Source of the DNA: Daejeonella sp.
GTDB taxonomy: Bacteria > Bacteroidota > Bacteroidia > Sphingobacteriales > Sphingobacteriaceae
Length of the DNA: 64,000 bases
Reading direction: 5' to 3'
NCBI RefSeq assembly: GCF_030695525.1
Contig: NZ_JAUYSS010000021.1
Span: 1 to 64,000 of the forward strand
The notes beneath the pieces were generated by a model. It had not been told where the DNA came from. It ran no database searches and worked only from the letters and a program-made list of their open reading frames with translations. Below are positions 1 to 64,000 of the stretch, piece by piece (position 1 is the first letter of the stretch; the number at the start of each line of letters is the position of its first letter). The translations under genes and the position numbers were made by a program.

Positions 1-723
1 ACCCGGATAAATAAATATCTGAGTGAGATAGGCTACTGTTCGCGTAGGGCGGCGGATAAACTGATTCTTGAAAACCGTGTTACTATTAATGGTGTGGTGC
101 CTGAAATGGGCACTAAAATCGTTCCTGAAGACGAGGTTAGAGTTGACGGGAAACTAGTTTCCACCCCTGAAGAAAAGCCTGTATATATAGCATTTAATAA
201 GCCGGTAGGAATAGTATGTACAACCGACACAAAGGCTGAGAAAAATAACATCATTGATTATATCAAATATCCGAAGCGTATCTTCCCGATCGGGCGGCTT
301 GATAAAGCAAGTGAAGGACTGATTTTACTGACAAGTGACGGGGATATTGTCAACAAAATTTTGCGGGCCAGAAATAATCATGAAAAGGAATATCTTGTCA
401 CAGTTAACAAGCCAATAAATCCTGAATTTCTAAAAAAGATGAGCAACGGAATTCCTATCCTGGATACCATAACCCGCAAATGTGAAGTGGAACAACTGGA
501 TAAGAATAGATTTAAAATAATACTCACTCAGGGACTGAACAGACAAATCCGAAGAATGTGTGAATACCTTGATTATAAGGTGATTAAACTCAAAAGAGTC
601 AGAATAATGAATATCAGACTGGATATACCCCTGGGAAAATGGCGATATCTGTCAGATAATGAGCTGAATGAAATTAGCAGGTTGATTTCAGGCTCAGCTA
701 AAACTCATTTTGATGAGCCCTGA
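1..723 (+). CDS. rluF: 23S rRNA pseudouridine synthase, RluF/RluB type (5' end outside window)
   Basis: Converts a uridine of 23S rRNA to pseudouridine. The frame is open from base 1, so the start lies upstream. The first 40 or so codons encode an S4 RNA-binding domain (RINKYLSEIGYCSRRAAD, then a VTINGVV turn). The synthase domain follows, with the RsuA-family active-site signature GRLDKASEGLILLT, whose Asp is the catalytic residue, and NRQIRRMCEYLDYKV near the end. The order S4 plus RsuA-like fold fits RluB/RluE/RluF, and the GIVCTTD and NNIIDYI segments point to RluF, though the subfamily and target base are inferred. It converges on panD with an 8-base gap. Confidence 0.9.
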   Translation, partial: TRINKYLSEIGYCSRRAADKLILENRVTINGVVPEMGTKIVPEDEVRVDGKLVSTPEEKPVYIAFNKPVGIVCTTDTKAEKNNIIDYIKYPKRIFPIGRLDKASEGLILLTSDGDIVNKILRARNNHEKEYLVTVNKPINPEFLKKMSNGIPILDTITRKCEVEQLDKNRFKIILTQGLNRQIRRMCEYLDYKVIKLKRVRIMNIRLDIPLGKWRYLSDNELNEISRLISGSAKTHFDEP

Positions 724-731
724 ATGCTATG

Positions 732-1082
732 TTATTTCAATAAGTTAGTTTCCTCATCCGGGAATATAACAACAGGCTTATAGTTTCTGGCTTCTTCTGC
801 ATCCATAATAGCATAGGTTATGATTATAATTACATCACCTTTCATAACCCTTCGTGCAGCGGCACCATTCAAAATAATATCTCCGCTTCCTCTTCTTCCG
901 CTTATGGTATATGTTTCAAAGCGCTCACCATTATTATTATTGACGATCTGCACTTTTTCACCTTCCAGGATATTTGCAGCATCCAATAAGTCATGATCTA
1001 TAGTAATACTGCCTACATAGTTAAGATCTGCATCTGTTACTTTGACTCTGTGAATTTTTGATTTTAATATGTGAATTTGCAT
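732..1082 (-). CDS. panD: Aspartate 1-decarboxylase proenzyme
   Basis: Decarboxylates L-aspartate to beta-alanine for pantothenate and coenzyme A synthesis. The 116-residue length is normal for the family. The self-cleavage site is visible at Gly24-Ser25 in YVGSITID; Ser25 becomes the pyruvoyl group. Other family hallmarks are the N-terminal [10 protein letters not shown], the Arg-rich NGAAARR segment and the YAIMDAEEA stretch. panC lies 6.5 kb away on the other strand, so the two pantothenate genes are close but not in one operon. A TAACTTTG element (minus strand, 1087-1094) sits four bases before the ATG, which would give an almost leaderless mRNA if it is a real -7 box. Confidence 0.95.
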
Positions 1083-1298
1083 GGGGCAAAGTTAAGTATT
1101 TAAAGGAATTTTGAATTATTGAATACTGGATATTGCATTCAGAGTAGAATTTAGCGCCTGATTGAATTTTAAATTGGAAATAGCAGATTGGATGCTATTT
1201 ATTTTTTGCCACTTAATTTTAAAGACCTAAATTGTTTTGAATTGATAACAAATTCTATTTAATCGTAAATAATTACCAGGCCATTAAATCAAAATCTA
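1083..1298. other. Intergenic spacer between panD and the dipeptidase gene
   Basis: AT-rich spacer between divergent genes. Apart from the TAACTTTG element just upstream of panD (minus strand, 1087-1094), I see no hairpin, repeat or convincing promoter, and no short reading frame that looks protein-like. Confidence 0.5.
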
Positions 1299-2654
1299 AT
1301 GAAAAATAAGCGCAGAGATTTCCTAAAGCTTTCAGGCATGGCCGGTTTAGCTATAGCAGGTGATGGTTTTTTTGGAGGGTTTGCTCAAGCCAATGAATTC
1401 CCTAAACCTAATTTTCAATCATCTTTAAGCCTCGATCATTCAAGATATGCCATAAATGAACAGATAAAACAGAATTTTGAGATAGCTAAAAGCATCCTTA
1501 AACCTAGTCAGAAACAGCTTGAACGGGGCCTTGAATTACACATGAATTCCCTTGTCATTGATTGCTATGGATTCATGCCATCGGCTGCACCTAATGCTGC
1601 ATTGATAAATTTGGCAATAGATTCCAAAGCATCTCAGTTGGAACTACAGGACATGATGGAAAGTCAGTCTATGACTCGTTTTGTCATTGATAAAAGAGAA
1701 AGGGAGGAATTAGAAAATGCTTGGAAGGCTTCCGGGGTAACTTGTGTGGTACAGAATACTGGTGAAGAAGGGAATGGGATTAGTCGACTGCTTAAGCGCT
1801 TAGCGAACTTTACTTATTCTACTGATATGATGAGTGATTTTGTAAGTAAAGCTGTAAAGCCAGAAGACATTCTACGGGCTAAAAAAGAAAATCGACATGC
1901 TCTATATTTCACTGGTAATGGCGTTCCTTTGCCACAGGATTGGATTTCTGTAGAAGATGAATTAAGATATATCAGCGTATTCTTCCATTTGGGAATTAGA
2001 ATGATGCATCTTACCTATAATCGAAGAAATGTAATTGGGGATGGTTGTGCAGAAAAAGCCAATGGGGGATTGAGTGATTTCGGACGGGAGGTAGTCAAGG
2101 AAATGAATCGTGTTGGTGTGATTGTGGATATTGCTCATTCCGGCTGGCAGACAAGCCTGGAGGCAGCTCAGGTTTCAAAGAAACCCATGGTAGCCAGTCA
2201 TACCACAGTGGCTTCCATCAATAAGCATATTCGTTCGAAACCGGATAATGTGATTCGTGCAATTGCCGACACTGGTGGGTATATTGGAATTTGTTGCATA
2301 CCAAGGTTTCTTGGGGGTAGCGGTGATATCGCAATGATGATGAAGCATATTGATTATGTAGTAAAAAAGTTTGGAGTTGACCATGTTGCTATTGGAACTG
2401 ATGTTGCCTACAGATCTCAATTTTCAAATGAGGAAAGCAAGAAGATTTCTGCACGAAATCCTGAGAGAACGCGCTGGGAAGCACTTTGGCCGCCAGATGA
2501 TTTCAAGGAAAGCTCAGACATGATTCAAAGCTTGGCCTGGACCAATTGGCCCCTATTCACTGTGGGAATGGTACAAATGGGATATTCGGATGATGATATT
2601 CAAAAAATTCTTTCAGGAAATAGCATGAGAGTTGCAAATGCAGTACTTTCCTGA
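1299..2654 (+). CDS. Tat-exported M19-type dipeptidase with atypical metal site
   Basis: Belongs to the renal dipeptidase (M19) family of TIM-barrel metallopeptidases, which cleave dipeptides. The N-terminus is a twin-arginine signal (KRRDFLKLSG, then a hydrophobic run ending near AQA), so export is predicted. The second half of the metal site is present: His in VDIAHSG, His in VASHTTV, the RSKPDNVI segment and a GTD near the end. The first half is not: the family HxD motif after the first strand reads VIDCYGF, and the bridging Glu region reads YFTGNGVPLP. The protein may bind fewer metals or use different chemistry. The 451-residue length fits secreted relatives. It stands alone and converges on the next gene. 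Confidence 0.75.
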   Translation: MKNKRRDFLKLSGMAGLAIAGDGFFGGFAQANEFPKPNFQSSLSLDHSRYAINEQIKQNFEIAKSILKPSQKQLERGLELHMNSLVIDCYGFMPSAAPNAALINLAIDSKASQLELQDMMESQSMTRFVIDKREREELENAWKASGVTCVVQNTGEEGNGISRLLKRLANFTYSTDMMSDFVSKAVKPEDILRAKKENRHALYFTGNGVPLPQDWISVEDELRYISVFFHLGIRMMHLTYNRRNVIGDGCAEKANGGLSDFGREVVKEMNRVGVIVDIAHSGWQTSLEAAQVSKKPMVASHTTVASINKHIRSKPDNVIRAIADTGGYIGICCIPRFLGGSGDIAMMMKHIDYVVKKFGVDHVAIGTDVAYRSQFSNEESKKISARNPERTRWEALWPPDDFKESSDMIQSLAWTNWPLFTVGMVQMGYSDDDIQKILSGNSMRVANAVLS

Positions 2655-2681
2655 AAGCTAAAATGGACTGTGTTTTAGAAA

Positions 2682-3185
2682 TTATTTACTGCTTTTGAAT
2701 GAATATTTAATTGCCATAAAAAGACTCAGGAATAAGCCCAGTAAAAATAAGCCACCCATATAGCCGAAAACGGCATATTTTTCCTTGGCAACCTCTCTGC
2801 CTAGTTCAGGGCCGTATATTGCTGCAAATAACCAGAGGAAAGGGTATAGAAATCCGCCAATGGCAACAGCATATGAAGTAATATTTTTTAGTCCTTGCGG
2901 AGCTGATAAAAATGATATAAAAAGCAGTACGCCCATTACCATTGCCCCAATCCCGGTTGCATGAAAGTGAAATCTTTGATAATATCGCCAGTTTTTTTCA
3001 CTCTCTGCCTTCAATACAGCATCCTTTTCTGCAACATCCTGAATAAGGCTGATCTTTTCATTTTTGCTTAGGCCTTCCTTGATTTTATCTTTAAAAAAGT
3101 CTTCATTTGCTCCAAATATAATGGAGATGAATACTCCGCAGATGAGCGTGAGTATGGCTATTACAAATGGAATTCTGCTGGTCAT
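2682..3185 (-). CDS. Hypothetical four-helix membrane protein
   Basis: No family recognised. The 167-residue product starts MTSRIPFVIAI; an in-frame TTG seven codons upstream is possible but less likely. Four hydrophobic segments are visible, at roughly residues 5-25, 72-92, 97-120 and 133-155. Between helices 1 and 2 lies a charged, Lys/Glu-rich extracytoplasmic or cytoplasmic loop of about 45 residues, followed by RYYQRFHFHATGIGA just before helix 2; the paired histidines there could bind metal or heme, but that is speculation. It lies downstream of glmS on the same strand, 107 bases away, and may be co-transcribed. A weak AT-rich inverted repeat separates it from the convergent dipeptidase gene. 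Confidence 0.7.
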   Translation of the reverse strand: MTSRIPFVIAILTLICGVFISIIFGANEDFFKDKIKEGLSKNEKISLIQDVAEKDAVLKAESEKNWRYYQRFHFHATGIGAMVMGVLLFISFLSAPQGLKNITSYAVAIGGFLYPFLWLFAAIYGPELGREVAKEKYAVFGYMGGLFLLGLFLSLFMAIKYSFKSSK

Positions 3186-3292
3186 GATACCTGATTTTTT
3201 ATACAAGTTAATAATTTATTGATGCAATAAATATGGACCAATATTTCTTTCTGAAAAAAATTATCATTTAAGTTCTATTTGCCAGATTATGC

Positions 3293-5128
3293 TTATTCTA
3301 CCGTTACTGATTTTGCCAGATTTCTTGGCTGATCTACATTACAACCTCTTAATACAGCAATATGGTATGATAACAGCTGTAATGGGATAGTAGCAAGCAG
3401 AGGAAGAAATATTTCATCAGCATCAGGTATTTCTATAACGAAATCGGCCATATTTTTAACCACAACATCACCCTCAGTGACAATTGCAATGACCCTGCCC
3501 TTTCTGGCCTTCACCTCTTGTATGTTACTGATTACTTTTTCGTAGGATGAGTTTTTTGTTGCAATGAATACCACCGGCATTTCTTCATCGATTAAGGCAA
3601 TTGGCCCATGTTTCATTTCAGCAGCAGGATATCCTTCTGCATGGATATAAGAGATCTCCTTTAACTTAAGAGCACCTTCCAGTGCTACCGGAAATCCACT
3701 TCCTCTGCCCAGAAACAGAAAGTTACTCGCATCTTTAAAGGCTTCAGAGATATTTTTTATATTATCATTTGATAATAGACATTTCTCAACAAGTAAGGGA
3801 ATATTCTCAAGTTCAGTAAGCAGGTGAACCATTTTACTTTGAGTGATCTTACCTCTTTGTTGTGCCATATACAATGCCATTAGTGTAAGAACTGTGACCT
3901 GTGCTGTAAATGCTTTTGTTGAGGCAACCCCAATTTCAGGTCCGGCATGGGTATAGACACCAGCATGGCTCAGTCGGGGTATTGAAGCTCCTACAACATT
4001 ACAAATTCCAAAAATAGTGGCTCCTTTGGATTTTGCAAGTTCGATTGCAGCCATTGTGTCTGCAGTTTCCCCTGATTGGGAGATTGCAATTACAATATCC
4101 TTTTCTGAGATAATCGGGTTTCGATACCTGAATTCTGATGCATATTCAACCTCAACCGGAATACGGGAATATTCTTCTATCAGGTACTCCCCAACCAGTC
4201 CGGCATGCCAGGAGGTTCCGCAGGCAACAATTACGATGCGGTCAATATTCTTTAGTTTTTCAGCATATTCTTTGATCCCGCCCAATTGAACATAACCCTC
4301 GTCCGGATAGATACGTCCTCTCATACAGTCTTTTATCGACCTCGGTTGCTCAAAGATTTCTTTGAGCATGAAATGATCAAACCCGCCCTTTTCAAGCATT
4401 TCAAGCTTTAATTCAAGCTCCTGTACGTAGGGAATCTGGATTGTATTATCAATATTCTTTATCAGTAATTCATCCCGTTTGATAAAGGCAATTTCATTAT
4501 CATTGAGGTAAATCACATTTTTAGTATATTCAATTATCGGTGATGCATCTGAAGCGATAAAATATTCCCCATCTCCAACTCCCAGCACCATCGGGCTCCC
4601 TTTTCGGGCTGCAATCAATTCGTTGGGTTCATCCTGATCTATGATTACTATGGCGTATGCACCGATCACTTTATCAAGGGCAATTCTGACGGCCTCCCTG
4701 ATATCCAGGCCTGTCTGAAACTGAATATCTTCAATAAGGTGTATCAGGACTTCTGTATCTGTATCGCTATTAAAGACATGGCCTCTGGATAATAATGCCT
4801 CTTTCAAACTGGAATAGTTTTCAATAATGCCATTATGTATAATCGCCAGACGGCCGTCACCTGAGGTATGTGGATGTGAATTACGGTCTGAAGGTTCACC
4901 ATGCGTGGCCCAGCGGGTATGTCCCATGCCCATTGTGCCGCTCAGGTTTTTCCCTTCAACTGATTGTTTTAAATCACTTACCTTTCCAGCCTTTTTATAA
5001 ATGCTTAGATGACTGTTCATGAGTGCTACTCCGGCACTATCATATCCCCGGTATTCAAGTCGTTGTAATCCCTTGATGATTATGGGCCAGGCCTCACGGT
5101 GTCCAATATAACCAACTATTCCACACAT
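3293..5128 (-). CDS. glmS: Glutamine-fructose-6-phosphate aminotransferase (isomerizing)
   Basis: Makes glucosamine-6-phosphate from fructose-6-phosphate and glutamine, the first step to UDP-GlcNAc for peptidoglycan and lipid A. The 611-residue protein has the Ntn amidotransferase domain with catalytic Cys2 (MCGIVGYIG) and GMGHTRWATHGEPS, then two SIS sugar-isomerase domains (CGTSWHAGL, ISQSGETADT, GRGSGFPVALEGALKLKEIS) and the conserved ending DQPRNLAKSVTVE. It is the last of three minus-strand genes after the glycogen-synthase-like protein and the DUF4270 lipoprotein; the 64-base gap to the latter suggests an operon. No glmS ribozyme-like structure is evident in that gap. Confidence 0.98.
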   Translation of the reverse strand: MCGIVGYIGHREAWPIIIKGLQRLEYRGYDSAGVALMNSHLSIYKKAGKVSDLKQSVEGKNLSGTMGMGHTRWATHGEPSDRNSHPHTSGDGRLAIIHNGIIENYSSLKEALLSRGHVFNSDTDTEVLIHLIEDIQFQTGLDIREAVRIALDKVIGAYAIVIIDQDEPNELIAARKGSPMVLGVGDGEYFIASDASPIIEYTKNVIYLNDNEIAFIKRDELLIKNIDNTIQIPYVQELELKLEMLEKGGFDHFMLKEIFEQPRSIKDCMRGRIYPDEGYVQLGGIKEYAEKLKNIDRIVIVACGTSWHAGLVGEYLIEEYSRIPVEVEYASEFRYRNPIISEKDIVIAISQSGETADTMAAIELAKSKGATIFGICNVVGASIPRLSHAGVYTHAGPEIGVASTKAFTAQVTVLTLMALYMAQQRGKITQSKMVHLLTELENIPLLVEKCLLSNDNIKNISEAFKDASNFLFLGRGSGFPVALEGALKLKEISYIHAEGYPAAEMKHGPIALIDEEMPVVFIATKNSSYEKVISNIQEVKARKGRVIAIVTEGDVVVKNMADFVIEIPDADEIFLPLLATIPLQLLSYHIAVLRGCNVDQPRNLAKSVTVE

Positions 5129-5192
5129 AATTATGAATTGTTAATTGCCGAAACTAGCAATTTGCTTGTATATAATAAAGGGGAGTAGAAAA

Positions 5193-6575
5193 TTAATTTA
5201 TCTTACTATAAATTACTCTAAGTTTCATTTGATAGCTAACTCCGGATTTCCCGCTGCCAATAACAGCTCCTCCAGCGTTGCTTCCTGATACAGACGGACC
5301 AGCCGAACGATTAAAATCTGTACTGACTGGTGCAATATAGGTGTCGTATTGTCTCAGTTTACCTTTAATGATATCCTGAATATAGCTTGTGATCTGAAAC
5401 TTATAATGTTTTTTACTTGAGTCATAAAAACCACCGAAGTCAAAATCTGTTAAAGAGAATGCAGGGTCGGTGCTGAAATCGGGAATGAATTGTCTTTGGT
5501 TTGCAATATCCGTACGATACATTATAAGCCGCGAAGCTGGCTTAAATGCATCTGTTCCACCTACAACTGAGACTATCAGTTCTGCTTTATTTATGGTAAT
5601 ATTTCCAAGATTTTTTAACTTTTCAATATGGGGAAACCGGATTTTTGTTCGCAGGCCTGCTAAACCCTGAACATAGGTAAAATCTTGTTGAGTGCTTGTA
5701 TTATTCAAATTAGCTGGAATATCCGTTCCGCTATAATCATGCTTGAAGTCGGCAATTACAGGCACTGAACCATTCACGATAGGGAATTTATGCATAGTGG
5801 TATCAATTAAAGCACCATTCTGACTTTTATAATAAATTTCCAGCCTGCTTGAATCGCTAAGGTTAAAAAATGCTATACCTCCGGGTCCGGAACTCTGTGC
5901 CTTATTAACAGTCAGGTAAAACCCTTTTACAGCCTTATTCAACAAATCATCGCTGCTTAAGGTGGTACTGCTTGCGTTCAGAAAGTTAGTTGTGATAAAA
6001 CTTGAATTGAGCGGTATTCGCATCTGAGGTGCCCGGGTAACTTGTTTGTCGGGATTGCCTGTTACAATTTCCGTAACCCTTACGCTATCATTGACATTGA
6101 ATCTTAGTCTTTTGCTTCCAATCACGGATGATCCATAGCTCTGAGCCTGTGTATTATAGTATCGTACAGAGGTACTCAGCGGATTATTGAGCTGATGAAC
6201 CTCAACCTGAAAATTTGAGGTACTATCGCCATAAAAGTCCTTAGCATAATAAAGTACCAGGACTGCTGAATCCAAAACCGGAGATGTCCCGAAATTAAGG
6301 CCGGGAGGGTCAAGTGTCAGTGACATGGCGATATTAGCATTAGTTTTCCCGAAGATGGGATCTATCAAATATCCAAGAGGGTATTTTGTCAAGGTATTGG
6401 TAACCAGTGAATCTTCTTTTACAGTGGATGAGATAACTGTAATCGTATCTGTAAAGCTACCTGTAACTTCAGTAGCCGGATCAACATCAAGGCCAATAGA
6501 ATCTGTATTCTGACAGCTGCTTAAAATAAAAAGACTTATCAACAGCGTTAATAAGTCCAGTTTGTATAATTTCAT
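5193..6575 (-). CDS. DUF4270 family lipoprotein
   Basis: A Bacteroidota-specific secreted protein of unknown function. I chose the ATG at 6575 because it places a lipoprotein signal peptide at the N-terminus (MKLYKLDLLTLL, lipobox LSSC with Cys about residue 22); an upstream in-frame start at 6647 would put 24 extra residues before it. The mature part is Ser/Thr-rich, starts with the family-typical SIGLDVDP, and looks like beta-rich repeats with segments such as LDSAVLVLYYAKDFYGD and KAELIVSV. Linkage to a glycogen-synthase-like gene upstream and glmS downstream is, from memory, a recurring Bacteroidota arrangement. A role in the envelope is inferred only from the signal peptide. Confidence 0.85.
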   Translation of the reverse strand: MKLYKLDLLTLLISLFILSSCQNTDSIGLDVDPATEVTGSFTDTITVISSTVKEDSLVTNTLTKYPLGYLIDPIFGKTNANIAMSLTLDPPGLNFGTSPVLDSAVLVLYYAKDFYGDSTSNFQVEVHQLNNPLSTSVRYYNTQAQSYGSSVIGSKRLRFNVNDSVRVTEIVTGNPDKQVTRAPQMRIPLNSSFITTNFLNASSTTLSSDDLLNKAVKGFYLTVNKAQSSGPGGIAFFNLSDSSRLEIYYKSQNGALIDTTMHKFPIVNGSVPVIADFKHDYSGTDIPANLNNTSTQQDFTYVQGLAGLRTKIRFPHIEKLKNLGNITINKAELIVSVVGGTDAFKPASRLIMYRTDIANQRQFIPDFSTDPAFSLTDFDFGGFYDSSKKHYKFQITSYIQDIIKGKLRQYDTYIAPVSTDFNRSAGPSVSGSNAGGAVIGSGKSGVSYQMKLRVIYSKIN

Positions 6576-6671
6576 CCGTATTACATTAATTTTTAAAAGC
6601 TTACAAGCTCTTTTTTCAATCTGATCGGGTACCCCTCCATTATTCACTCGGGGAGGTTTGCATAGTTAGGC

Positions 6672-7496
6672 TTAGGCTAATGACACTAATTCTTCGCTAG
6701 CAATTTCTTCGTAAAGGTTGTAATAATTTTCGTAATCTAAAGTGGAATTGAATTCCAGAAGCGGTTTATTGGATTTTTTAACAAACTTTAACACTTCTTC
6801 ATTGATATTTTCGCAGGCACAAACTACTGCATCAGAATAGGAGATTGCTCCAAGGTTCAAAGCTGTATTAGTAGCGTCTGTATACATTTCAGTGTGTTCG
6901 GCATTCATTCCGTTCATAATCGCTTTAGATGCAAATTCAGCACTGAGAGAGGTTTCAAAATTATCATCATATAGGGAATACACCACTTTTGAATTCTTAA
7001 AAGTAGGGTCATCTTTATACAAAGTCTTTAAATAAGCAGGAACAAGCGCACTCATCCATCCGTGGCAGTGTACAACATCAGGAGACCAGCCTAATTTTTT
7101 AACGGTTTCTAAAGCACCTTTACAGAAAAATATGGTTCTCTCGTCGTTATCAGCATAGAATTTATTGTTATTATCAGTAAATACATGCTTTCGCTGGAAA
7201 TATTCTTCATTGTCAAGGAAATATACCTGCATTCGTGCAGAAGGGATAGATGCGACCTTGATGATTAATGGGTTGTCATTATCATTTATGATGATGTTCA
7301 TACCCGATAGTCGAATTACTTCATGTAATCTGTTACGGCGTTCGTTAATATTACCGAAACGCGGCATCAAAATACGGATTTCAAATCCTTTGTCCTGCAT
7401 TGCCTGAGGTAAGTGACGGGTAATCTCAGAAATTTTGGTAAGTTCAAGGAAAGGCGACATCTCATGCGTAATAAAAAGAATCTTCGTTTTTGCCAT
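6672..7496 (-). CDS. Glycogen/starch synthase-like protein, N-terminal half only
   Basis: Resembles the N-terminal Rossmann domain of GT5 glycogen synthases: MAKTKILFITHEMSPF at the start, HCHGWMSALVPAYLKTLY near residue 145 and KVVYSLYDDNFE. At 274 residues it lacks the entire C-terminal GT-B domain that carries much of the sugar-nucleotide site in the roughly 480-residue enzymes. The usual KxGGL loop that binds ADP-glucose is replaced by LTKISEI. It is therefore unlikely to be a normal glycogen synthase; a binding or regulatory role, or a divergent transferase, is possible. It is the first gene of the minus-strand set with DUF4270 and glmS and is divergent from panC. Confidence 0.75.
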   Translation of the reverse strand: MAKTKILFITHEMSPFLELTKISEITRHLPQAMQDKGFEIRILMPRFGNINERRNRLHEVIRLSGMNIIINDNDNPLIIKVASIPSARMQVYFLDNEEYFQRKHVFTDNNNKFYADNDERTIFFCKGALETVKKLGWSPDVVHCHGWMSALVPAYLKTLYKDDPTFKNSKVVYSLYDDNFETSLSAEFASKAIMNGMNAEHTEMYTDATNTALNLGAISYSDAVVCACENINEEVLKFVKKSNKPLLEFNSTLDYENYYNLYEEIASEELVSLA

Positions 7497-7539
7497 CTCC
7501 GGTTTGATTAATTTAAGGTTAAGAAAAGTTTTAGAACAG

Positions 7540-7570
7540 CAAAGGTAATCATTATCTTATGAAATATCAA
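7540..7570 (-). promoter_or_regulatory. Predicted promoter of the glycogen-synthase-like/DUF4270/glmS genes
   Basis: On the minus strand a TTG (7570-7568) is followed after 20 bases by TACCTTTG (7547-7540), matching the Bacteroidota sigma-A pattern of TTTG or TTG, about 19 bases, TAnnTTTG. It ends 43 bases before the ATG at 7496. Confidence 0.6.
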
Positions 7571-7643
7571 CGAATTAGGCAAGTTGTTTTGGTTCTGTTT
7601 AAGTATTTAACCATTTTTGAGCCCATTAATAGCAAATTGTAAT

Positions 7644-8498
7644 TTGAAAATCTTTAACAACAGAGAAGCCATTCATCACTATCTCGATGATATACGTTCA
7701 TCAGGCAAATCCATTGGATTTGTCCCGACTATGGGTGCTTTGCATGCTGGTCATCTATCTTTAATTGAGGCTGCCCGCAGGAAGACAGATTTTGTAGTTT
7801 GCAGTATTTTTGTGAATCCAACACAATTTAATGATAAAAAGGATTTGGAGAATTATCCACGTCCCATTGAAGATGATCTCCGAAAATTAAGGGAATTTAA
7901 ATGCGATGTTTTGTTCCTTCCTGAAGTGGATGAAATGTATAACAGTTCAGAATTCTGGAGTATCGAACTGGACAATCTGGATAATATCCTTGAAGGAAGG
8001 ATCAGACCGGGACATTATCAGGGTGTAACACAGATCGTAAAAAAGCTGTTTGACACAGTGCAATCCGACTTTGCTTTTTTTGGTCAGAAAGATTATCAGC
8101 AGATAATGGTGATTGCCTATATGGTCAGAAAGTTGAGGATTAAAGTCAAACTGGTTATTTGTCCGATTATCAGGGAAAATGATGGGCTCGCAATGAGCTC
8201 CCGAAATGTTTATTTGTTACCAGCTGAAAGATTACAGGCGCTTGCCTTGTACAAATCGCTCACACTGGCACATGAATTATTTAAAACGCATTCAGTTAAA
8301 CAGGTAAAGAAAAAGGTCAACGATTTTCTTGAATCGTGCCCAGGAATTGAGACTGAATATTTTGAAATTTATAATGCCCGCACATTCAAGCCAATTACTT
8401 CAAAAAGAGCGGTAACAATGATAGCTCTGGTTGCTGCCAGAATTGGTAAAATCAGGATTATAGACAATATGTACCTGAATAAAGAAAATTTATATTGA
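7644..8498 (+). CDS. panC: Pantothenate synthetase
   Basis: Joins pantoate and beta-alanine using ATP to give pantothenate. Motifs seen: PTMGALHAGHLSLI with the nucleotidyltransferase HxGH, NPTQFN, FFGQKDYQQ for pantoate and ATP binding, and AMSSRNVYL, the KMSKS-like loop. I start at the TTG at 7644 (KIFNNREAIHHYL), which gives 284 residues and puts PTMG at residue 28, as in the E. coli enzyme. Another in-frame TTG at 7617 would add nine residues; there is no ATG. The stop overlaps the TTG start of the next gene (TTGA), so translation is probably coupled. Confidence 0.95.
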   Translation: MKIFNNREAIHHYLDDIRSSGKSIGFVPTMGALHAGHLSLIEAARRKTDFVVCSIFVNPTQFNDKKDLENYPRPIEDDLRKLREFKCDVLFLPEVDEMYNSSEFWSIELDNLDNILEGRIRPGHYQGVTQIVKKLFDTVQSDFAFFGQKDYQQIMVIAYMVRKLRIKVKLVICPIIRENDGLAMSSRNVYLLPAERLQALALYKSLTLAHELFKTHSVKQVKKKVNDFLESCPGIETEYFEIYNARTFKPITSKRAVTMIALVAARIGKIRIIDNMYLNKENLY

Positions 8499-9502
8499 GA
8501 ATTTCGCTCATAAAATCCATCAGATACCTGTTATTTCTGGTCACAGGGATTTTGCTTTTGTATTTAGCTTTCAAAGGGCAGGATCTTAGCAAAATGCTTT
8601 CAGATCTGAAAAAGGCTGATTATGTATGGGTTCTTTTATCCATCGTCCTTAGTTTGCTTGCACATGTATTAAGAGCCTACCGATGGAATTTAATGATTGG
8701 CTCGCTGGGGCATGGTACCCCTGGTATTATGAATACTTTTCATGCAGTAATTATGGGATATCTTGCTAATCTGGCATTCCCGCGCATGGGCGAACTTGCG
8801 AGATGTACTGTGCTAAATAAATCTGATAATATCCCCGTAATTAAGCTATTGGGGACTGTAATTGCTGAGCGTATTGTTGACTTGCTAATGCTGGGAATTG
8901 TATTTGCGATGGCTATCCTTTTAGAATTTAACTTGATATCCGGATTTCTATATCAGCATGTTCATACTAAATTAAGTGGTAGGACCGGCGACATCATTTT
9001 GCTGATCTTTGCATTTTTGCTCATAGTTCTGATAGTTATTTTCTTTTATTTCCTGATGAAAAAGAAAAGATGGGGAATTTATAACCGTATTATCCGTTTT
9101 TTCTCAGGAATGAAGACCGGAATTTTATCCGTAAAAAATCTGGACAATAAAACCGGATTTATATTGAGCTCAGCATTCATCTGGTTGCTATACGGGCTTT
9201 CATCCTACCTGTGCTTTTTTGCTCTGAACGCTACTTCCACTCTTGGCCCGGGTGCAGCACTTTCTACCCTGGTTTTTGGCAGTCTTGCAATGATTGCACC
9301 TGTTCAGGGAGGTATAGGTGCCTTTCACTGGATGGTTTCAGAGGGTTTGATTATTTATGGCATATCCAAAAGTGATGGCCTTTCTTACGCATTATTGGTT
9401 CATACAACTCAAACATTAATTATCCTTTTTATTGGTTCAATAAGTTTAATTTTGTTCCTGAAGCAATACACTAGAAAAAATCAAAATGAGCAGACTGGAT
9501 AA
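8495..9502 (+). CDS. Flippase-like integral membrane protein (UPF0104/LPG-synthase TM family)
   Basis: A 335-residue protein with seven to eight hydrophobic helices belonging to the YbhN/AglD-like family related to the transmembrane part of lysylphosphatidylglycerol synthase. Visible markers are LAHVLRAYRWNLMIGSLG after the second helix, YLANLAFPRMGELARC, where a short PRMGE turn lies between helices, and PVQGGIGAFHWMVSEGL near the C-terminus. Members of this family are thought to move or sense lipids in the inner membrane; the substrate here is unknown. The TTG start overlaps the panC stop and the end overlaps rfaE2 by 17 bases, so the three genes form one translationally linked unit. Confidence 0.85.
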   Translation: MRISLIKSIRYLLFLVTGILLLYLAFKGQDLSKMLSDLKKADYVWVLLSIVLSLLAHVLRAYRWNLMIGSLGHGTPGIMNTFHAVIMGYLANLAFPRMGELARCTVLNKSDNIPVIKLLGTVIAERIVDLLMLGIVFAMAILLEFNLISGFLYQHVHTKLSGRTGDIILLIFAFLLIVLIVIFFYFLMKKKRWGIYNRIIRFFSGMKTGILSVKNLDNKTGFILSSAFIWLLYGLSSYLCFFALNATSTLGPGAALSTLVFGSLAMIAPVQGGIGAFHWMVSEGLIIYGISKSDGLSYALLVHTTQTLIILFIGSISLILFLKQYTRKNQNEQTG

Positions 9503-9980
9503 TATTAAGAGTAAAATTTATACTCCGGATCAACTAAAAGCTCCCCTGAATGTATGGCGACTTCTGGGGAAAAAATTAGTGTTCACCAATGGTTGCTTTG
9601 ATTTACTTCATTTAGGGCATATTGATTATCTGTCGAAAGCTGCTGATATGGGAGATAAATTAGTGATTGGCTTAAATTCTGATTCATCTGCATCAGCATT
9701 GAAAGGCCCGGGCCGGCCTGTTAATGATCAGCTTTCCCGTTCTGTCATGCTTGCTTCATTTTCTTTTGTAGATGCAGTGGTAATCTTTGATGAGCCTACC
9801 CCACTGCACCTGATTGAATTAGTGAGACCCGACTTCCTGGTTAAAGGGGCTGATTATTCAATTGAACAGATTGTGGGGGCCGGGCTGGTATTGCAATACG
9901 GCGGAGAGGTAAAAACTATAGAATATCTTAGCGGTTATTCCACAACACTTATAGAGAAAAAAATCAGATCCAATTACTGA
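9486..9980 (+). CDS. rfaE2: D-glycero-beta-D-manno-heptose 1-phosphate adenylyltransferase
   Basis: Transfers AMP to heptose-1-phosphate, making ADP-heptose for the LPS core. The 164-residue cytidylyltransferase-like domain carries FTNGCFDLLHLGHIDYL with the HxGH nucleotide site, GLNSDSSASALKGPGRPVN, and PDFLVKGADY; the closing STTLIEKKI contains the STT-type ribose-binding loop. It corresponds to the C-terminal half of the bifunctional E. coli HldE, encoded as a separate gene as is common in this phylum; the matching kinase is not in the window. The start overlaps the flippase-like gene by 17 bases. Confidence 0.92.
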   Translation: MSRLDNIKSKIYTPDQLKAPLNVWRLLGKKLVFTNGCFDLLHLGHIDYLSKAADMGDKLVIGLNSDSSASALKGPGRPVNDQLSRSVMLASFSFVDAVVIFDEPTPLHLIELVRPDFLVKGADYSIEQIVGAGLVLQYGGEVKTIEYLSGYSTTLIEKKIRSNY

Positions 9981-10054
9981 GATTTCCAATCAATTCTTGC
10001 TTTTTTAAGGCATATTCCATAATCCCGCACATAACAAACGGAAATATTTCTTAA

Positions 10055-10074
10055 TATTTGCATAGAAGCAAATA
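10055..10074. promoter_or_regulatory. Perfect inverted repeat upstream of acyl-CoA dehydrogenase
   Basis: TATTTGC, six bases, GCAAATA: a perfect 7-bp dyad 20 bases upstream of a TAATTTTG promoter-like element and 47 bases upstream of the gene. It has the size of an operator for a dimeric repressor such as the TetR-type fatty-acid regulators, but no regulator gene is nearby, so the role is inferred. Confidence 0.4.
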
Positions 10075-10093
10075 CTAATCAGGCCCGAAACAT

Positions 10094-10101
10094 TAATTTT
10101 G
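10094..10101 (+). promoter_or_regulatory. Possible -7 element of the acyl-CoA dehydrogenase promoter
   Basis: TAATTTTG matches the Bacteroidota TAnnTTTG box and lies 19 bases before the ATG. No TTG or TTTG is found at the expected distance upstream, so the assignment rests on one half-site. Confidence 0.35.
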
Positions 10102-10120
10102 CGGCACTAAACCAATTATT

Positions 10121-11260
10121 ATGTTTTTTGATTTTACAGAAGAGCAGTTGATGATTCAGCAGGCAGCCAGGGATTTTGCCAATAATGAATTAAAACCCGG
10201 GGTAATAGAACGGGATGAACATCAAAAATTTCCGCATGAGCAGATAAAAAAACTAGGTGAACTTGGTTTTCTCGGGATGATGGTTGATCCCAAGTATAAT
10301 GGCTCCGGACTCGATACCATTTCGTATGTGCTTGCCATGGAAGAGCTTTCAAAAGTTGATGCATCAGCTTCTGTAGTGGTTTCGGTAAATAATTCATTGG
10401 TTTGTTTCGGACTTGAGAAATACGGTTCTGAGTTTCAAAAGGAAAAATATCTGAAACCGCTTGCAGCCGGTGAAAAAATAGGCGCATTTTGTCTTTCTGA
10501 ACCAGAAGCCGGTTCCGATGCCACTTCTCTGCACACAAGCGCGATCGATATGGGCGATCATTATCTCCTTAATGGAACTAAAAACTGGATCACAAACGGG
10601 GGAAATGCCTCTACCTACCTGGTCATAGCCCAAACTAATCCTGCCCAAAGACATAAGGGAATAAATGCACTGATTGTTGAGAAAGATATGGAGGGTTTCA
10701 CAAAGGGCCCTAAAGAAAATAAAATGGGAATACGTGGATCAGACACACATTCCCTGATGTTTTCCGACGTAAAAGTACCTAAAGAGAATCGGATCGGCGA
10801 TGAAGGTTTTGGATTCTCATTTGCAATGAAAACACTGGATGGCGGACGGATAGGGATCGCTTCACAGGCCCTTGGGATAGCCTCAGGTGCTTATGAACTG
10901 GCTCTCCAATATTCAAAAGAACGCAGGGCATTTGGGAAACCGATTTCCGGGCATCAGGCAATTCAGTTTAAGCTTGCAGATATGGCAACTGAAATTGAAG
11001 CAGCAAGGATGCTCTGCTTAAAAGCTGCCTGGTTGAAAGACCAGGGCCTCCCGTATGCTCAGGCAAGTTCTATGGCCAAATTATTCGCGTCAGAAGTAGC
11101 CATGAAAACTACTGTTGAGGCAGTTCAGATACACGGAGGATATGGTTTTGTTAAGGAATTTCATGTGGAACGTCTGATGCGCGATGCAAAGATTACCCAA
11201 ATTTATGAAGGGACTTCTGAGATTCAACGCATTGTAATTGCACGTGAGATTCTAAAATAG
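10121..11260 (+). CDS. Acyl-CoA dehydrogenase, short-chain/butyryl type
   Basis: FAD-dependent enzyme that puts a trans-2 double bond into acyl-CoA in beta-oxidation. The 379-residue length is standard. FAD and substrate motifs are present: FCLSEPEAGSDATSL, NGTKNWITNG, DGGRIGIASQALGIA, RRAFGKPISGHQAIQFKLADM and HGGYGFVKEFHVERLMRDAK. The catalytic base is the Glu in ITQIYEGTSEIQ, at the position typical of short- and medium-chain enzymes. Closest in overall pattern to butyryl-CoA dehydrogenase, but chain length cannot be read from sequence alone. No electron-transfer flavoprotein genes are adjacent. A 7-bp dyad and a TAnnTTTG box lie upstream. Confidence 0.95.
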   Translation: MFFDFTEEQLMIQQAARDFANNELKPGVIERDEHQKFPHEQIKKLGELGFLGMMVDPKYNGSGLDTISYVLAMEELSKVDASASVVVSVNNSLVCFGLEKYGSEFQKEKYLKPLAAGEKIGAFCLSEPEAGSDATSLHTSAIDMGDHYLLNGTKNWITNGGNASTYLVIAQTNPAQRHKGINALIVEKDMEGFTKGPKENKMGIRGSDTHSLMFSDVKVPKENRIGDEGFGFSFAMKTLDGGRIGIASQALGIASGAYELALQYSKERRAFGKPISGHQAIQFKLADMATEIEAARMLCLKAAWLKDQGLPYAQASSMAKLFASEVAMKTTVEAVQIHGGYGFVKEFHVERLMRDAKITQIYEGTSEIQRIVIAREILK

Positions 11261-11278
11261 TTAGCCGGGGCCCATGCG

Positions 11279-12526
11279 ATGAAAAATTGCTTCAAAATTA
11301 TTATTTTCACTATTCTTCTTTCCGGCTTATTTGCTTGTAAAAGTAAAACAGATCATGCACTGGAACAAGGAATCTGGCGTGCTACCCTCAAAACAATTTC
11401 GGGAGCCAGCATACCTTTCAATTTTGAAGTAATCGATTCTGCAGATCAGCAATTTTTAGAGATTATAAATGGGGATGAAAGGTTTAGGGTCAATGAAATT
11501 TATACAGAATCAGATTCTATCTTTATTAAGATGCCTCTTTTTGATTCGGAGATCAGGGCAAAGTTAAAGAACGGTTCTTTGCACGGACAGTGGATTAAAC
11601 ATTTCGCAGATAGTAGCGAAGTAATGATGCTCGAAGCCCAAAAAGGTTACTCATGGCGTTTTTTCAAGGCCAAAACCAAACCTGAGCTTGTTGTGACAGG
11701 CTCCTGGTCCGTTACTTTTCATGATGCAAAGACAGGTAATTCGATTCCTGCCATTGGTGAATTTACCCAACAGGATGGTCGCCTTATTGGCACTTTTTTA
11801 ACCAGTACAGGGGATTATCGTTTTCTTGAGGGAACTGTCTCAGACAATAAACTTTATCTTTCCTGTTTCGACGGCAGTCATGCTTTCCTGTTTACCGGCA
11901 AAATTCTGGATAGTAACACAATAGTGGATGGAAATTTCTATTCCGGACTATCTTCTGTACAGACATGGACCGCCAGGAAAGACGATAATGCGATCCTGCC
12001 TGATGCTTATTCGATGACTGCCTTGAGGGATGGATTTGATAAAATAGATTTTTCTTTTCCTGATTTAAATGGAAAGAATGTCTCTCTTTCGGATTCAAAA
12101 TTTAAGAATAAGGTTGTTTTGGTACAGTTTTTCGGATCCTGGTGTCCTAATTGTATGGATGAAACTGCTTACCTGGTTCCATTGTACAAAAAATATCAGG
12201 AAAAGGGCCTTGAAATTGTTGCCCTGGCTTATGAACGAACCAGGGATTATGAACGTTCGAAAAGAAACCTATTACGCTTACGCGAGCGGTTTGACGTTCC
12301 ATATGTTATGTTAATTACCGGCTATATAAATGATAAAGCCGAGGTAGCTAAAAGTCTGCCAATGTTAAAGCAATTTGTAGCCTTCCCAACTATGATAATC
12401 ATTGATAAGCAGGGAAAAGTCAGAAAGATCCATACCGGTTTCAGTGGGCCCGGAACCGGGGTTCATTATGCGGATTTTAAAAATGAATTTGAGAAAACAA
12501 TTGAAAATCTGCTGATAGAAGAATAG
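11279..12526 (+). CDS. Lipoprotein with TlpA-like thioredoxin domain
   Basis: An exported 415-residue protein with lipobox LLSGLFAC (Cys about residue 20). The first 240 residues form a beta-rich domain of the kind found ahead of TlpA/ResA domains in Bacteroidota lipoproteins. From about residue 245 (FSFPDLNGKNVSLSD) a thioredoxin-like fold follows with the active-site pair WCPNC, and FVAFPTMIIIDKQGKVRKI containing the cis-Pro. It probably reduces or isomerises disulfides in the periplasm or at the outer surface; the partner is unknown. It sits 18 bases after the acyl-CoA dehydrogenase gene and just before the aminopeptidase gene. Confidence 0.88.
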   Translation: MKNCFKIIIFTILLSGLFACKSKTDHALEQGIWRATLKTISGASIPFNFEVIDSADQQFLEIINGDERFRVNEIYTESDSIFIKMPLFDSEIRAKLKNGSLHGQWIKHFADSSEVMMLEAQKGYSWRFFKAKTKPELVVTGSWSVTFHDAKTGNSIPAIGEFTQQDGRLIGTFLTSTGDYRFLEGTVSDNKLYLSCFDGSHAFLFTGKILDSNTIVDGNFYSGLSSVQTWTARKDDNAILPDAYSMTALRDGFDKIDFSFPDLNGKNVSLSDSKFKNKVVLVQFFGSWCPNCMDETAYLVPLYKKYQEKGLEIVALAYERTRDYERSKRNLLRLRERFDVPYVMLITGYINDKAEVAKSLPMLKQFVAFPTMIIIDKQGKVRKIHTGFSGPGTGVHYADFKNEFEKTIENLLIEE

Positions 12527-12601
12527 AAAATGAATCTCAATTTTGCTGTAAAGCAAATGAAATTCCGTGTAAACGGGATTATTAATAACAAATTAATGTT
12601 G

Positions 12602-14719
12602 ATGAAAATAAAATATATCCTCTGCTACCCTATACTGGCTTCAATACTGCTTTTAGCTTGTTCTGCTCCAAGGATGGTTAATTTGGACCCTATTACTATT
12701 GTTGAAAATTCAAAGGGTGCTTTAGTATACAGGGGCAGCTATACCCAAACCACAGATATTATTAATACCAGACTTGATCTTAGTTTCGATTGGGATAGCG
12801 CATACGTGATTGGAAAAGCTACAATTCTTGCAAAGCCCTATTTCTATCCTTCTGACCAGTTGGTATTGAATGCCAATGGGTTTCGCTTGAACTCAGTTTC
12901 ATTGGTTAATGGCGATGATATGAAGCCATTAAGATATACCTACAATGGTAAATTGCTTACTATCAGTTTGGATAAGATATATACCAGAGATCAGAAATAC
13001 ACCATATTTATTGATTACGTCGCGATGCCAAATAAATTAAAAGTCGGCGAGGATATTGCATCAGCGGGTGACCGTGGTATTTATTTCATAAACAGGGATG
13101 GAAAGGATAAAGGGAAACCAAGGCAAATCTGGACTCAGGGTGAAACTGAATGTAATTCAAATTGGTTCCCAACCATTAATGGCAGTCAGGAAAAAATGAC
13201 GCAGGAACTGAATATTACAGTACCAAATGAGTTTGTCAGCCTTTCGAATGGGACACTTGAATTTTCGAGCATGAATGGAGATGGTACGCGGACAGACAGC
13301 TGGCGACAGGAGCAGCCTCATTCCACTTATCTGACTATGCTGGCAGTCGGGGATTTCGTCATTACCAGAGATACCTGGAGGGATAAGGAAGTAAGTTATT
13401 ATACCGAACCGGCTTATGCTTCCACAGCAAAACTGGTATTTGGAAAAACCCCCGAAATGATGGAATTTTTCTCAAACAAATTGGGAATTGAGTATCCATG
13501 GGATAAATACTCCCAGATTGTGGTCCGTGATTTTGTGAGTGGGGCTATGGAAAATACAACCGCATCGGTATTTTTTGAGGGTTTGAATATGTCAGAAGGA
13601 CAATATCTGGATGAAAATTATGAAGATATTATCGCTCACGAACTATTTCATCACTGGTTTGGAAACCTGGTTACTGCCGAATCCTGGGCTAACCTGCCTC
13701 TGAATGAATCATTTGCCACCTATGGCGAATATCTATGGGACGAATATAAATACGGCAGGGATCAGGCTGATCTTAAAGGATTTGAGGATATGTCGGTCTA
13801 TATTAGTAATAAACGAAAACCAGAACCGGATGTAATCCGTTTTGATTATTCGGATAGAGAACAAATGTTTGATGAGATAAGTTATCATAAGGGAGGAAGG
13901 ATACTCCATATGCTAAGAAAGACGGTTGGGGATGAGGCTTTTTTTGAATCCCTGAAACTTTATCTGAACAGGCATACTTACAAAACGGCCGAAATTCATG
14001 AGCTTAGGCTGGCATTTGAGGAAATTACCGGTATGGATTTAAATTGGTTTTTTAATCAATGGTTCCTGGCTTCCGGCCACCCAGTTTTGAGTATTCAGAA
14101 TTCTTATGATCCACTAAAGCGGGAGATAAATGTAAATATTAGGCAAAATCAGAATCTGTCAGAAACACCTCTATACCGTATTCCTATGGCTATAGATATT
14201 TACACCGGAACGAAGGTAGAGCGTAAGGAAATTATCCTTGAAAGGCAAAACCAATCGTTTATTTTCCCCTCCTTAAGTCCTCCAGATCTTGTAAATGTTG
14301 ATGCTGAAAAATATATCCTTGCTGAAAAAAACGAAGTAAAAAATATGCAGGAATATATTTTTCAATATCAGAATGCGCCATTATTTATGGACAGGATTGA
14401 AGCAATAATGAAATTGAAAGATATGAAGGAGGAGGCTGCTGCAAGGAAGGTGATGGTTTCTGCATTCAAAGATAAGAACTGGTTCGTTCGCCATACGGCT
14501 TTATCTGTTATTGAAAATCTGTCAGACGATGAGCGGAAGGCTGTTCATCAAACATTGCAAGATTTGGCAACTAAAGATAAGGTTTCACAGGTAAGGGCTG
14601 CAGCAGTTGAAAAACTTGGAAAATATTATAGGATGACTGATAACAGAGAGGTATTTGATCAGACAGCGAAAGACAAGTCTCCAATTGTAATCAGGGCAAC
14701 AACGGCTGTAAAAAAATAG
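12602..14719 (+). CDS. M1 family aminopeptidase, lipoprotein
   Basis: Zinc aminopeptidase that removes N-terminal residues from peptides. I start at the ATG at 12602 because it gives a clean lipoprotein signal (MKIKYILCYPILAS, lipobox LLLAC); an in-frame ATG at 12530 would add 24 residues. The 705-residue protein has the N-terminal beta-sandwich, the substrate-anchoring GAMEN motif (VSGAMENTT), the zinc motif HELFHHWFGN with the third ligand in NESFATYGEYLWDEY, and a C-terminal stretch of helical HEAT-type repeats (ENLSDDERKAVHQTL). Its N-terminal lipid suggests action outside the inner membrane, in peptide scavenging. Confidence 0.93.
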   Translation: MKIKYILCYPILASILLLACSAPRMVNLDPITIVENSKGALVYRGSYTQTTDIINTRLDLSFDWDSAYVIGKATILAKPYFYPSDQLVLNANGFRLNSVSLVNGDDMKPLRYTYNGKLLTISLDKIYTRDQKYTIFIDYVAMPNKLKVGEDIASAGDRGIYFINRDGKDKGKPRQIWTQGETECNSNWFPTINGSQEKMTQELNITVPNEFVSLSNGTLEFSSMNGDGTRTDSWRQEQPHSTYLTMLAVGDFVITRDTWRDKEVSYYTEPAYASTAKLVFGKTPEMMEFFSNKLGIEYPWDKYSQIVVRDFVSGAMENTTASVFFEGLNMSEGQYLDENYEDIIAHELFHHWFGNLVTAESWANLPLNESFATYGEYLWDEYKYGRDQADLKGFEDMSVYISNKRKPEPDVIRFDYSDREQMFDEISYHKGGRILHMLRKTVGDEAFFESLKLYLNRHTYKTAEIHELRLAFEEITGMDLNWFFNQWFLASGHPVLSIQNSYDPLKREINVNIRQNQNLSETPLYRIPMAIDIYTGTKVERKEIILERQNQSFIFPSLSPPDLVNVDAEKYILAEKNEVKNMQEYIFQYQNAPLFMDRIEAIMKLKDMKEEAAARKVMVSAFKDKNWFVRHTALSVIENLSDDERKAVHQTLQDLATKDKVSQVRAAAVEKLGKYYRMTDNREVFDQTAKDKSPIVIRATTAVKK

Positions 14720-14757
14720 GGGTACCTGATTCCTGTTTTCCCGGGAATCAGGTACCC
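14711..14757 (-). terminator. Terminator with perfect 14-bp stem between convergent genes
   Basis: GGGTACCTGATTCC (14720-14733) and GGAATCAGGTACCC (14744-14757) form a perfect 14-bp stem with a 10-base loop. On the minus strand the stem is followed by CTATTTTTTTAC, so it can stop transcription from the holin-like gene; for the aminopeptidase strand there is no U run. Confidence 0.75.
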
Positions 14758-14768
14758 GAAATTATTTG

Positions 14769-15116
14769 CTAGGCTGCTTTATCTGATTGGAATGCCGAAA
14801 AGATCATATTTATCAAAGCAAGAACTATGGCAAATAAAACTGCAGAGAGGAATCCACTGGTATTAAATGTTTCCATCAGGCTGTCAACTAATAACACCAT
14901 TAGAACGGTAATGATGAAAGAAACCAAACCCAGAGTCAAAAAATTGATTGGAAAGGTTAAAATTCGGAGAATTGTGCCAATGGTTGCGTTTGCAAGTGCA
15001 ATGAGTATACCTGCAATAATGGCACTCCAGAAATTTTCGACTTCAACCCCCGGCAGCAGGTAAGCAGCAATAGCGACAGCTGCACCCATTAATAGAATTT
15101 CAATGATCAGCCTCAT
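14769..15116 (-). CDS. Phage-holin-IV-like (DUF360/YvlD-type) membrane protein
   Basis: A 115-residue protein of four transmembrane helices with short connecting loops, matching the family often named 4-TMS phage holin superfamily IV. Family features are the LPGVEVENFWSAIIAGILIALAN segment between helices 1 and 2 and LTFPINFLTLGLVSFIIT around helix 3. Despite the name these are mostly chromosomal proteins unrelated to lysis; there is no phage context here. It is a single gene with its own terminator, 27 bases from the divergent start of the next lipoprotein gene. Confidence 0.85.
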   Translation of the reverse strand: MRLIIEILLMGAAVAIAAYLLPGVEVENFWSAIIAGILIALANATIGTILRILTFPINFLTLGLVSFIITVLMVLLVDSLMETFNTSGFLSAVLFAIVLALINMIFSAFQSDKAA

Positions 15117-15143
15117 GATTTTTGGTTTAAAATGTAAATAAAT

Positions 15144-15596
15144 ATGAAGAATCTATTTCATATTTCAGTAATAATTTTAATTTTCTTTAATTCCTGTAAA
15201 CAGGAAAGGGCTCAGGATCAAACACAAAATAAACTAATAATCAGGTTTAATGCCGACAGCAATGCGGTAGAATTAAGGGGTTTAGCAATTCCTGTATTAG
15301 AGGAATTAAAGACTGATTCTCTCTCTGATTCTTTATGGGCAAATTTTTTTGCAGTGTACGAAGAACCAGGGGATCCTGAAATGAGGGATTTTCAACAGGC
15401 TTTGGAAGGCATTTATTCTATTGAAGGCGGGATGGTTAGATTTAAACCAAAAGATAATTTCAGAGAAAACCATTTATATTTTGCCCGCTGTTACACAAAG
15501 TTATTGCTTCAGGATGCAGATGATCTGATCCAAACGCGTGAACTGTTTCTCTCAGATGGGTTTACAGAGCATAAATTCATTGTTTCAAAAAGGTAA
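15144..15596 (+). CDS. Small lipoprotein of unknown function
   Basis: A 150-residue product with lipobox FFNSC (Cys about residue 18) and a linker rich in Gln, Asp and Lys before the folded part. I recognise no family. Notable segments are ELRGLAIPVLEELKTDSLSDSLW and GIYSIEGGMVRFKPKDNF; the latter, with HLYFARCYTK after it, suggests a small beta domain resembling those in secreted Bacteroidota proteins that receive a C-terminal carbohydrate or peptide ligand. It is followed by the rimP promoter; no terminator of its own is visible before that promoter. Confidence 0.7.
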   Translation: MKNLFHISVIILIFFNSCKQERAQDQTQNKLIIRFNADSNAVELRGLAIPVLEELKTDSLSDSLWANFFAVYEEPGDPEMRDFQQALEGIYSIEGGMVRFKPKDNFRENHLYFARCYTKLLLQDADDLIQTRELFLSDGFTEHKFIVSKR

Positions 15597-15623
15597 ATCT
15601 TATAAATGTATTGAAATCAGGTA

Positions 15624-15653
15624 TTTGTATTGACGGATTTTTTTTTATATTTG
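15624..15653 (+). promoter_or_regulatory. Predicted promoter of rimP-nusA-infB
   Basis: TTTG (15624-15627), 18 bases, TATATTTG (15646-15653): a close match to the Bacteroidota promoter pattern. Transcription would start near 15660, just before the hairpin at 15668, leaving a leader of about 75 bases before rimP. Confidence 0.7.
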
Positions 15654-15667
15654 CGTCGATCTGAGAA

Positions 15668-15697
15668 GAGCCCCGACATTTGCGGGGCTCTTTTTTT
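15668..15697 (+). terminator. Terminator-like hairpin in the rimP leader
   Basis: GAGCCCCG (15668-15675), seven-base loop, CGGGGCTC (15683-15690), then seven T. This is a textbook intrinsic terminator, but it lies downstream of the predicted rimP promoter, beginning within about ten bases of the expected transcript start. It is either an attenuator of the rimP operon, a generator of a very short RNA, or a terminator for the upstream lipoprotein gene. Confidence 0.75.
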
Positions 15698-15736
15698 ACC
15701 AACCTGTTTTTCAAGGGGATTAAAAAAGAGGTCAAA

Positions 15737-16201
15737 ATGAATATAGAAAAGCGTGTCATTGAGTTAGTTGAAGAAAAGATTGCCGACCGTCCCGATTTGT
15801 TTCTGGTAGACGTTCAGATGCATAGTAGCGGAATTTTGTCTATTTTAGTAGATGGAGATAATGGTGTTGCAATTAGTGATTGTGTTGCGATAAGCCGGCA
15901 TGTAGGTTTTCATCTTGAGGAGGAAAATGCCATTGAACAAGCATACAGACTGGAAGTTTCCTCTCCCGGAATAGATACCCCACTAAAATCATTGCGCCAG
16001 TTCCAGAAAAATATTAACCGTTCATTAAAGGTTAAGCTTAAAGATGGTAGTATCAGGGAAGGTAAATTGATGGCTGCGGATGATTCAGGAATTACGATAC
16101 AAGAGAGTGTTAAGGAAAAGGCTAAGAAAGCAGTTTTGCTAGAGAGCTATATAAAGTTTGAAGATATATCAGAAACGATAGTTTTAGTGAGTTTTAAATA
16201 A
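15737..16201 (+). CDS. rimP: Ribosome maturation factor RimP
   Basis: Needed for late maturation of the 30S ribosomal subunit. I start at the ATG at 15737, preceded by AAAGAGG seven bases upstream, giving 154 residues, a normal size; a possible start at 15680 lies inside the leader hairpin and is rejected. The N-terminal domain carries LFLVDVQMHSSGILSILVDG and AISRHVGFHL, then YRLEVSSPGIDTPL, the family signature, and a C-terminal SH3-like barrel (VKLKDGSIREGKLMAADDSG). First gene of rimP-nusA-infB. A small hairpin (GTCCCGT, loop, ACGGGAC, 16203-16220) lies between it and nusA. Confidence 0.93.
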   Translation: MNIEKRVIELVEEKIADRPDLFLVDVQMHSSGILSILVDGDNGVAISDCVAISRHVGFHLEEENAIEQAYRLEVSSPGIDTPLKSLRQFQKNINRSLKVKLKDGSIREGKLMAADDSGITIQESVKEKAKKAVLLESYIKFEDISETIVLVSFK

Positions 16202-16234
16202 CGTCCCGTACCTACGGGACAAATTCAATAAAAA

Positions 16235-17470
16235 ATGAGCAATATTAATTTAATCGATTCATTCCAGGAGTTTAAGGACTTCAAGAATATTGACCGGCCT
16301 ACGGTTATCAGCGTGTTGGAAGAAGTTTTCCGCAGCATGTTGCGTAAGAGGTATGGTACAGACGAAAATTGTGATGTGATCGTCAACCCGGATAACGGGG
16401 ATTTGGAGATCTGGCGTACAAGAACGGTAATGGAAGATGGTTTTTCGGAAGATGATGATCTTGAGATTGAACTTGCAGAAGCAAAAGCAATTGATCCTGA
16501 TCTTGAGGTTGGGGATGATTTTATCGAACAGATTACCCTTGAAAGTTTTGGTAGAAGGGCAATTCTGGCTGCACGTCAAACCCTGGTTTCAAAGATTCTG
16601 GAACTTGAGAAGGACGAGATTTTTAAGAAATACAAAGACCGTGTTGGGGAGATAGTAACCGGAGAAGTATATCAGGTTTGGAAAAAAGAGACTTTGGTAC
16701 TTGACGACGAAGGAAATGAGCTCTTATTGCCCAAAACAGAGCAGATTCCTGCTGATTATTTCAAAAAAGGAGATTCTGTACGTGCCATTATTGAGAAAGT
16801 AGAAATGCTTAATGGTAATCCAAAGATTATTATTTCCCGTACGGCACCCGAATTTCTGCAACGTTTGTTTGAGATGGAAGTACCTGAGATATTCGACGGA
16901 CTGATTACAATAAAGAAAATTGTTCGTGAACCAGGAGAACGTGCTAAAGTTGCGGTAGAGTCATATGACGACAGAATTGACCCGGTTGGTGCTTGTGTAG
17001 GCATGAAAGGATCACGTATACATGGAATCGTTCGTGAATTGAAAAATGAAAATATCGACGTAATTAACTTTACAAACAATATTTCATTGTATATTCAAAG
17101 GGCATTAAGTCCGGCAAAAATCACAAGCATCAAACTTGATGACGAAGAAAAGAGAGCGGCAGTTTATTTAAAACCTGATCAGGTTTCATTGGCAATTGGC
17201 CGCGGTGGTCACAATATTAAGTTAGCGGGAAAGCTTACAGGATATGAAATTGATGTGTACCGTGAGGCACATGAAGATGATGAGGATGTGGATATTGAGG
17301 AATTCTCAGATGAAATTGAGGGCTGGATCATTGATGAATTCAAGCGTGTTGGTTTGGATACAGCAAAATCGATTCTTAGCTTATCTGTGGATGATTTGGT
17401 TAAACGTACTGACCTGGAAGATACTACAGTAAAAGATGTAATTGAGATACTGAAGTCAGAATTTGAATAA
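16235..17470 (+). CDS. nusA: Transcription termination/antitermination factor NusA
   Basis: Binds RNA polymerase and RNA and modulates pausing, termination and antitermination. The 411-residue protein has the N-terminal polymerase-binding domain (about 1-130), an S1 domain (GEIVTGEVYQVWKKETLVLD), then KH1 with RSAPEFL-like ISRTAPEFLQRLFEMEVPEI and the invariant PVGACVGMKGSRIHGIVREL, and KH2 with LAIGRGGHNIKLAGKLTGYEIDV split by one position from the first half. The C-terminus has a single short helical segment and lacks the acidic repeats found in E. coli, as usual outside gammaproteobacteria. It lies 33 bases after rimP. Confidence 0.96.
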   Translation: MSNINLIDSFQEFKDFKNIDRPTVISVLEEVFRSMLRKRYGTDENCDVIVNPDNGDLEIWRTRTVMEDGFSEDDDLEIELAEAKAIDPDLEVGDDFIEQITLESFGRRAILAARQTLVSKILELEKDEIFKKYKDRVGEIVTGEVYQVWKKETLVLDDEGNELLLPKTEQIPADYFKKGDSVRAIIEKVEMLNGNPKIIISRTAPEFLQRLFEMEVPEIFDGLITIKKIVREPGERAKVAVESYDDRIDPVGACVGMKGSRIHGIVRELKNENIDVINFTNNISLYIQRALSPAKITSIKLDDEEKRAAVYLKPDQVSLAIGRGGHNIKLAGKLTGYEIDVYREAHEDDEDVDIEEFSDEIEGWIIDEFKRVGLDTAKSILSLSVDDLVKRTDLEDTTVKDVIEILKSEFE

Positions 17471-17548
17471 TTTAGGCTAGTATCTTATTGAGAAAAAACA
17501 GGTTTAAGAAAAAGCCCGATCCTCAAAGCATATAACATATAAAAAACG

Positions 17549-17556
17549 TACTTTTG
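17549..17556 (+). promoter_or_regulatory. Possible internal -7 element before infB
   Basis: TACTTTTG fits TAnnTTTG and lies 28 bases before the infB start in the 114-base nusA-infB gap. No TTG is found at the right distance upstream, so support is weak; infB may simply be read from the rimP promoter. Confidence 0.3.
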
Positions 17557-17584
17557 TACAAAAATAGCGAGGTTAAAATAATAA

Positions 17585-20500
17585 ATGTCAGAAGGTAAAA
17601 GCACAAATTTACTTAAAGCTGCGAAAGAGCTGAATATCGGCCTGAACACCGCGGTGGAGTTTTTAGGGAAAAAAGGTCATAAAGTTGAGGCCAGGCCCAA
17701 TACTAAACTCACCGATGAGATGTACGATGTTCTTCTTAAGGAGTTCCAGGGTGATAAGATCGTAAAAGAAGAAGCTAAACAAATTGTTATTGGCAAGATT
17801 CGTCGCGATGATATTCCTGTAACTAACGAAAAGACTGAACCACAGCGTTCAAAGGATTTTGAACAGGAAGAAATTCTGATCAAGAATGTCAATCCATTTA
17901 CTCCTCCGGTAGTTGAGAAGCCAAAAGCTGAACCTCAGCAGCCTGTCATTAATGAGCCTAAAGCAGAAGAAGGTACTTTGCCAGGTGTTAAAGTGGTAGG
18001 AAGGATCAATTTAGATGACTTGAATTCCAAAACCCGTCCTGATAAAAAAAGTCCCGAACCGGAAAAACCTCCTGTTGCTCCACCAGCTCCACCGGCTCCG
18101 GCTGCTAAAGTTGAGGAGCCTGTAAAAGTGCCGGAACCGGAAGTTATTCCGCAACCCGTTCAGGAAAAAGCAGAGCCTGAGGTGGAAACTGCACCTGCAG
18201 CAGAAATTAAAGAGCCTGTTGAAAGTCTGAAAGAAACTATTAAAGAACAGCCCCAAGTTCCTGCTACTAAACCGGTAGCTGAAGAAAAACAAGAAAATAA
18301 GCCAAATACTCAGGAAAGTAATCCTGATGCTTTAGTTATTCGTGCCAAAGCAGAACGTCTGACAGGCCCTAATGTGATTGGTAGAATTGAGCTACCAGCT
18401 TCACCGGCTCGCCGTGGTCAACCAGTGGCTTCTTCATCGAGTGCTGCAGGAGCTGATCATAAGCGTAAACGGAAGCGTAAAGATAATGCCCCGGGTCAAC
18501 CCGGTCAGGCAGCACAACCTGGTCAGCAAGGCCAGCAAGGTCAGCAGTCAGGAGGATCACCACGCCCTGCACCCGGTGCAGGATATCAGGGTAATCGTCC
18601 TGATTTCAGAAATACAAGACCAGGACAAGGTACTGCAGGCGGAGCCCGACCTGATTTCAGGAATAAGCCCCGTACCCCGGATGCTCCAAAAGCCGAACCT
18701 ACAGATAAAGAAATTCAGGATCAGATCAAAGCAACACTTGCACGTTTAAGTGGTGCGGGTAAATCAGGAAAATTTGCACAGCGTGCAAAATTGCGTCGTC
18801 AGAAGCGTGATGATGTGGCTCAGACTGCTGAAGATGCAGCATTGGAAGCAGAAATGCAGTCCAAAACCATCAAGGTAACAGAATTTGTTACTGCAAATGA
18901 GCTGGCACTGATGCTTGATGTTCCTGTTACTCAGGTTATTTCAACTTGTATGAGCCTGGGAATGTTCGTATCCATCAATCAAAGACTGGATGCTGAAACT
19001 CTGACCATCGTAGCGGATGAATTCGGTTATGAAGTTGAGTTTGTGAAACCTGAAGATGAGGAAACTGGTTTACTTGAAGAAACTGATACTCCGGAGGATC
19101 AATTACCAAGAGCTCCAATCGTAACCGTAATGGGTCACGTGGATCATGGTAAAACATCCTTGCTTGACTTTGTTCGTAAGACAAATGTTATCGCAGGAGA
19201 AGCGGGTGGAATTACCCAGCACATTGGAGCTTATGAAGTAACCCTTGAAAATGATCGTAAAATAACTTTCCTGGATACTCCGGGTCACGAAGCATTTACG
19301 GCCATGCGTGCAAGGGGTGCCAATGTAACCGATATTGCAATTATTGTAATTGCTGCTGATGATAGTGTGATGCCTCAAACGCGTGAAGCTATTAATCATG
19401 CACAGGCTGCAAATGTACCAATTGTATTTGCATTTAGTAAGGTTGATAAACCGGGTGCGAATGCTGATAAGGTTCGTGAACAGCTTTCTGCAATGAACAT
19501 TTTGGTTGAAGACTGGGGCGGGAAATATCAAAGTCAGGAAATTTCAGGTAAAACCGGTGCAGGCATTGATTTATTGCTGGAAAAGGTCTTGCTCGAAGCA
19601 GATATGCTGGAGTTGACAGCCAATCCAAACAAGCGTGCCGTTGGTACAGTTATCGAAGCAGCTTTGGATAAAGGTCGTGGAATTGTCACAACTGTGCTGA
19701 TTCAGGCCGGAACATTGAGGGTTGGAGATGCGATACTTGCCGGTGGATACAGTGGAAAGGTAAAAGCACTACATAATGAACGCGGAGTTAAGTTAGATAA
19801 GGCCGGTCCTTCTACACCTGTACAGGTTTTAGGTATGCAGGGCGCGCCAACCTCAGGTGATAAGTTCAACGTGATGGAAAGTGAAGTTGAAGCCCGTCAG
19901 GTTGCCAATAAGAGATTGCAATTACAACGTGAGCAGGGATTACGTACTCAGAAACATATCACACTTGATGAGATCGGACGTCGTTTGGCAATCGGAAACT
20001 TCAAGGAGTTGAATGTGATCGTTAAAGGTGACGTGGATGGTTCAATCGAAGCATTGTCCGATTCCTTGCTGAAACTGTCGACTGAACAGATCCAGGTGAA
20101 TATCATACATAAATCTGTAGGTCAGATATCTGAATCGGATGTTTTATTAGCTTCGGCTTCTGATGCGATCATCATTGGTTTCCAGGTTCGTCCTTCTGCA
20201 AGTGCACGTAAACTGGCTGAGGCAGAACAAATTGATATCCGTCTTTATTCAATCATCTACGATGCCATTAATGAGGTGAAAGCCGCGATGGAAGGTATGC
20301 TTGACCCTGAATTTGAAGAGAAAATTACTTCCAACGTTGAAATTCGTGAAGTATTTAAAATCAGTAAAGTGGGTACAATTGCAGGTTGTATGGTACTCGA
20401 CGGAAAGATTACCAGAAACAGCAAGATTCGTATCATACGTGATGGTGTAGTAGTTTATACCGGTGAACTGGCCTCATTGAAACGTTTCAAAGATGATGTG

Positions 20501-20614
20501 AAAGAAGTTGCTACCGGTTATGAGTGTGGTTTAAATATTCAGAACTTTAATAATATTGAAGCGGGTGATATCGTAGAGTCATACGAACAGGTAGAGGTGA
20601 AAAGGAAATTATAA
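17585..20614 (+). CDS. infB: Translation initiation factor IF-2
   Basis: GTPase that brings initiator fMet-tRNA to the 30S subunit and promotes subunit joining. At 1009 residues it is long because of a disordered Pro/Glu/Ala-rich then Gly/Gln-rich N-terminal region (about 80-400). An IF2N segment opens the protein ([19 protein letters not shown]). The G domain starts near residue 510 with [12 protein letters not shown] and has [16 protein letters not shown]; the usual NKxD base-specificity motif reads SKVD. Domains II to IV follow ([47 protein letters not shown]). Last gene of the operon; a strong terminator lies 19 bases downstream. Confidence 0.97.
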
Positions 20615-20632
20615 TCTGAACAAATAATTTTA

Positions 20633-20659
20633 AAAGCGATCTATCTGATCGCTTTTTTT
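20633..20659 (+). terminator. Terminator after infB
   Basis: AAAGCGATC, loop TATCT, GATCGCTTT: a perfect 9-bp stem running into seven T. It closes the rimP-nusA-infB operon. Confidence 0.9.
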
Positions 20660-20702
20660 GTTTGGCCTTTATTGATGGTTAATAACGTTAAATCTGACAG
20701 GT

Positions 20703-21518
20703 TTGGGCTTAAGAAAAGAATTCAGAAGGCTTAAAAGAAGCATACAAATGAAGCTTAATTCGGGTGATATTAAACTGGAATTAGGTCGCATTGCCGATTA
20801 TAAACACTTTACGATTGGATATGCTCATGTATTCGACAAACCGTTTAAATTTCATCACGGACCAAGTTTTGCCGAATCCTATATTGAACTTTTCGAGACA
20901 GAAATCTATCGGTTCAAACCAAGTGCCGGCTCAAAGATTATTCTCGACTGCGGTGCAAACATGGGCTTAAGTGTGTTATATTTTTCACTTAACTATCCTG
21001 ATCATCAAATTATTGCCTTCGAACCTGATGCTGATATTTTCGTGATTCTGAAAGAGAATGTAGAGACTTTTTGCTTGAAAAATGTAACACTCCATCAAAA
21101 GGCGGTATGGACTAAAAAAGAAACCTTAAAGTTCTTTACCGATGGTGGAATGGGTGGAAGAGTAAATAATGAATACTCCTGGCAAGAGCCTAAATTAATC
21201 GAATCTGTTCCTTTACTGGATTACCTGACAGAAGATGTCGATTTTCTGAAAATTGATATTGAAGGAGCTGAGGATACAGTTTTGAAATATTGCGGAAAAA
21301 GTTTACAAAATGCAAAACATATCTTCTTTGAATACCATAATAATGTGAATTCAAAGCAAACTTTGCATGAGCTTCTTGCACTGGTCGAAAGCTTAGGTTT
21401 CCATTATTATATCAAGGAATCAGCGACCAGAAAACGCCCTTTTATAGATACAAGGTTGTTTTGTGAGAGTTTTGATATGGCCATTAATGTGTTCTGCTAC
21501 AAAGAAAAGCAAGCCTGA
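20703..21518 (+). CDS. FkbM family methyltransferase
   Basis: SAM-dependent methyltransferase of the FkbM family, often found with surface-polysaccharide genes. The SAM site is clear: ILDCGANMGLSVLYFS (motif I) followed by IIAFEPDADIFVILKENV, and LKIDIEGAEDTVLK, the conserved ID(I)EGAE. The 271-residue frame starts with TTG at 20703; an ATG 15 codons in (20748) is the alternative, and the basic RKEFRRLKRS stretch between them does not decide it. It faces the minus-strand glycosyltransferase block with a one-base gap at the 3' end, and probably methylates a sugar of that glycan, which is inferred from position. Confidence 0.88.
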   Translation: MGLRKEFRRLKRSIQMKLNSGDIKLELGRIADYKHFTIGYAHVFDKPFKFHHGPSFAESYIELFETEIYRFKPSAGSKIILDCGANMGLSVLYFSLNYPDHQIIAFEPDADIFVILKENVETFCLKNVTLHQKAVWTKKETLKFFTDGGMGGRVNNEYSWQEPKLIESVPLLDYLTEDVDFLKIDIEGAEDTVLKYCGKSLQNAKHIFFEYHNNVNSKQTLHELLALVESLGFHYYIKESATRKRPFIDTRLFCESFDMAINVFCYKEKQA

Positions 21519-21519
21519 A

Positions 21520-22464
21520 CTATTCTGAAAAGATTCTTCTGATTTTTCCTCCCCATAATTCTTTGAGTGCGAAATTTAGTTTACTGAAAGCGCTTTTTTT
21601 GTTTATGCTGAATAGTACATCGCGATTCTTAAAGATTAGCTTTGCCAGCCCCAACGAAATATATTCCTCTTTGTTCTTTTTAAATTCAGCATAGAGATGG
21701 CGTATAAATTCCGGATTTTTATTTTTAGGATATTCGAAACAGGATTTAATCCAGAGCATTTTCCGCTCATATTTCACTGCCGAAGTAAGTGGATTTCTAA
21801 GCGTATTATCTCTCTTACGCTTTAAAATATTCGTATCTGCTTTCTGATGTTGCCGGTATTTGACCAGACTTTCAACAAGGAAATCTATGCTTCCCAGATT
21901 TGTAGCAACGTATCCCATCCACCAGTCGTGAAAATAAGCATTGGGGAAAGGTAAGATCTCATCCTTCAGCTCTTTTTTCATTAATACTGAGTGTCCTGAA
22001 ATACAGTTAAAGAACAGGAAAGCCTCGGGTTGATCACCCCGGTACAAATTCATAATATCCGACATCTTCCGGTGCAAAGATTGACCATTCTGGTCTACGA
22101 ATTCTGAGTCATGATAAACCAGCAAATGATTACCGATAGCCTTGACCTGCTTTTCAATTTTTTGTAAATCCCAGATATCATCCTGATCTGATAAAGCAAT
22201 AAAATCGCCACTACATAACTGGAGGGCTTTTTCAAAATTTCTGATATAGCCCAGATTTTCAGAATTGACGAATAGTTTAATCGAGGGATATTTTTCGGAA
22301 TATTCTTTTAATATGTTTAAGGTATTGTCAGAAGAATAATCATCAACTGCAATTACCTCAATTGGGGAATAGCTTTGATTAACAATGGAATCCAGCTGTT
22401 CTCTTAAATAAGCTTCTCCGTTATAAGTACATAAAGCTATAGAAACCAGTGCATGATCATTCAT
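21520..22464 (-). CDS. Glycosyltransferase family 2
   Basis: A 314-residue GT-A fold sugar transferase. The N-terminus reads VSIALCTYNGEAYLREQLDS, with VDDYSSDNTL for nucleotide binding and LSDQDDIWDLQKIEKQV, the acidic motif that holds the divalent metal; this SDQDD pattern is typical of the rhamnosyltransferase-like branch. HDWWMGYVA later in the chain provides the likely catalytic acidic region. No membrane helices, so it acts on the cytoplasmic face. Donor and acceptor are unknown. It starts two bases after the MsbA-like gene and is probably co-translated with it. Confidence 0.9.
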   Translation of the reverse strand: MNDHALVSIALCTYNGEAYLREQLDSIVNQSYSPIEVIAVDDYSSDNTLNILKEYSEKYPSIKLFVNSENLGYIRNFEKALQLCSGDFIALSDQDDIWDLQKIEKQVKAIGNHLLVYHDSEFVDQNGQSLHRKMSDIMNLYRGDQPEAFLFFNCISGHSVLMKKELKDEILPFPNAYFHDWWMGYVATNLGSIDFLVESLVKYRQHQKADTNILKRKRDNTLRNPLTSAVKYERKMLWIKSCFEYPKNKNPEFIRHLYAEFKKNKEEYISLGLAKLIFKNRDVLFSINKKSAFSKLNFALKELWGGKIRRIFSE

Positions 22465-22466
22465 TT

Positions 22467-24302
22467 CTATTCGTTGAATGTTTGCATTTCGATCAGCCTT
22501 TTATAAAGACCATCAGCCCTGATTAGTTCATTATGGCTACCCTGTTCTTCAATTTTGCCATTTTCAAGAACAATGATCTGATCGGCTTCCTGTATGGTAC
22601 TCAGTCGGTGGGCAATGACAATTGAAGTACGGTTTTTCATTAAATTTTTGAGCGCATTTTGAACCACTTTTTCTGATTCAGTATCCAAAGCGGATGTAGC
22701 TTCATCCAGAAGAAGGATTGGTGGATTGGCAAGGACAGCTCTTGCGATGCAGATTCTTTGTTTTTGTCCTCCCGAAAGTTTCATGCCCCTGTCACCAATA
22801 TTGGTTTGATACCCCTCTGAGGTATTGACAATGAACTCATGAGCATTTGCAATTTTAGCCGCTTGGATTACTTCCTCCTGTGTAAATGATCTGCCAAAGG
22901 CGATATTATTGAAAATGGTATCATTAAAAAGGATAGATTCCTGATTTACAATTCCCATCAATGCTCTGACATCGCGCATGCTGATATCCTTTATATTTAG
23001 CCCATCCAAACATATTTCACCATGTAAAGGATCCATAAATCTTGGCAGGAGATCCATGAGGGTAGTTTTTCCTCCTCCCGAAGGACCAACCAAAGCAACC
23101 GTACTGCCTTTTAAAATCTTAAATTCGATACCTTTCAAGACTTCTTTTTCACCATAAGCGAAAGAGACATTTTTCAACTCAATACAATCATTGAATGCGG
23201 TTTTTGAAACAGGATTTGGTTTATCTATAATGTTTTCAGGCGCATCCAATAACTGGAATACCCGCTCTCCTGCAGATATGCCCTGCGAGATATTGCCAAA
23301 TGCTTCTGAAATGGCTTTTGCTGGGTTAATGATTTGTGAAAAAATAATGATATAGCCAATAAATTCAGCTCCCTGAAGACCCGATCCCTCCTGCAGGATA
23401 AGAGTACCTCCATAGTATAGTAATGCAGCAACTGTAATCACACCCATCATTTCTGAAACCGGCGCAGCTAGTAATACTCTACGGGCGAGCCTCCTGTGGA
23501 TTTTACTTGTCCACATATTTATTGCATTGAATTTATCCTGAATATAATGCTCAGCATTAAATGATTTAATGATTTTAACCCCATTAAGACCTTCATCTAT
23601 ACTCGATACCAAAACTCCTAAAGATTCCTGAGCTGCTGTTGCATGTTTCTTTAGCCTTTTGACGATCACTGAAATTAGAAGGCCAGAGACTGGAATCAGG
23701 ATCAATGCAAAAAATGTCAGTTTGGCAGATATTGTAAACAGAACAGCAAAATTAAGAATGATCGCAATCGGCTCACGTAGTATAACTTGTAATGAACGGA
23801 TAATTGAGTCCTGAATGGTTACTACATCGGTCATGAATCTCGAAATCAGGTCTCCTTTACGCTGACTGCTAAAGTATTGGATATCGATGTTGGTGAGTTT
23901 TTTGAATATGCTGCTCCGGATGCGGGTTACAATCATTAACCTGAAATTTTCAATGACCCTGGCAGATAAATATTTAAAAAGGTTACTCAATACAACAGAG
24001 ATAACAATGGCAATGCTGACCATTTTTAAAGCTCCGACCTTACCCGAAGTGTTGATGATGCTCTGGAAATAATAATAAAACAAATCTTTGAAATAGCTCA
24101 GGCTAAAATCGAATAAAGGCAATACATTTACCGCTTTTCCTCCTGTTTTTCCTGCCTGATTGAATAGGAGCTCGAAAACGGGAATTAGGAGGGTGAAATT
24201 TAGAAGTCCGAATATGACACCTAATACCGACGTGATAAAGAATGGAACCGCAAATTTCTGTACAGGAGCAGCAAAAGCAAAAAGTCGGAAAAAGGTTTTC
24301 AT
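22467..24302 (-). CDS. MsbA-like ABC exporter (fused permease and ATPase)
   Basis: A 611-residue half-transporter. Six membrane helices lie in roughly residues 15-320, followed by an ATP-binding domain with Walker A GPSGGGKTTLMDLL, the Q-loop in MGIVNQESILFND, signature LSGGQKQRICIARA, Walker B ILLLDEATSALD and the switch His in IVIAHRLSTIQEAD. It resembles lipid A flippase MsbA and the flanking glycosyltransferases support a lipid-linked glycan or LPS substrate, but this is contextual. A second, separate exporter of this fold lies at 35574-37328. A TAACTTTG box (minus strand, 24326-24319) sits 16 bases upstream. Confidence 0.93.
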   Translation of the reverse strand: MKTFFRLFAFAAPVQKFAVPFFITSVLGVIFGLLNFTLLIPVFELLFNQAGKTGGKAVNVLPLFDFSLSYFKDLFYYYFQSIINTSGKVGALKMVSIAIVISVVLSNLFKYLSARVIENFRLMIVTRIRSSIFKKLTNIDIQYFSSQRKGDLISRFMTDVVTIQDSIIRSLQVILREPIAIILNFAVLFTISAKLTFFALILIPVSGLLISVIVKRLKKHATAAQESLGVLVSSIDEGLNGVKIIKSFNAEHYIQDKFNAINMWTSKIHRRLARRVLLAAPVSEMMGVITVAALLYYGGTLILQEGSGLQGAEFIGYIIIFSQIINPAKAISEAFGNISQGISAGERVFQLLDAPENIIDKPNPVSKTAFNDCIELKNVSFAYGEKEVLKGIEFKILKGSTVALVGPSGGGKTTLMDLLPRFMDPLHGEICLDGLNIKDISMRDVRALMGIVNQESILFNDTIFNNIAFGRSFTQEEVIQAAKIANAHEFIVNTSEGYQTNIGDRGMKLSGGQKQRICIARAVLANPPILLLDEATSALDTESEKVVQNALKNLMKNRTSIVIAHRLSTIQEADQIIVLENGKIEEQGSHNELIRADGLYKRLIEMQTFNE

Positions 24303-24343
24303 AAAAAGATTTCTAACACAAAGTTAGTCATTTTGATAGATGT

Positions 24344-25351
24344 CTAATTTCTTCTGAAAATGATTGTTTGTCCCTCAATCATCTTATTCATTTTCTTAAT
24401 GACATCATCCATGCTCATGGTACTATTATGAAAGGCCATTAAATTCTTCATTCTTTTGCGGGATTGACGCAAGGGATTAAGGTTATTTAAAAACATTCCA
24501 AAACTATTATAGTAATAGAATTTTAAACCCATCCACATAAAAAGCATGTCGATGAAAGTGATTTGCAGAAACCAAAAAACTAATCGGGTTCTACTTAAAT
24601 GTATCGCATGAACATAAAGCCTGTTGCGAAAGAATACGGCCTTAACCCAATTTCGGGTACGGTAATTTTTGGTTGTGGATGAATGATCGTGAATACAATA
24701 GGATTTAGGATCATAATAGCATTTCCAGCCTAATCGCCATGCCCTTAATCCCAATTCAAAATCTTCACAATAAAAGGGTGAAAAGATTTCATCAAATCCG
24801 CCTATATCTTTTAATTTTTTTGTGTCGATTAATGCATTTGCACCTGATAAATAGGCCGTTGGGGTAAGAAAATCCTCGTTTTCAAGGTGGAAAAAGTTAT
24901 TGGCTTTAATTTTAAACCCGGAGTATTTTAAGAATCTTGCGGTATCCTGAGTCTCACCATTTTTAGCTCCTATGATTTTACTCATCACACCAAAAGTATC
25001 CGAAAGCTCAAAATATTTAAACTGACTTTCGAAAAAATCCTTATTTAATTCAATATCAGTATTAAGTAGTAATACCAAATCTTTCCCGGCTATTGCAATT
25101 CCTTTGTTACAGCTTACTGAAAAGCCATGATTTTTATCATTGATTAGCAAATGGACATGTGGATAGTTTTGTCTGATAAAAGCTACGGAACTATCGGTTG
25201 AACAATCATCTGTAATGATGATTTCAAAATCTGTTTTAGCATTGTTCAATGCTTCATATACAGAGGGAAGGTTACGCTCCAGCAGGTGTTTGCCGTTATA
25301 ATTTGGTATAACTACAGATATACTTTTTCGGGAATTAGACTCACTGGTCAT
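24344..25351 (-). CDS. Glycosyltransferase family 2 with C-terminal membrane anchor
   Basis: A 335-residue sugar transferase: ISVVIPNYNGKHLLERNLPS at the start, ITDDCSTDSS, then LLLNTDIELNKDFF with the metal-binding NTD pattern in place of DxD, and SPFYCEDFELGLRAWRLGWKC, whose ED is the probable catalytic base region. A hydrophobic stretch near residues 255-280 (LVFWFLQITFIDMLFMWMG) may anchor it to the inner membrane. This pattern resembles rhamnosyl- or galactofuranosyl-transferases, but specificity cannot be told. It shares one base with the stop of the upstream transferase gene. Confidence 0.9.
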   Translation of the reverse strand: MTSESNSRKSISVVIPNYNGKHLLERNLPSVYEALNNAKTDFEIIITDDCSTDSSVAFIRQNYPHVHLLINDKNHGFSVSCNKGIAIAGKDLVLLLNTDIELNKDFFESQFKYFELSDTFGVMSKIIGAKNGETQDTARFLKYSGFKIKANNFFHLENEDFLTPTAYLSGANALIDTKKLKDIGGFDEIFSPFYCEDFELGLRAWRLGWKCYYDPKSYCIHDHSSTTKNYRTRNWVKAVFFRNRLYVHAIHLSRTRLVFWFLQITFIDMLFMWMGLKFYYYNSFGMFLNNLNPLRQSRKRMKNLMAFHNSTMSMDDVIKKMNKMIEGQTIIFRRN

Positions 25352-26226
25352 TAAACAGTTTTGTAGTTTTTATACTCTCCGATTCTCCATTGCCACAGAT
25401 CTTCTATTTTTTGTAAAATACGACGCCTTAGACTCATTTTCTTTTTCAATAGCGTAGGATCAACCTGAAACTTCCAGTTACTGACCTCAATCCTTTTCTG
25501 CATAACCTGTGGGTGTGTACCTTCAAATCTGATCAGTCGGTCGGCATTGCCATAGTCAAATTCAATATTGTCAGGGAGATGTTCCTGAATCCAGGAATCT
25601 TCATGATAAAATTTATTAAAATTACGAACCTTATTTCCAAGACCTGCAGGCGGCTGAACCCAGCCGTAGTGATAAATATAGGCATCTATGGGTTTTACCT
25701 TTATTTTTCTGCCATTTTTTCTGAATCCCTGTGCATCCCGGTAAGAATGAACTCCCGGATCAAATTTTAGAACCCTAACCTCATTTCTATACCATCGTCT
25801 GGAGGAAGCTATAAAATCATAAGAACCATAAAAATGCAGGTATTTAAACAATAAGCCTTCGACATTTTTGTTGTTCAGATTCTCTTCCATTGCCTTCTTT
25901 ATTACCGGAAGATAGTTTTCATGCACACATTCATCACCCTGGATATAAAATGCCCAATCGGTATCTTTTGAAATCGCAGCATAAGCTTTATCAGTTTCCT
26001 GTGCGAAAGTTCTCCCGCCTTCGCGTATACTTTCATCCCATACGGTATGAATGATTTTTATTTTGGGGGAAGCAATGCCTTCAATAAGTTCGAGTGTATT
26101 GTCAGAACAATCACCAACTGCAATTACAAATTCATCGCAAACAGGCAAAATAGAAAGAATTGCCTGAACTATAGGGTAGTCATTATTAACAGCATTACGA
26201 ATAAATGAAAAACCTGTAACTTTCAT
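25351..26226 (-). CDS. Glycosyltransferase family 2-like protein
   Basis: A 291-residue GT-A-like protein: VTGFSFIRNAVNNDYPIVQA, then VCDEFVIAVGDCSDNTLEL in the nucleotide-binding position, WAFYIQGDECVHENYL, where QGDE replaces the usual DxD, and a basic C-terminus. This is the branch of GT2 that begins with a xFxxRN pattern and is commonly encoded in LPS core clusters. First gene of the minus-strand set that continues with another GT2 gene; a TAACTTTG element (minus strand, 26251-26244) lies 17 bases upstream. Substrate unknown. Confidence 0.85.
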   Translation of the reverse strand: MKVTGFSFIRNAVNNDYPIVQAILSILPVCDEFVIAVGDCSDNTLELIEGIASPKIKIIHTVWDESIREGGRTFAQETDKAYAAISKDTDWAFYIQGDECVHENYLPVIKKAMEENLNNKNVEGLLFKYLHFYGSYDFIASSRRWYRNEVRVLKFDPGVHSYRDAQGFRKNGRKIKVKPIDAYIYHYGWVQPPAGLGNKVRNFNKFYHEDSWIQEHLPDNIEFDYGNADRLIRFEGTHPQVMQKRIEVSNWKFQVDPTLLKKKMSLRRRILQKIEDLWQWRIGEYKNYKTV

Positions 26227-26320
26227 GTTGGCAGAATATTGGGCAAAGTTAAATAAATTAGCCTCTTTTGCTTAATATGACTGAATTGTAAAATGAAATT
26301 AAAAACAGCTTACTTTGTAT

Positions 26321-27214
26321 ATGCAGCCAGACAAGCATAATAATTCCATATTGCCCCAGGACTTTAGAAAATTAGCCAGGGAGTTAACTATTGTAGAAAA
26401 TGATTTACCTGGTTCAGAGGAATTATTAAGAGGGCTAAAAACGAGTAATACACCGGTTATTGGCATTACTGGTCCACCAGGGGCCGGTAAAAGTACTCTG
26501 GTTAATGCGATGATAAACCATATGAGCGCTGAGAATAAGCGAATAGCCGTACTTGCCATTGACCCTACATCTCCATTTAATCTGGGATCTCTTCTGGGAG
26601 ATCGTGTCAGAATGGCAGAACAGTTTAATAAGCCAAATGTATATATCCGCTCGCTCGCTACCAGGGGCTCATTAGGTGGTTTATCGGGGAAAACAATTGA
26701 AATGTGTGATGTACTTAAGGCTGCTGGTTTTGATTATATTCTGATTGAAACAGTCGGAGTTGGTCAGTCGGAGGTTGAAATTGCCGGACTTGCAGATATC
26801 AGTGTGGTAGTGCTGGTTCCGGAGTCGGGTGATGAGATCCAGAACATGAAATCAGGATTAATGGAGATTGCAGATATATTCGTAGTGAATAAATCAGACA
26901 GGGAGGGGGCGGATACTTTCGCTAATAACCTTAAAAAGCTTGTCCATCAGAGGCCAGAGCCTATTCCTGTTATCAATACTATTGCCGATAAAGCTATTGG
27001 TATTTCAGAACTGATGGAAGCTATTGAAAATCAGTCGATTAAAGAAAACACTAGACGTATATTTTTACTGGGAGAAAAGGCCTGGAAACTGCTTCAGCAT
27101 CACCAAATGAAGCATTTTGATAAAAATCGGCTTCAACAGGATATTATTACAGCTTCAGCAAGTCCCGATTTTAATCTCTACCGGTTTATAGATACCTTAT
27201 CAGCTGGAAACTAA
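26321..27214 (+). CDS. meaB: Methylmalonyl-CoA mutase-associated GTPase MeaB
   Basis: G3E-type P-loop GTPase that loads adenosylcobalamin into and protects methylmalonyl-CoA mutase. Visible are Walker A GPPGAGKSTLVNAMI, the switch region DPTSPFNLGSLLGDRVRM, IRSLATRGSLGGLSGKT, ETVGVGQSEVEI and the base-specificity motif VNKSDR. I start at ATG 26321; an in-frame TTG two codons upstream is also possible. About 297 residues, close to the family norm. The mutase subunit genes are not in this window, so the partner must be encoded elsewhere. The gene overlaps the convergent pepP gene by four bases. Confidence 0.94.
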   Translation: MQPDKHNNSILPQDFRKLARELTIVENDLPGSEELLRGLKTSNTPVIGITGPPGAGKSTLVNAMINHMSAENKRIAVLAIDPTSPFNLGSLLGDRVRMAEQFNKPNVYIRSLATRGSLGGLSGKTIEMCDVLKAAGFDYILIETVGVGQSEVEIAGLADISVVVLVPESGDEIQNMKSGLMEIADIFVVNKSDREGADTFANNLKKLVHQRPEPIPVINTIADKAIGISELMEAIENQSIKENTRRIFLLGEKAWKLLQHHQMKHFDKNRLQQDIITASASPDFNLYRFIDTLSAGN

Positions 27215-28500
27215 GAATTCATGATTTCTTCTATTTCTTCAACTTCTACGGGTATATCATCCATCAGGTCGATATTGCCATTTTTCGTTATCAGAATATT
27301 ATTTTCAATCCGTATTCCGAGACCTTCCTTTGGAATATAAATTCCTGGCTCGCATGTCAGAAGGTTTCCGGCTTCAAAGGGCTTATACCGGCTGGCAAAA
27401 TCATGCACATCCAAACCAAGGTGGTGGGATGTACCGTGCATAAAATACTTTTTATAAAGCGGGGCTTTAGGATCTTGCTTCGCTATATCCTGTTTATCGA
27501 GTAAACCAAGCCCAATCAGCTCAAATTCAACTATTTTACCAACCTCAGCATGATAGTCATTCCATATCGTTCCGGGAAGAAGCATCTTTCTGGCTTCTTT
27601 CATAATCCGTAATACTGCATTATAAACATCCTTCTGGCGCTTACTGAAACGGCCGCTGACAGGTACTGAACGGCTCATGTCGGCATTATAATTAGCATAT
27701 TCTGCCCCAAAGTCAAACAGGATCACATCACCATCTTTGCAGATCTGGTTGTTATCATTATAGTGAAGGATATTGGCATTTTTACCAGAAGCTATGATTG
27801 GATTATATGCATGACCAGTAGCTCTCTGCCGAATGAATTCATGAATAATTTCAGCTTCAATTTCATATTCCGCAACGCCCGGTTTTATAAATTTCAGAAT
27901 CCTTATAAAGGCATCACGGGTAATTTGACAGGCTTTTTTTGTCAGATCAATCTCGATTTCTGACTTAAGCGGGCGGAGTTCACGCATGATCAGTGCAGCC
28001 CGTTTATATTCATGTAATGGATAATGTTTTTGTATTTTCTCTATAAACCTGATATCCCGATAGGGTACCTGATGGGCATAGCGATCATTCTCATTCGTAT
28101 TGAGATAGATGCTTTCGGCATAACTTATAATAGAGGGCAGAATATTCCAAAATTCATCAATCCAGTACACATTATTGATACCGGATACCTTTTTTGCTTC
28201 CTGAATGGTCAATTTATGACCTTCCCACACTGCAATGTGTTCATTAGTCTGTCTTAAAAACAGGACTTCCTTGTATAATGGGTTAGGACAGTCAGGAAAT
28301 AAAAATAAAATAGTTTGTTCCTGATCGATTCCGCTAAGGTAAAACAGATCAGGATTTTGTTTGAATATATGGGTCTGATCTCCACTTCTTGGAAATTCGT
28401 CATTCGATTGAAATATGGCTATAGAATTCGCAGACAGCCTTTTTATAAAATTTTTACGATTTTTTTCGAATAGTTTCCTGTCAATGCAAGGGTATTTCAT
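27211..28500 (-). CDS. pepP: Xaa-Pro aminopeptidase (M24B)
   Basis: Dimetal peptidase that removes an N-terminal residue preceding proline. The N-terminal creatinase-like domain (NSIAIFQSNDEFPRSGDQTH) is followed by the pita-bread catalytic domain with all five metal ligands in place: Asp in LFDFGAEYANY, Asp in NADMSRSVPV, His in HGTSHHLGLDVHD, Glu in TCEPGIYIP and Glu in GIRIENNILIT. I start at the ATG at 28500, giving 429 residues; an in-frame ATG at 28527 would add nine. It is cytoplasmic, with no signal peptide, and appears to be a single-gene unit divergent from ompA. Confidence 0.94.
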   Translation of the reverse strand: MKYPCIDRKLFEKNRKNFIKRLSANSIAIFQSNDEFPRSGDQTHIFKQNPDLFYLSGIDQEQTILFLFPDCPNPLYKEVLFLRQTNEHIAVWEGHKLTIQEAKKVSGINNVYWIDEFWNILPSIISYAESIYLNTNENDRYAHQVPYRDIRFIEKIQKHYPLHEYKRAALIMRELRPLKSEIEIDLTKKACQITRDAFIRILKFIKPGVAEYEIEAEIIHEFIRQRATGHAYNPIIASGKNANILHYNDNNQICKDGDVILFDFGAEYANYNADMSRSVPVSGRFSKRQKDVYNAVLRIMKEARKMLLPGTIWNDYHAEVGKIVEFELIGLGLLDKQDIAKQDPKAPLYKKYFMHGTSHHLGLDVHDFASRYKPFEAGNLLTCEPGIYIPKEGLGIRIENNILITKNGNIDLMDDIPVEVEEIEEIMNS

Positions 28501-28585
28501 ACTAAAAGTATATAATCTGGGGTGCAAGAAAACGAATTATGATGTAATTTTTGTCAAAGAAAATGTATGGAACAGTATTTGATTA

Positions 28586-28616
28586 TTTGCACAAGTCAAA
28601 CTTATGACTATTTTTG
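28586..28616 (+). promoter_or_regulatory. Predicted promoter of the ompA-like gene
   Basis: TTTG (28586-28589), 19 bases, TATTTTTG (28609-28616): an essentially ideal Bacteroidota promoter. Transcription would begin around 28623, about 39 bases before the ATG, as suits an abundant outer-membrane protein. Confidence 0.8.
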
Positions 28617-28661
28617 TGTAAATTACACCATTGAAATTTGTTAACCTTTAAAAAAACGATT

Positions 28662-30050
28662 ATGAATTATTCTACATTAAAGAAAGCCCTCGTGTTTTCA
28701 TTAGTAGCAGCGTTAGGCCTCGGTGAGGTTTCTTTCGCACAAGATGCTACTAGCTCCTCTGCCAAGGTATTTGGTGGGAGAGGCCAGTACAGAACCTGGA
28801 GTTTCGGTATCAATGCCGGAGTATTAGCACCTGTTGTTGCTATAGGTGGAACTAATGACTTTACTAACTGGAGCCCATCTTTAGGATATGGTCTTACTTT
28901 AAGAAAGCAGGTAGATCATATCTTCGGTATTCAATTTGCTTACCACGGTGGAGAGCTTAGCTATGATAATGATGGCGCCACAGTTAATTTGGGATTAGGC
29001 CCACGTACTGACGGAATTACACAAATCAGCCATGCATTAGACCTTACAGGTATTGCTAACGTAGGAACAATTGATTTCCTTAGAAGAGAAAACGCTGTTA
29101 ACTTCAATCTGAAAGCTGGTTTTGGTTACGCTGCTTATCACTGGAAAGAAATCAATCCTAACTCAACTCCTGCTAAAGGAACTTATGGTCCTGACAGAGA
29201 TCGTAACAACATCCGTAACGTATATGTTCCGGTTGGTGCAGGTATCAAATTCAAAGTTTCTGATCGTGTTAACTTCGATCTTGGTTATACTATGAACTTC
29301 CTTGATGCTGATGATCTTGATGGAACAAAAGGAAAGAGCTTCACTAAAGATAAATGGTCTTATACCTCTGCTGGTATTGAATTCTCTTTAGGTTCTTCAG
29401 CTAAACCAAATTTAGACTGGGTTAATCCACTTGCTCTAATGTATGATGAATTAAAAGATCCTACATTACGTCAGGAAGTTGAGGCATTAAAAGGTCGTGT
29501 AAGTGCACTAGAAGCTGCTGATCTGTTAAAAGATTCTGATGGTGACGGTGTTGCTGATAGATTAGACAAATGTCCTAACACAGAAGCTGGAATTAAAGTT
29601 GATGGTTCTGGATGTCCTTTAGATGTTGATGCTGATGGTATTCCTGATTCAAAAGATGCTTGTCCTACTGTTAAAGGTATCGCTAGATTGAACGGATGTC
29701 CTGAGTTTGCAGCATCATCAGGTACTATGGTTCCAATCCAGTTTGAGTTTAACTCTTCAGTTTTGAGAACTTCAGCATATTCAATTCTTGATGGTTTAGC
29801 TTCTTCACTGAAAGCAAATTCTTCTGCGGTTGTTCAGTTAGACGGTCACGCTTCTGCTGAAGGTACTGAAGAATATAACATGGTTTTATCAAGAGACAGA
29901 GCTAATTCTGTTAAAACTTACCTGGTTAATGCCGGTATAGCTTCTAACAGAATTGCAGTTACTGCTTACGGTGAAAGCCGCCCGGTTGCTTCTAACGCAA
30001 CTGAAGCTGGACGTATTCAAAATCGTCGTGTTGAGATCAAACAACAATAA
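28662..30050 (+). CDS. OmpA family outer-membrane protein with TSP3 repeats
   Basis: Structural protein that ties the outer membrane to peptidoglycan. The 462-residue product has a signal peptide ending EVSFAQ, an N-terminal beta-barrel of about 230 residues, a short helical linker (RQEVEALKGRVSALEA), two calcium-binding thrombospondin type 3 repeats (DSDGDGVADRLDKCP and DVDADGIPDSKDACP) and a C-terminal OmpA domain with LDGHASAEGTEEYNMVLSRDRA and the closing RRVEI that binds diaminopimelate. I chose the ATG at 28662 over a TTG eight codons upstream because it begins the signal peptide. Strong promoter upstream and strong terminator downstream make it a single-gene unit. Confidence 0.95.
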   Translation: MNYSTLKKALVFSLVAALGLGEVSFAQDATSSSAKVFGGRGQYRTWSFGINAGVLAPVVAIGGTNDFTNWSPSLGYGLTLRKQVDHIFGIQFAYHGGELSYDNDGATVNLGLGPRTDGITQISHALDLTGIANVGTIDFLRRENAVNFNLKAGFGYAAYHWKEINPNSTPAKGTYGPDRDRNNIRNVYVPVGAGIKFKVSDRVNFDLGYTMNFLDADDLDGTKGKSFTKDKWSYTSAGIEFSLGSSAKPNLDWVNPLALMYDELKDPTLRQEVEALKGRVSALEAADLLKDSDGDGVADRLDKCPNTEAGIKVDGSGCPLDVDADGIPDSKDACPTVKGIARLNGCPEFAASSGTMVPIQFEFNSSVLRTSAYSILDGLASSLKANSSAVVQLDGHASAEGTEEYNMVLSRDRANSVKTYLVNAGIASNRIAVTAYGESRPVASNATEAGRIQNRRVEIKQQ

Positions 30051-30080
30051 ACAATACTGTATATAAGCATATTGTAAAAA

Positions 30081-30122
30081 AAGAATCCCGTCCCGATTAT
30101 TTCGGGACGGGATTCTTTTTTA
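30081..30122 (+). terminator. Terminator after the ompA-like gene
   Basis: AAGAATCCCGTCCCGA (30081-30096), five-base loop, TCGGGACGGGATTCTT (30102-30117), then T-rich sequence. The 16-bp uninterrupted stem is unusually stable. Confidence 0.9.
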
Positions 30123-30139
30123 TTTAATATTTTTGATCT

Positions 30140-30277
30140 ATGTATTTTTTCAGAAAGCACGATCCTAACAGACCTTCAAGTTTCAATCTGAAGGTAATGC
30201 ACATTATTAATACAGTTGCTTTAGTCTTATTTCTTGCGGGTATCATCTATAAGCTACTGGAATGGTATGTATTCTGA
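30140..30277 (+). CDS. 45-residue single-helix membrane protein
   Basis: A short gene read from ATG at 30140 to TGA at 30277. The product starts MYFFRKHDPNRPSSFNLKV, which is basic and polar, and then has one hydrophobic helix (INTVALVLFLAGIIYKLLEW), so an inner-membrane anchor with a cytoplasmic N-terminus is predicted. The pattern of aromatic/basic start, DPN..PS.FNLKVMH and one helix resembles a small Bacteroidota family I believe has a DUF number (DUF6728), but I cannot confirm that here. The strict codon structure and lack of overlap with another gene argue that it is real. It sits between ompA's terminator and ridA. Confidence 0.65.
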   Translation: MYFFRKHDPNRPSSFNLKVMHIINTVALVLFLAGIIYKLLEWYVF

Positions 30278-30335
30278 GATATATCATAAGTCTTACTTTA
30301 GGTCTGTTTTCTCTCTACCGAATTAAATAATTATT

Positions 30336-30716
30336 ATGAAATCAATAATTTATACTGAGAAGGCACCTGAACCTATCGGGCCATATAGTCAGGCAGTGCT
30401 TACGGGGAATATGTTGTTTATATCCGGTCAGATTCCAATCGATCCCGCCACAAATCAGCTAATTTCTGGCAGTATTGGTGATGAAGCCAGACAGGTTATG
30501 AAGAATTTGGAAGCTGTACTCTTATCAGCAGGTTTTTTATTTGAAGATGTGGTAAAAGTCACTATTTTTTTAAGTGATATGAATCATTTTTCTGAAGTAA
30601 ATGAAATCTATGGCTCTTACTTTCGATCAGATTTCCCGGCGAGGGAAACCGTTGCAGTTCTTGGATTACCCAAAAATGTGAATGTAGAGATCTCTGCTAT
30701 TGCTGTTAAAGGCTGA
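30336..30716 (+). CDS. ridA: RidA family reactive imine/enamine deaminase
   Basis: Hydrolyses reactive 2-aminoacrylate-type intermediates made by PLP enzymes, preventing damage. The 126-residue protein is nearly all family core: KAPEPIGPYSQAV, MLFISGQIPIDP, ARQVMKNLEAVLLSAGF, VVKVTIFLSDMNHFSEVNEIYG and the substrate-binding Arg in FPARETVAVLGLPKNVNVEIS. It forms trimers in known members. It lies directly before a drug/metabolite transporter gene, which starts three bases after its stop, and recG; the three are probably one transcript. Confidence 0.93.
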   Translation: MKSIIYTEKAPEPIGPYSQAVLTGNMLFISGQIPIDPATNQLISGSIGDEARQVMKNLEAVLLSAGFLFEDVVKVTIFLSDMNHFSEVNEIYGSYFRSDFPARETVAVLGLPKNVNVEISAIAVKG

Positions 30717-30718
30717 TA

Positions 30719-31648
30719 TTGAAAACTGGCCGACTGAAATATTATTTAGCCGCTATAATATCTGTAGTGACCTGGGGCTTTTTCTCTATCCCTCTTCGTA
30801 AAATACAGCATTATCCTTCAGATGAGATCTTATATTACAGGATATTTACTTCACTTGTATTCACCTGGGTTTTTATTGCATTATTTCGTACCAAACATTT
30901 AAAATCAGACCTGAATTATTTCTATTCCCTGAGCAAAGGCGGGCGTAGGAGGATTATCATCCTATGCCTAATTTCCGGTGTATTAATAAGCGGGAACTGG
31001 TTCACATATATCTATGCTGTAAATAATGTTAATTTGAAGTCGGCGGCCTTTGCCTACATGGTTTGCCCTCTGATTACCGCTTTTGCCGGGTTCATGATAC
31101 TTAAGGAAAAACTCAGCGTATTAAAACTAGTTGCACTAGGAATTGCCCTTTTTAGTATTATAATTCTCGCACAGGGTTCTCTAAGGGATGTTTTATGGTC
31201 TGTGTTTATTGCCGCTCTGTACAGTTTTTTCCTGATAGCTCAGAAATCAATGAGCCGGATGGATAAGTTTAATATGCTTGGATTACAGCTTTTGATTGCA
31301 GCCATTTTAATGTTTCCATTCTATGTATATAGTTTTAAAAGTTTTCCATTTGATACTTACTTCTGGACTGATATTATTATAATTTCAATCTTTTTTACTA
31401 TAATACCCCTGTTTTTAAGCCTTTATGCGCTAATCGGCATGCCTTCTTCCACCTTAGGGATTATAATTTATCTCAACCCGATTGTTGCTTTTGCAGTCGC
31501 ATTTTTCTACTTTCACGAAGGAATTAGTCTGCATCAGGTATACGCATATTCCCTGCTATTAGCCGCTGTTATTGTTTTTAACTGGAATACGATCAAAGAA
31601 ATAGTTTTTAAAATTCCGGCAGCTGAATTGTCGGAAATTACTCCCTGA
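30719..31648 (+). CDS. EamA/RarD family transporter
   Basis: A 309-residue membrane protein with about ten helices arranged as two EamA repeats, the drug/metabolite transporter fold. The first repeat starts YYLAAIISVVTWGFFSIP and contains SGNWFTYIYAVNNVNLKSAAFAYM, a segment typical of the RarD branch; the second contains LYALIGMPSSTLGIIIYLNP. Substrate unknown. The start codon is TTG, three bases after the ridA stop, and the recG start lies six bases after its stop, so all three genes appear translationally linked. Confidence 0.88.
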   Translation: MKTGRLKYYLAAIISVVTWGFFSIPLRKIQHYPSDEILYYRIFTSLVFTWVFIALFRTKHLKSDLNYFYSLSKGGRRRIIILCLISGVLISGNWFTYIYAVNNVNLKSAAFAYMVCPLITAFAGFMILKEKLSVLKLVALGIALFSIIILAQGSLRDVLWSVFIAALYSFFLIAQKSMSRMDKFNMLGLQLLIAAILMFPFYVYSFKSFPFDTYFWTDIIIISIFFTIIPLFLSLYALIGMPSSTLGIIIYLNPIVAFAVAFFYFHEGISLHQVYAYSLLLAAVIVFNWNTIKEIVFKIPAAELSEITP

Positions 31649-31653
31649 ATGGA

Positions 31654-33759
31654 TTGGCAGAACAAATCTTAAAAACTCCGGTTGAGTATTTAAAAGGTAT
31701 AGGTTCTCAGCGCGCTGAGATACTTAAGAAAGATCTTGGGATTTATACTTTTAACGATCTGCTTCATCATTACCCTTTTCGTTATATTGACAGAACCCGT
31801 TTTTATAAGATTCGTGAACTAAATCCGGATCTGCCTTCAGTTCAAATATTAGGCCGTATCATTTCAAAAGAAATATTGGGCGATAAGCATACTAAAAGGC
31901 TTGTCGCAAGATTCAAGGATGATACAGGCAGTATTGAACTTGTTTGGTTTCAAAGTATTCGCTGGATTGACAAGATCATACAACCGGGTTCTGTTTTTAT
32001 AGTTTTTGGGAAGCCTGTAATTTTTAATGGACACTTCTCGATCTCTCATCCTGAGCTTGAGCCCTATCATCCTAATGCAGAGAACAGAGGCAATCTTACA
32101 CTACAGCCAGTTTATAGCTCAACTGAAAAATTAAAGCAGTTCAACCTTGATAGTAAAGGTCTTCAAAGAGCTCAGGCCGCTCTAATTGACCAGGTAATCA
32201 GACAAGTTAAAGAAACACTGCCTGAATATATTTTGGTCAGACATAAATTGATAGGCTTGCAGAAAGCACTTTATAATATTCATTTTCCAGAAAATGCTGT
32301 AATCCTTAAGTCCGCTGAGACCCGTCTGAAATTTGACGAATTGTTTTTTATTCAGTTGAAACTTCTTAGAACCAAATTGGTTCGGACTCAGAAATTTAAA
32401 GGAGCAATCTTTGATAATGTCGGGGATAAGTTTAATACTTTTTACTCAGAGAAATTACCTTTTGAACTAACAAATGCCCAAAAACGTGTAATCAGGGAGA
32501 TCAGACAGGATACCCAGCGTGGAGTTCAAATGAACCGTTTACTCCAGGGTGATGTTGGTAGTGGAAAAACAGTCGTTGCTCTGATGATTATGCTTCTGGC
32601 AATAGATAATGGCTATCAGGCATGCATCATGGCTCCTACAGAGATTTTGGCCCGTCAACATTATCAGTCAATTAAGGGTCTGTTAGGAGATGACTTCATT
32701 AGTGTAGAAATTCTGACTGGTTCCACATTGAAAAAGGCCAGAACCAGTCTTCACCAGATTTTGGAGAGTGGAGAGCTTGATATTCTTGTAGGCACACATG
32801 CTCTGATCGAAGATGCGGTTAAGTTTAAAAATCTGGGGCTTATTGTGATTGATGAACAACACCGCTTTGGGGTTGAGCAGCGCGCTAAATTATGGCGCAA
32901 GAATGTTATCCCCCCGCACGTTTTGGTTATGACGGCCACACCCATTCCCCGAACTTTGGCCATGACCCTATATGGTGATCTCGATATTTCAATTATTAAT
33001 GAGCTTCCGGCAGGAAGAAAGCCCATTAAAACGGTTCATTTATATCACAATCAACGCTTAAGGATGTTCGGTTTTATGCGTGAAGAGATTGCTAAAGGCA
33101 GGCAGATTTATATAGTTTACCCTTTAATTAAGGAGAGCGAGAAGCTTGATCTTTTATATCTGGAAGCTGGGATAGAAGCAATAATTGATGAGTTTCCAAT
33201 GCCTGAATATCAGCATAGTATTGTTCATGGTAAACTCTCTGCTAAGGAAAAGGCATCTGAAATGCAGCGTTTTGTTAAAGGTGAAACACAGATCATGGTG
33301 GCTACAACTGTGATTGAGGTTGGTGTGAATGTTCCAAATGCCAGTGTGATGATTATTGAAAATGCTGAACGTTTTGGTTTATCTCAATTGCATCAATTGC
33401 GTGGTAGGGTTGGCAGGGGTGCAGAGCAATCTTTTTGTATACTAATGTCGGGAAATAAGTTAAGCAGCGATGCCAGAACGCGTTTGGATACGATGGTTAG
33501 AACTAACGATGGCTTTGAGATTGCAGAAATCGATCTTCAGCTCAGGGGACCCGGAAATATTGAAGGGACACAACAAAGCGGGGTGCTTGATCTGAAACTT
33601 GCGGATCTCTCCATGGATCAGAAACTTCTGTCTGAAGCCCGACAAACAGTTATACAAGTACTTGAGGATGATCCGGAATTAAAAAATGAGTCTAATTTAC
33701 TCTTAAGGCAATACTTTGAACATAAACCTGGTGGAATCAGCTGGGACAAAATATCTTAA
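31654..33759 (+). CDS. recG: ATP-dependent DNA helicase RecG
   Basis: Remodels stalled replication forks and branches Holliday junctions. The 701-residue protein has the wedge/OB domain at the N-terminus (FNDLLHHYPFRYID, then VQILGRIISKEI), and the helicase core: Walker A LLQGDVGSGKTVVALM, MAPTEILARQHY, DEQHRFGVEQRAKL, MTATPIPRTLAMT, ATTVIEVGVNVPNAS and LHQLRGRVGRG. FEIAEIDLQLRGPGNIEGTQQSG is the characteristic RecG C-terminal segment. The start is TTG (31654) with no in-frame ATG nearby. Confidence 0.96.
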   Translation: MAEQILKTPVEYLKGIGSQRAEILKKDLGIYTFNDLLHHYPFRYIDRTRFYKIRELNPDLPSVQILGRIISKEILGDKHTKRLVARFKDDTGSIELVWFQSIRWIDKIIQPGSVFIVFGKPVIFNGHFSISHPELEPYHPNAENRGNLTLQPVYSSTEKLKQFNLDSKGLQRAQAALIDQVIRQVKETLPEYILVRHKLIGLQKALYNIHFPENAVILKSAETRLKFDELFFIQLKLLRTKLVRTQKFKGAIFDNVGDKFNTFYSEKLPFELTNAQKRVIREIRQDTQRGVQMNRLLQGDVGSGKTVVALMIMLLAIDNGYQACIMAPTEILARQHYQSIKGLLGDDFISVEILTGSTLKKARTSLHQILESGELDILVGTHALIEDAVKFKNLGLIVIDEQHRFGVEQRAKLWRKNVIPPHVLVMTATPIPRTLAMTLYGDLDISIINELPAGRKPIKTVHLYHNQRLRMFGFMREEIAKGRQIYIVYPLIKESEKLDLLYLEAGIEAIIDEFPMPEYQHSIVHGKLSAKEKASEMQRFVKGETQIMVATTVIEVGVNVPNASVMIIENAERFGLSQLHQLRGRVGRGAEQSFCILMSGNKLSSDARTRLDTMVRTNDGFEIAEIDLQLRGPGNIEGTQQSGVLDLKLADLSMDQKLLSEARQTVIQVLEDDPELKNESNLLLRQYFEHKPGGISWDKIS

Positions 33760-33799
33760 GGAAATTATTTTAGAAAAAAGAGAGAGTAATTAAATAAAA

Positions 33800-35074
33800 A
33801 TGGCTGTTAGCAAGCCTTTAGAGGCTGTCAAAGATCCTTATATCGCAATGCGTTTTCCGGAGTTTCGCTCCTATCTGGCCATGCGTTTTCTATTTACTTT
33901 TGCTTACCAGGTTCAGGCCGTAGTAGTTGGATGGCATATTTATCAGTTAACAAAAGATCCGCTATCCCTGGGGCTTATAGGTCTCGCAGAAGCTATTCCA
34001 TCCATATCAGTAACACTGTACGGAGGATATATTGCCGATAAATCTGACAAGAAAAAACTCATGGTCTGGATTATCCTTGCCATGTTACTTTCAAGTTTTG
34101 TGCTGAGCGTAGTTACAAGCGATAAAGCGCTTGACTATCTGGGACAAAATCTAGTCATATTGATCATGTATCTGATGATATTTTTTGTGGGTATTGCCCG
34201 AGGTTTCTATTCCCCTACCGCTTTTACTTTGTTGGCTCAGATCATTCCCAGAGAACATTATGCTAATTCTTCGACCTGGAATAGTGGAATATGGCAGGTC
34301 GCTTCAATTATGGGGCCGGCAGTAGGTGGATTGCTGTATGCATTCAGTGGAATAACTGCTTGTTTTGTTGTGATTGTAAGTTTTATGGCCCTGGCATTAG
34401 GTTGTATTGTATTCTTTGTTAAAAATTTTCCTCCTCAGTTTATTCCCAGGGAAAATATATTCAAAAGTCTATCGGAGGGCATCAAATTTGTTTTCAATAA
34501 TAAGATGATCCTTGGTGCATTAAGCCTGGATATGTTCTCCGTATTTTTTGGTGGTGCAGTTGCATTGATGCCAATCTTTGCTCATGATATTTTGAAGGTT
34601 GGTTCTGAAGGACTTGGATTTCTGCGTGCTGCTCCGGCTGCAGGTGCAGTGATCACAATGTTTATCATGGCCAGATATCCTCCAATGAACAAGCCCTGGA
34701 GAAACCTGCTTTTGGCAGTTGCCGGTTTCGGCCTGTCTATTATTTGCTTCGGACTTTCACGTAATTTTTATTTGTCTTTGATCTGTCTTTTCTTCGAGGG
34801 CGCATTTGATAGTGTCAGTGTAATAATCCGCTCGACGATATTACAATTGCTAACTCCTCAGGAAATGCGTGGCCGAGTTTCGGCAGTAAACGGCATGTTT
34901 ATTAATTCATCAAATGAGATTGGTGCATTTGAGTCGGGGGCTACAGCAAAACTTATGGGTACGATACCTTCAGTGCTTTTTGGTGGCACCATGACCCTGA
35001 TCATTGTGTTTATTACTTATCTGAAAACCAGGAAGCTTATTCCCCTGGGACTGAAACAAATCAGCAGTAATTAG
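33800..35074 (+). CDS. Major facilitator superfamily transporter (EntS-like)
   Basis: A 424-residue permease with twelve predicted helices. The MFS signature loop between helices 2 and 3 is GGYIADKSDKKKLMVW, and FFVGIARGFYSPTAFTLLAQIIPREHYANSS is typical of the EntS/enterobactin exporter-like branch (MFS_3). TPQEMRGRVSAVNGMF follows in the second half, again conserved in that branch. Substrate cannot be told; no siderophore genes are nearby. It overlaps the convergent PLDc_N-type gene by four bases and follows recG after 40 bases. Confidence 0.88.
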   Translation: MAVSKPLEAVKDPYIAMRFPEFRSYLAMRFLFTFAYQVQAVVVGWHIYQLTKDPLSLGLIGLAEAIPSISVTLYGGYIADKSDKKKLMVWIILAMLLSSFVLSVVTSDKALDYLGQNLVILIMYLMIFFVGIARGFYSPTAFTLLAQIIPREHYANSSTWNSGIWQVASIMGPAVGGLLYAFSGITACFVVIVSFMALALGCIVFFVKNFPPQFIPRENIFKSLSEGIKFVFNNKMILGALSLDMFSVFFGGAVALMPIFAHDILKVGSEGLGFLRAAPAAGAVITMFIMARYPPMNKPWRNLLLAVAGFGLSIICFGLSRNFYLSLICLFFEGAFDSVSVIIRSTILQLLTPQEMRGRVSAVNGMFINSSNEIGAFESGATAKLMGTIPSVLFGGTMTLIIVFITYLKTRKLIPLGLKQISSN

Positions 35075-35283
35075 ATCCTGTTTGTTCTTCCCACTACAAA
35101 ATAAATTATAGAGCCCAGTATTGGTGCAATCAGGATCACAATGAGCCAGAGTAATTTTGTATTTGTTGGTTTATTGCTTCTGAACAGGTCAAGAAGTGTA
35201 TATATGATCAAAATTGCCCAGAGAATTCCAAGCAGGAAGCGGAAGAAACCTCCGATAAAAAGTAGACTCAATAATGTAATCAT
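35071..35283 (-). CDS. Small PLDc_N-type membrane protein
   Basis: A 70-residue protein of two hydrophobic helices matching the phospholipase D-nuclease N-terminal (PLDc_N) domain: a first helix, then TNTKLLWLIVILIAPILGSIIYFVVGR. That domain normally precedes cardiolipin synthase catalytic domains; here it stands alone, so the protein is a membrane module without the enzyme. Its ATG overlaps the stop of an upstream gene of the same type (ATGA), so the two are co-translated. Function unknown. Confidence 0.8.
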   Translation of the reverse strand: MITLLSLLFIGGFFRFLLGILWAILIIYTLLDLFRSNKPTNTKLLWLIVILIAPILGSIIYFVVGRTNRI

Positions 35284-35504
35284 AAGGCTTTTTGTTTTCG
35301 TCCCCAGAACAGATAGACTACTGCACCGAGATAAGGTGCAATCAGTATAAAAATTATCCAGAGAAATTTTTGACTAGTACTTAAACTCTTTGACTTCAGC
35401 GAATCGAAAATGGCGAATGGAATAATGAGGAGAAGTGCTATAATCGAAAATATGACCATAACCCATTCCCAAATACCAAAGCCCGATGTGTATTCTGCAA
35501 TCAT
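35280..35504 (-). CDS. Small PLDc_N-type membrane protein, tandem copy
   Basis: A 74-residue protein with two helices and the same closing pattern as its downstream neighbour: STSQKFLWIIFILIAPYLGAVVYLFWGR. The shared W-I-I/V-x-I-L-I-A-P-x-L-G-x-x-x-Y core marks both as PLDc_N domains and as probable duplicates that have drifted well apart outside the core. They overlap by four bases. No cardiolipin synthase catalytic domain is found in the window. Confidence 0.8.
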   Translation of the reverse strand: MIAEYTSGFGIWEWVMVIFSIIALLLIIPFAIFDSLKSKSLSTSQKFLWIIFILIAPYLGAVVYLFWGRKQKAL

Positions 35505-35573
35505 AGTCAGGCTAAATATTTATCCATGTCTTTATATTGAGCACATAGTACATAGTTGAATATACATAATATT

Positions 35574-37328
35574 TTAAACTTCTGCACTGTATTTTTCCCC
35601 AATCTGTTGGCGCCACATAGCGTAATATAGACCTTTTTCTGCAATCAGTTCATCGTGTTTGCCTGATTCAATGATACGCCCTTTTTCAAGGACAAAGATC
35701 TTGTCAGCATGCATTATGGTTGAAAGCCTGTGCGCGATTAATATAGTAATATGATCCTGTATAACAGACACATCACGAATAGTTTCTGTGATCTCCTCTT
35801 CGGTAATTGAATCGAGGGAAGAAGTGGCCTCATCAAATACAAGGATATTTGGTTCGCGTAATAAGGCTCTGGCAATAGATAAGCGCTGTTTTTCGCCTCC
35901 TGAAACCTTTACCCCACCTTCACCGATAACCGTATCCAAACCTTTATCTGCACGGGCAAGTAAATTCTGACAAGCAGCTTTTTGCAATACACGCAGGCAA
36001 TCTTCATCGCTTGCATCCGGACGAACAAAAAGCAGATTTTCCCGGATTGTGCCTGAGAATAATTGTGTATCCTGTGTAACGAAACCTATTTTTTCACGCA
36101 GTTCATCCAGATCAATGTCGGTTCCGGGAATATCATTATAAAGTACTTGCCCGGCCTCTGGATGGTATAAACCTACCAAAAGTTTTACCAAAGTGGTTTT
36201 TCCTGACCCCGAAGGCCCGACAAATGCAACCGTTTGTCCTTTTACCGTCTCAAAGGTGATGTTTTCAAGTGCATGACGGTTTGCCGACTGATGTTTAAAG
36301 CTTACTGAATTAAATTTTAGACTGGTGATACGGCCCAGAACTGCTGGTTTTATTGGTTTTTTCTCTTTTGGGGTACTTAGTATGCCTCTGAAATTATCCA
36401 GAGATACTTCAGTTTCACGATAAATATTGATAATGTTTCCAAGTTCCTGTAATGGCCCAAAAATGAAGAAGGAATAGATGAAAAGTGAGAAAAACTCGCC
36501 TACACTGATTCTGCCTGCGAATATCAGATAGAGCATTAATAAGAGAATCATGTTTCTCAATAAGTTTACAAGTGTTCCCTGGATAAAACTCAGGCTCCGG
36601 ACATATTTTACTTTCTTTAGTTCAAGTTTTAAGATTTTATCTGTGGTATTGCTTAGCCGTTTAATCTCCTGACTGGATAGTCCCAGACTTTTTACCAGCT
36701 CAATATTACGGAGCGATTCGGTAGTTGATCCGGCTAGTGCTGTAGTTTCACTGACAATAGTTTTCTGTACAATTTTAATTTTTTTACTCAGAACTGAACT
36801 GATTACCCCAAGAATCGGTATTACAGAAACGTAAACTACTGCAATAGACCAATGGATATTGATGGCATAAACAAATACAAAAGTTACTCCTACCAATGAA
36901 GTAAATACAATATTGATGAGGGCGGTAATTAGTTTTTCGGTATCAGTTCTTACTTTTTGAAGGATTCCCAATGTTTCGCCACTGCGTTGGTCTTCGAATA
37001 CTGAATATGGTAATTCCAGGGAATGGGCCAAGCCATCTGAATATATCTTTGCGCCCAGACGCTGAGTAATCACATTCACATAATAATCCTGGAAGTTTTT
37101 TGCAATGCGGGAAACCATTGCAACACCCATTGCTGCCAGGATAAGCAAGCCTGCACCCTGAAAGAATTCTTCAGTAGTATATTCCTGGTATCGGGTTACA
37201 TAGGTATCAATAATTTTCCTGAAGATCCAGGGGTCAAGCAGGGAAAAAATTTGGTTAATTGCTGCGAGAAGCAGAGCCAGGGCAATAAGTCCCTTATAAT
37301 GTTTTAAATAGTCTGCTAATAGTTTCAT
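35574..37328 (-). CDS. ABC exporter (fused permease and ATPase)
   Basis: A 584-residue half-transporter: six membrane helices in about residues 10-300, then an ATPase with Walker A GPSGSGKTTLVKLL, Q-loop VTQDTQLFSGTIREN, signature VSGGEKQRLSIARALL, Walker B ILVFDEATSSLD and switch LIAHRLSTIMHAD. It differs from the exporter at 22467-24302 in sequence and context, lying in its own unit between the PLDc_N pair and the frr terminator, so its substrate need not be a glycan lipid. Multidrug or lipid export is the general family role. Confidence 0.92.
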   Translation of the reverse strand: MKLLADYLKHYKGLIALALLLAAINQIFSLLDPWIFRKIIDTYVTRYQEYTTEEFFQGAGLLILAAMGVAMVSRIAKNFQDYYVNVITQRLGAKIYSDGLAHSLELPYSVFEDQRSGETLGILQKVRTDTEKLITALINIVFTSLVGVTFVFVYAINIHWSIAVVYVSVIPILGVISSVLSKKIKIVQKTIVSETTALAGSTTESLRNIELVKSLGLSSQEIKRLSNTTDKILKLELKKVKYVRSLSFIQGTLVNLLRNMILLLMLYLIFAGRISVGEFFSLFIYSFFIFGPLQELGNIINIYRETEVSLDNFRGILSTPKEKKPIKPAVLGRITSLKFNSVSFKHQSANRHALENITFETVKGQTVAFVGPSGSGKTTLVKLLVGLYHPEAGQVLYNDIPGTDIDLDELREKIGFVTQDTQLFSGTIRENLLFVRPDASDEDCLRVLQKAACQNLLARADKGLDTVIGEGGVKVSGGEKQRLSIARALLREPNILVFDEATSSLDSITEEEITETIRDVSVIQDHITILIAHRLSTIMHADKIFVLEKGRIIESGKHDELIAEKGLYYAMWRQQIGEKYSAEV

Positions 37329-37342
37329 ATGCCGTCAAAATT

Positions 37343-37376
37343 AAAAAAGGGAATACTGCTATTGCCATATTCCCCT
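37343..37376 (-). terminator. Terminator after frr
   Basis: On the minus strand GGGGAATA, a 12-base loop, TATTCCC and then TTTTTTAATTTT. It ends the pyrH-frr transcript before the ABC exporter gene. Confidence 0.8.
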
Positions 37377-37396
37377 TCTTTTAAAAGAAATTAAGA

Positions 37397-37960
37397 TCAG
37401 ACAGTCATGATATCTTTTTCCTTGGCCTCCATCAGGCGGTCAATTCTTACGATACATGAGTCTGTTAATTTTTGCACTTCGCCTTCACCTGTTTTAATTT
37501 CATCGTCTGATACCCCCTCAGATTTAGAGCGTTTGATCTTTTCATTCGCGTCTTTACGGATATTCCTGACAGCAATACGACCTTTTTCAGCTTCTTCTTT
37601 TACTTTTTTAACCAGGTCTCTACGACGCTCTTCGGTTAATGGTGGAACATTTAAACGGATGACCACACCGTCATTCTGCGGGTTAAGTCCGATATTTGCC
37701 TCCATAATTGCTCTTTCTATTGGAATCAGCATTGTTTTCTCCCATGGTTGTACTACCAGAGTACGTGCATCAGGAGTATTGACAGTACCGATCTGGTTCA
37801 AAGCGGTTGGTGTTCCATAATAGTCCACAAATATGCCGTCGAGCATAGAAGGCATAGCTTTACCCGCTCTGATTTTTACCAGCTCATTATCACAAAAATC
37901 AATGGCTTTTTCCATATGAGTTTTCGCATCATCCAGTTGTTTCTTTATTAGCTCGTTCAT
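37397..37960 (-). CDS. frr: Ribosome-recycling factor
   Basis: Splits the post-termination ribosome together with EF-G. The 187-residue protein is a standard-length three-helix bundle with a beta domain: ELVKIRAGKAMPSMLDGIFVDYYGTPTALNQIGTV is split by the conserved YYGTPTPL-like turn, followed by ARTLVVQPWEK, LNPQNDGVVIRLNVPPLTEERRRDLVK and a C-terminal helix. It follows pyrH after 79 bases in the same orientation, a gene order found in most bacteria. Confidence 0.97.
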   Translation of the reverse strand: MNELIKKQLDDAKTHMEKAIDFCDNELVKIRAGKAMPSMLDGIFVDYYGTPTALNQIGTVNTPDARTLVVQPWEKTMLIPIERAIMEANIGLNPQNDGVVIRLNVPPLTEERRRDLVKKVKEEAEKGRIAVRNIRKDANEKIKRSKSEGVSDDEIKTGEGEVQKLTDSCIVRIDRLMEAKEKDIMTV

Positions 37961-38039
37961 ATTATCAGTGTTCGATCTGTAAAATTAATTAAATTCCTGT
38001 TATTCTCAGGTATTTAAGCTTTACCCAATCTTTGATTTC

Positions 38040-38747
38040 TTAGCCTTTCACTAATGTACCGATAGGTTCACCATCTACCAGACGCATTAAATTGCCTGGT
38101 TTATTCATATCAAAAACAATAATTGGCAGGTTATTTTCCTGACAAAGGGTAAATGCGGTCATATCCATAACATTCAGATTCTTTTGGTAAACCTCATCGA
38201 ATGTTATTTCATCGTATCTGGTGGCATTTGGTTCTTTCAATGGATCAGCAGTGTAAATTCCATCTACACGTGTACCCTTCATCACAACATCTGCATTAAT
38301 CTCTACTGCTCGTAAAGAAGCTGCGGTATCAGTTGTAAAATATGGATTACCTGTTCCTGCACCAAAGATCACGATCCTTCCTTTTTCAAGGTGGCGGACT
38401 GCCCGGCGGCGAATAAAAGGTTCACAGATCTGCTCCATTTTAATGGCAGTAAGCAAACGTGTTTTTACACCGGTTTTTTCAAGTGCATCCTGCATAGCCA
38501 TGCTGTTGATTACTGTAGCAAGCATTCCCATGTAATCTGCCTGTACGCGATCCATGCCAGCTTTTTCAGCACTCAGTCCGCGATAAATATTACCACCACC
38601 AATTACCAGCGCAATCTCTATCCCTTTGGCATGCACATCGTGAATGTCTTTTGCATATTGGGCAACTCGGTCAATGTCGATACCATATTGGCTTTCACCC
38701 ATCAATGCTTCACCGCTTAATTTTAACAGGATACGTTTGTACTTCAT
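38040..38747 (-). CDS. pyrH: Uridylate kinase
   Basis: Phosphorylates UMP to UDP in pyrimidine synthesis; hexameric and allosteric in known members. The 235-residue amino-acid-kinase fold shows [14 protein letters not shown] for phosphate binding, [51 protein letters not shown] and VDGIYTADP. It is encoded between nagA and frr with short gaps (32 and 79 bases), so it is probably co-transcribed with both. Confidence 0.97.
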
Positions 38748-38779
38748 GGAGATAATTTTTTTAAAGTTATTAAAATATT

Positions 38780-39889
38780 TTAGTTGAGATTACCTGAAAG
38801 GTAGGTGCTATGATGTTTCAAATCTTTGTTTAGTACTATAATATCGGCCCTGTATCCATTTTTAAGCAGACCCCGGCTCTGATCTCCCAGTAAGCGGGCG
38901 GGATAGGTTGACGCCATCCGCAGTGCTTCCTCCAGGGATATTTCAGCATTTAATACACAGTTTTCAACTGCCTTAAGCATACTTAAGCAAGATCCAGAAA
39001 GAGTGCCGTCGGGCATAGTATAACGGTCACCTTTAAATACGTGCTGATAAACACCTTCATTGGTTTCAGTTACGGCATCAGTAATCAGAAATAATCGATC
39101 AGCTAATTCACGTTTCGCCAATTCAATCATCGGGAAACTCACATGAACACCATCTGCTACGATGCTGGTATATGGTTTTAGTTTGAAAATGGCTGGCACA
39201 AGTCCCGCTGCACGATGATGGATAGGCGGCATCGCATTGTACAGATGGGTAGCGGCTTGCACCGGATTGTTTAAAAAAGATATAGCTTCATCATAAGTGG
39301 CGTCGCTATGTCCTGCCGAAATAATAATATTGTTTGAGTAGAGGTAATCTATCAATCTCTGGTCCTGGAGCTCGGGTGCAATAGTCATCATTTTTAATTC
39401 ACCTTCTGCTCGTTCCACCCAATTTTTGATCTCTGCTAGAGTTCCTTTTTTTATATATTTTTCTGGATGGGCACCTTTACGTTTTTCGTTCAGATAGGGT
39501 CCTTCAAGATGCAGACCCAGAAAATTGCCCTTTGCTTTTTTGCGGTAAGCTTTAGCTGCATCAATTGCTTTAAGGACAACTTCATCACTATTGGTTGCTG
39601 ATGTCGCGAAAAATCCGGTTGTACCCTGAGCAAGAAGATCTTTTTCCATTTGTTCCAGACCCTCCTCATCAGGTAGTGCGCCGAATAATTTACCGCCGCT
39701 GCCATAGATTTGAAGATCTATTAGTCCGGGAGCCAGAATCAATCCATTAAGGTCTGTTATTTTGAAAGCAGAAGGAATCTGGTTAGAATCTGTAATTGAA
39801 TGGATTTGTCCATTACTTATTAAAAGAGCTTTATTTTCCAGTCTTTCTTCTCCGGTAAAAATACTGGCATTAATAAGTGCTTGATCCAT
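38780..39889 (-). CDS. nagA: N-acetylglucosamine-6-phosphate deacetylase
   Basis: Converts GlcNAc-6-phosphate to glucosamine-6-phosphate, recycling cell-wall amino sugars. The 369-residue amidohydrolase shows the metal site and substrate residues: [44 protein letters not shown] and the catalytic Asp in [10 protein letters not shown]. The HxH of many amidohydrolases is reduced ([11 protein letters not shown]), as usual in NagA. Odd placement: a terminator follows tsf just upstream, yet nagA starts only 55 bases after tsf and 32 bases before pyrH, so it may be read from partial read-through or its own weak promoter. Confidence 0.95.
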
Positions 39890-39908
39890 AGCCTAAAAAA
39901 ATAAGGAC

Positions 39909-39939
39909 AAAAAAAATCCCCTCCAAATTGGAGAGGATT
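39909..39939 (-). terminator. Terminator after tsf
   Basis: On the minus strand AATCCTCTCC, short loop, GGAGGGGATT (one G-U pair) and eight T. It separates the rplM-rpsI-rpsB-tsf transcript from nagA. Confidence 0.88.
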
Positions 39940-39944
39940 GATTA

Positions 39945-40784
39945 TTAAGCTCCTAACTGAACCCGCTTAAATGCGGTAACGGTGAGGCCTTTTTCTACAT
40001 CATTTAAAAACTGTGCAACAGTTTTAGAAGAGTCTTTAACAAACTCCTGATTTAGTAAGGTAGAGTCTTTATAGAATTTATTAAGCTTACCTGCAGCGAT
40101 CTTTTCAACCATTTCTTCAGGCTTACCTTCTGCACGGATCACATCTTTAGCAATTTCAAGTTCTCTTTCGATTGTTTTTGAATCAACATCACCCTTGTCA
40201 ATAGCAACAGGGTTCATGGCAGCAATCTGCATAGCAACATCTTTACCTACTTCATCAGCACTTGCAGGATTAGAGTTTAATGCAACTAATACCCCAAGAC
40301 GATAATTTCCATGGATATAAGCAATCACTTTTTCACCGCTTACTGATTCAAATTTAGAAACTCCTACTTTCTCACCAATCTTTCCGATTTGTGAAATGAT
40401 GGTATCAGCAAGTTTTTCACCGTTCAGTTCAAGTTCAACTAATTCTTCCAATGAAGAAGGGTTTTTCTCGATTGCCAGATCAGCAATACTATTCGCAAAA
40501 GCAATGAAATCGGCGTTTTTTGCAACGAAGTCGGTTTCACAATTGAATTCTACAACCACACCGCGTTTTCCATCGGCAGTTGTTTTTGCAATAACTACTC
40601 CTTCATTTGATTCACGATCCTGACGGCTAGCAGCAACTTTTGCACCCTTTTTACGAAGGTAATCAATAGCAGCTTCGAAATCTCCGTTAGCTTCAGTCAA
40701 TGCTTTTTTGCAATCCATCATACCGGCTCCGGTTTGCTGGCGTAATTTATTTACATCTGCGGCAGTAATTTGTACTGTAGACAT
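39945..40784 (-). CDS. tsf: Elongation factor Ts
   Basis: Nucleotide-exchange factor for EF-Tu. The 279-residue protein begins with the UBA-like domain (ITAADVNKLRQQTGAGMMDCKKAL), then the core with the EF-Tu contact TDFVAKNADFIAFAN and two subdomains, ending VEKGLTVTAFKRVQLGA. It follows rpsB after 72 bases, as in most bacteria; that gap contains a GC-rich hairpin that could set the S2 to EF-Ts ratio. Confidence 0.97.
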   Translation of the reverse strand: MSTVQITAADVNKLRQQTGAGMMDCKKALTEANGDFEAAIDYLRKKGAKVAASRQDRESNEGVVIAKTTADGKRGVVVEFNCETDFVAKNADFIAFANSIADLAIEKNPSSLEELVELELNGEKLADTIISQIGKIGEKVGVSKFESVSGEKVIAYIHGNYRLGVLVALNSNPASADEVGKDVAMQIAAMNPVAIDKGDVDSKTIERELEIAKDVIRAEGKPEEMVEKIAAGKLNKFYKDSTLLNQEFVKDSSKTVAQFLNDVEKGLTVTAFKRVQLGA

Positions 40785-40815
40785 TATTTAAATTATTAAT
40801 GTATGAAATTTAATT

Positions 40816-40852
40816 AGCCCTCCCCATTACGGGGGAGGGTTGGGAGGGGGCT
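40816..40852. repeat. GC-rich hairpin and G-quadruplex motif between rpsB and tsf
   Basis: CCCTCCCC (40818-40825), six bases, GGGGAGGG (40832-40839) makes an 8-bp all-strong stem. On the plus strand, four G tracts (GGGGG, GGG, GGG, GGGGG, 40831-40850) with one- or two-base loops fit a G-quadruplex. The second G tract pair offers an alternative partner for the same C-rich arm. Striking in such AT-rich DNA. I believe similar C/G blocks recur between genes in this phylum, but could not check. Confidence 0.7.
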
Positions 40853-40856
40853 CCCC

Positions 40857-41714
40857 TTACTCTTCGCTCTTCGCTTCAGGCTCAGCTTCAACCGCTACTC
40901 CTTCAGGGTTTGTAGCCTTGCGGGTACGTTTGCCTGGAGTTGCTGGTTCATCTTTAGCTTCACCTTCTGTATCAACTTTAGCTTTTGCAGCTGCAGCTTC
41001 TTTGTCTGCTTCTTCTTCTTTCTCACGCTTACGCTCATCAAGTCCTTCGTGGATAGCTTTCATGATAACATCAGTAATCAATGTAATTGATTTGGTTGCA
41101 TCATCATTTGCCGGGATAGGGAAGTCGATGTTTGATGGGTCGGAGTTGGTATCAACCATTGCAAATGTTGGGATGTTTAATTTCATCGCTTCTGCAACAG
41201 AGATATGCTCTTTCTTAACGTCAATAATAAATAATGCAGCCGGCAGGCGGTTCAGATCAGCGATACCTCCAAGAAGTGCCTCTAATTTGATACGCTCACG
41301 CTGAATCATTAATTTTTCTTTCTTCGATAATACATCAAAAGTTCCGTCTTTGGTCATCTTATCGATGTTAGACATTTTTTTGATTGATTTACGAACTGTA
41401 GCAAAGTTAGTTAACATACCACCTAACCAACGTTCGGTTACATAAGGCATGTTTACAGAACGAGCCTGCTCAGCAACGATGTCTTTAGCTTGTTTCTTGG
41501 TAGAAACGAATAAGATCTTACGTCCTGATTTTACGATCTGTTTGATCGCGGCAGCTGCTTCTTCTAATTTTGTTAGAGTTTTATTTAAATCTATAATGTG
41601 GATGCCATTACGCTCCATGAAAATGTACGGTGCCATTTTCGGATCCCATTTGCGGGTAAGGTGACCAAAATGTACACCTGCATCCAATAAATCCTGATAT
41701 GTTGTTCTTGCCAT
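40857..41714 (-). CDS. rpsB: 30S ribosomal protein S2
   Basis: Small-subunit protein that joins late in assembly. The first 235 residues are the normal S2 fold: [67 protein letters not shown] and [36 protein letters not shown]. The last 50 or so residues are an added acidic and Lys/Ala-rich tail ([18 protein letters not shown]), disordered by composition; Bacteroidota S2 proteins often carry such tails. It lies 18 bases after rpsI and starts the S2-EF-Ts pair. Confidence 0.97.
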
Positions 41715-41732
41715 TGTCTGATCCTCCTGAGA

Positions 41733-42119
41733 TTAACGTTTACTAAATTGAAATTTCTTACGGGCTTTCTTACGACCTGGTTTCTTACGCTCAACCATAC
41801 GGTCATCGCGGGTCATAATGCCTTTTGCTCTCAATGCAGGTTTTTTCTCTGGATCCAGCTCTACAATAGCCTTGGCAATTGCTAAACGAACGGCTTCTGC
41901 CTGTCCTTTAACACCACCGCCGGCAACGTTTACAGTCACATCGAATTTTCCTGTTGATTCAGAAACTTCGGTCGACTGCATTACGATATACTGTAATGGC
42001 AATGTTGGAAAATACTCCTTGTAATCTTTACCGTTTACGGTAATGTTGCCGCTTCCATCTGTTAGATAAATGCGTGCAACTGCGGTTTTTCTTCTTCCTG
42101 AAGTGTTTGTAGTTGACAT
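41733..42119 (-). CDS. rpsI: 30S ribosomal protein S9
   Basis: Small-subunit head protein whose C-terminal Lys/Arg tail reaches the P-site tRNA. The 128-residue protein has TSGRRKTAVARIYLTDGSGNI at the N-terminus, VNVAGGGVKGQAEAVRLAIAK, and the family ending MVERKKPGRKKARKKFQFSKR, in which the terminal KR contacts tRNA. It lies nine bases after rplM, the usual L13-S9 pair, and 18 bases before rpsB. Confidence 0.97.
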   Translation of the reverse strand: MSTTNTSGRRKTAVARIYLTDGSGNITVNGKDYKEYFPTLPLQYIVMQSTEVSESTGKFDVTVNVAGGGVKGQAEAVRLAIAKAIVELDPEKKPALRAKGIMTRDDRMVERKKPGRKKARKKFQFSKR

Positions 42120-42128
42120 TTCTCTTAA

Positions 42129-42572
42129 TTACGGTTTAATGGTTGTTGGATTTTGCGCTGCATGCGGATGTTCTGAACCTGCATAAACGAACAGGTTTTT
42201 GTACAATGCACGGCCCAAACTGTTTTTAGGTAACATACCACGTACAGCCTTCTCTACCACGCGGGTAGGATGCTTTTCCATTAACTCCTTAGGAGAAATA
42301 AATTTCTGCCCACCCGGATAACCGGTGTAAGAAACATATTGCTTTTCAGCGAATTTGTTTCCTGTGAGTTTAATTTTGTCCGCATTGATAACAATTACAT
42401 TATCGCCGCAGTCTACGTGTGGGGTGAACGATGGCTTGTTTTTTCCTCTAATCATCATTGCGATTTTAGAAGACAAGCGCCCCAAAATCTCTCCTTGAGC
42501 GTCAACAACTACCCATTCTTTGCTGACGGTCGCTTTGTTGGCAGAGACAGTTTTGTAACTTAACGTATTCAC
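42129..42572 (-). CDS. rplM: 50S ribosomal protein L13
   Basis: Early-assembling large-subunit protein. The 147-residue product has VVDAQGEILGRLSSKIAMMIRGKNKP, VDCGDNVIVINADKIKLTGNK, HPTRVVEKAVRGMLPKNSLGR and ends in HPHAAQNPTTIKP. The start is GTG (42572), with no ATG at this position. First gene of the rplM-rpsI-rpsB-tsf operon, preceded by a strong promoter and a short hairpin in the leader that could serve feedback control, as L13 leaders do in other phyla. Confidence 0.97.
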   Translation of the reverse strand: MNTLSYKTVSANKATVSKEWVVVDAQGEILGRLSSKIAMMIRGKNKPSFTPHVDCGDNVIVINADKIKLTGNKFAEKQYVSYTGYPGGQKFISPKELMEKHPTRVVEKAVRGMLPKNSLGRALYKNLFVYAGSEHPHAAQNPTTIKP

Positions 42573-42608
42573 TTGCTTGAATTTAAATTATTTAATATAT
42601 TCTATTGC

Positions 42609-42622
42609 CCCTAAAATTAGGG
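42609..42622 (-). promoter_or_regulatory. Small hairpin at the start of the rplM leader
   Basis: CCCTAA, AA/TT turn, TTAGGG: a 5-6 bp stem that falls right at the expected 5' end of the rplM transcript, before a 40-base A/U-rich stretch. Ribosomal protein leaders for L13 are known in other phyla; whether this one acts in feedback is a guess. Confidence 0.35.
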
Positions 42623-42626
42623 ACTG

Positions 42627-42657
42627 CAAAGATAGAACTTTCCTATGAAGTTACAAA
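42627..42657 (-). promoter_or_regulatory. Predicted promoter of rplM-rpsI-rpsB-tsf
   Basis: On the minus strand TTTG (42657-42654), 19 bases, TATCTTTG (42634-42627): an ideal Bacteroidota promoter. Transcription would begin close to 42620, about 48 bases before the GTG start. Confidence 0.8.
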
Positions 42658-42690
42658 CGTAATTGAAGAATATTTGACCCATTATGAAGC

Positions 42691-42749
42691 AGTTGAAAGT
42701 TGACAGTTGAACAGGACAGCGAAAATAGGTGAAAGGTGAAAGGTTAAAG
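42691..42749. repeat. Degenerate 7-bp tandem repeats upstream of rplM
   Basis: Three units AGTTGAA, AGTTGAC, AGTTGAA (42691-42711) and three units GTGAAAG, GTGAAAG, GTTAAAG (42729-42749), separated by 17 bases. Similar 7-bp series occur at three other junctions in the next 2.8 kb. Confidence 0.75.
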
Positions 42750-42810
42750 TGGCTGGACAATGGAAAGTTGGGGTTGACTAGCGACAATTGCATTGTAAAA
42801 GGGATTTCGC

Positions 42811-42884
42811 CGACCCCGAAGGGTGTCGCATGTTTATAGCAAATGAATGCGTTTGTCAAATCGACCCCGAAGGGTGTCGCATGT
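42811..42884 (+). repeat. Duplicated palindromic repeat
   Basis: The 23-base sequence that begins CGACCCCGAAGGGTGTCG occurs at 42811-42833 and again, identical, at 42862-42884, 51 bases apart. Each copy can fold back on itself (CGACCCC with GGGTGTCG, one bulge, loop GAA). This is the form of a REP-like dispersed palindrome. The short reading frames across it are artefacts of the repeat. Confidence 0.75.
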
Positions 42885-43271
42885 GTGACTATCAGCTCAA
42901 ATTAAGTGGATTGATTTGGGTGGGGAGGTGCGTGGAAGAAGCTGAAAACTTTCAGCTGTCGCATTTTTATTATTTAGAAAGCATGGTCAGATTTTCATAG
43001 GTTTCGGTAGTCCTGCTGTTCGCTGCAAGTCCTCGCCGATGGTGAGGCAGGTTAAACTATTAATTTTGTCTTTGGCTCCGGGCTTTACGCTGCCATCAGG
43101 TTTAGATTGGAGGGTCAGTGCTGCTATTAACGGAGCTGTGGTATTATGGAATGCGAGGCGATGGAATAAGAGCTTTAATTGGCTCAGGCGTCCAAACCTG
43201 GCTTTTCCTCAAGGAATCCATTATCTGATGGATCCTGTTTAGGCTATAGGTGCCCAGAAGGCCATAGTCTT
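42885..43271. other. Non-coding, repeat-like stretch
   Basis: No credible gene: reading frames here lack protein-like composition or family signal. Several palindromes are seen: CCTCGCCGATGGTGAGG at 43033-43049, a hairpin built on ATCCAT and ATGGAT at 43215-43232, and CCATAG, TCTT, CTATGG at 43262-43277 spanning the stop codon of the next gene. The base composition is higher in GC than the flanks, and the stretch may be a decayed or mobile intergenic element. Confidence 0.45.
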
Positions 43272-43766
43272 CTATGGTTTAACCACTTCGTTGTCCCGCA
43301 CATCAGCGTAAGAATTAAAATACTTAAACTCTATTAATGTGTTGCAATCTTCATAAATCACCTGGGCAATTGAACACGTCCTAAGAAAATATCTGCTTAT
43401 AATATGCATACTGATCTTATCACCGTCTGATCCCATCAGGCTAAGAACTACCGGAAATTTGCCTAGCATGCCAATCACTAGCAGGTCCGTGAAACCGTTC
43501 TTATCGAAATCAGCCTTGGTAATAGCCGTTAACTTGTTAAGATCGGCCAGGCGGAAACAATTATTGTCTGCAAAGCTTAGTGCGGTATTAACCCTGAATT
43601 TAACATAGTGCATATCAACCTCACCTATGATCGCTTCAACTTCCTCAGCCGTACTAACCGAGTCAAGCTTGCCAAAACCCTTAGTGTTGGTTTTACTCCC
43701 TTCCTGGCCCCAGGCCAAATCAGTCATAAATAAACAAACGCAAATCAAAACTAAAGTCTTCTTCAT
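43272..43766 (-). CDS. Secreted protein of unknown function
   Basis: A 164-residue product with a signal peptide (MKKTLVLICVCLFM, cut after AWG). I start at the ATG at 43766; the frame stays open upstream, but only through a block of 7-bp repeats. No family recognised with confidence. The segment ITKADFDKNGFTDLLVIGM resembles an FG-GAP/VCBS calcium-loop turn (DxDxNGxxD), suggesting a small beta domain. Two Cys (CFRL, DCNTL) plus RTCSIAQ could form a disulfide. It follows the serine hydrolase gene in the same direction. Confidence 0.65.
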   Translation of the reverse strand: MKKTLVLICVCLFMTDLAWGQEGSKTNTKGFGKLDSVSTAEEVEAIIGEVDMHYVKFRVNTALSFADNNCFRLADLNKLTAITKADFDKNGFTDLLVIGMLGKFPVVLSLMGSDGDKISMHIISRYFLRTCSIAQVIYEDCNTLIEFKYFNSYADVRDNEVVKP

Positions 43767-43770
43767 AGCT

Positions 43771-43819
43771 CCAAACCTAACCGCCCAGCCCCGTAACTCA
43801 TAACCCGCAACCCGCACTT
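43771..43819. repeat. Degenerate 7-bp tandem repeats
   Basis: Seven consecutive 7-bp units in register: CCAAACC, TAACCGC, CCAGCCC, CGTAACT, CATAACC, CGCAACC, CGCACTT. They fill the whole gap between the serine hydrolase stop and the start of the next gene on the minus strand. Confidence 0.7.
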
Positions 43820-44967
43820 TACTCCGCCGCCTTAATAACCAGCTTCATAAACTCCCCCATTTTCGACGGTTCCAGCCACCTGGCAACTATCACCATATCC
43901 CTGTCTTTATCAATAACAATATAATTCCCGCCAAATCCTTCGGCGGTATATAGGTTAGCAGGTACATCTTTATAACGTCCATCAACATTCAGCCACCACA
44001 TATATCCGTACGACTTGCTGGCAGTCGAAGGCTGCTGTACAGCTTGAACCCATTCTTTCGAAATGAGCTGATTATCGTTCCATTTCCCATTTCTTAAAAA
44101 CAGCAAACCAAACCTCGCATGATCCTGTGTGTTTATGAACATTCCTCCCCCAAAGTGCCCGCCTCCGCTGACCGATTCAATCATTGTTCCATCGATATCC
44201 ACTTTTGAATTTTCATAGCCATACCACTTCCATGAGCCTGAAGCGCCAATCGGATCCATTATTTTCTCTTTCAGGACAAGCGGCAAAGGTTTTTTCCAAA
44301 CCTTTAACAGGGAGTAGGCTAATAAATTCACGCGGACATCATTGTATTCGAAAATGGTACCGGGTTCAAGAAACTTTCTTGTTTTAAGTTCTTCAGCATT
44401 TGAATACTTCGGCGGCCTGTCTGCCCAGTCGCACACTCCAAACAGGCAACCCGACCAGTCGGATGATTGCGTGAGCAAATGGCTCCAGGTAATCTTAGAA
44501 TTGCGACCGCCCTGAAAAGTGTCCCCGCTGATATAATTTATCATGCGATCGTTAACACTCTTTATTAATCCCTGATCGAGGGCTAACCCAGCCACAGTCG
44601 AAAGGTAGCTTTTGGTGGTGCTGAATGTCATGTCAACCCTATCCACATCTCCCCATTGTGCAACGATATAACCGTTCCGTAAAATCATCCCTGCTGGTTT
44701 TCCACGATCCTGAACCGGCCCCGCTATTTTATAATCAGGTTCGTTATTATACGACGTTAAAAGTGCTTCTCTAAGATTATAGTTTGTTTTGCTTTCATTT
44801 TTTAGGGCAAAGTTTACTGCGCTGTCTAATAAAGCAGCATTCATTTTCAAGTCAGAGGGTTTTTTAAATTGCCAGACTGATCCGGGGTAGTATTGGCTGT
44901 AAACGGATTGAGCAGTAAAGCTGAATAAGAATAGTATCAGAAATTTAAGGAATATTTTTGCGTTCAT
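43819..44967 (-). CDS. Serine hydrolase, beta-lactamase family (class C-like)
   Basis: A 382-residue exported protein of the beta-lactamase/D-alanyl-D-alanine carboxypeptidase/esterase fold. The signal peptide is cut after YSQ; I start at ATG 44967 because it begins that signal. The nucleophile motif SxxK is TFSTTKSYLSTVAGLALDQG and the second motif lies at FEYNDVRVNLLAYSLL, where the expected Y-x-N reads Y-N-D. YMWWLNVDGRY and EGFGGNYIVIDKDRDMVIV occupy the usual C-terminal positions. Whether it cuts esters, peptides or lactams is unknown; a periplasmic role is inferred. Confidence 0.85.
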   Translation of the reverse strand: MNAKIFLKFLILFLFSFTAQSVYSQYYPGSVWQFKKPSDLKMNAALLDSAVNFALKNESKTNYNLREALLTSYNNEPDYKIAGPVQDRGKPAGMILRNGYIVAQWGDVDRVDMTFSTTKSYLSTVAGLALDQGLIKSVNDRMINYISGDTFQGGRNSKITWSHLLTQSSDWSGCLFGVCDWADRPPKYSNAEELKTRKFLEPGTIFEYNDVRVNLLAYSLLKVWKKPLPLVLKEKIMDPIGASGSWKWYGYENSKVDIDGTMIESVSGGGHFGGGMFINTQDHARFGLLFLRNGKWNDNQLISKEWVQAVQQPSTASKSYGYMWWLNVDGRYKDVPANLYTAEGFGGNYIVIDKDRDMVIVARWLEPSKMGEFMKLVIKAAE

Positions 44968-45033
44968 TGGATGCGATAGCTTGCATCTAAAATAGGGAAA
45001 AGATCGTGCATAACTCAAAAGTATGCACCCAGT

Positions 45034-45061
45034 CTAACAACTAACAACTAACCCCTAACCA
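45034..45061. repeat. 7-bp tandem repeats at the pseudogene end
   Basis: Four units in register: CTAACAA, CTAACAA, CTAACCC, CTAACCA. They overlap the last codons of the NTF2-like pseudogene, which ends at 45048. Confidence 0.75.
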
Positions 45062-45431
45062 CCTCCCTCGCTTCCACAACCGCAAGGTTATCAATTACCT
45101 TCCAGTATCCATCTGTGTCCAGTACCAGTAGGTTATAAGAAACAAAATAGTTTTCAGAGCTTTCTAATCAGAGCTTGACCATCGCAATACTGTTGTTCTG
45201 GTCGATGCTTTCAATGGTCATTTTTCTTTGGACGCCTCCAAAAACACCTTTTTGTATGTTTGGCAGATATTGCACTCTGCTTATCAGCATGGCTCCCGGA
45301 CTCCCCATAAAATTGTTGCTGCTTACCCTAAAGTCCTTGTGAAGTACATCTTTCAGCATTTTGATGTCGCTCGTGTCTCTTCCATTTATGAAGCTGCTGA
45401 TCGCAGCTATTATTTTTTGATGATCTGGCAT
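45048..45431 (-). pseudogene. NTF2-like (lumazine-binding-like) protein gene broken by an in-frame TGA
   Basis: The first part (87 codons, 45431-45168) reads MPDHQKIIAAISSFINGRDT and ends MVKL before a TGA at 45170-45168. Read on in the same frame, the next 40 codons give LESSENYFVSYNLLVLDTDG then YWKVIDNLAVVEAREVV and stop at 45048. The strands YxxSYNLLVLDTDGYWKVIDN are what the NTF2/lumazine-binding fold needs to finish, so the TGA most likely splits one gene of about 127 codons. A sequencing error is possible; a coded readthrough is not supported by anything seen. Reference products are small secreted or cytoplasmic proteins of unknown role. Confidence 0.75.
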
Positions 45432-45460
45432 AATTTACTCCGATTTGCTGATGTACAATT

Positions 45461-45523
45461 GAGAATGGAGAGTTGAGGGTGGAGAATACTTGTAATTCTC
45501 CGTTCTCCATTCTCCATTAATTC
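45461..45523. repeat. 7-bp tandem repeats forming a long inverted repeat
   Basis: TGGAGAG, TTGAGGG, TGGAGAA (45466-45486), nine bases, then TTCTCCG, TTCTCCA, TTCTCCA, TTAATTC (45496-45523). The two halves are complementary: GGAGAAT and ATTCTCC give a perfect 7-bp inner stem, and GAGAATGGAGA pairs with TCTCCATTCTC outside it. The element lies between the DinB gene and the NTF2-like pseudogene. Confidence 0.8.
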
Positions 45524-46020
45524 TAATATCTGTCCCAAAATGCTGGTGGCTCTACCCCCAACGCTCTCAGATAAACATACACCTGTGCCCGATGATGGAT
45601 TTCATTATCCAGAAAATAGAAAATATTCCCCCAAATCGTTCCTTCATATTGCCCGAAAGACAGGATTCTGTCATGGAATTTGTTAGCCGGGATCTTTGCA
45701 AGATTCTCAAAGAGCTCGGTAGTATTTTGATCCCATATAGCCAGAGTTTCGGCAATACTTGTTGCTTTAACGGCATGGCCTGCAATGTCACCCGCTTCTC
45801 CGCCAGCCATCTCACGGATTCCGCCGGTGCTTACATCCATCATTTCCTGGATAAGCTGTGCTGCGGGCCGCATGCCGCCAATAGAATATTCAAAAAATTC
45901 TTTTTCAGGAAATGCTTCGATTACCCTGCGTGTGAGGCCGCGATGCCCTTGCCAATGTTCCAGCAACTCTGAAGTATTAATTACTGTTTTGCTTTGCTCT
46001 TTTGTTTTTTGAGTTTCCAT
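45523..46020 (-). CDS. DinB family protein
   Basis: A 165-residue four-helix-bundle protein of the DinB/YfiT superfamily, whose members bind a metal through three histidines and often act as thiol-dependent transferases; the exact activity is unknown. His residues in suitable places are HWQGHRGLTRRVIEAF in helix 1 and DNEIHHRAQVYVYLRALG in helix 4, followed by the family-typical VEPPAFWDRY ending. The ATG at 46020 is preceded by a TAGTTTTG element on the minus strand (46050-46043). Despite the name it is not a DNA polymerase. Confidence 0.85.
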   Translation of the reverse strand: METQKTKEQSKTVINTSELLEHWQGHRGLTRRVIEAFPEKEFFEYSIGGMRPAAQLIQEMMDVSTGGIREMAGGEAGDIAGHAVKATSIAETLAIWDQNTTELFENLAKIPANKFHDRILSFGQYEGTIWGNIFYFLDNEIHHRAQVYVYLRALGVEPPAFWDRY

Positions 46021-46223
46021 AGTTTTAAATTTATTGTTTGATCAAAACTAGGAAGGGCGAATGACAAGGGTATGTCAGCAGGGTTAGGAATTATATCTTC
46101 CCATGATTTATTTAATTGTGTCCATTTACACGATTGATGAACCTTGAATAAAAATTTAGGTAAACTTCTTCCGGTAATTATAAATTAGTAAAACTGAGTT
46201 TTTGTTAAGCTTGTAAACAAAAG

Positions 46224-47129
46224 CTAGTTACCACCTATAATAATCGGTGCGTTTTTACTATTCCCCATGATGATGACTTTGGTATTCGGAGAAAGTGCGA
46301 TTTCTTTCTGAGCTTTAATCGTTTCGTATTGCAGTTGTTTATCACTTAAGCCTGTTGATAGGATCTTCTGATAATCAGCGATACCCTGAGCCTCAACCCG
46401 TTTACGCTCAGCTTCCTGTTTTTCCTTTTGGAGGACAAATGTCATTTTTTGGGCATCCTGTTCAGCATTGATTTTAGATTCAATAGCGGTTTTTACCGAT
46501 GCCGGCAAAGTTATATTTCGTACCAGAAGCTGCTCAAGTTCAAGGCCTCTGCTGGTAAAACTTTTATTTATAGTTTGAAATATTTTATTTTGGAATTCAT
46601 CCCGTTTACTGGAATACAAAGCCACCGCATCATAAGCCACCGCATTGTCCCTTATAGCCGTTCGGGCAATTGGCCTGACAATCTTATCCAGATAATCTTT
46701 ACCAATTGTACGCAGAATTTCAGGGGCTGAGGAAGGCTTAACCTTAAAAAGAACAGAGAGGTCAATAATCACTTCGAGACCATCAGCAGAAAGTACCCTG
46801 ATCGCATCATCTGCAGCAGCACTACCTTCATCATTAACTCCTGACATCGTATAATTCAGGGTTTTTACATCAAAGGTTGTAACCTCCATTAAAGGGTTAA
46901 CAATATTTAAACCACTGTATAGAACATCTGAATTGACTTTACCAAAAAGTGTTTTTACTCCTACCTGGCCCGCTTCAATAACTCTGAACATTGAGGAAGA
47001 AAGTCCGATAAGAATAACTATAACTCCAACTATGCGTATGGTTAGCCCATATCTTGCAAGCGGAGAATCTTGTGTGGCAACAAAATAGCTTGCAAGGAGA
47101 ATAAAAATTCCAATGATTGTAATGAACAT
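46224..47129 (-). CDS. SPFH/Band 7 (prohibitin-like) membrane protein
   Basis: A 301-residue membrane-scaffold protein. Two helices at the N-terminus (MFITIIGIFILLASYFVA and RIVGVIVILIGLSSS) are followed by VIEAGQVGVKTLFGKV, the standard start of the SPFH domain, and by VNPLMEVTTFDVKTL, RTAIRDNAVAYDAVALYSSKR and SFTSRGLELEQLLVRNITLP. A coiled-coil region rich in Glu, Gln and Lys comes after. I start at ATG 47129; an in-frame start at 47162 would add eleven residues. These proteins form ring or lattice assemblies and regulate membrane proteases; no partner protease gene is adjacent. Confidence 0.9.
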   Translation of the reverse strand: MFITIIGIFILLASYFVATQDSPLARYGLTIRIVGVIVILIGLSSSMFRVIEAGQVGVKTLFGKVNSDVLYSGLNIVNPLMEVTTFDVKTLNYTMSGVNDEGSAAADDAIRVLSADGLEVIIDLSVLFKVKPSSAPEILRTIGKDYLDKIVRPIARTAIRDNAVAYDAVALYSSKRDEFQNKIFQTINKSFTSRGLELEQLLVRNITLPASVKTAIESKINAEQDAQKMTFVLQKEKQEAERKRVEAQGIADYQKILSTGLSDKQLQYETIKAQKEIALSPNTKVIIMGNSKNAPIIIGGN

Positions 47130-47309
47130 ATTTATCGCTTTAGGTAAATCTAAAGATAGCAAATATTTCCGCTTTGTGGGATTTATGGAATAGCAAAGCT
47201 TGGCATTGATAGGTATTTCACTGAAAATTAGATTAAACTTTTTGAAAATGTAATTACTCCGTTTGGAGCTTTTAAGTTTAACTTAATAAGATAAGCAACT
47301 CGCTATCAA

Positions 47310-48107
47310 TTAATTGAGACCACGGGAAGTTTTTGTACAATTTTTCAGAAAATCTGATATCGTGCTGAACCGGTATTTTTTTTGTTTTAAGTTTCCAATG
47401 AATGAATCCATACGTTGAATCATTATCATACCTGAATTCCGGCTTACATATCCGGGAAAACCGAACCTTTCTTTGTCTTCCAATTCTGTGAACTCCCAGG
47501 GATGAAAATAGATATTGAGATAGCCGTCATTCTTATGGGTTTTTTCAACCAGCCAGCGGTAGATACTTAAAGGTAAATTATGAAAGGATAACCAGAATAA
47601 TGGAAATCGTAATAATGGAGTGACCGATGCCGGTATCTGCCAGGTTCCTGCATCTTTATAAAAAGTTCTTGGCTTGGATAAATTATTATATCTCCCTGGT
47701 AACCACGTTGGGTTCATGGAGCTATTATAGAAATATCCTGCATTGGTAATCTCATTCTCATCAACAGGTTTCATCCGCGCCATTCGGAACCCTTTTATTT
47801 CCTGTCCCGTAAGTTCCTGCAGTGCCAGTTTCGATGAAGCAAGGTGAGTAATTTCAAAACTTGAATGATAATAACCATGGGAGGCCAGTTCATGTCCGCC
47901 ATTAATGATCCGCCGGATTATTTCTGGCGCATTTTGCGCGAAAATCACTGTGCTGAAGAATGTAGCTTTTACCTCATGTTTATCCAGAATATCCAGAATA
48001 TTGTTGCTGCCTGCAATGGAAATAGCTATCTGATCTTCAAAAGAAATGTCCTTTCCATACTCAAAAGGCATATCGAACTCCTCAATATCAAAACTTAGTA
48101 AAATCAT
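47310..48107 (-). CDS. Polysaccharide deacetylase (NodB-like, DUF3473 type)
   Basis: Removes acetyl groups from N-acetylated sugars, a metal-dependent reaction. The 265-residue protein has the first motif SFDIEEFDMPFE (Asp-Asp/Glu), then HELASHGYYHSSFE for the metal-binding HxxxH, and HPWEF near the C-terminus, typical of the deacetylases found with exopolysaccharide loci. No signal peptide, so it may act on a lipid-linked intermediate inside the cell. It overlaps the upstream glycosyltransferase gene by four bases (ATGA), so the two genes plus the GT87-like gene form one operon. Confidence 0.88.
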   Translation of the reverse strand: MILLSFDIEEFDMPFEYGKDISFEDQIAISIAGSNNILDILDKHEVKATFFSTVIFAQNAPEIIRRIINGGHELASHGYYHSSFEITHLASSKLALQELTGQEIKGFRMARMKPVDENEITNAGYFYNSSMNPTWLPGRYNNLSKPRTFYKDAGTWQIPASVTPLLRFPLFWLSFHNLPLSIYRWLVEKTHKNDGYLNIYFHPWEFTELEDKERFGFPGYVSRNSGMIMIQRMDSFIGNLKQKKYRFSTISDFLKNCTKTSRGLN

Positions 48108-49045
48108 TTTGGTTCTGTGATGAGGTTTGTAGATCGGATAATATAATTGGGACGTTCTTTAACCTGCATAAACATCTTTCCAACATAAATTCCTATGATT
48201 CCCAAGATCATGAGTTGTAGACCTCCAAAAAACACAATGGTCATTAGGAGTGATGCCCAGCCTGAAACTTCTTTATCGGTATAGATTGCATGTAAAATAT
48301 AGGGTAAATATAGGATCGAGCACATAGTAAACATAAAACCAAGATAAATTGCAGCGTATAGCGGTCTGACCGAAAATGAGGTAACACCCTGCAATGCAAA
48401 ACTAATCATTCTCTTAAAATGGTACTTGCTTTCGCCCAAAGTTCTCTGATTTGGGTAATATTCTATTGAAACCTGTCTGAATCCGATCCATTTAATCAGT
48501 CCCCTAAGGAAAGGTTCATTTTCATTGAAATTTTTCATGACCCGGACTACTTTTTTGTCGAGTAGCCTGAAGTCAGCAGAGCCTGATTCGATTTCTACAT
48601 CCGAAAGGCTATTGATCGTATTATAAAAAAGTTTTGAGCTTATGCGTTTACTTACAGGAAGTTTTTTATCCTCTTTTCGGATCGTATATACCACTTCATA
48701 ACCAAGTTCCCATTTGGCGAGCATTTCAGGAATAACTTCAGGCGGATGCTGCAAATCACAATCAAGACTGATCACACAATCACCATTTGCATGATCCAGC
48801 CCTGCCTTTAGTGCACTCTGGTGTCCAAAATTTCTGGAAAATTCGATATAAAATATATTTTTATTTGTCTGTATTAGTTCCAGAATTTTATCCATGGTAC
48901 TATCGGTGCAGCCATCAGCTACCAGAATAATTTCATACCTGTAGGGAAGCAGTTTGAACAGATTTTCAATGGCAGCAGCAATCTTTGGAATATTTTCGGC
49001 TTCATTGAATGCTGGAATTACGATAGAGATTAATTTATCATGCAT
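48104..49045 (-). CDS. Polyprenyl-phosphate glycosyltransferase (GT2, DPM1/GtrB type)
   Basis: A 313-residue enzyme that loads a sugar onto a polyprenyl phosphate carrier. The GT-A domain has ISIVIPAFNEAENIPK, DGCTDSTMDKIL, SRNFGHQSALKAGLDHANGD and the DxD-type metal site SLDCDLQHPPE; RLLDKKVV and FLRGLIKWIGFRQ are typical of this branch. Two C-terminal transmembrane helices follow (LYAAIYLGFMFTMCSILYLP and a second near GGLQLMILGIIGIYVGKMF). It starts within the last eight bases of the GT87-like gene. It likely feeds a membrane glycosyltransferase with a lipid-linked donor. Confidence 0.92.
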   Translation of the reverse strand: MHDKLISIVIPAFNEAENIPKIAAAIENLFKLLPYRYEIILVADGCTDSTMDKILELIQTNKNIFYIEFSRNFGHQSALKAGLDHANGDCVISLDCDLQHPPEVIPEMLAKWELGYEVVYTIRKEDKKLPVSKRISSKLFYNTINSLSDVEIESGSADFRLLDKKVVRVMKNFNENEPFLRGLIKWIGFRQVSIEYYPNQRTLGESKYHFKRMISFALQGVTSFSVRPLYAAIYLGFMFTMCSILYLPYILHAIYTDKEVSGWASLLMTIVFFGGLQLMILGIIGIYVGKMFMQVKERPNYIIRSTNLITEPK

Positions 49046-50225
49046 GGGTATTAATTTTTTTAAAATCTACAGTTAGCATTTGGTAAATAATGATGAACCA
49101 AATCAATACACAAGGAAGTGCTTTCAGTGAATAGGGTTTGATATAGGTATCCCTGATGATTCTGGGGAAAAGGTCTGAGGGTGACATACTTGTCAATAAA
49201 AAAGCAAATATAAATATCAAGATAATCCACTTGCTTTTTGGATTTGGTTGTATCATAAACCAGATACTTACACCCGCAAATGCAATAATATAGGTCGGTG
49301 ATTCTGAGCCTGAACTGAATATAACAGTAAAGATCAAAACTGAAGCTAAAAGCATAAGCCTGAAATTGGTATTCGGATATTGACTGATTCGGGCATAGGG
49401 TAAGAAGAATAGGAATAATCCGCCAATCAGAAATGGAAGGTTAGGAATGGTAGCATCCTGCATTAGCCTTCTTACAATTCCCATGAATGATATATCCTGC
49501 ATTGAGGTCAGTGAAACATTCTGCATATTCTTTTCATTTAGACTCATAAACCAGTCTGTATATGACCTGACAATAAATTCGGGTGAAGATAATAGAGCAG
49601 GGAGTATGATTAATACGGTAAGTGCAATCAATCCCGATACTATAAATTTCAATTTATTCTTACTGAAAAAAAAGAAGGCCAGTCCGACAATGCCATACAA
49701 TTTGATCAAAGTTCCTAAAGCAATTGCAAAAGCTGATTTTACTTCCTTTCCATTGTGCAGATAGGAGAAACTAAGCATAATCAGGCCTGTAAGGCCAACA
49801 TTAAACTGGAAGCTGAGCATAGCTCCCAAGGCTTCATGGGCACATAATAAAGCAATAATTGACCGGGTTCTTAGCGGCAGCGGAAGACTGTAAAAGCCCA
49901 GGTATAAGATCAATGCATTGGCAATGTTCCAGAGTGAGGTGCCGGTTGCATCCGGCAATAATGCAAATGGAGCAATTACAAGGGCGAACAGAGGACCATA
50001 ATGATTTGAATCTCCATACTCCAGGGGGTATTCTTCATAAAGCGACTTTTCATCCAGACTATGAAGGAAGGTATACTTAAAAATCTTATAGTTATTATAG
50101 TGACCACGTGTATATTGCTTAATACCTGTAATTAAGGCAATAGCAATGAAAAGGGATAAAACAAATCTCTTATCTAATATAAGCCCAATAATCCTTTTAA
50201 TTTTTTCTGAATTCACTGTATTCAA
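49038..50225 (-). CDS. GT87-like polyprenyl-sugar-dependent membrane glycosyltransferase
   Basis: A 395-residue membrane protein of about ten helices. The pattern matches the DUF2029/GT87 family of C-type glycosyltransferases that use polyprenyl-phosphate sugars: a charged loop after helix 1 (YEEYPLEYGDSNHYGPLFA), where an acidic residue is expected to take part in catalysis, then a series of hydrophobic segments. The start is TTG (50225) with a GTG three codons in as the alternative. Operon with a polyprenyl-phosphate transferase gene downstream fits a donor-and-acceptor enzyme pair for surface glycans. Confidence 0.8.
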   Translation of the reverse strand: MNTVNSEKIKRIIGLILDKRFVLSLFIAIALITGIKQYTRGHYNNYKIFKYTFLHSLDEKSLYEEYPLEYGDSNHYGPLFALVIAPFALLPDATGTSLWNIANALILYLGFYSLPLPLRTRSIIALLCAHEALGAMLSFQFNVGLTGLIMLSFSYLHNGKEVKSAFAIALGTLIKLYGIVGLAFFFFSKNKLKFIVSGLIALTVLIILPALLSSPEFIVRSYTDWFMSLNEKNMQNVSLTSMQDISFMGIVRRLMQDATIPNLPFLIGGLFLFFLPYARISQYPNTNFRLMLLASVLIFTVIFSSGSESPTYIIAFAGVSIWFMIQPNPKSKWIILIFIFAFLLTSMSPSDLFPRIIRDTYIKPYSLKALPCVLIWFIIIYQMLTVDFKKINTHA

Positions 50226-50398
50226 ACCCTAAGCTGAAAAATTTATATTCCGATAAATTTAAAACTATTTTTAAGATAAGATCTCTTTACATTAAGGGAT
50301 AGGGGTAGATGGTTTTCATACTGATGCTTTATTCAGCTGATATGTACCATTGAATGGCTGTTTAAATTATAATTAATAAAACCCGGTGCATTAGATAT

Positions 50399-51118
50399 TT
50401 AATTTGTAATTCCATCCAGCATATGTGCCAGAATTGGAGCACATTTTTCTTTACAGCAGGGATAAAAACTTTTATGCTTCCATTGAGCTGACTTTGGTGA
50501 TTGCCCCCACCAGAACTCTGCAATGGCAAGAGGTTGCATTTTATGTTGAAATGCATATTGGAGTAGTTTTGGACCGGCACATTCTCCGGCACCAGCCGGA
50601 GGATTCTTATAGGAAGCCTTTACGAAAAGTTCATTCAGGCTTTTTGTTTCACCATTTTGATTTAGAAAATGGTAGTTATTGAAGAGTTCCATTTGTAAGC
50701 CATTAGAGTGTTTTCTTCTTATTGTTTTCAGAGTGCTGATCCGGTCAAGATAGCCCTCCGACTTCAGTTTTCCTTCTTCACAAATCTCCTGATTCATTTT
50801 GTTGAGTTCAGCCATTCCACTGTTTAAAAAGTTGTTTTCTGTAAGGCTGTCGAAAACCGGAGGAACAAATTTAATATGATGGTTAGTACCGCCAAGTTTT
50901 CCTGAAAAAGCAGCAAGATATCCTATTTCATTCCTTAGGGTTCTAACCACCAGAACACCAAACATCTTACCAATTACAGTTCCTTCCTGACCAGGGTTTA
51001 AGCCAAAGTTATGTTTCAACTCTACCGGGTTCAATAGGTAATCCTGCAGATGTTCTGCTGCGAGCTGACAAAGTGGATGAGGTTTATCAGCATCAAGAAA
51101 AGTAAACTGCTCAGGCAA
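50399..51118 (-). CDS. RluA-family protein, N-terminal domain only
   Basis: A 239-residue product matching the N-terminal extension of long Bacteroidota RluA-type pseudouridine synthases: LPEQFTFLDADKPHPLCQLA, then PAGAGECAGPKLLQYAFQ, IAEFWWGQSPKSAQWKHKSF and YPCCKEKCAPILAHML, which ends the extension. The catalytic RluA domain (with its RLDxxTSG motif) should start right there, but the frame stops and the following 120 bases are not coding. The start is TTG with no ATG in the open frame upstream; the open frame extends another 35 codons. Either a remnant or an independent RNA-binding domain. It is the third gene of the phytochrome operon. Confidence 0.75.
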   Translation of the reverse strand: MPEQFTFLDADKPHPLCQLAAEHLQDYLLNPVELKHNFGLNPGQEGTVIGKMFGVLVVRTLRNEIGYLAAFSGKLGGTNHHIKFVPPVFDSLTENNFLNSGMAELNKMNQEICEEGKLKSEGYLDRISTLKTIRRKHSNGLQMELFNNYHFLNQNGETKSLNELFVKASYKNPPAGAGECAGPKLLQYAFQHKMQPLAIAEFWWGQSPKSAQWKHKSFYPCCKEKCAPILAHMLDGITN

Positions 51119-51219
51119 AGACCGCGCTGCTGCCTGGTCTTTAAAAAAGGTAAAAAAGGGGTCTGGAGTTTCTATGTCTAAATGGTTAACGTGAGTTTTA
51201 CTATTCGCAGGCTGATTTT

Positions 51220-51789
51220 TTAGCGTATAACGTACTTCCTATCAAAAATAGTCTGGAAAAACCTGAAGGTTTGTTTGGCCTTTTTCAAGGCTTCATTTTC
51301 TTCAGCTTTAGAAAATTCGTATTGCTCAAGCACTGTCTTAAAAGAATTCCAGTCTTTAAGATTTTCTTTATTTCCGTTGAAAAAATGATGTTGATCAACA
51401 GAGGCGAGTTGCTTGCATTTCTGAAGGTTTTTGGAAAGGAGCATTCCCCCTAATGCCGATCCCTCTACCACATAAGCAGCTCCTAATGCTTCGGCATGAG
51501 AATGGCATTCAAAAATGTCATTTTCGGTAACTATTTCTGCAGAAACACCCAGTTGTTCAAGGTCCTGTTGAAGTTGCTTATGTTTATTGCCACTATAGCC
51601 CGGAAGAAATCGTTTAATTGCAGTTTCGGTAGCCTGATAGGCTATGAAATTTTGTAGCAATAACAATTTGTAGGTATCAAGGTCTATGCTGTGATCCATA
51701 ATTTGCTTTGCTAAATTTACTCCTTCTATCTGTTCATGAAGCTCTGAGGTTTCTTCCTTAAGTCTTTGAATCATCTCCATCCTTTTCAT
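51220..51789 (-). CDS. bphO: Biliverdin-producing heme oxygenase
   Basis: Opens heme to biliverdin, the chromophore of bacterial phytochromes. The 189-residue all-helical protein has the likely proximal heme ligand His18 in ETSELHEQIEG and the family signature YVVEGSALGGMLLSKNL over the distal helix. An ATG three or five codons in could also serve as start. It lies 41 bases downstream of the bacteriophytochrome gene on the same strand, the classic pairing of chromophore synthesis and photoreceptor, so the link to phytochrome assembly is firm even if other heme roles cannot be excluded. Confidence 0.92.
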   Translation of the reverse strand: MKRMEMIQRLKEETSELHEQIEGVNLAKQIMDHSIDLDTYKLLLLQNFIAYQATETAIKRFLPGYSGNKHKQLQQDLEQLGVSAEIVTENDIFECHSHAEALGAAYVVEGSALGGMLLSKNLQKCKQLASVDQHHFFNGNKENLKDWNSFKTVLEQYEFSKAEENEALKKAKQTFRFFQTIFDRKYVIR

Positions 51790-51830
51790 TATTAAATTCT
51801 CTTATCCTTTCCATGATTTCTCCATTAAAC

Positions 51831-54062
51831 TTACTTATCCTTATTTTTTATGCCCAGATAAAAATAAAATTCTGAACCCTGATCAGGTTTACTTTCTACC
51901 CAAATCTCTCCATTATGTTTTTCTATGACCTTTTTCACAATAGCCAGCCCAATTCCTGTTCCTTTGAAACCACTTCCTACCGCTCTTTTAAAGGTCTCAA
52001 ATATCGTTTCCCAATAATCAGGATGAATACCTATACCGTTATCTTTAATAAAGAAAACTTCCCTGCCATTCTTAACAGTGGTGCCGACTTCTACTTTGGG
52101 ATTCTCTTTTTTTGAGGAATATTTAAGTGCGTTATTAAGCAGGTTAGCCCAAAGCTGAAAAAGCAATCTGCGATCTCCTTCCATTTTGGGTAACATCGAC
52201 TGAATCTTCAGCGCGGTTTTTGGGTAACTACCTTTAGCATTAACAAATTTGAGCACCTCCTCTATCAATTCTTTAGTATCTACACTACTTACTTTGAGGT
52301 CATCACTATTATTCAGGCGGGAATATTCAAGGATATTTTCAATGAGATCGTTCATTTTTTTGTTGAGATCCATGCACATTTGAACCAACTCCCGGCCTTC
52401 CTCACTCAACTCTTTACTGTAATCTTCCTCAAAAATTTTAAGAATCCCTTCCATTCCATTTACCGGAGATCTAAGGTCATGAGAAAGCCCATAACTAAAT
52501 AATTTCAATTCTTTATTAGCCTCAACTAATTGAGTGTTTAGAGTTTCAACCTCCTTTTGAAGTTGCACAACTATAACGTAACTAATATTCTCTTTAAATG
52601 CACGAAGAATGTCCTTATCGGTTTCCTGCCAGGCTTTAGAAACCCCCATTAATTTTTCTGACCATTTTTCAAATGAAAGGCGTGGACTTATCCTTTGTTC
52701 TTTTTCATTAAAAAAAGCTTTATTTTGTGGATTACCTCCCCAGTTTACCTCTTGGATCTCCTCGGGCCTGAACCAAAAAATATAAATATTCTCTGAAATC
52801 TTTAGACTAATAACACCAGATGCAGCTTCTTTATAAGCATTTGCTTCAGGGAATACTGCGGAAAGATTACGCGTTAAAAAGTGGCTTTCTGACTGTTCTT
52901 TAATAAAATTCAGTAAGCTTTCAAGTTGTTTTACTTCAGGAGTGAGTCCAATAACTTTCCAGCGATCTTTCATAAAAATTGCACCGCCACCACAGGAAAT
53001 AAGCTGAGTGAACTTTACATTTCCTTCAGAAAGTGCCTTAACTACATTACTTTCATTGTTCATTTGCGCCACCAATTGACGCCTTATACTTTCAGAATGT
53101 TTCACCTGACTTATTAAGGAGGTGTTTTCCTGTAAGGTGAGTTCCGTAGAAAACATTTGCGCCATAAAACGACAGCTCTCCCGCTGGTAAAAATCTAAAT
53201 GTTTTGCCGTCTTATGATGACAGGCAATCAATCCCCACAGTTGCCCCTTTACTATAATGGCAGCCGAAAGAGAAGCTCCTACCTCCATATTTTTAAGGTA
53301 TTCAATATGAATTGGTGATACTGCTCTAAGGCCTGAGCCGGAAATATCAAGAGGTTCCCCTGTTAAAGGAGATAACTCAGGAACAATTGGAACCGCAGTG
53401 TAATTGACATCAGCAATGATTCTTACCCTGGTCTTCAAAAAAAGCTGCCGGGATTGAGCGGGAATATCTGTAGCGGGATAATGTAATCCCAGCCAGGAAC
53501 CCATCTCTTCATCCTTGCTTTCTGCGATTACCTCCCCATTCCATTCTTCATCAAACTTATAGATCATAACCCTGTTGTATCCAAACATTTTTTTGGTTAG
53601 AACAGTTGCGGCTTCACATAATTGATTAACAGATGTTGCAGTCTGGAATTTGTTGAGTATCAGGGTTAATTGGTTCTGAAAAAAAAAGGGATTATCAACC
53701 TCCTGATACGGTTCAAAATCCAGAATAAGATTTGGTCCTGAGTAATGAGCCAGCAACAGGAACTTAGTGTTATTGATCAATACATCTTGAGGAACGGTTA
53801 GTTCTTTGGAGATTAGCATCTCCACAAACTCTTCCAGTTGTTTCTCTCCTAATAGGTACCAAAGCTCTTTCCCTAACAAGTCCTCAAAGGGCACTCCAAA
53901 AAACCAGGTTGCGTTTTCTCCCACCTGCGTAATCTTAAGATTTTTGGGATCACAAGTGATAAGCACTCCATGCGACTGAGTTTTGCCTATAATATGAATT
54001 GGCTCCCTGGAACAATTTTCCAGATCTAGCTTGTCAGGGTCTTTTAAAGAGGTGGAAATCAT
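51831..54062 (-). CDS. bphP: Bacteriophytochrome histidine kinase
   Basis: Red/far-red photoreceptor of 743 residues. The N-terminal PAS domain carries the biliverdin-attaching Cys17 in ENCSREPIHI, with GKTQSHGVLIT after it. The GAF domain has PATDIPAQSRQLFL (Asp for the chromophore) and VRIIADVNYTAVPIVP. The PHY tongue shows ISPRLSFEKW, the PRxSF motif. Then come a coiled-coil linker, HisKA with SYGLSHDLRSPVNGMEGIL and an ATPase domain with NNALKYSS, KDNGIGI and GTGIGLAIVKKV. It forms an operon with heme oxygenase. No response regulator gene is next to it, so the output partner lies elsewhere. Confidence 0.96.
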   Translation of the reverse strand: MISTSLKDPDKLDLENCSREPIHIIGKTQSHGVLITCDPKNLKITQVGENATWFFGVPFEDLLGKELWYLLGEKQLEEFVEMLISKELTVPQDVLINNTKFLLLAHYSGPNLILDFEPYQEVDNPFFFQNQLTLILNKFQTATSVNQLCEAATVLTKKMFGYNRVMIYKFDEEWNGEVIAESKDEEMGSWLGLHYPATDIPAQSRQLFLKTRVRIIADVNYTAVPIVPELSPLTGEPLDISGSGLRAVSPIHIEYLKNMEVGASLSAAIIVKGQLWGLIACHHKTAKHLDFYQRESCRFMAQMFSTELTLQENTSLISQVKHSESIRRQLVAQMNNESNVVKALSEGNVKFTQLISCGGGAIFMKDRWKVIGLTPEVKQLESLLNFIKEQSESHFLTRNLSAVFPEANAYKEAASGVISLKISENIYIFWFRPEEIQEVNWGGNPQNKAFFNEKEQRISPRLSFEKWSEKLMGVSKAWQETDKDILRAFKENISYVIVVQLQKEVETLNTQLVEANKELKLFSYGLSHDLRSPVNGMEGILKIFEEDYSKELSEEGRELVQMCMDLNKKMNDLIENILEYSRLNNSDDLKVSSVDTKELIEEVLKFVNAKGSYPKTALKIQSMLPKMEGDRRLLFQLWANLLNNALKYSSKKENPKVEVGTTVKNGREVFFIKDNGIGIHPDYWETIFETFKRAVGSGFKGTGIGLAIVKKVIEKHNGEIWVESKPDQGSEFYFYLGIKNKDK

Positions 54063-54528
54063 AATGAGGCTTTTAGTTTAAAGTAGAAAGCGCTTCCTAA
54101 TACTTCCTGTGAATTTAACGGGATTATATCTATTTAAAGAAGCTCAGATCATTTAAATATGAGCTGAGCCTACACTAAGGTCCCAATTCTCAGTTTTTTG
54201 CTAATATAACACAAATACCCTGCCTGTTTTGGTCTATGACATCAATTGAAGTGGAATGATAGCCATTCATCTTGTGCAGAGAAATAATACCAATATAATG
54301 ACTGCCGACAAAATAAGCGACTGGAAAGTATGCTATTTGTGGACTAACATCGAAAAGCAGAATAGCTTGATTATTAACATCCTGCCAGTTTAATTTCGTC
54401 TGAACTAATTGATTAAAATTAATTGTTTAATAATATTCAATCAGATAATCACAATATGAAATTCGCGAAGCTTATTTTATTCTTGTGAGAAAACTAAGCA
54501 GTAAAATACGGTTGATACAAAAATTGGC
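54063..54528. other. Gap of 466 bases upstream of the phytochrome operon
   Basis: Holds no ATG-started gene. A 78-codon open frame without an ATG lies on the minus strand at 54190-54426 (segments LNWQDVNNQAILLFDVSPQ and AYFPVAYFVGSHYIGIISLH look protein-like) and ends at a TGA; it may be a gene remnant or begin with ATT. I see no promoter-like TAnnTTTG in the right place for bphP and no terminator. Confidence 0.4.
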
Positions 54529-55059
54529 TTATTTTCTGCTTATTTCATTAACCTTTTGTTCTAGTTGATTAAAAGATAAACGATCTGAGTTGTTCTTTCC
54601 CACATAGCGATATACTTCTTTTCCATCCGGACCGATCAGAACAGTTGCAGGAAAATGTACAATCTGATTATGAAACTTATAACCGTCGGGAATATTTAGT
54701 TGTTTAGCCAGTTGAGCATCCGGATCTCTGTAGATCGGAAAGTTTTTCAGATCCTCAGTAGTTAATTTACCTGACCAAGCCCGGATTTCGAGTTCAGTAT
54801 CAGGTTTAATGAAGACTTGTACTACATTTTTTAGAGTTTTTGCCTTACTGAAATATTCCTGGGTATGGCGGATGCAATAGGGGCATTCTGTTTTAAGCAG
54901 GAAATGGAGGGCGACGAATTTGCCTTTTTCTTTGCTTAGTACAAATTCATGGTCATCTGTTGCTGATTTCAGCCTAATGTTTGTTGTTGCCTGGGCTTTG
55001 ACAAATACACTTAGAGACTGTAAAAATAGTATAGTTAAAATGCTGTACTTGATTTTCAT
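54529..55059 (-). CDS. Exported peroxiredoxin/TlpA-like redoxin
   Basis: A 176-residue thioredoxin-fold protein with a signal peptide (MKIKYSILTILFLQ, cut after VKAQ). The active site reads KTECPYCIRHTQEY, a CxxC in the place of the peroxidatic Cys of AhpC/TSA proteins. Further family segments are FPIYRDPDAQLAKQLN and HFPATVLIGPDGKEVYRYVG with the cis-Pro. It probably acts in disulfide reduction or peroxide removal in the periplasm. It lies 23 bases after two DoxX-like genes on the same strand. Confidence 0.85.
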   Translation of the reverse strand: MKIKYSILTILFLQSLSVFVKAQATTNIRLKSATDDHEFVLSKEKGKFVALHFLLKTECPYCIRHTQEYFSKAKTLKNVVQVFIKPDTELEIRAWSGKLTTEDLKNFPIYRDPDAQLAKQLNIPDGYKFHNQIVHFPATVLIGPDGKEVYRYVGKNNSDRLSFNQLEQKVNEISRK

Positions 55060-55082
55060 AAAACAGTTCTTAAAGATGAAAA

Positions 55083-55430
55083 TTATTCTGATTGGATAGC
55101 TGCATAAAACAGGTAACCGTTTATTATAAAATACATAAAAGCCGGCAATGATTGCCAGAAGCCATCTTTAATCTTTATCCTGACACCAAAACCAAATAAC
55201 ATTAGGATGGATAAACCTGCAGATGAAATTACCAGAATTGGATGATAATGAAGTCCCACAATTAATCCAATCCCTCCCAGAATTTGTAAAATACTGGTTA
55301 ATAAAGTGAATTTCTCTAGTCCATAACGTTTGAATTCATCTTTCATATGACTGGATCTGAAAAAGCTTAAGCCATAAAATAAAAAAGAGAGGGCAGAGAA
55401 CCAGGTAAGGATTAGATTTATTAAACTCAT
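55083..55430 (-). CDS. DoxX-like membrane protein
   Basis: A 115-residue protein with four hydrophobic helices and the DoxX_2 pattern: an N-terminal helix with WFSALSFLFYGLSFFRS, KDEFKRYGLEKFTLLTSILQILGGIGLI, and a closing helix. The ATG at 55430 overlaps the stop of the upstream gene (ATGA). DoxX-type proteins couple to thiosulfate or thiol oxidation in some archaea and bacteria, but most are of unknown function; the redoxin gene downstream hints at a thiol role. Confidence 0.82.
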   Translation of the reverse strand: MSLINLILTWFSALSFLFYGLSFFRSSHMKDEFKRYGLEKFTLLTSILQILGGIGLIVGLHYHPILVISSAGLSILMLFGFGVRIKIKDGFWQSLPAFMYFIINGYLFYAAIQSE

Positions 55431-55777
55431 AAACAAATCATCCCTGCATGAACCCCAGCAATAAATAGAGAGATAAGGAGAAGAATAAATGAAGGTATAT
55501 GTTTCAAAATGGGATTTTTAACTTTGAAATGCGCTAGTTGTGCACAAATCATTAAAAAAGCCATTGTCAGGGCAGAGTATAGCACCAGATCCGGGTACCA
55601 GATCCCGGCAATTAATAAGGTAGCCAATGAAATTTTGGATGCACCAACGAGGTTTCTGACCAGATCCGGCAGACCATATTGCTTAAATTCCAGAACAATG
55701 TTATCGAATCTGAAGATCCAGACATAGGCTACAGATAAAGCGAGTACCACTTGGGCAATAATTACTAAATTTTCCAT
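55427..55777 (-). CDS. DoxX-like membrane protein, paired copy
   Basis: A 116-residue protein with four helices; YVWIFRFDNIVLEFKQYGLPDLVRNLVGASKISLATLLIAG shows the same E/Q-F-K-x-Y-G-L core as its downstream neighbour, so the pair is probably an old duplication. Together they could form a heterodimer. The upstream region has no clear promoter. The two, with the downstream exported redoxin gene, form a likely three-gene operon. Confidence 0.82.
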   Translation of the reverse strand: MENLVIIAQVVLALSVAYVWIFRFDNIVLEFKQYGLPDLVRNLVGASKISLATLLIAGIWYPDLVLYSALTMAFLMICAQLAHFKVKNPILKHIPSFILLLISLFIAGVHAGMICL

Positions 55778-55986
55778 TTTTATTTATTAAATTTTGCAGT
55801 TCTTTTGGTTTTCCTGTATTTTTCTCCTGTTTAGAGGTCTAATTTTCGTTTTTAACAGGATTGAAAAATAAAGGGAATCAATTAAATGTAATGTGAAAAT
55901 AAAGATAGTAACTGAATAAATCCTGTCGCCCAAAAAATTATTATGATTTTGTAAATTACTTTCAATAAAATTTTTGAATGACAGAA

Positions 55987-57276
55987 TTATCTGACAAATA
56001 CCCCGTTTATCATCACTTTTTCAATATTCCTCATCACTTTGATATCTTCTAATGGATTACCCCTTACCAATATCAGGTCGGCCAGTTTTCCTTTCTCGAT
56101 GCTACCCAACTGATTCTCAATCCTGAAGAAGCGGGCATTTTCCATCGTAGCAGCATGAATGACTGCGGCGTTTGACATTCCGCTCTCCACGAAGAGTTCC
56201 ATCTCCCGCTGATAAGCCCAACCTTTTTCGGCATATGGGACCATGCCATGTGAACCAACTACAACTTTTGCTCCACCTTTCTGAAGTTTTGCTGTCAGTT
56301 TCATCATCTGATCGAATCCTTTTAGCTTAATGCTGTCAATAGTTCCCGGTGAGGGCTGATATTCAAAAATAGCGAGGGTCGGACTAACAAATGTGCCTTT
56401 TCTGACTAGGAATCGGGTTAGACTATCTGCTGCAGGAGAGTTCAAATCAATTTCTGCCCAGGATTTATAGCGTCCCTGTTTACGGTAATTATTATCCGCC
56501 AGCATTGCCTGGCGATATTTTTCAGCCTCCCGTTTTGGCGTGAGTGACAATCCAAATGAAGTTATGTGTTCAATTCCATCCAGACCGGCTTCAATAGCAT
56601 GTTTAGCTTCAGTAATTTCCAGATGCCCGGTTACTGGTATACCTCGCTTATGTGCCGCATCAGTGATTGCTTTTATCATTCCCGGTGGTGTTCTGAAGTA
56701 GATTTTGATAACTGTAGATCCCTGATCTGCAACTTCATTCACCTGCCTGACAGCTTCTGCATCATCGCGAACCACATAGGCATCGTTCGGATATGCAGGA
56801 GGTGAACCATCCAGATGCGGCCCGCTTAGAAAGAGTCTGGGATTGGATTTACCCGATTTTCGTACCTGATCATACATTTCGATCCAGAGTCCTGGATCAC
56901 GAAGTGAAGTAATACCATTTTGAAGAAACATTGATGGAAGCTCATCTGATCCATCGATATGAAAATGCGAATCAATTAGGCCCGGTAAAAGCGACATCCC
57001 CTTACCCTGAATGATTTCAGCACCCTGCGGAATCTGAATACTTCCTGAGGGGCCGGCAGCGATAATTTTATTCCCTTTAACTATTACAGATGCATTCTGA
57101 ATGGCTTTTCCACCATTCACGTCAATAAGATTGACATCAACAATGGCTATAGTTCCGGTTCCCCGGGGCAACTCGGCATCATTAAGTGGCTTGATAGTCT
57201 TTTGTACTGGTTTTTGAGCAAAAAGTGCGGTTGCCAGGAATATAAAGACAAGAAGCAGAATTAGTAAGCGTTTCAT
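55987..57276 (-). CDS. Secreted amidohydrolase (imidazolonepropionase-like)
   Basis: A 429-residue TIM-barrel metallohydrolase with a signal peptide ending FAQ. The first metal motif is LIDSHFHIDG (HxH); a Lys in STVIKIYFR may be the carboxylated ligand, and His residues in IPVTGHLEI, DGIEHITSFG fill the remaining sites. GSIEKGKLADLILVRGNPLEDI is the standard ending of this branch, which includes imidazolonepropionase-like and prolidase-type enzymes. Substrate unknown; its export suggests a periplasmic peptide, lactone or cyclic amide. Confidence 0.85.
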   Translation of the reverse strand: MKRLLILLLVFIFLATALFAQKPVQKTIKPLNDAELPRGTGTIAIVDVNLIDVNGGKAIQNASVIVKGNKIIAAGPSGSIQIPQGAEIIQGKGMSLLPGLIDSHFHIDGSDELPSMFLQNGITSLRDPGLWIEMYDQVRKSGKSNPRLFLSGPHLDGSPPAYPNDAYVVRDDAEAVRQVNEVADQGSTVIKIYFRTPPGMIKAITDAAHKRGIPVTGHLEITEAKHAIEAGLDGIEHITSFGLSLTPKREAEKYRQAMLADNNYRKQGRYKSWAEIDLNSPAADSLTRFLVRKGTFVSPTLAIFEYQPSPGTIDSIKLKGFDQMMKLTAKLQKGGAKVVVGSHGMVPYAEKGWAYQREMELFVESGMSNAAVIHAATMENARFFRIENQLGSIEKGKLADLILVRGNPLEDIKVMRNIEKVMINGVFVR

Positions 57277-57367
57277 ATGGTAGTCAATTTTGGGTTTTAT
57301 CTTTTGGAAAAATAAAGATAATCTAATGCATTTTTATGAATTCGTAAGCTGTTTTGTTGATTCGAGA

Positions 57368-57841
57368 TTAATGATCATAGCTTATTACCCTGGAAATTCG
57401 CCACAGGCCGTCTTTTTTTTGCCAAATCATTAGAAATTTAAAAGTTCCGATCTCTAATTTTCCATTCTCTGTATGTTTAAACTGATGTTTTCCAATCTGA
57501 ATAGCGCCATAATCTTTTATTGGATAAACTTCCAGGCTGCCCTTAACTAGCTCCCTGCTCAGCTTGTTTTCATTTTTGAAGGTGTTTCCGAAATTTTCAA
57601 AAACAGTTTTATACGGAATTAGTCCACCATTATCCTGAAACCATTCCAGATCTTCTGTAAACATAGTCTGGAATTTCTCCATGTTCTGAGAGTTGAAAGC
57701 CTGGAACATTATACTATCGGCCTGTTCAATTTCTTTATATAATTCCAATGATGTGGGGGCGACTTTCTTTTCCTGTGCGGATAAAGCCAGGGTCATTAGA
57801 GATATTAATAATAGAGCATTTAATATTACTTTCGATTTCAT
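57368..57841 (-). CDS. Exported SnoaL/DUF4440-like protein
   Basis: A 157-residue NTF2-fold protein with a signal peptide (MKSKVILNALLLISL, cut after LSAQ). Features: EIEQADSIMFQAFNSQNMEKF, the opening helix of the fold, LEWFQDNGGLIPYKT, and a run of strands ending LMIWQKKDGLWRISRVISYDH, the usual SnoaL/ketosteroid-isomerase close. The binding pocket's partner cannot be told. A second protein of this fold lies immediately upstream at 58062-58556 on the same strand, separated by a terminator. Confidence 0.82.
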   Translation of the reverse strand: MKSKVILNALLLISLMTLALSAQEKKVAPTSLELYKEIEQADSIMFQAFNSQNMEKFQTMFTEDLEWFQDNGGLIPYKTVFENFGNTFKNENKLSRELVKGSLEVYPIKDYGAIQIGKHQFKHTENGKLEIGTFKFLMIWQKKDGLWRISRVISYDH

Positions 57842-57978
57842 CAGAATTGTTTTTGTTAGGACTGCAAAATGCAGGGATTTGTTACCGGGAGATCATTCAA
57901 TACTGGAGTTTCAGCTAGGCAGTCTTTGAGCAAGTAAAGAAGACGCAAATTCAAAAATGTTTTGCTTGCTAGTCTGTC

Positions 57979-58010
57979 AAAAAAAATGGAGCCAGTAAAA
58001 ACTGACTCCA
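57979..58010 (-). terminator. Terminator between the two SnoaL-like genes
   Basis: On the minus strand GGAGTCAGT, short T loop, ACTGGCTCC (one G-U pair), then eight T. It ends transcription from the gene at 58062-58556. Confidence 0.9.
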
Positions 58011-58061
58011 GATATTTTCTTTTTATTTGGAAGGGATGGGATATATAATGCAATATCACGA

Positions 58062-58556
58062 TTACATACCTGGTTTTGCAGGCATGGAACTCACACTCAT
58101 GTCACGGATACAAATATATTTACCATCGCGTTTTTCGAAAACAGACATATAATGTCCTTTATCTACTTCTTTACCTGTTGAATCAGTGGTTGTCCACGTG
58201 CCAATTTCAACAGCCCCATTCCCCGCTGCAAAAACGTCAACAACTTTATAGGCATTCGACTGTCCGTTAGTTTCTTTTGCAATACGCGCAACAATTCTTT
58301 CCTTAATTGCTGCTTTTCCAACGCTTGGCTCTTCATTCGAATTATAGCTAATTGCATCATCGCTGTAATAGGCCACGATGGCGTCAGCATCTTTTGCTTT
58401 ATCTCCTGCGGCATAAGCATCCTCTAATTTCTGAATTTCAGCTTTTACTGAATCCATATTTAAAGCAGCTTCCGGAGCTTGTGTGGTGGTGTTGCAGGAT
58501 GCCAAAAAGAAGGCGGCCATTACAAAAAATGCGACAAATTGTGTTTGGATTTTCAT
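58062..58556 (-). CDS. DUF4440/SnoaL-like lipoprotein
   Basis: A 164-residue lipoprotein with lipobox FFLASC (Cys about residue 21). The fold starts KAEIQKLEDAYAAGDKAKDADAIVAYYSDDAIS and ends MSVFEKRDGKYICIRDMSVS, typical of DUF4440/SnoaL_3 proteins that act as small-molecule-binding or isomerase-like domains. The leader of the mature protein is Thr/Ala-rich. Its own terminator downstream and clear lipobox suggest a single-gene unit. Role unknown. Confidence 0.85.
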   Translation of the reverse strand: MKIQTQFVAFFVMAAFFLASCNTTTQAPEAALNMDSVKAEIQKLEDAYAAGDKAKDADAIVAYYSDDAISYNSNEEPSVGKAAIKERIVARIAKETNGQSNAYKVVDVFAAGNGAVEIGTWTTTDSTGKEVDKGHYMSVFEKRDGKYICIRDMSVSSMPAKPGM

Positions 58557-58675
58557 AATATTTTCGTTTAGGTTAAAAAAACATTATAAAAGGTAAGTAT
58601 AATATAATTGATAATCAGATAATTATAAATACTTAATTCTATGCAGTAAAAAATATTGCCCGAATATTTATAGAA

Positions 58676-59734
58676 TTAGAGTCTAATTGTCACATTTGAA
58701 GTCAGAGAATAATTTTTGTTTGAATTATTATAAAACTCCCTCTCACCGGCCTGATAAACCTTGCCTTCTATTCTGAATTGAAGCTTTTTGCTAATGTGAT
58801 AGTCGAAATTGCCCGAAATACCCGAAACTCTTAGTCCATTTAGGTTATTTGTTGCGACTATGATCCGGTTTTTATCATTGTAATATTCTCCACGAATTGC
58901 GATTTTAATTTGCTCAGTGGCCGAATACCTCAGAATAGCTACCGGTGAGTACCAAATACCATAATCGCTGCTGTTGTATTTATCGTTACCTATATCAAAG
59001 CCGGCAATCAAACCTAGTTTTTTATTCATGTCGAATTGCATGTACAGATTATGAAAGGTTCTTAATGCATTAAAATTATTCTGAATGTCTGTCCCGGTGA
59101 AGTTGCTGTAGTTTAGAAGTAATTTTTCGGAAGGCCTATAATTTACCTGAATCCCAAAGGAAGGTTTTTGAACTAAATTTAGTCTTTTGATTCTTTGCCA
59201 TCCATTTAAAACCAAAAAGGCCAAATTGAGATTTCCTTTTTTTGTTGAATAGCCTAATCTGATCCCCGTTTCGTAATAAGGAGAGTTTTCAGCCATAATA
59301 CTTCTTGTTAAAGTCATGCAGTCGGCACTGATTGCACTCTCAAATCCAATATGAGAAGGGAGTATGCCTGCATCTAACCAAAAATTATTTTCTTTTGATA
59401 ATTTAACCCCAATATTGGCTTCATAGAGATGCCGGGCCCAGGAAGGCTCTGCACTAAGATTGTATCTTGAATAATTTCCAGCCATTAAGCCCAAATTTGC
59501 CCTGAGATTTGTGGCCGAATAATTAGTTTTTAATAGAATTAGGTTTGCATTGATCTTATTATGCCTTTTGTGATTATAGATAAAATCAGGTTTTTCATGA
59601 TTTGCAGGTTTCGCAAAATCATAGCTATAATATAATTCAGCATAAGCATTAAAAGTCAGATTTTTTAGCGAGTCATCCTGGGCAAATAGGCTGGTCGACG
59701 AAAAGATAAAAATGATCAATACTATTGTTTTCAA
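58676..59734 (-). CDS. Outer-membrane beta-barrel porin (BBP2/OmpL-like)
   Basis: A 352-residue protein with a signal peptide cut after LFAQ and the alternating polar and aromatic strands of an outer-membrane barrel. The family (putative beta-barrel porin 2) is marked by FNAYAELYYSYDFAKPANHEKPDFIYNHKRHN, split by the conserved PxFxYNHxRHN near the N-terminus, and by WLDAGILPSHIGFESA. The C-terminal residue is Leu after SNVTIRL rather than Phe. Start codon is TTG. It follows the amino-acid permease gene and may serve the same uptake path. Confidence 0.85.
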   Translation of the reverse strand: MKTIVLIIFIFSSTSLFAQDDSLKNLTFNAYAELYYSYDFAKPANHEKPDFIYNHKRHNKINANLILLKTNYSATNLRANLGLMAGNYSRYNLSAEPSWARHLYEANIGVKLSKENNFWLDAGILPSHIGFESAISADCMTLTRSIMAENSPYYETGIRLGYSTKKGNLNLAFLVLNGWQRIKRLNLVQKPSFGIQVNYRPSEKLLLNYSNFTGTDIQNNFNALRTFHNLYMQFDMNKKLGLIAGFDIGNDKYNSSDYGIWYSPVAILRYSATEQIKIAIRGEYYNDKNRIIVATNNLNGLRVSGISGNFDYHISKKLQFRIEGKVYQAGEREFYNNSNKNYSLTSNVTIRL

Positions 59735-59785
59735 TTGCTATTATTTTTTCTGTATTAACTGCGAACCTAAATGCATTTGATGAGA

Positions 59786-59803
59786 AACACTATCAGTAGT
59801 GTT
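59786..59803. repeat. Inverted repeat between permease and porin genes
   Basis: AACACTA, TCAG, TAGTGTT: a perfect 7-bp dyad with a tetraloop in the 77-base gap. It lacks a good T run on either strand, so it is a weak terminator at best; it could be an operator or an mRNA processing hairpin. Confidence 0.4.
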
Positions 59804-59811
59804 CAATGTGA

Positions 59812-61203
59812 TTAAGTTGTTTTTCGTTTTTTAAAATAATAATAAACAGGTACACCACTAAGTACAAGTATTATCCCCACCAAAGATTGCTGGGGCTGAA
59901 CCCAGATGGTATTTATTGTTAAAGCAATAGAGAAGAGCAACAATACAATGGGAACGAATGGGTATCCAGTTACCTTAGCCTGGATCATTCCTTTTCTTTT
60001 CAGACGAAGAACTGCAAAGGCAAGAAATCCATAAAACACAAAATTCAGGAAGATAACCATATTCGTGAGCGTATCAAATGAACCCGATACAAGCATGACA
60101 CATCCCAAAATCATCATATAGTTTAGGGAGATATGAGGTGTTCTGAACCGTGGGTGGACTTTTTTCAAATGGCTGAACAGGTATCCCTGTTGTGCCATAC
60201 GGTAGAATTTACGGGGAGAAGAAACAATATTACTATTCAGTGCACCGAATACACAGATAATAAGAAGTACAATCAGAAGTATTTTTCCAAAACTACCCAG
60301 TAATGTCTCTGCAACAACAAATGCTCCGATTTGATTTACATCAATAGCTCTGATCTGTTCAAGGCTGAGCACATTCATGTAGGTATAGTTAAGAAGTGTA
60401 TAGACCAATGCCACAAGAGATAGACCTATTGTAAGGGCAAGAGGAAGGTTACGCCTTGGATTAATTATTTCACCCGAAATATTGGTAGCAGTTTCCCATC
60501 CGTTATAAGCCCAGAAAGCACTCAGCATTGCCGCAAAAAATGCACTGTAAAACAGCATTCCTTCAGGTACATTTATTGTATTTAGCGTAGCGTTGGAACT
60601 TTGTGTATCCGGCCCCGAATAAGCAAATCCCACAATTATCAGAACCGATATACCCACAATTTTAGCACTGGTAATGATAGAGTTGAAAACACCGCTTTCG
60701 CGGGATCCCAAAGAATTTACTCCGGTAAGTATGATTATTGCAAAAATTCCAATCAATTTTACGCCCGAATTTGCAAAAGGAAAAATGAAACCCCCAATAG
60801 AAAAGTCTTTCCAGATATCAAGCGGTTTTGGAAGGGGGATAAAGGAATTGATAACCTCACCAAAAAGAAAGGCAAGGGCAGCAATTGCTGCCGGACTAAT
60901 AATTATAAAATCAGCCCATCCTGAAATAAAAGCAAAAAAATTACCAAAGGATATACGGAAGTATTCATAAAGGCCTCCGGATTCTTCGGTAAGTGAAGCC
61001 AGAGCACTTACTGTAAACGCAGCAAATAAACTGATTACACCAGCAAGAATCCAGGCCATCAAAATCGCAGTCTCACTCAGCCCTGTTTGGGCCATGGGGA
61101 CTATTTTTTTAAATACTCCACTCCCAATCACTATCCCAACCACCATTAAGGTACTTGCAAAAAGTCCTAAAGTTCTATTCAGTGATGCTTCAGTTTTTAC
61201 CAT
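59812..61203 (-). CDS. APC family amino-acid permease
   Basis: A 463-residue permease of twelve helices. The start of helix 1 (VVGIVIGSGVFKKIVPMA) holds the GSG turn that binds the substrate carboxylate in this fold; ESGGLYEYFRISFGNFFAFISGW follows as the conserved helix 2-3 loop, and FFAAMLSAFWAYNGWETATNISGEI in the centre. The overall pattern is close to the LAT/SteT branch of serine/threonine or aromatic exchangers, but substrate is not decided. It is upstream of the beta-barrel porin gene on the same strand. Confidence 0.9.
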   Translation of the reverse strand: MVKTEASLNRTLGLFASTLMVVGIVIGSGVFKKIVPMAQTGLSETAILMAWILAGVISLFAAFTVSALASLTEESGGLYEYFRISFGNFFAFISGWADFIIISPAAIAALAFLFGEVINSFIPLPKPLDIWKDFSIGGFIFPFANSGVKLIGIFAIIILTGVNSLGSRESGVFNSIITSAKIVGISVLIIVGFAYSGPDTQSSNATLNTINVPEGMLFYSAFFAAMLSAFWAYNGWETATNISGEIINPRRNLPLALTIGLSLVALVYTLLNYTYMNVLSLEQIRAIDVNQIGAFVVAETLLGSFGKILLIVLLIICVFGALNSNIVSSPRKFYRMAQQGYLFSHLKKVHPRFRTPHISLNYMMILGCVMLVSGSFDTLTNMVIFLNFVFYGFLAFAVLRLKRKGMIQAKVTGYPFVPIVLLLFSIALTINTIWVQPQQSLVGIILVLSGVPVYYYFKKRKTT

Positions 61204-61559
61204 ATCATTTATTGTATTGTATCGGGATCAGTCTGCTTTCAAGATATTCAAGTATAGAAGCAATTTAATTATTATGTTGGCTAAAACAATACCCCTTGAA
61301 AGGCTTATTGGAGAGTGAAGCGCATAAAATATTAACTGTTATGGAGTGAAAGGAATGTTAAAAAATCAATTAGTATTGACAGACTGTATCCATAATCCTT
61401 TAAAATAAATTTGACCTAATCCACATTGTATTTTGTGACAAGAGGCTGCAATGACAAACCAGCATTAAAAAATTGTAATATTATCCCCCCACTATTGCAG
61501 ATTTCAGTATTTTTTTCGTTTTTTTGTAAAAAATTTCGATACCACTTATACTATTAACA
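61204..61559. other. Spacer between divergent permease and arginine genes
   Basis: AT-rich, about 355 bases. TTGACA at 61376-61381 and TAAATTTG at 61406-61413 are promoter-like pieces facing the arginine genes, though their spacing fits neither known pattern well. A T-rich run (61510-61526) precedes the leader reading frame. No gene seen. Confidence 0.4.
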
Positions 61560-61694
61560 ATGAATAGTTTAAACTACCAGGCCAATACAGGATCATTAAC
61601 CCAAACGGGTTACATGAGGGGTATTGTTTGTAGTAAATTCAGGCCTGAGAAGTTAGTGTTGCGTTTCCGACGACCCTTTATGCCGCGGACTTGA
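61560..61694 (+). CDS. Candidate arginine leader peptide (attenuator)
   Basis: A 44-codon frame (ATG 61560, TGA 61692-61694) with an internal ATG at 61614 that would give 26 residues. The N-terminus is ordinary (MNSLNYQANTGSL) but the C-terminal part is Arg-rich: MRGIVCSKFRPEKLVLRFR, RPFMPRT. Six of the last 26 codons are for Arg (AGG, AGG, CGT, CGA, CGA, CGG), with CGA-CGA in tandem at 61668-61673. A hairpin (ATGCC 61680-61684 with GGCAT 61700-61704) spans its stop codon, and terminator-like structures follow before the arginine genes. The AACAATG start context is typical of this phylum. Confidence 0.5.
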   Translation: MNSLNYQANTGSLTQTGYMRGIVCSKFRPEKLVLRFRRPFMPRT

Positions 61695-61717
61695 ATCTTG
61701 GCATTAAACCCCTTAAA

Positions 61718-61735
61718 CCGGAGCATTCCATCCGG
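61718..61735 (+). promoter_or_regulatory. Leader hairpin with alternative partners
   Basis: CCGGA (61718-61722), eight-base loop, TCCGG (61731-61735). The second arm, as ATCCGG (61730-61735), is also a perfect complement of CCGGAT at 61803-61808, just before a run of seven T. The two pairings exclude one another, as in attenuator switches. Confidence 0.4.
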
Positions 61736-61764
61736 CTGATCAATCAATGATATTATTCACAAAA

Positions 61765-61814
61765 GGAAAGACTAAAAACGTAGTCTTTTTTCCGATTCAA
61801 AACCGGATTTTTTT
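61765..61814 (+). terminator. Tandem terminator-like structures before the arginine genes
   Basis: AAAGACTA (61767-61774), loop AAAACG, TAGTCTTT (61781-61788) running into T and CC, and then CCGGAT (61803-61808) followed by seven T (61808-61814). They end 12 bases before the ATG of the GNAT gene, so they sit within the leader and not after a gene: attenuation is the natural reading. Confidence 0.6.
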
Positions 61815-61825
61815 CTTCAAAATAC

Positions 61826-62551
61826 ATGAAAGAAAACGAGTTTGTTGTTATCCCGGCAACAGAACAACATATTGAATACGCAACACAGATCTGCGATGAG
61901 ATGGCAGAGTCTGCCAAAGCCAGAGGAACAGGAATAGCCAGACGCACCCCTGAGTATATCACGTCAAAAATGCTGGAAGGCAAAGCAGTGATTGCGCTTC
62001 ACAAGGATGGTACCTGGGCCGGTTTCTGTTACATCGAAACCTGGAGTCATGGCACGTTTGTGGCCAATTCAGGTCTTATCGTGAATCCGGGTTACCGTAA
62101 TCGCGGACTTGCACGCTTGATCAAGCGCGCAGTCTTTGACCTTTCCCGCAAAAAATATCCGGAGGCTAAGATCTTTGGACTGACTACCGGATTAGCCGTG
62201 ATGAAAATTAATTCTGAGCTCGGCTACGAACCTGTAACCTACTCAGAACTAACTCAGGATGAGGATTTCTGGAAAGGATGTCAGAGTTGTGTGAACTATG
62301 ATATCCTGAAAAGCAAAGACCGTAAAAATTGTATGTGTACAGCAATGCTTTGGGATCCGGAAGAAAAGGCTAAAGAGATCGAACGCAAAATGAAAGAAGA
62401 AGACGATCGTTTAAAAATTGAGGCTGAGGAGCGTTTGAGTAAGGTTGCCCGCAAACAAACCCTGTTCGAACGTCTTGAAGAAAAATTACGCAATTCATTG
62501 AAAATGATTGCTGCACTAGGTGCATTATTCGTTAAACTTTTACAAAATTAA
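61826..62551 (+). CDS. GNAT N-acetyltransferase of the arginine operon
   Basis: A 241-residue acyltransferase. The GNAT fold is in residues 1-140: VIPATEQHIEYATQICDEMA, IALHKDGTWAGFCYIETW and GLIVNPGYRNRGLARLIKRA, the acyl-CoA pyrophosphate loop. After it comes a Cys-rich segment with KGCQSCVNYD and KNCMCTAMLWDPE, followed by a charged helical tail and a hydrophobic C-terminus. Being directly before argG (zero-base gap) and argC, it probably makes the N-acyl-glutamate that begins arginine synthesis; members of this phylum are known to use N-succinylated intermediates, so the acyl donor may be succinyl-CoA. This is inferred. Confidence 0.8.
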   Translation: MKENEFVVIPATEQHIEYATQICDEMAESAKARGTGIARRTPEYITSKMLEGKAVIALHKDGTWAGFCYIETWSHGTFVANSGLIVNPGYRNRGLARLIKRAVFDLSRKKYPEAKIFGLTTGLAVMKINSELGYEPVTYSELTQDEDFWKGCQSCVNYDILKSKDRKNCMCTAMLWDPEEKAKEIERKMKEEDDRLKIEAEERLSKVARKQTLFERLEEKLRNSLKMIAALGALFVKLLQN

Positions 62552-63745
62552 ATGATGAAGAAGAAGGTTGTTTTAGCATTCAGCGGAGGTTTGGACACTT
62601 CCTTTTGCTGTATTTACTTAACCAAAGACCGTGATCTGGAAGTACATTCTGTGATTGTGAATACCGGTGGTTTTTCTGAGGAAGAGCTGAAGCAGATCGA
62701 GGAGCGTGCTTATGCCCTTGGGGTTACTTCCCATGCAGTTGTTGACGAAACTTTGAACTATTATGAAAGTTGTATCAAATACCTTATTTATGGTAATGTG
62801 CTTAAGAATGCAACTTACCCTCTTTCGGTAAGTGCTGAACGAGTAAGTCAGGCTACTGCAATAGCCAATTACGTCAAATTAATCGGTGCTGATTATGTAG
62901 CTCATGGAAGTACCGGAGCCGGGAATGATCAGGTGCGTTTTGACATGATCTTCAATATAATGATTCCCGGAGTGGAAATTATTACTCCAATCCGTGACCT
63001 GAAATTGAGCCGTGAGGCAGAAATTGAATATTTAAATAATCATGGTGTAGAATATACTGCCGAGAAAGCAAGATATTCAATCAATAAAGGTATTTGGGGT
63101 ACCTCAGTTGGGGGTAAAGAAACCCTGACTTCCAATGAGACTTTACCAGAAGAGGCATGGCCTACACAGGTTACTCAAACCGAGCCGCGTAAACTGGAAC
63201 TTGATTTTGAGCAGGGTGAGCTGATAGGAATTAATGGAGAAAGCTTATCACCGGTTAAAGCCATTCAGAAACTGCAGGAAATTGCACAGCCTTATGGCAT
63301 TGGTAGGGATATTCATGTTGGAGATACTATAATTGGTATCAAGGGTCGTGTTGGTTTTGAAGCTGCGGCACCGATGATCATCATCAAAGCTCACCATACT
63401 TTGGAGAAACATACTTTAACCAAATGGCAACTGAGCTGGAAAGACCAGTTGTCAAGTTTCTACGGCAACTGGCTTCACGAGGGGCAGTTTCACGATCCAA
63501 TCATGCGTAATATTGAAGCGTTTTTAAGCGATACACAGAAAACCGTGAGCGGAAAAGTATTTGTAAAACTTCATCCTTATCGTTTTGAGATCATCGGAAT
63601 TCAATCTGAGAATGATCTGATGTCAAACAAATTCGGAAGCTATGGTGAGATGAATAACTCATGGTCGGGAGAGGATGTAAAAGGCTTTTCAAAAATATTT
63701 GGAAACCAGACCATGATCTGGCATAGGGTACACGATAAAAAGTAA
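62552..63745 (+). CDS. argG: Argininosuccinate synthase
   Basis: Joins citrulline and aspartate using ATP to make argininosuccinate. The PP-loop is VVLAFSGGLDTSFCCIYL; later AERVSQATAIANYVKLIGAD, AHGSTGAGNDQVRFDM (ATP and aspartate site), YSINKGIWGTS and VGDTIIGIKGRVGFEAA fit the family. About 397 residues, the normal size. There are two ATG codons at the start (62552, 62555), and the first touches the stop of the GNAT gene, so the two are translationally coupled. argC follows after four bases. Confidence 0.97.
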   Translation: MMKKKVVLAFSGGLDTSFCCIYLTKDRDLEVHSVIVNTGGFSEEELKQIEERAYALGVTSHAVVDETLNYYESCIKYLIYGNVLKNATYPLSVSAERVSQATAIANYVKLIGADYVAHGSTGAGNDQVRFDMIFNIMIPGVEIITPIRDLKLSREAEIEYLNNHGVEYTAEKARYSINKGIWGTSVGGKETLTSNETLPEEAWPTQVTQTEPRKLELDFEQGELIGINGESLSPVKAIQKLQEIAQPYGIGRDIHVGDTIIGIKGRVGFEAAAPMIIIKAHHTLEKHTLTKWQLSWKDQLSSFYGNWLHEGQFHDPIMRNIEAFLSDTQKTVSGKVFVKLHPYRFEIIGIQSENDLMSNKFGSYGEMNNSWSGEDVKGFSKIFGNQTMIWHRVHDKK

Positions 63746-63749
63746 AACA

Positions 63750-64000
63750 ATGGGAACTATCAGAATAGGAATCGCAGGTGGAGCAGGATATACTGGTGGA
63801 GAATTGCTCAGGATACTGATCAACCATCCTCAGGCAGAAATATGTTGGGTTCATAGCAACAGCAATGCGGGCAAATCGCTTTCTGATGTGCATGCTGATC
63901 TTTTTGGTGACACTAATCTGAAGTTTACAGATACCATTTCCCAGGATATTGATGCGCTTTTTTTATGCGTAGGTCATGGTGATGCCAAAAAGTTTCTGGA
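63750..64000 (+). CDS. argC: N-acetyl-gamma-glutamyl-phosphate reductase (3' end outside window)
   Basis: NADPH-dependent reductase of the third step of arginine synthesis. The visible 83 residues hold the N-terminal Rossmann motif RIGIAGGAGYTGGELLRILI, then NHPQAEICWVHSNSNAGKSL and ALFLCVGHGDAKKF, the typical second strand region with the catalytic loop not yet reached. It starts four bases after argG. In this lineage the acyl group may be succinyl instead of acetyl, so the exact substrate is inferred. Confidence 0.95.
   Translation, partial: MGTIRIGIAGGAGYTGGELLRILINHPQAEICWVHSNSNAGKSLSDVHADLFGDTNLKFTDTISQDIDALFLCVGHGDAKKFL

Follow-up and report, generated by a model that had tools for sequence, protein, structure and literature searches.

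A conserved arginine-codon leader and candidate attenuator before the arginine operon of Daejeonella and related Bacteroidota

Upstream of the arginine operon of a Daejeonella sp., within a window of 64,000 nucleotides (the whole stretch of DNA analysed), lies a 44-codon ORF that ends in arginine codons and is followed by terminator-like hairpins (Table 1). Judged from its sequence, this ORF is very probably an arginine-codon-sensing leader, and the element as a whole probably works by ribosome-mediated attenuation in response to charged arginine tRNA; transcription termination is somewhat favoured as its output in Daejeonella. Comparison of sequences establishes the conserved leader, its codon choice, the terminator-like hairpins and the operon behind them, in genomes in which no ArgR was found. 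Ribosome stalling, transcription termination and the sign of the response are each what we infer, and the switch between folds is predicted by computation for a part of the sequences. Arginine attenuation had been proposed in a preliminary description of the region. It gains support here from an operon that makes arginine and from the comparison with relatives which that description had suggested, where the reading frame, the arginine codons and the terminator hairpins were all found conserved.

Table 1. Features of the leader region and the arginine operon (alignment counts from 14 of the 16 Daejeonella sequences, L016 and L017 left out)
Feature	Positions	Strand	Basis
Candidate Bacteroidota-type promoter: TTG 61495-61497, 21 nt, TTTTTTTG 61519-61526	61495-61526	+	Predicted from sequence
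Leader peptide ORF, 44 codons	61560-61694	+	ATG 61560, TGA 61692-61694; read directly; kept in relatives
Tandem CGA CGA, Arg codons 37-38, proposed stall site	61668-61673	+	CGACGA in 14/14 Daejeonella and 43/43 Sphingobacterium-and-allies alignment rows
Hairpin P1, ATGCC 61680-61684 / GGCAT 61700-61704, stop codon in loop	61680-61704	+	97.1% of cells paired, 14 Daejeonella rows
Candidate antiterminator, 5' half, CGG..TTGAATC over last Arg codon and stop codon	61686-61697	+	Predicted to pair with 61794-61800 and 61803-61805; folds
Hairpin P2, CCGGA 61718-61722 / TCCGG 61731-61735	61718-61735	+	81.2% of cells paired; two pairs changed on both sides
Terminator-like hairpin T1, AAAGACTA 61767-61774 / TAGTCTTT 61781-61788, then T run	61767-61788	+	95.7% of cells paired; one pair changed on both sides
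Terminator-like hairpin T2, TCCG 61791-61794 / CGGA 61804-61807, seven T 61808-61814	61791-61814	+	Invariant in 14/14 rows
Candidate antiterminator, 3' half, GATTCAA..CCG, T2 loop and 3' arm	61794-61805	+	Folds
GNAT acetyltransferase, first structural gene of arginine operon	61826-62551	+	PF00583
argG, argininosuccinate synthase	62552-63745	+	TIGR00032 278.8 bits (cut-off 268.2); PF20979, PF00764
argC, start only inside window	63750-63998	+	Named by eye from translation

The genes behind the leader bear out the GNAT-argG-argC order of the preliminary description. Whereas argG was assigned by TIGR00032 and Pfam, the other operon genes were named by eye from translations of L193, whose ORFs past argC, outside the window, comprise a 143-aa ORF, argD, an argF-like gene, argB, proC, argE, a second GNAT gene and argH. 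GNAT was detected in 40 of 60 relatives, in 17 of 20 genomes of the genus and in 238 of 261 of the family; that of Daejeonella locus L042 is 97% identical. The 143-aa ORF (L193:1136-1567), which sits inside the operon between argC and argD, was taken by eye to be presumably a four-helix-bundle protein of the sort known from rRNA intervening sequences. A divergent amino-acid permease gene (PF13520; 59812-61203, minus strand) flanks the leader.

On direct reading, the 44-codon frame lies exactly where it had been placed, translates to MNSLNYQANTGSLTQTGYMRGIVCSKFRPEKLVLRFRRPFMPRT followed by the stop, with LRFRRPFMPRT as its C-terminal residues, and stops 131 nt before the GNAT ATG at 61826. The tandem CGA codons, which begin 24 nt 5' of the stop codon, and the last arginine codon, CGG at 61686-61688, were likewise exact in position. 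A 26-codon version from an internal ATG, offered as an alternative, was abandoned; its Met19 (61614) is Leu in L003 and L009 and Val in L005. A second leader copy in the same genome was also considered and rejected: the CGACGACCNNNNATGCC pattern had one exact site, and with up to two mismatches 23 sites, against 70 for the reversed control. Pfam gave no family for the leader at E ≤ 0.001, in a search where short proteins score poorly. Bacteroidota-type promoters include a -33 box, and from the candidate promoter transcription is expected to start near 61533. Its -7 box is an imperfect match to TAnnTTTG, the form given in the accessible part of PMC9723704.

Leader starts were picked by hand in some long frames (e.g. 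L022 and L027), and the '-type' clade names used below are based partly on how closely leaders resemble those of named loci. A length of 44 codons is shared by 14 of 16 Daejeonella, 32 of 33 Sphingobacterium-type, 12 of 12 Pedobacter-type and 8 of 9 Parapedobacter-type sequences; in 17 of 19 Mucilaginibacter-type sequences the leader has 41 codons. Length is thus fixed by clade despite freely varying N-terminal residues, and about 36 residues have been made when the tandem CGA is reached. Median dN/dS of the leader lies between 0.24 and 0.56 in five clades, as under coding selection, with third positions the most variable in the N-terminal part; this part is free to change, while the tail is constant inside each clade. 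Tails differ between clades, all with Arg: RRPFMPRT, RRPILPRA, TSRQNFTPRI, SRRRPYMPRV, SRTLRHRA, KTFRNVFRA, PFLVRR and PRPRRGC. A leader with an Arg-Pro tail was present at 69 of another 71 loci in the family, a set that overlaps in part with the named loci; L146 and L162 lacked an Arg-ended leader by the rule given next.

For chance controls, a leader was defined as an ORF of at least 12 codons with at least two (or at least three) Arg among its last 12, within 300 nt upstream of the gene. Of 120 GNAT upstream regions, in which a few loci occur twice via two collections, 109 had an ORF with at least two Arg and 81 one with at least three, where dinucleotide shuffles gave expectations of 20 and 4.5, respectively. 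No leader passed the rule in L035, L038, L074, L088, L092, L102, L107, L108, L111, L118 and L119, although L092 and L111 do show an Arg-ended leader that starts just beyond the 300 nt. Real sequence served as a second control: at least three Arg were found in 43 of 76 GNAT upstreams but in only 2 of 93 other intergenic upstreams of the same loci and the window, and at least two in 66 of 76 and 11 of 93. The Arg-ended leader before GNAT is real and not a product of chance.

Its codon choice is equally marked. CGA, which is decoded weakly via inosine, makes up 309 of 588 tail arginine codons (52.6%), compared with 61 of 837 (7.3%) in the GNAT genes of L042-L121; in the long ORFs of the window it accounts for 49 of 627.

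ArgR (PF01316) was sought in 60 relatives, the genome of the window (98.24% complete) included, and matched in none, while the same model matched 9 of 14 named genomes used as a positive control, one of them a Bacteroides. In a class sample of 159 evenly drawn genomes, PF01316 matched 8, of which 7 exceeded the cut-off. GNAT was present in 59 of the 159; 42 of these had a leader with at least two Arg (11.1 expected), 34 one with at least three (2.9 expected), and 17 neither. When only the 55 GNAT genomes lacking an ArgR match were counted, the numbers were 41 (9.3 expected) and 34 (2.2 expected). ArgR and GNAT occurred together in the remaining four (G292, G332, G365 and G396), in each of which argR lies directly 5' of GNAT on the same strand, its frame ending no more than about 75 nt from the GNAT start, and so occupies the position where others carry the leader. 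None of the four has an ORF with at least three Arg, which says little by itself because only 0.7 would be expected by chance. As the leader and its structured RNA are kept in many relatives that lack ArgR, it is probably the ribosome itself that senses arginine shortage.

Between the leader tail and GNAT, the RNA of Daejeonella can form four hairpins (Table 1). The stop-codon hairpin ATGCC/GGCAT, CCGGA/TCCGG, the terminator-like stem T1, and CCGGAT with its seven T had all been located correctly in the preliminary description. The last of these (61803-61808) overlaps the 3' arm of T2 and leads into the T run; the local 5' arm of T2, TCCG at 61791-61794, whose CGGA partner directly precedes the seven T, is an addition to that description. 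No covariation was seen for P1 in the 14 Daejeonella rows; P1 is nearly invariant there and T2 invariant, so neither can covary. Related genera also carry T1 and T2, with compensatory base changes. The T1 equivalent of L019 is AAAGGCTA/TAGCCTTT, a compensated change, and the fourth stem pair of T2 is A-U in L007 and L151, C-G in L019 and L031, and U-A in L014, L023 and L145. A 27-row alignment, whose 3' half was misaligned, was kept out of the counts. In single-sequence duplex tests, the stop hairpin of Daejeonella reached p ≤ 0.05 in 3 of 16 sequences and pairing of the stop region with downstream sequence in none of 16.

A hairpin followed by a T run was found in all 16 Daejeonella sequences, with 0.4 expected from mononucleotide shuffles. 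L028, a locus of the same genus checked separately from this set, has the leader but neither a terminator-like hairpin nor GGTC, so that the count becomes 16 of 17 with it included. Elsewhere, such hairpins were present in 7 of 13 T2-type relatives (0.6 expected), 4 of 5 g16/g43 (0.2) and 3 of 6 Cyclobacterium-type sequences (0.2), as well as in 7 of 33 Sphingobacterium-type (2.1), 2 of 9 Parapedobacter-type (0.6), 2 of 19 Mucilaginibacter-type (0.4) and 2 of 6 Flavobacterium-type sequences (0.5). Two further groups had them in 2 of 9 sequences each (0.3 and 0.4). None was seen in 11 Pedobacter-type sequences or in the 9 of one Chitinophagaceae-type group.

Partition functions were computed for 15 Daejeonella sequences in three ribosome states: untranslated, ribosome on the first CGA, and ribosome at the stop codon. 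L009, L133 and L152, which lack the T2 search pattern, stayed outside these folds and inside the terminator tally. Mean T2 probability was 0.65, 0.24 and 0.64 in the three states, respectively, and that of the candidate antiterminator, in which the stop-codon region pairs with the loop and 3' arm of T2, was 0.03, 0.71 and 0.00. With the ribosome on the first CGA, the antiterminator was at or above 0.72 in 11 of 15 sequences and T2 was lost in 11 of 15. The complete switch, in which T2 reaches 0.4 or more both in the untranslated state and with the ribosome at the stop and disappears on stalling, was predicted for 7 of 15; among the exceptions, L003, L004 and L011 had low T2 at the stop, L016 had low T2 when untranslated, and L007, L015, L017 and L025 kept T2. 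In these computed folds the means thus follow the logic of classical attenuation, unevenly from sequence to sequence.

The outcome depended on where the ribosome edge was set, T2 falling below 0.1 in 8-11 of 15 sequences at +12 to +18 but in 4 of 15 at +20, and T2 was also lost in 19% of trials with a shuffled 39-nt leader segment. The switching sequences are mostly close relatives of one another, and of 11 sequences from related genera 10 gave antiterminator probabilities below 0.1. By alignment, 89.8% of antiterminator cells were paired against 88.9% in column shuffles, 86 of 500 of which reached the real value. L025, where stop UAA and loop UUUAA replace UGA and UUCAA, is suggestive for the pairing, and L009, with UGA and a UUAA loop, counts against it; T1 is left untouched by it. 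Two other pairings were considered. That of the TCCGG arm with CCGGAT, put forward in the preliminary description, did appear in the fold of L002 with the ribosome at the stop, but the stop-codon region is the better candidate partner; it displaces T2 in 11 of 15 folds with a ribosome on the first CGA. In Daejeonella, RNAalifold paired the 3' arm of T2 with a TCCG that lies 5' of the first CGA; this pairing consists of four invariant pairs, which are evidence neither way, and was not adopted. The exact antiterminator is the weakest step of the attenuation model, and the fold computations make the stop-codon region a tentative choice, one that may well prove wrong.

Under the attenuation model, RNA polymerase would transcribe the 44-codon leader with a ribosome trailing it. 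When charged Arg-tRNA is ample, the ribosome would clear the slow CGA CGA, reach the stop codon and cover its surroundings; T2, together with T1, would then form just ahead of GNAT, ending transcription of GNAT-argG-argC-...-argH early. When it is scarce, the ribosome would halt on CGA CGA and cover the 5' arm of P1, leaving the stop-codon region to pair with the T2 loop and 3' arm; T2 would not form and the operon would be transcribed. If the leader is not translated, P1 would form and the terminator remain on.

A different arrangement was found in Sphingobacterium and allies, for which 43 of 47 g17 (Sphingobacterium-type), g4 (Parapedobacter-type) and g16/g43 sequences were aligned (L125, L126, L138 and L141 left out). 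The stop hairpin, a downstream hairpin and the pairing between the loop of the latter and the last Arg codon with its next codon were together 89.8% paired, compared with 82.7% in shuffles (0 of 500 reached the real value) and 30-49% in slid controls. Changes on both sides affected 69 cells, where shuffles gave 23 and none of 500 reached the real value; pair-count and type-count measures were reached by 16 and 26 of 500 shuffles. In this group the equivalent of P1 covaries, as do the loop pairing and the pairing of the stall codons with the GNAT 5' region described next. In addition, the stall codons with the following Pro, CGACGACCY, are complementary to RGGTCG 13-25 nt 5' of the GNAT ATG. 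A GGTC no more than 40 nt from the start of GNAT is present in 33 of 33 g17, 9 of 9 g4 and 4 of 5 g16/g43 sequences, where mononucleotide shuffles gave expected fractions of 0.075-0.125. In the Pro codon, the third (silent) base forms a Watson-Crick pair in 41 of 46 sequences (T-A 24, C-G 17), T-G in 3 and a mismatch in 2 (L018, without the motif, was outside this count), which 0 of 10,000 shuffles reached, the shuffles retaining relatedness. Duplex tests between the Arg codons and the GNAT 5' region reached p ≤ 0.05 in 21 of 33 g17, 2 of 9 g4 and 0 of 5 g16 sequences; in the Sphingobacterium-type, the stop hairpin did so in 22 of 33 and the stop region with downstream sequence in 9 of 33. Such single-sequence tests gave clear results mainly in this clade; in most clades their outcome was weak or negative. 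From these patterns, the RNA of Sphingobacterium and allies probably places a different output, on translation, behind the same sensor. Were Daejeonella to work likewise, a stalled ribosome would release the GNAT initiation region from long-range pairing; this is unlikely there, as GGTC near the GNAT start was found in 0 of 16 sequences and not in L028 either, the duplex test was positive in 0 of 16, and hairpins with T runs are carried by nearly the whole genus set. Pairing of the Arg codons with the GNAT 5' region was therefore rejected for Daejeonella.

Tight hairpins around the leader stop were noted by eye in other clades. In L026, L029, L033 and L034, the stop lies in a hairpin of the GACGC-TGAT-GCGTC type, and GCGTA, which follows the stop, is complementary to the TACGC-like loop of the next hairpin; the duplex test between stop region and downstream sequence was positive in 0 of 9 for this group. 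Chitinophagaceae-type loci with PRPRRGC-like ends (L103, L106, L109, L110, L111, L113, L117, L120 and L121) share, again by eye, a stem from the stop codon, CTGATAGG/CCTATCAG, which in L117 is CTGACAGG/CCTGTCAG, a compensated change.

Stalling might instead be caused by the nascent peptide, with the RRPxxPR(A/T/V) tail acting through the exit tunnel and sensing free arginine or a pathway product, for which the fungal arginine attenuator peptide and SpeFL are precedents. Leader length is fixed, Pro follows the tandem Arg, and over the last 11 codons synonymous differences outnumber nonsynonymous ones by 53 to 6 in Sphingobacterium-type and 50 to 11 in Pedobacter-type pairs; however, this excess is slight or absent in Daejeonella (31 vs 22), Parapedobacter-type (27 vs 22) and Mucilaginibacter-type pairs (95 vs 104), RNA pairing explains part of the Sphingobacterium pattern, and tails differ among clades, which share only the Arg codons, strongly CGA. 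Peptide arrest in place of codon sensing is accordingly quite unlikely. Control through Rho, or through leader translation with no intrinsic-terminator switch, draws on the Pedobacter-type and Chitinophagaceae-type clades that lack terminator-like hairpins, some clades therefore having to use another output, and on Salmonella speF, where the accessible text of PMC6386406 joins Rho with Arg codons. For Daejeonella it is very unlikely, given the hairpins with T runs in 16 of 17 sequences. That the ORF is a chance frame or encodes a small functional protein is extremely improbable: short ORFs are common and Pfam offers no family, but both the shuffled and the real-sequence controls speak against it, as do third-position-biased change at fixed length and an N-terminus that varies freely while the tail and downstream RNA are kept.

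More broadly, and at about even chances, the attenuation model may extend to an old, widespread family of arginine leaders that replaces ArgR in many Bacteroidota. The codon sensor, Arg codons (mostly CGA) close to the end of an ORF whose length is set by clade, would have been kept and the RNA output swapped between clades. Daejeonella would use a terminator switch; Sphingobacterium and allies would use a compact fold that joins the stop-codon loop to the loop of a downstream hairpin and lets the stall codons pair with the initiation region of GNAT. That leaders hold to 44 codons and that the RRPxxPR tail is conserved suggests that the nascent chain might also participate. If this is true, it would explain how arginine synthesis is controlled without ArgR in a large group of environmental bacteria and add an arginine-synthesis member to attenuation, the same place in the operon being taken by either a repressor gene or a leader. 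It would also provide a natural series of different RNA outputs driven by one codon sensor.

Among the matches listed from the open-access literature, by titles and openings of abstracts, none described, for Bacteroidota, a leader peptide for arginine upstream of argG. Bacteroid-trp is a trp leader. This RNA (RF01692) is listed for Bacteroidetes in the accessible part of PMC2864571; the element described here differs, as Rfam 15 gave no match in the window at the gathering score, Bacteroid-trp included, and the five hits in 61400-61900 were all far below it. For F. psychrophilum, the available portion of PMC9723704 reports hints that leader peptides attenuate amino-acid operons, and these cases may include arginine. 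Of the experimentally studied systems encountered, the Salmonella speF leader, orf34 (SpeFL), comes closest. According to the available text of PMC6386406, it has two consecutive Arg codons at which the ribosome pauses in low arginine and hairpins at and after the stop codon, and it controls a downstream gene; tandem Arg codons, stop-codon and later hairpins and a gene behind them are thus common to both. SpeFL, as described there, differs in that it controls ornithine decarboxylase, has its Arg at codons 12-13 and acts via Rho, RNase G and the speF RBS, whereas here the operon makes arginine and the terminators are of intrinsic type. The leader had no match to the SpeFL family (DUF2618, PF10940) in Pfam at E ≤ 0.001, with the same caveat for short proteins.

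The fungal arginine attenuator peptide, compared by description, is likewise an arginine-responsive leader peptide before an arginine gene, but it is eukaryotic and acts by peptide-mediated arrest. ArgR control of arg genes concerns the same pathway and signal and uses a protein repressor, for which 60 of 60 relatives here gave no match. The classical attenuators of amino-acid biosynthesis are of the trp, his, leu and ilv type. Here the amino acid is arginine, the leader is fixed at 44 codons with a partly conserved tail, and the antiterminator is a candidate; a proven alternative fold is the one classical sequence feature that sets them apart from the present element. In the others, a short leader ORF ending in codons for the product of the operon behind it, a hairpin at its stop codon and a terminator-like hairpin before the first gene, the element would work like a classical attenuator.
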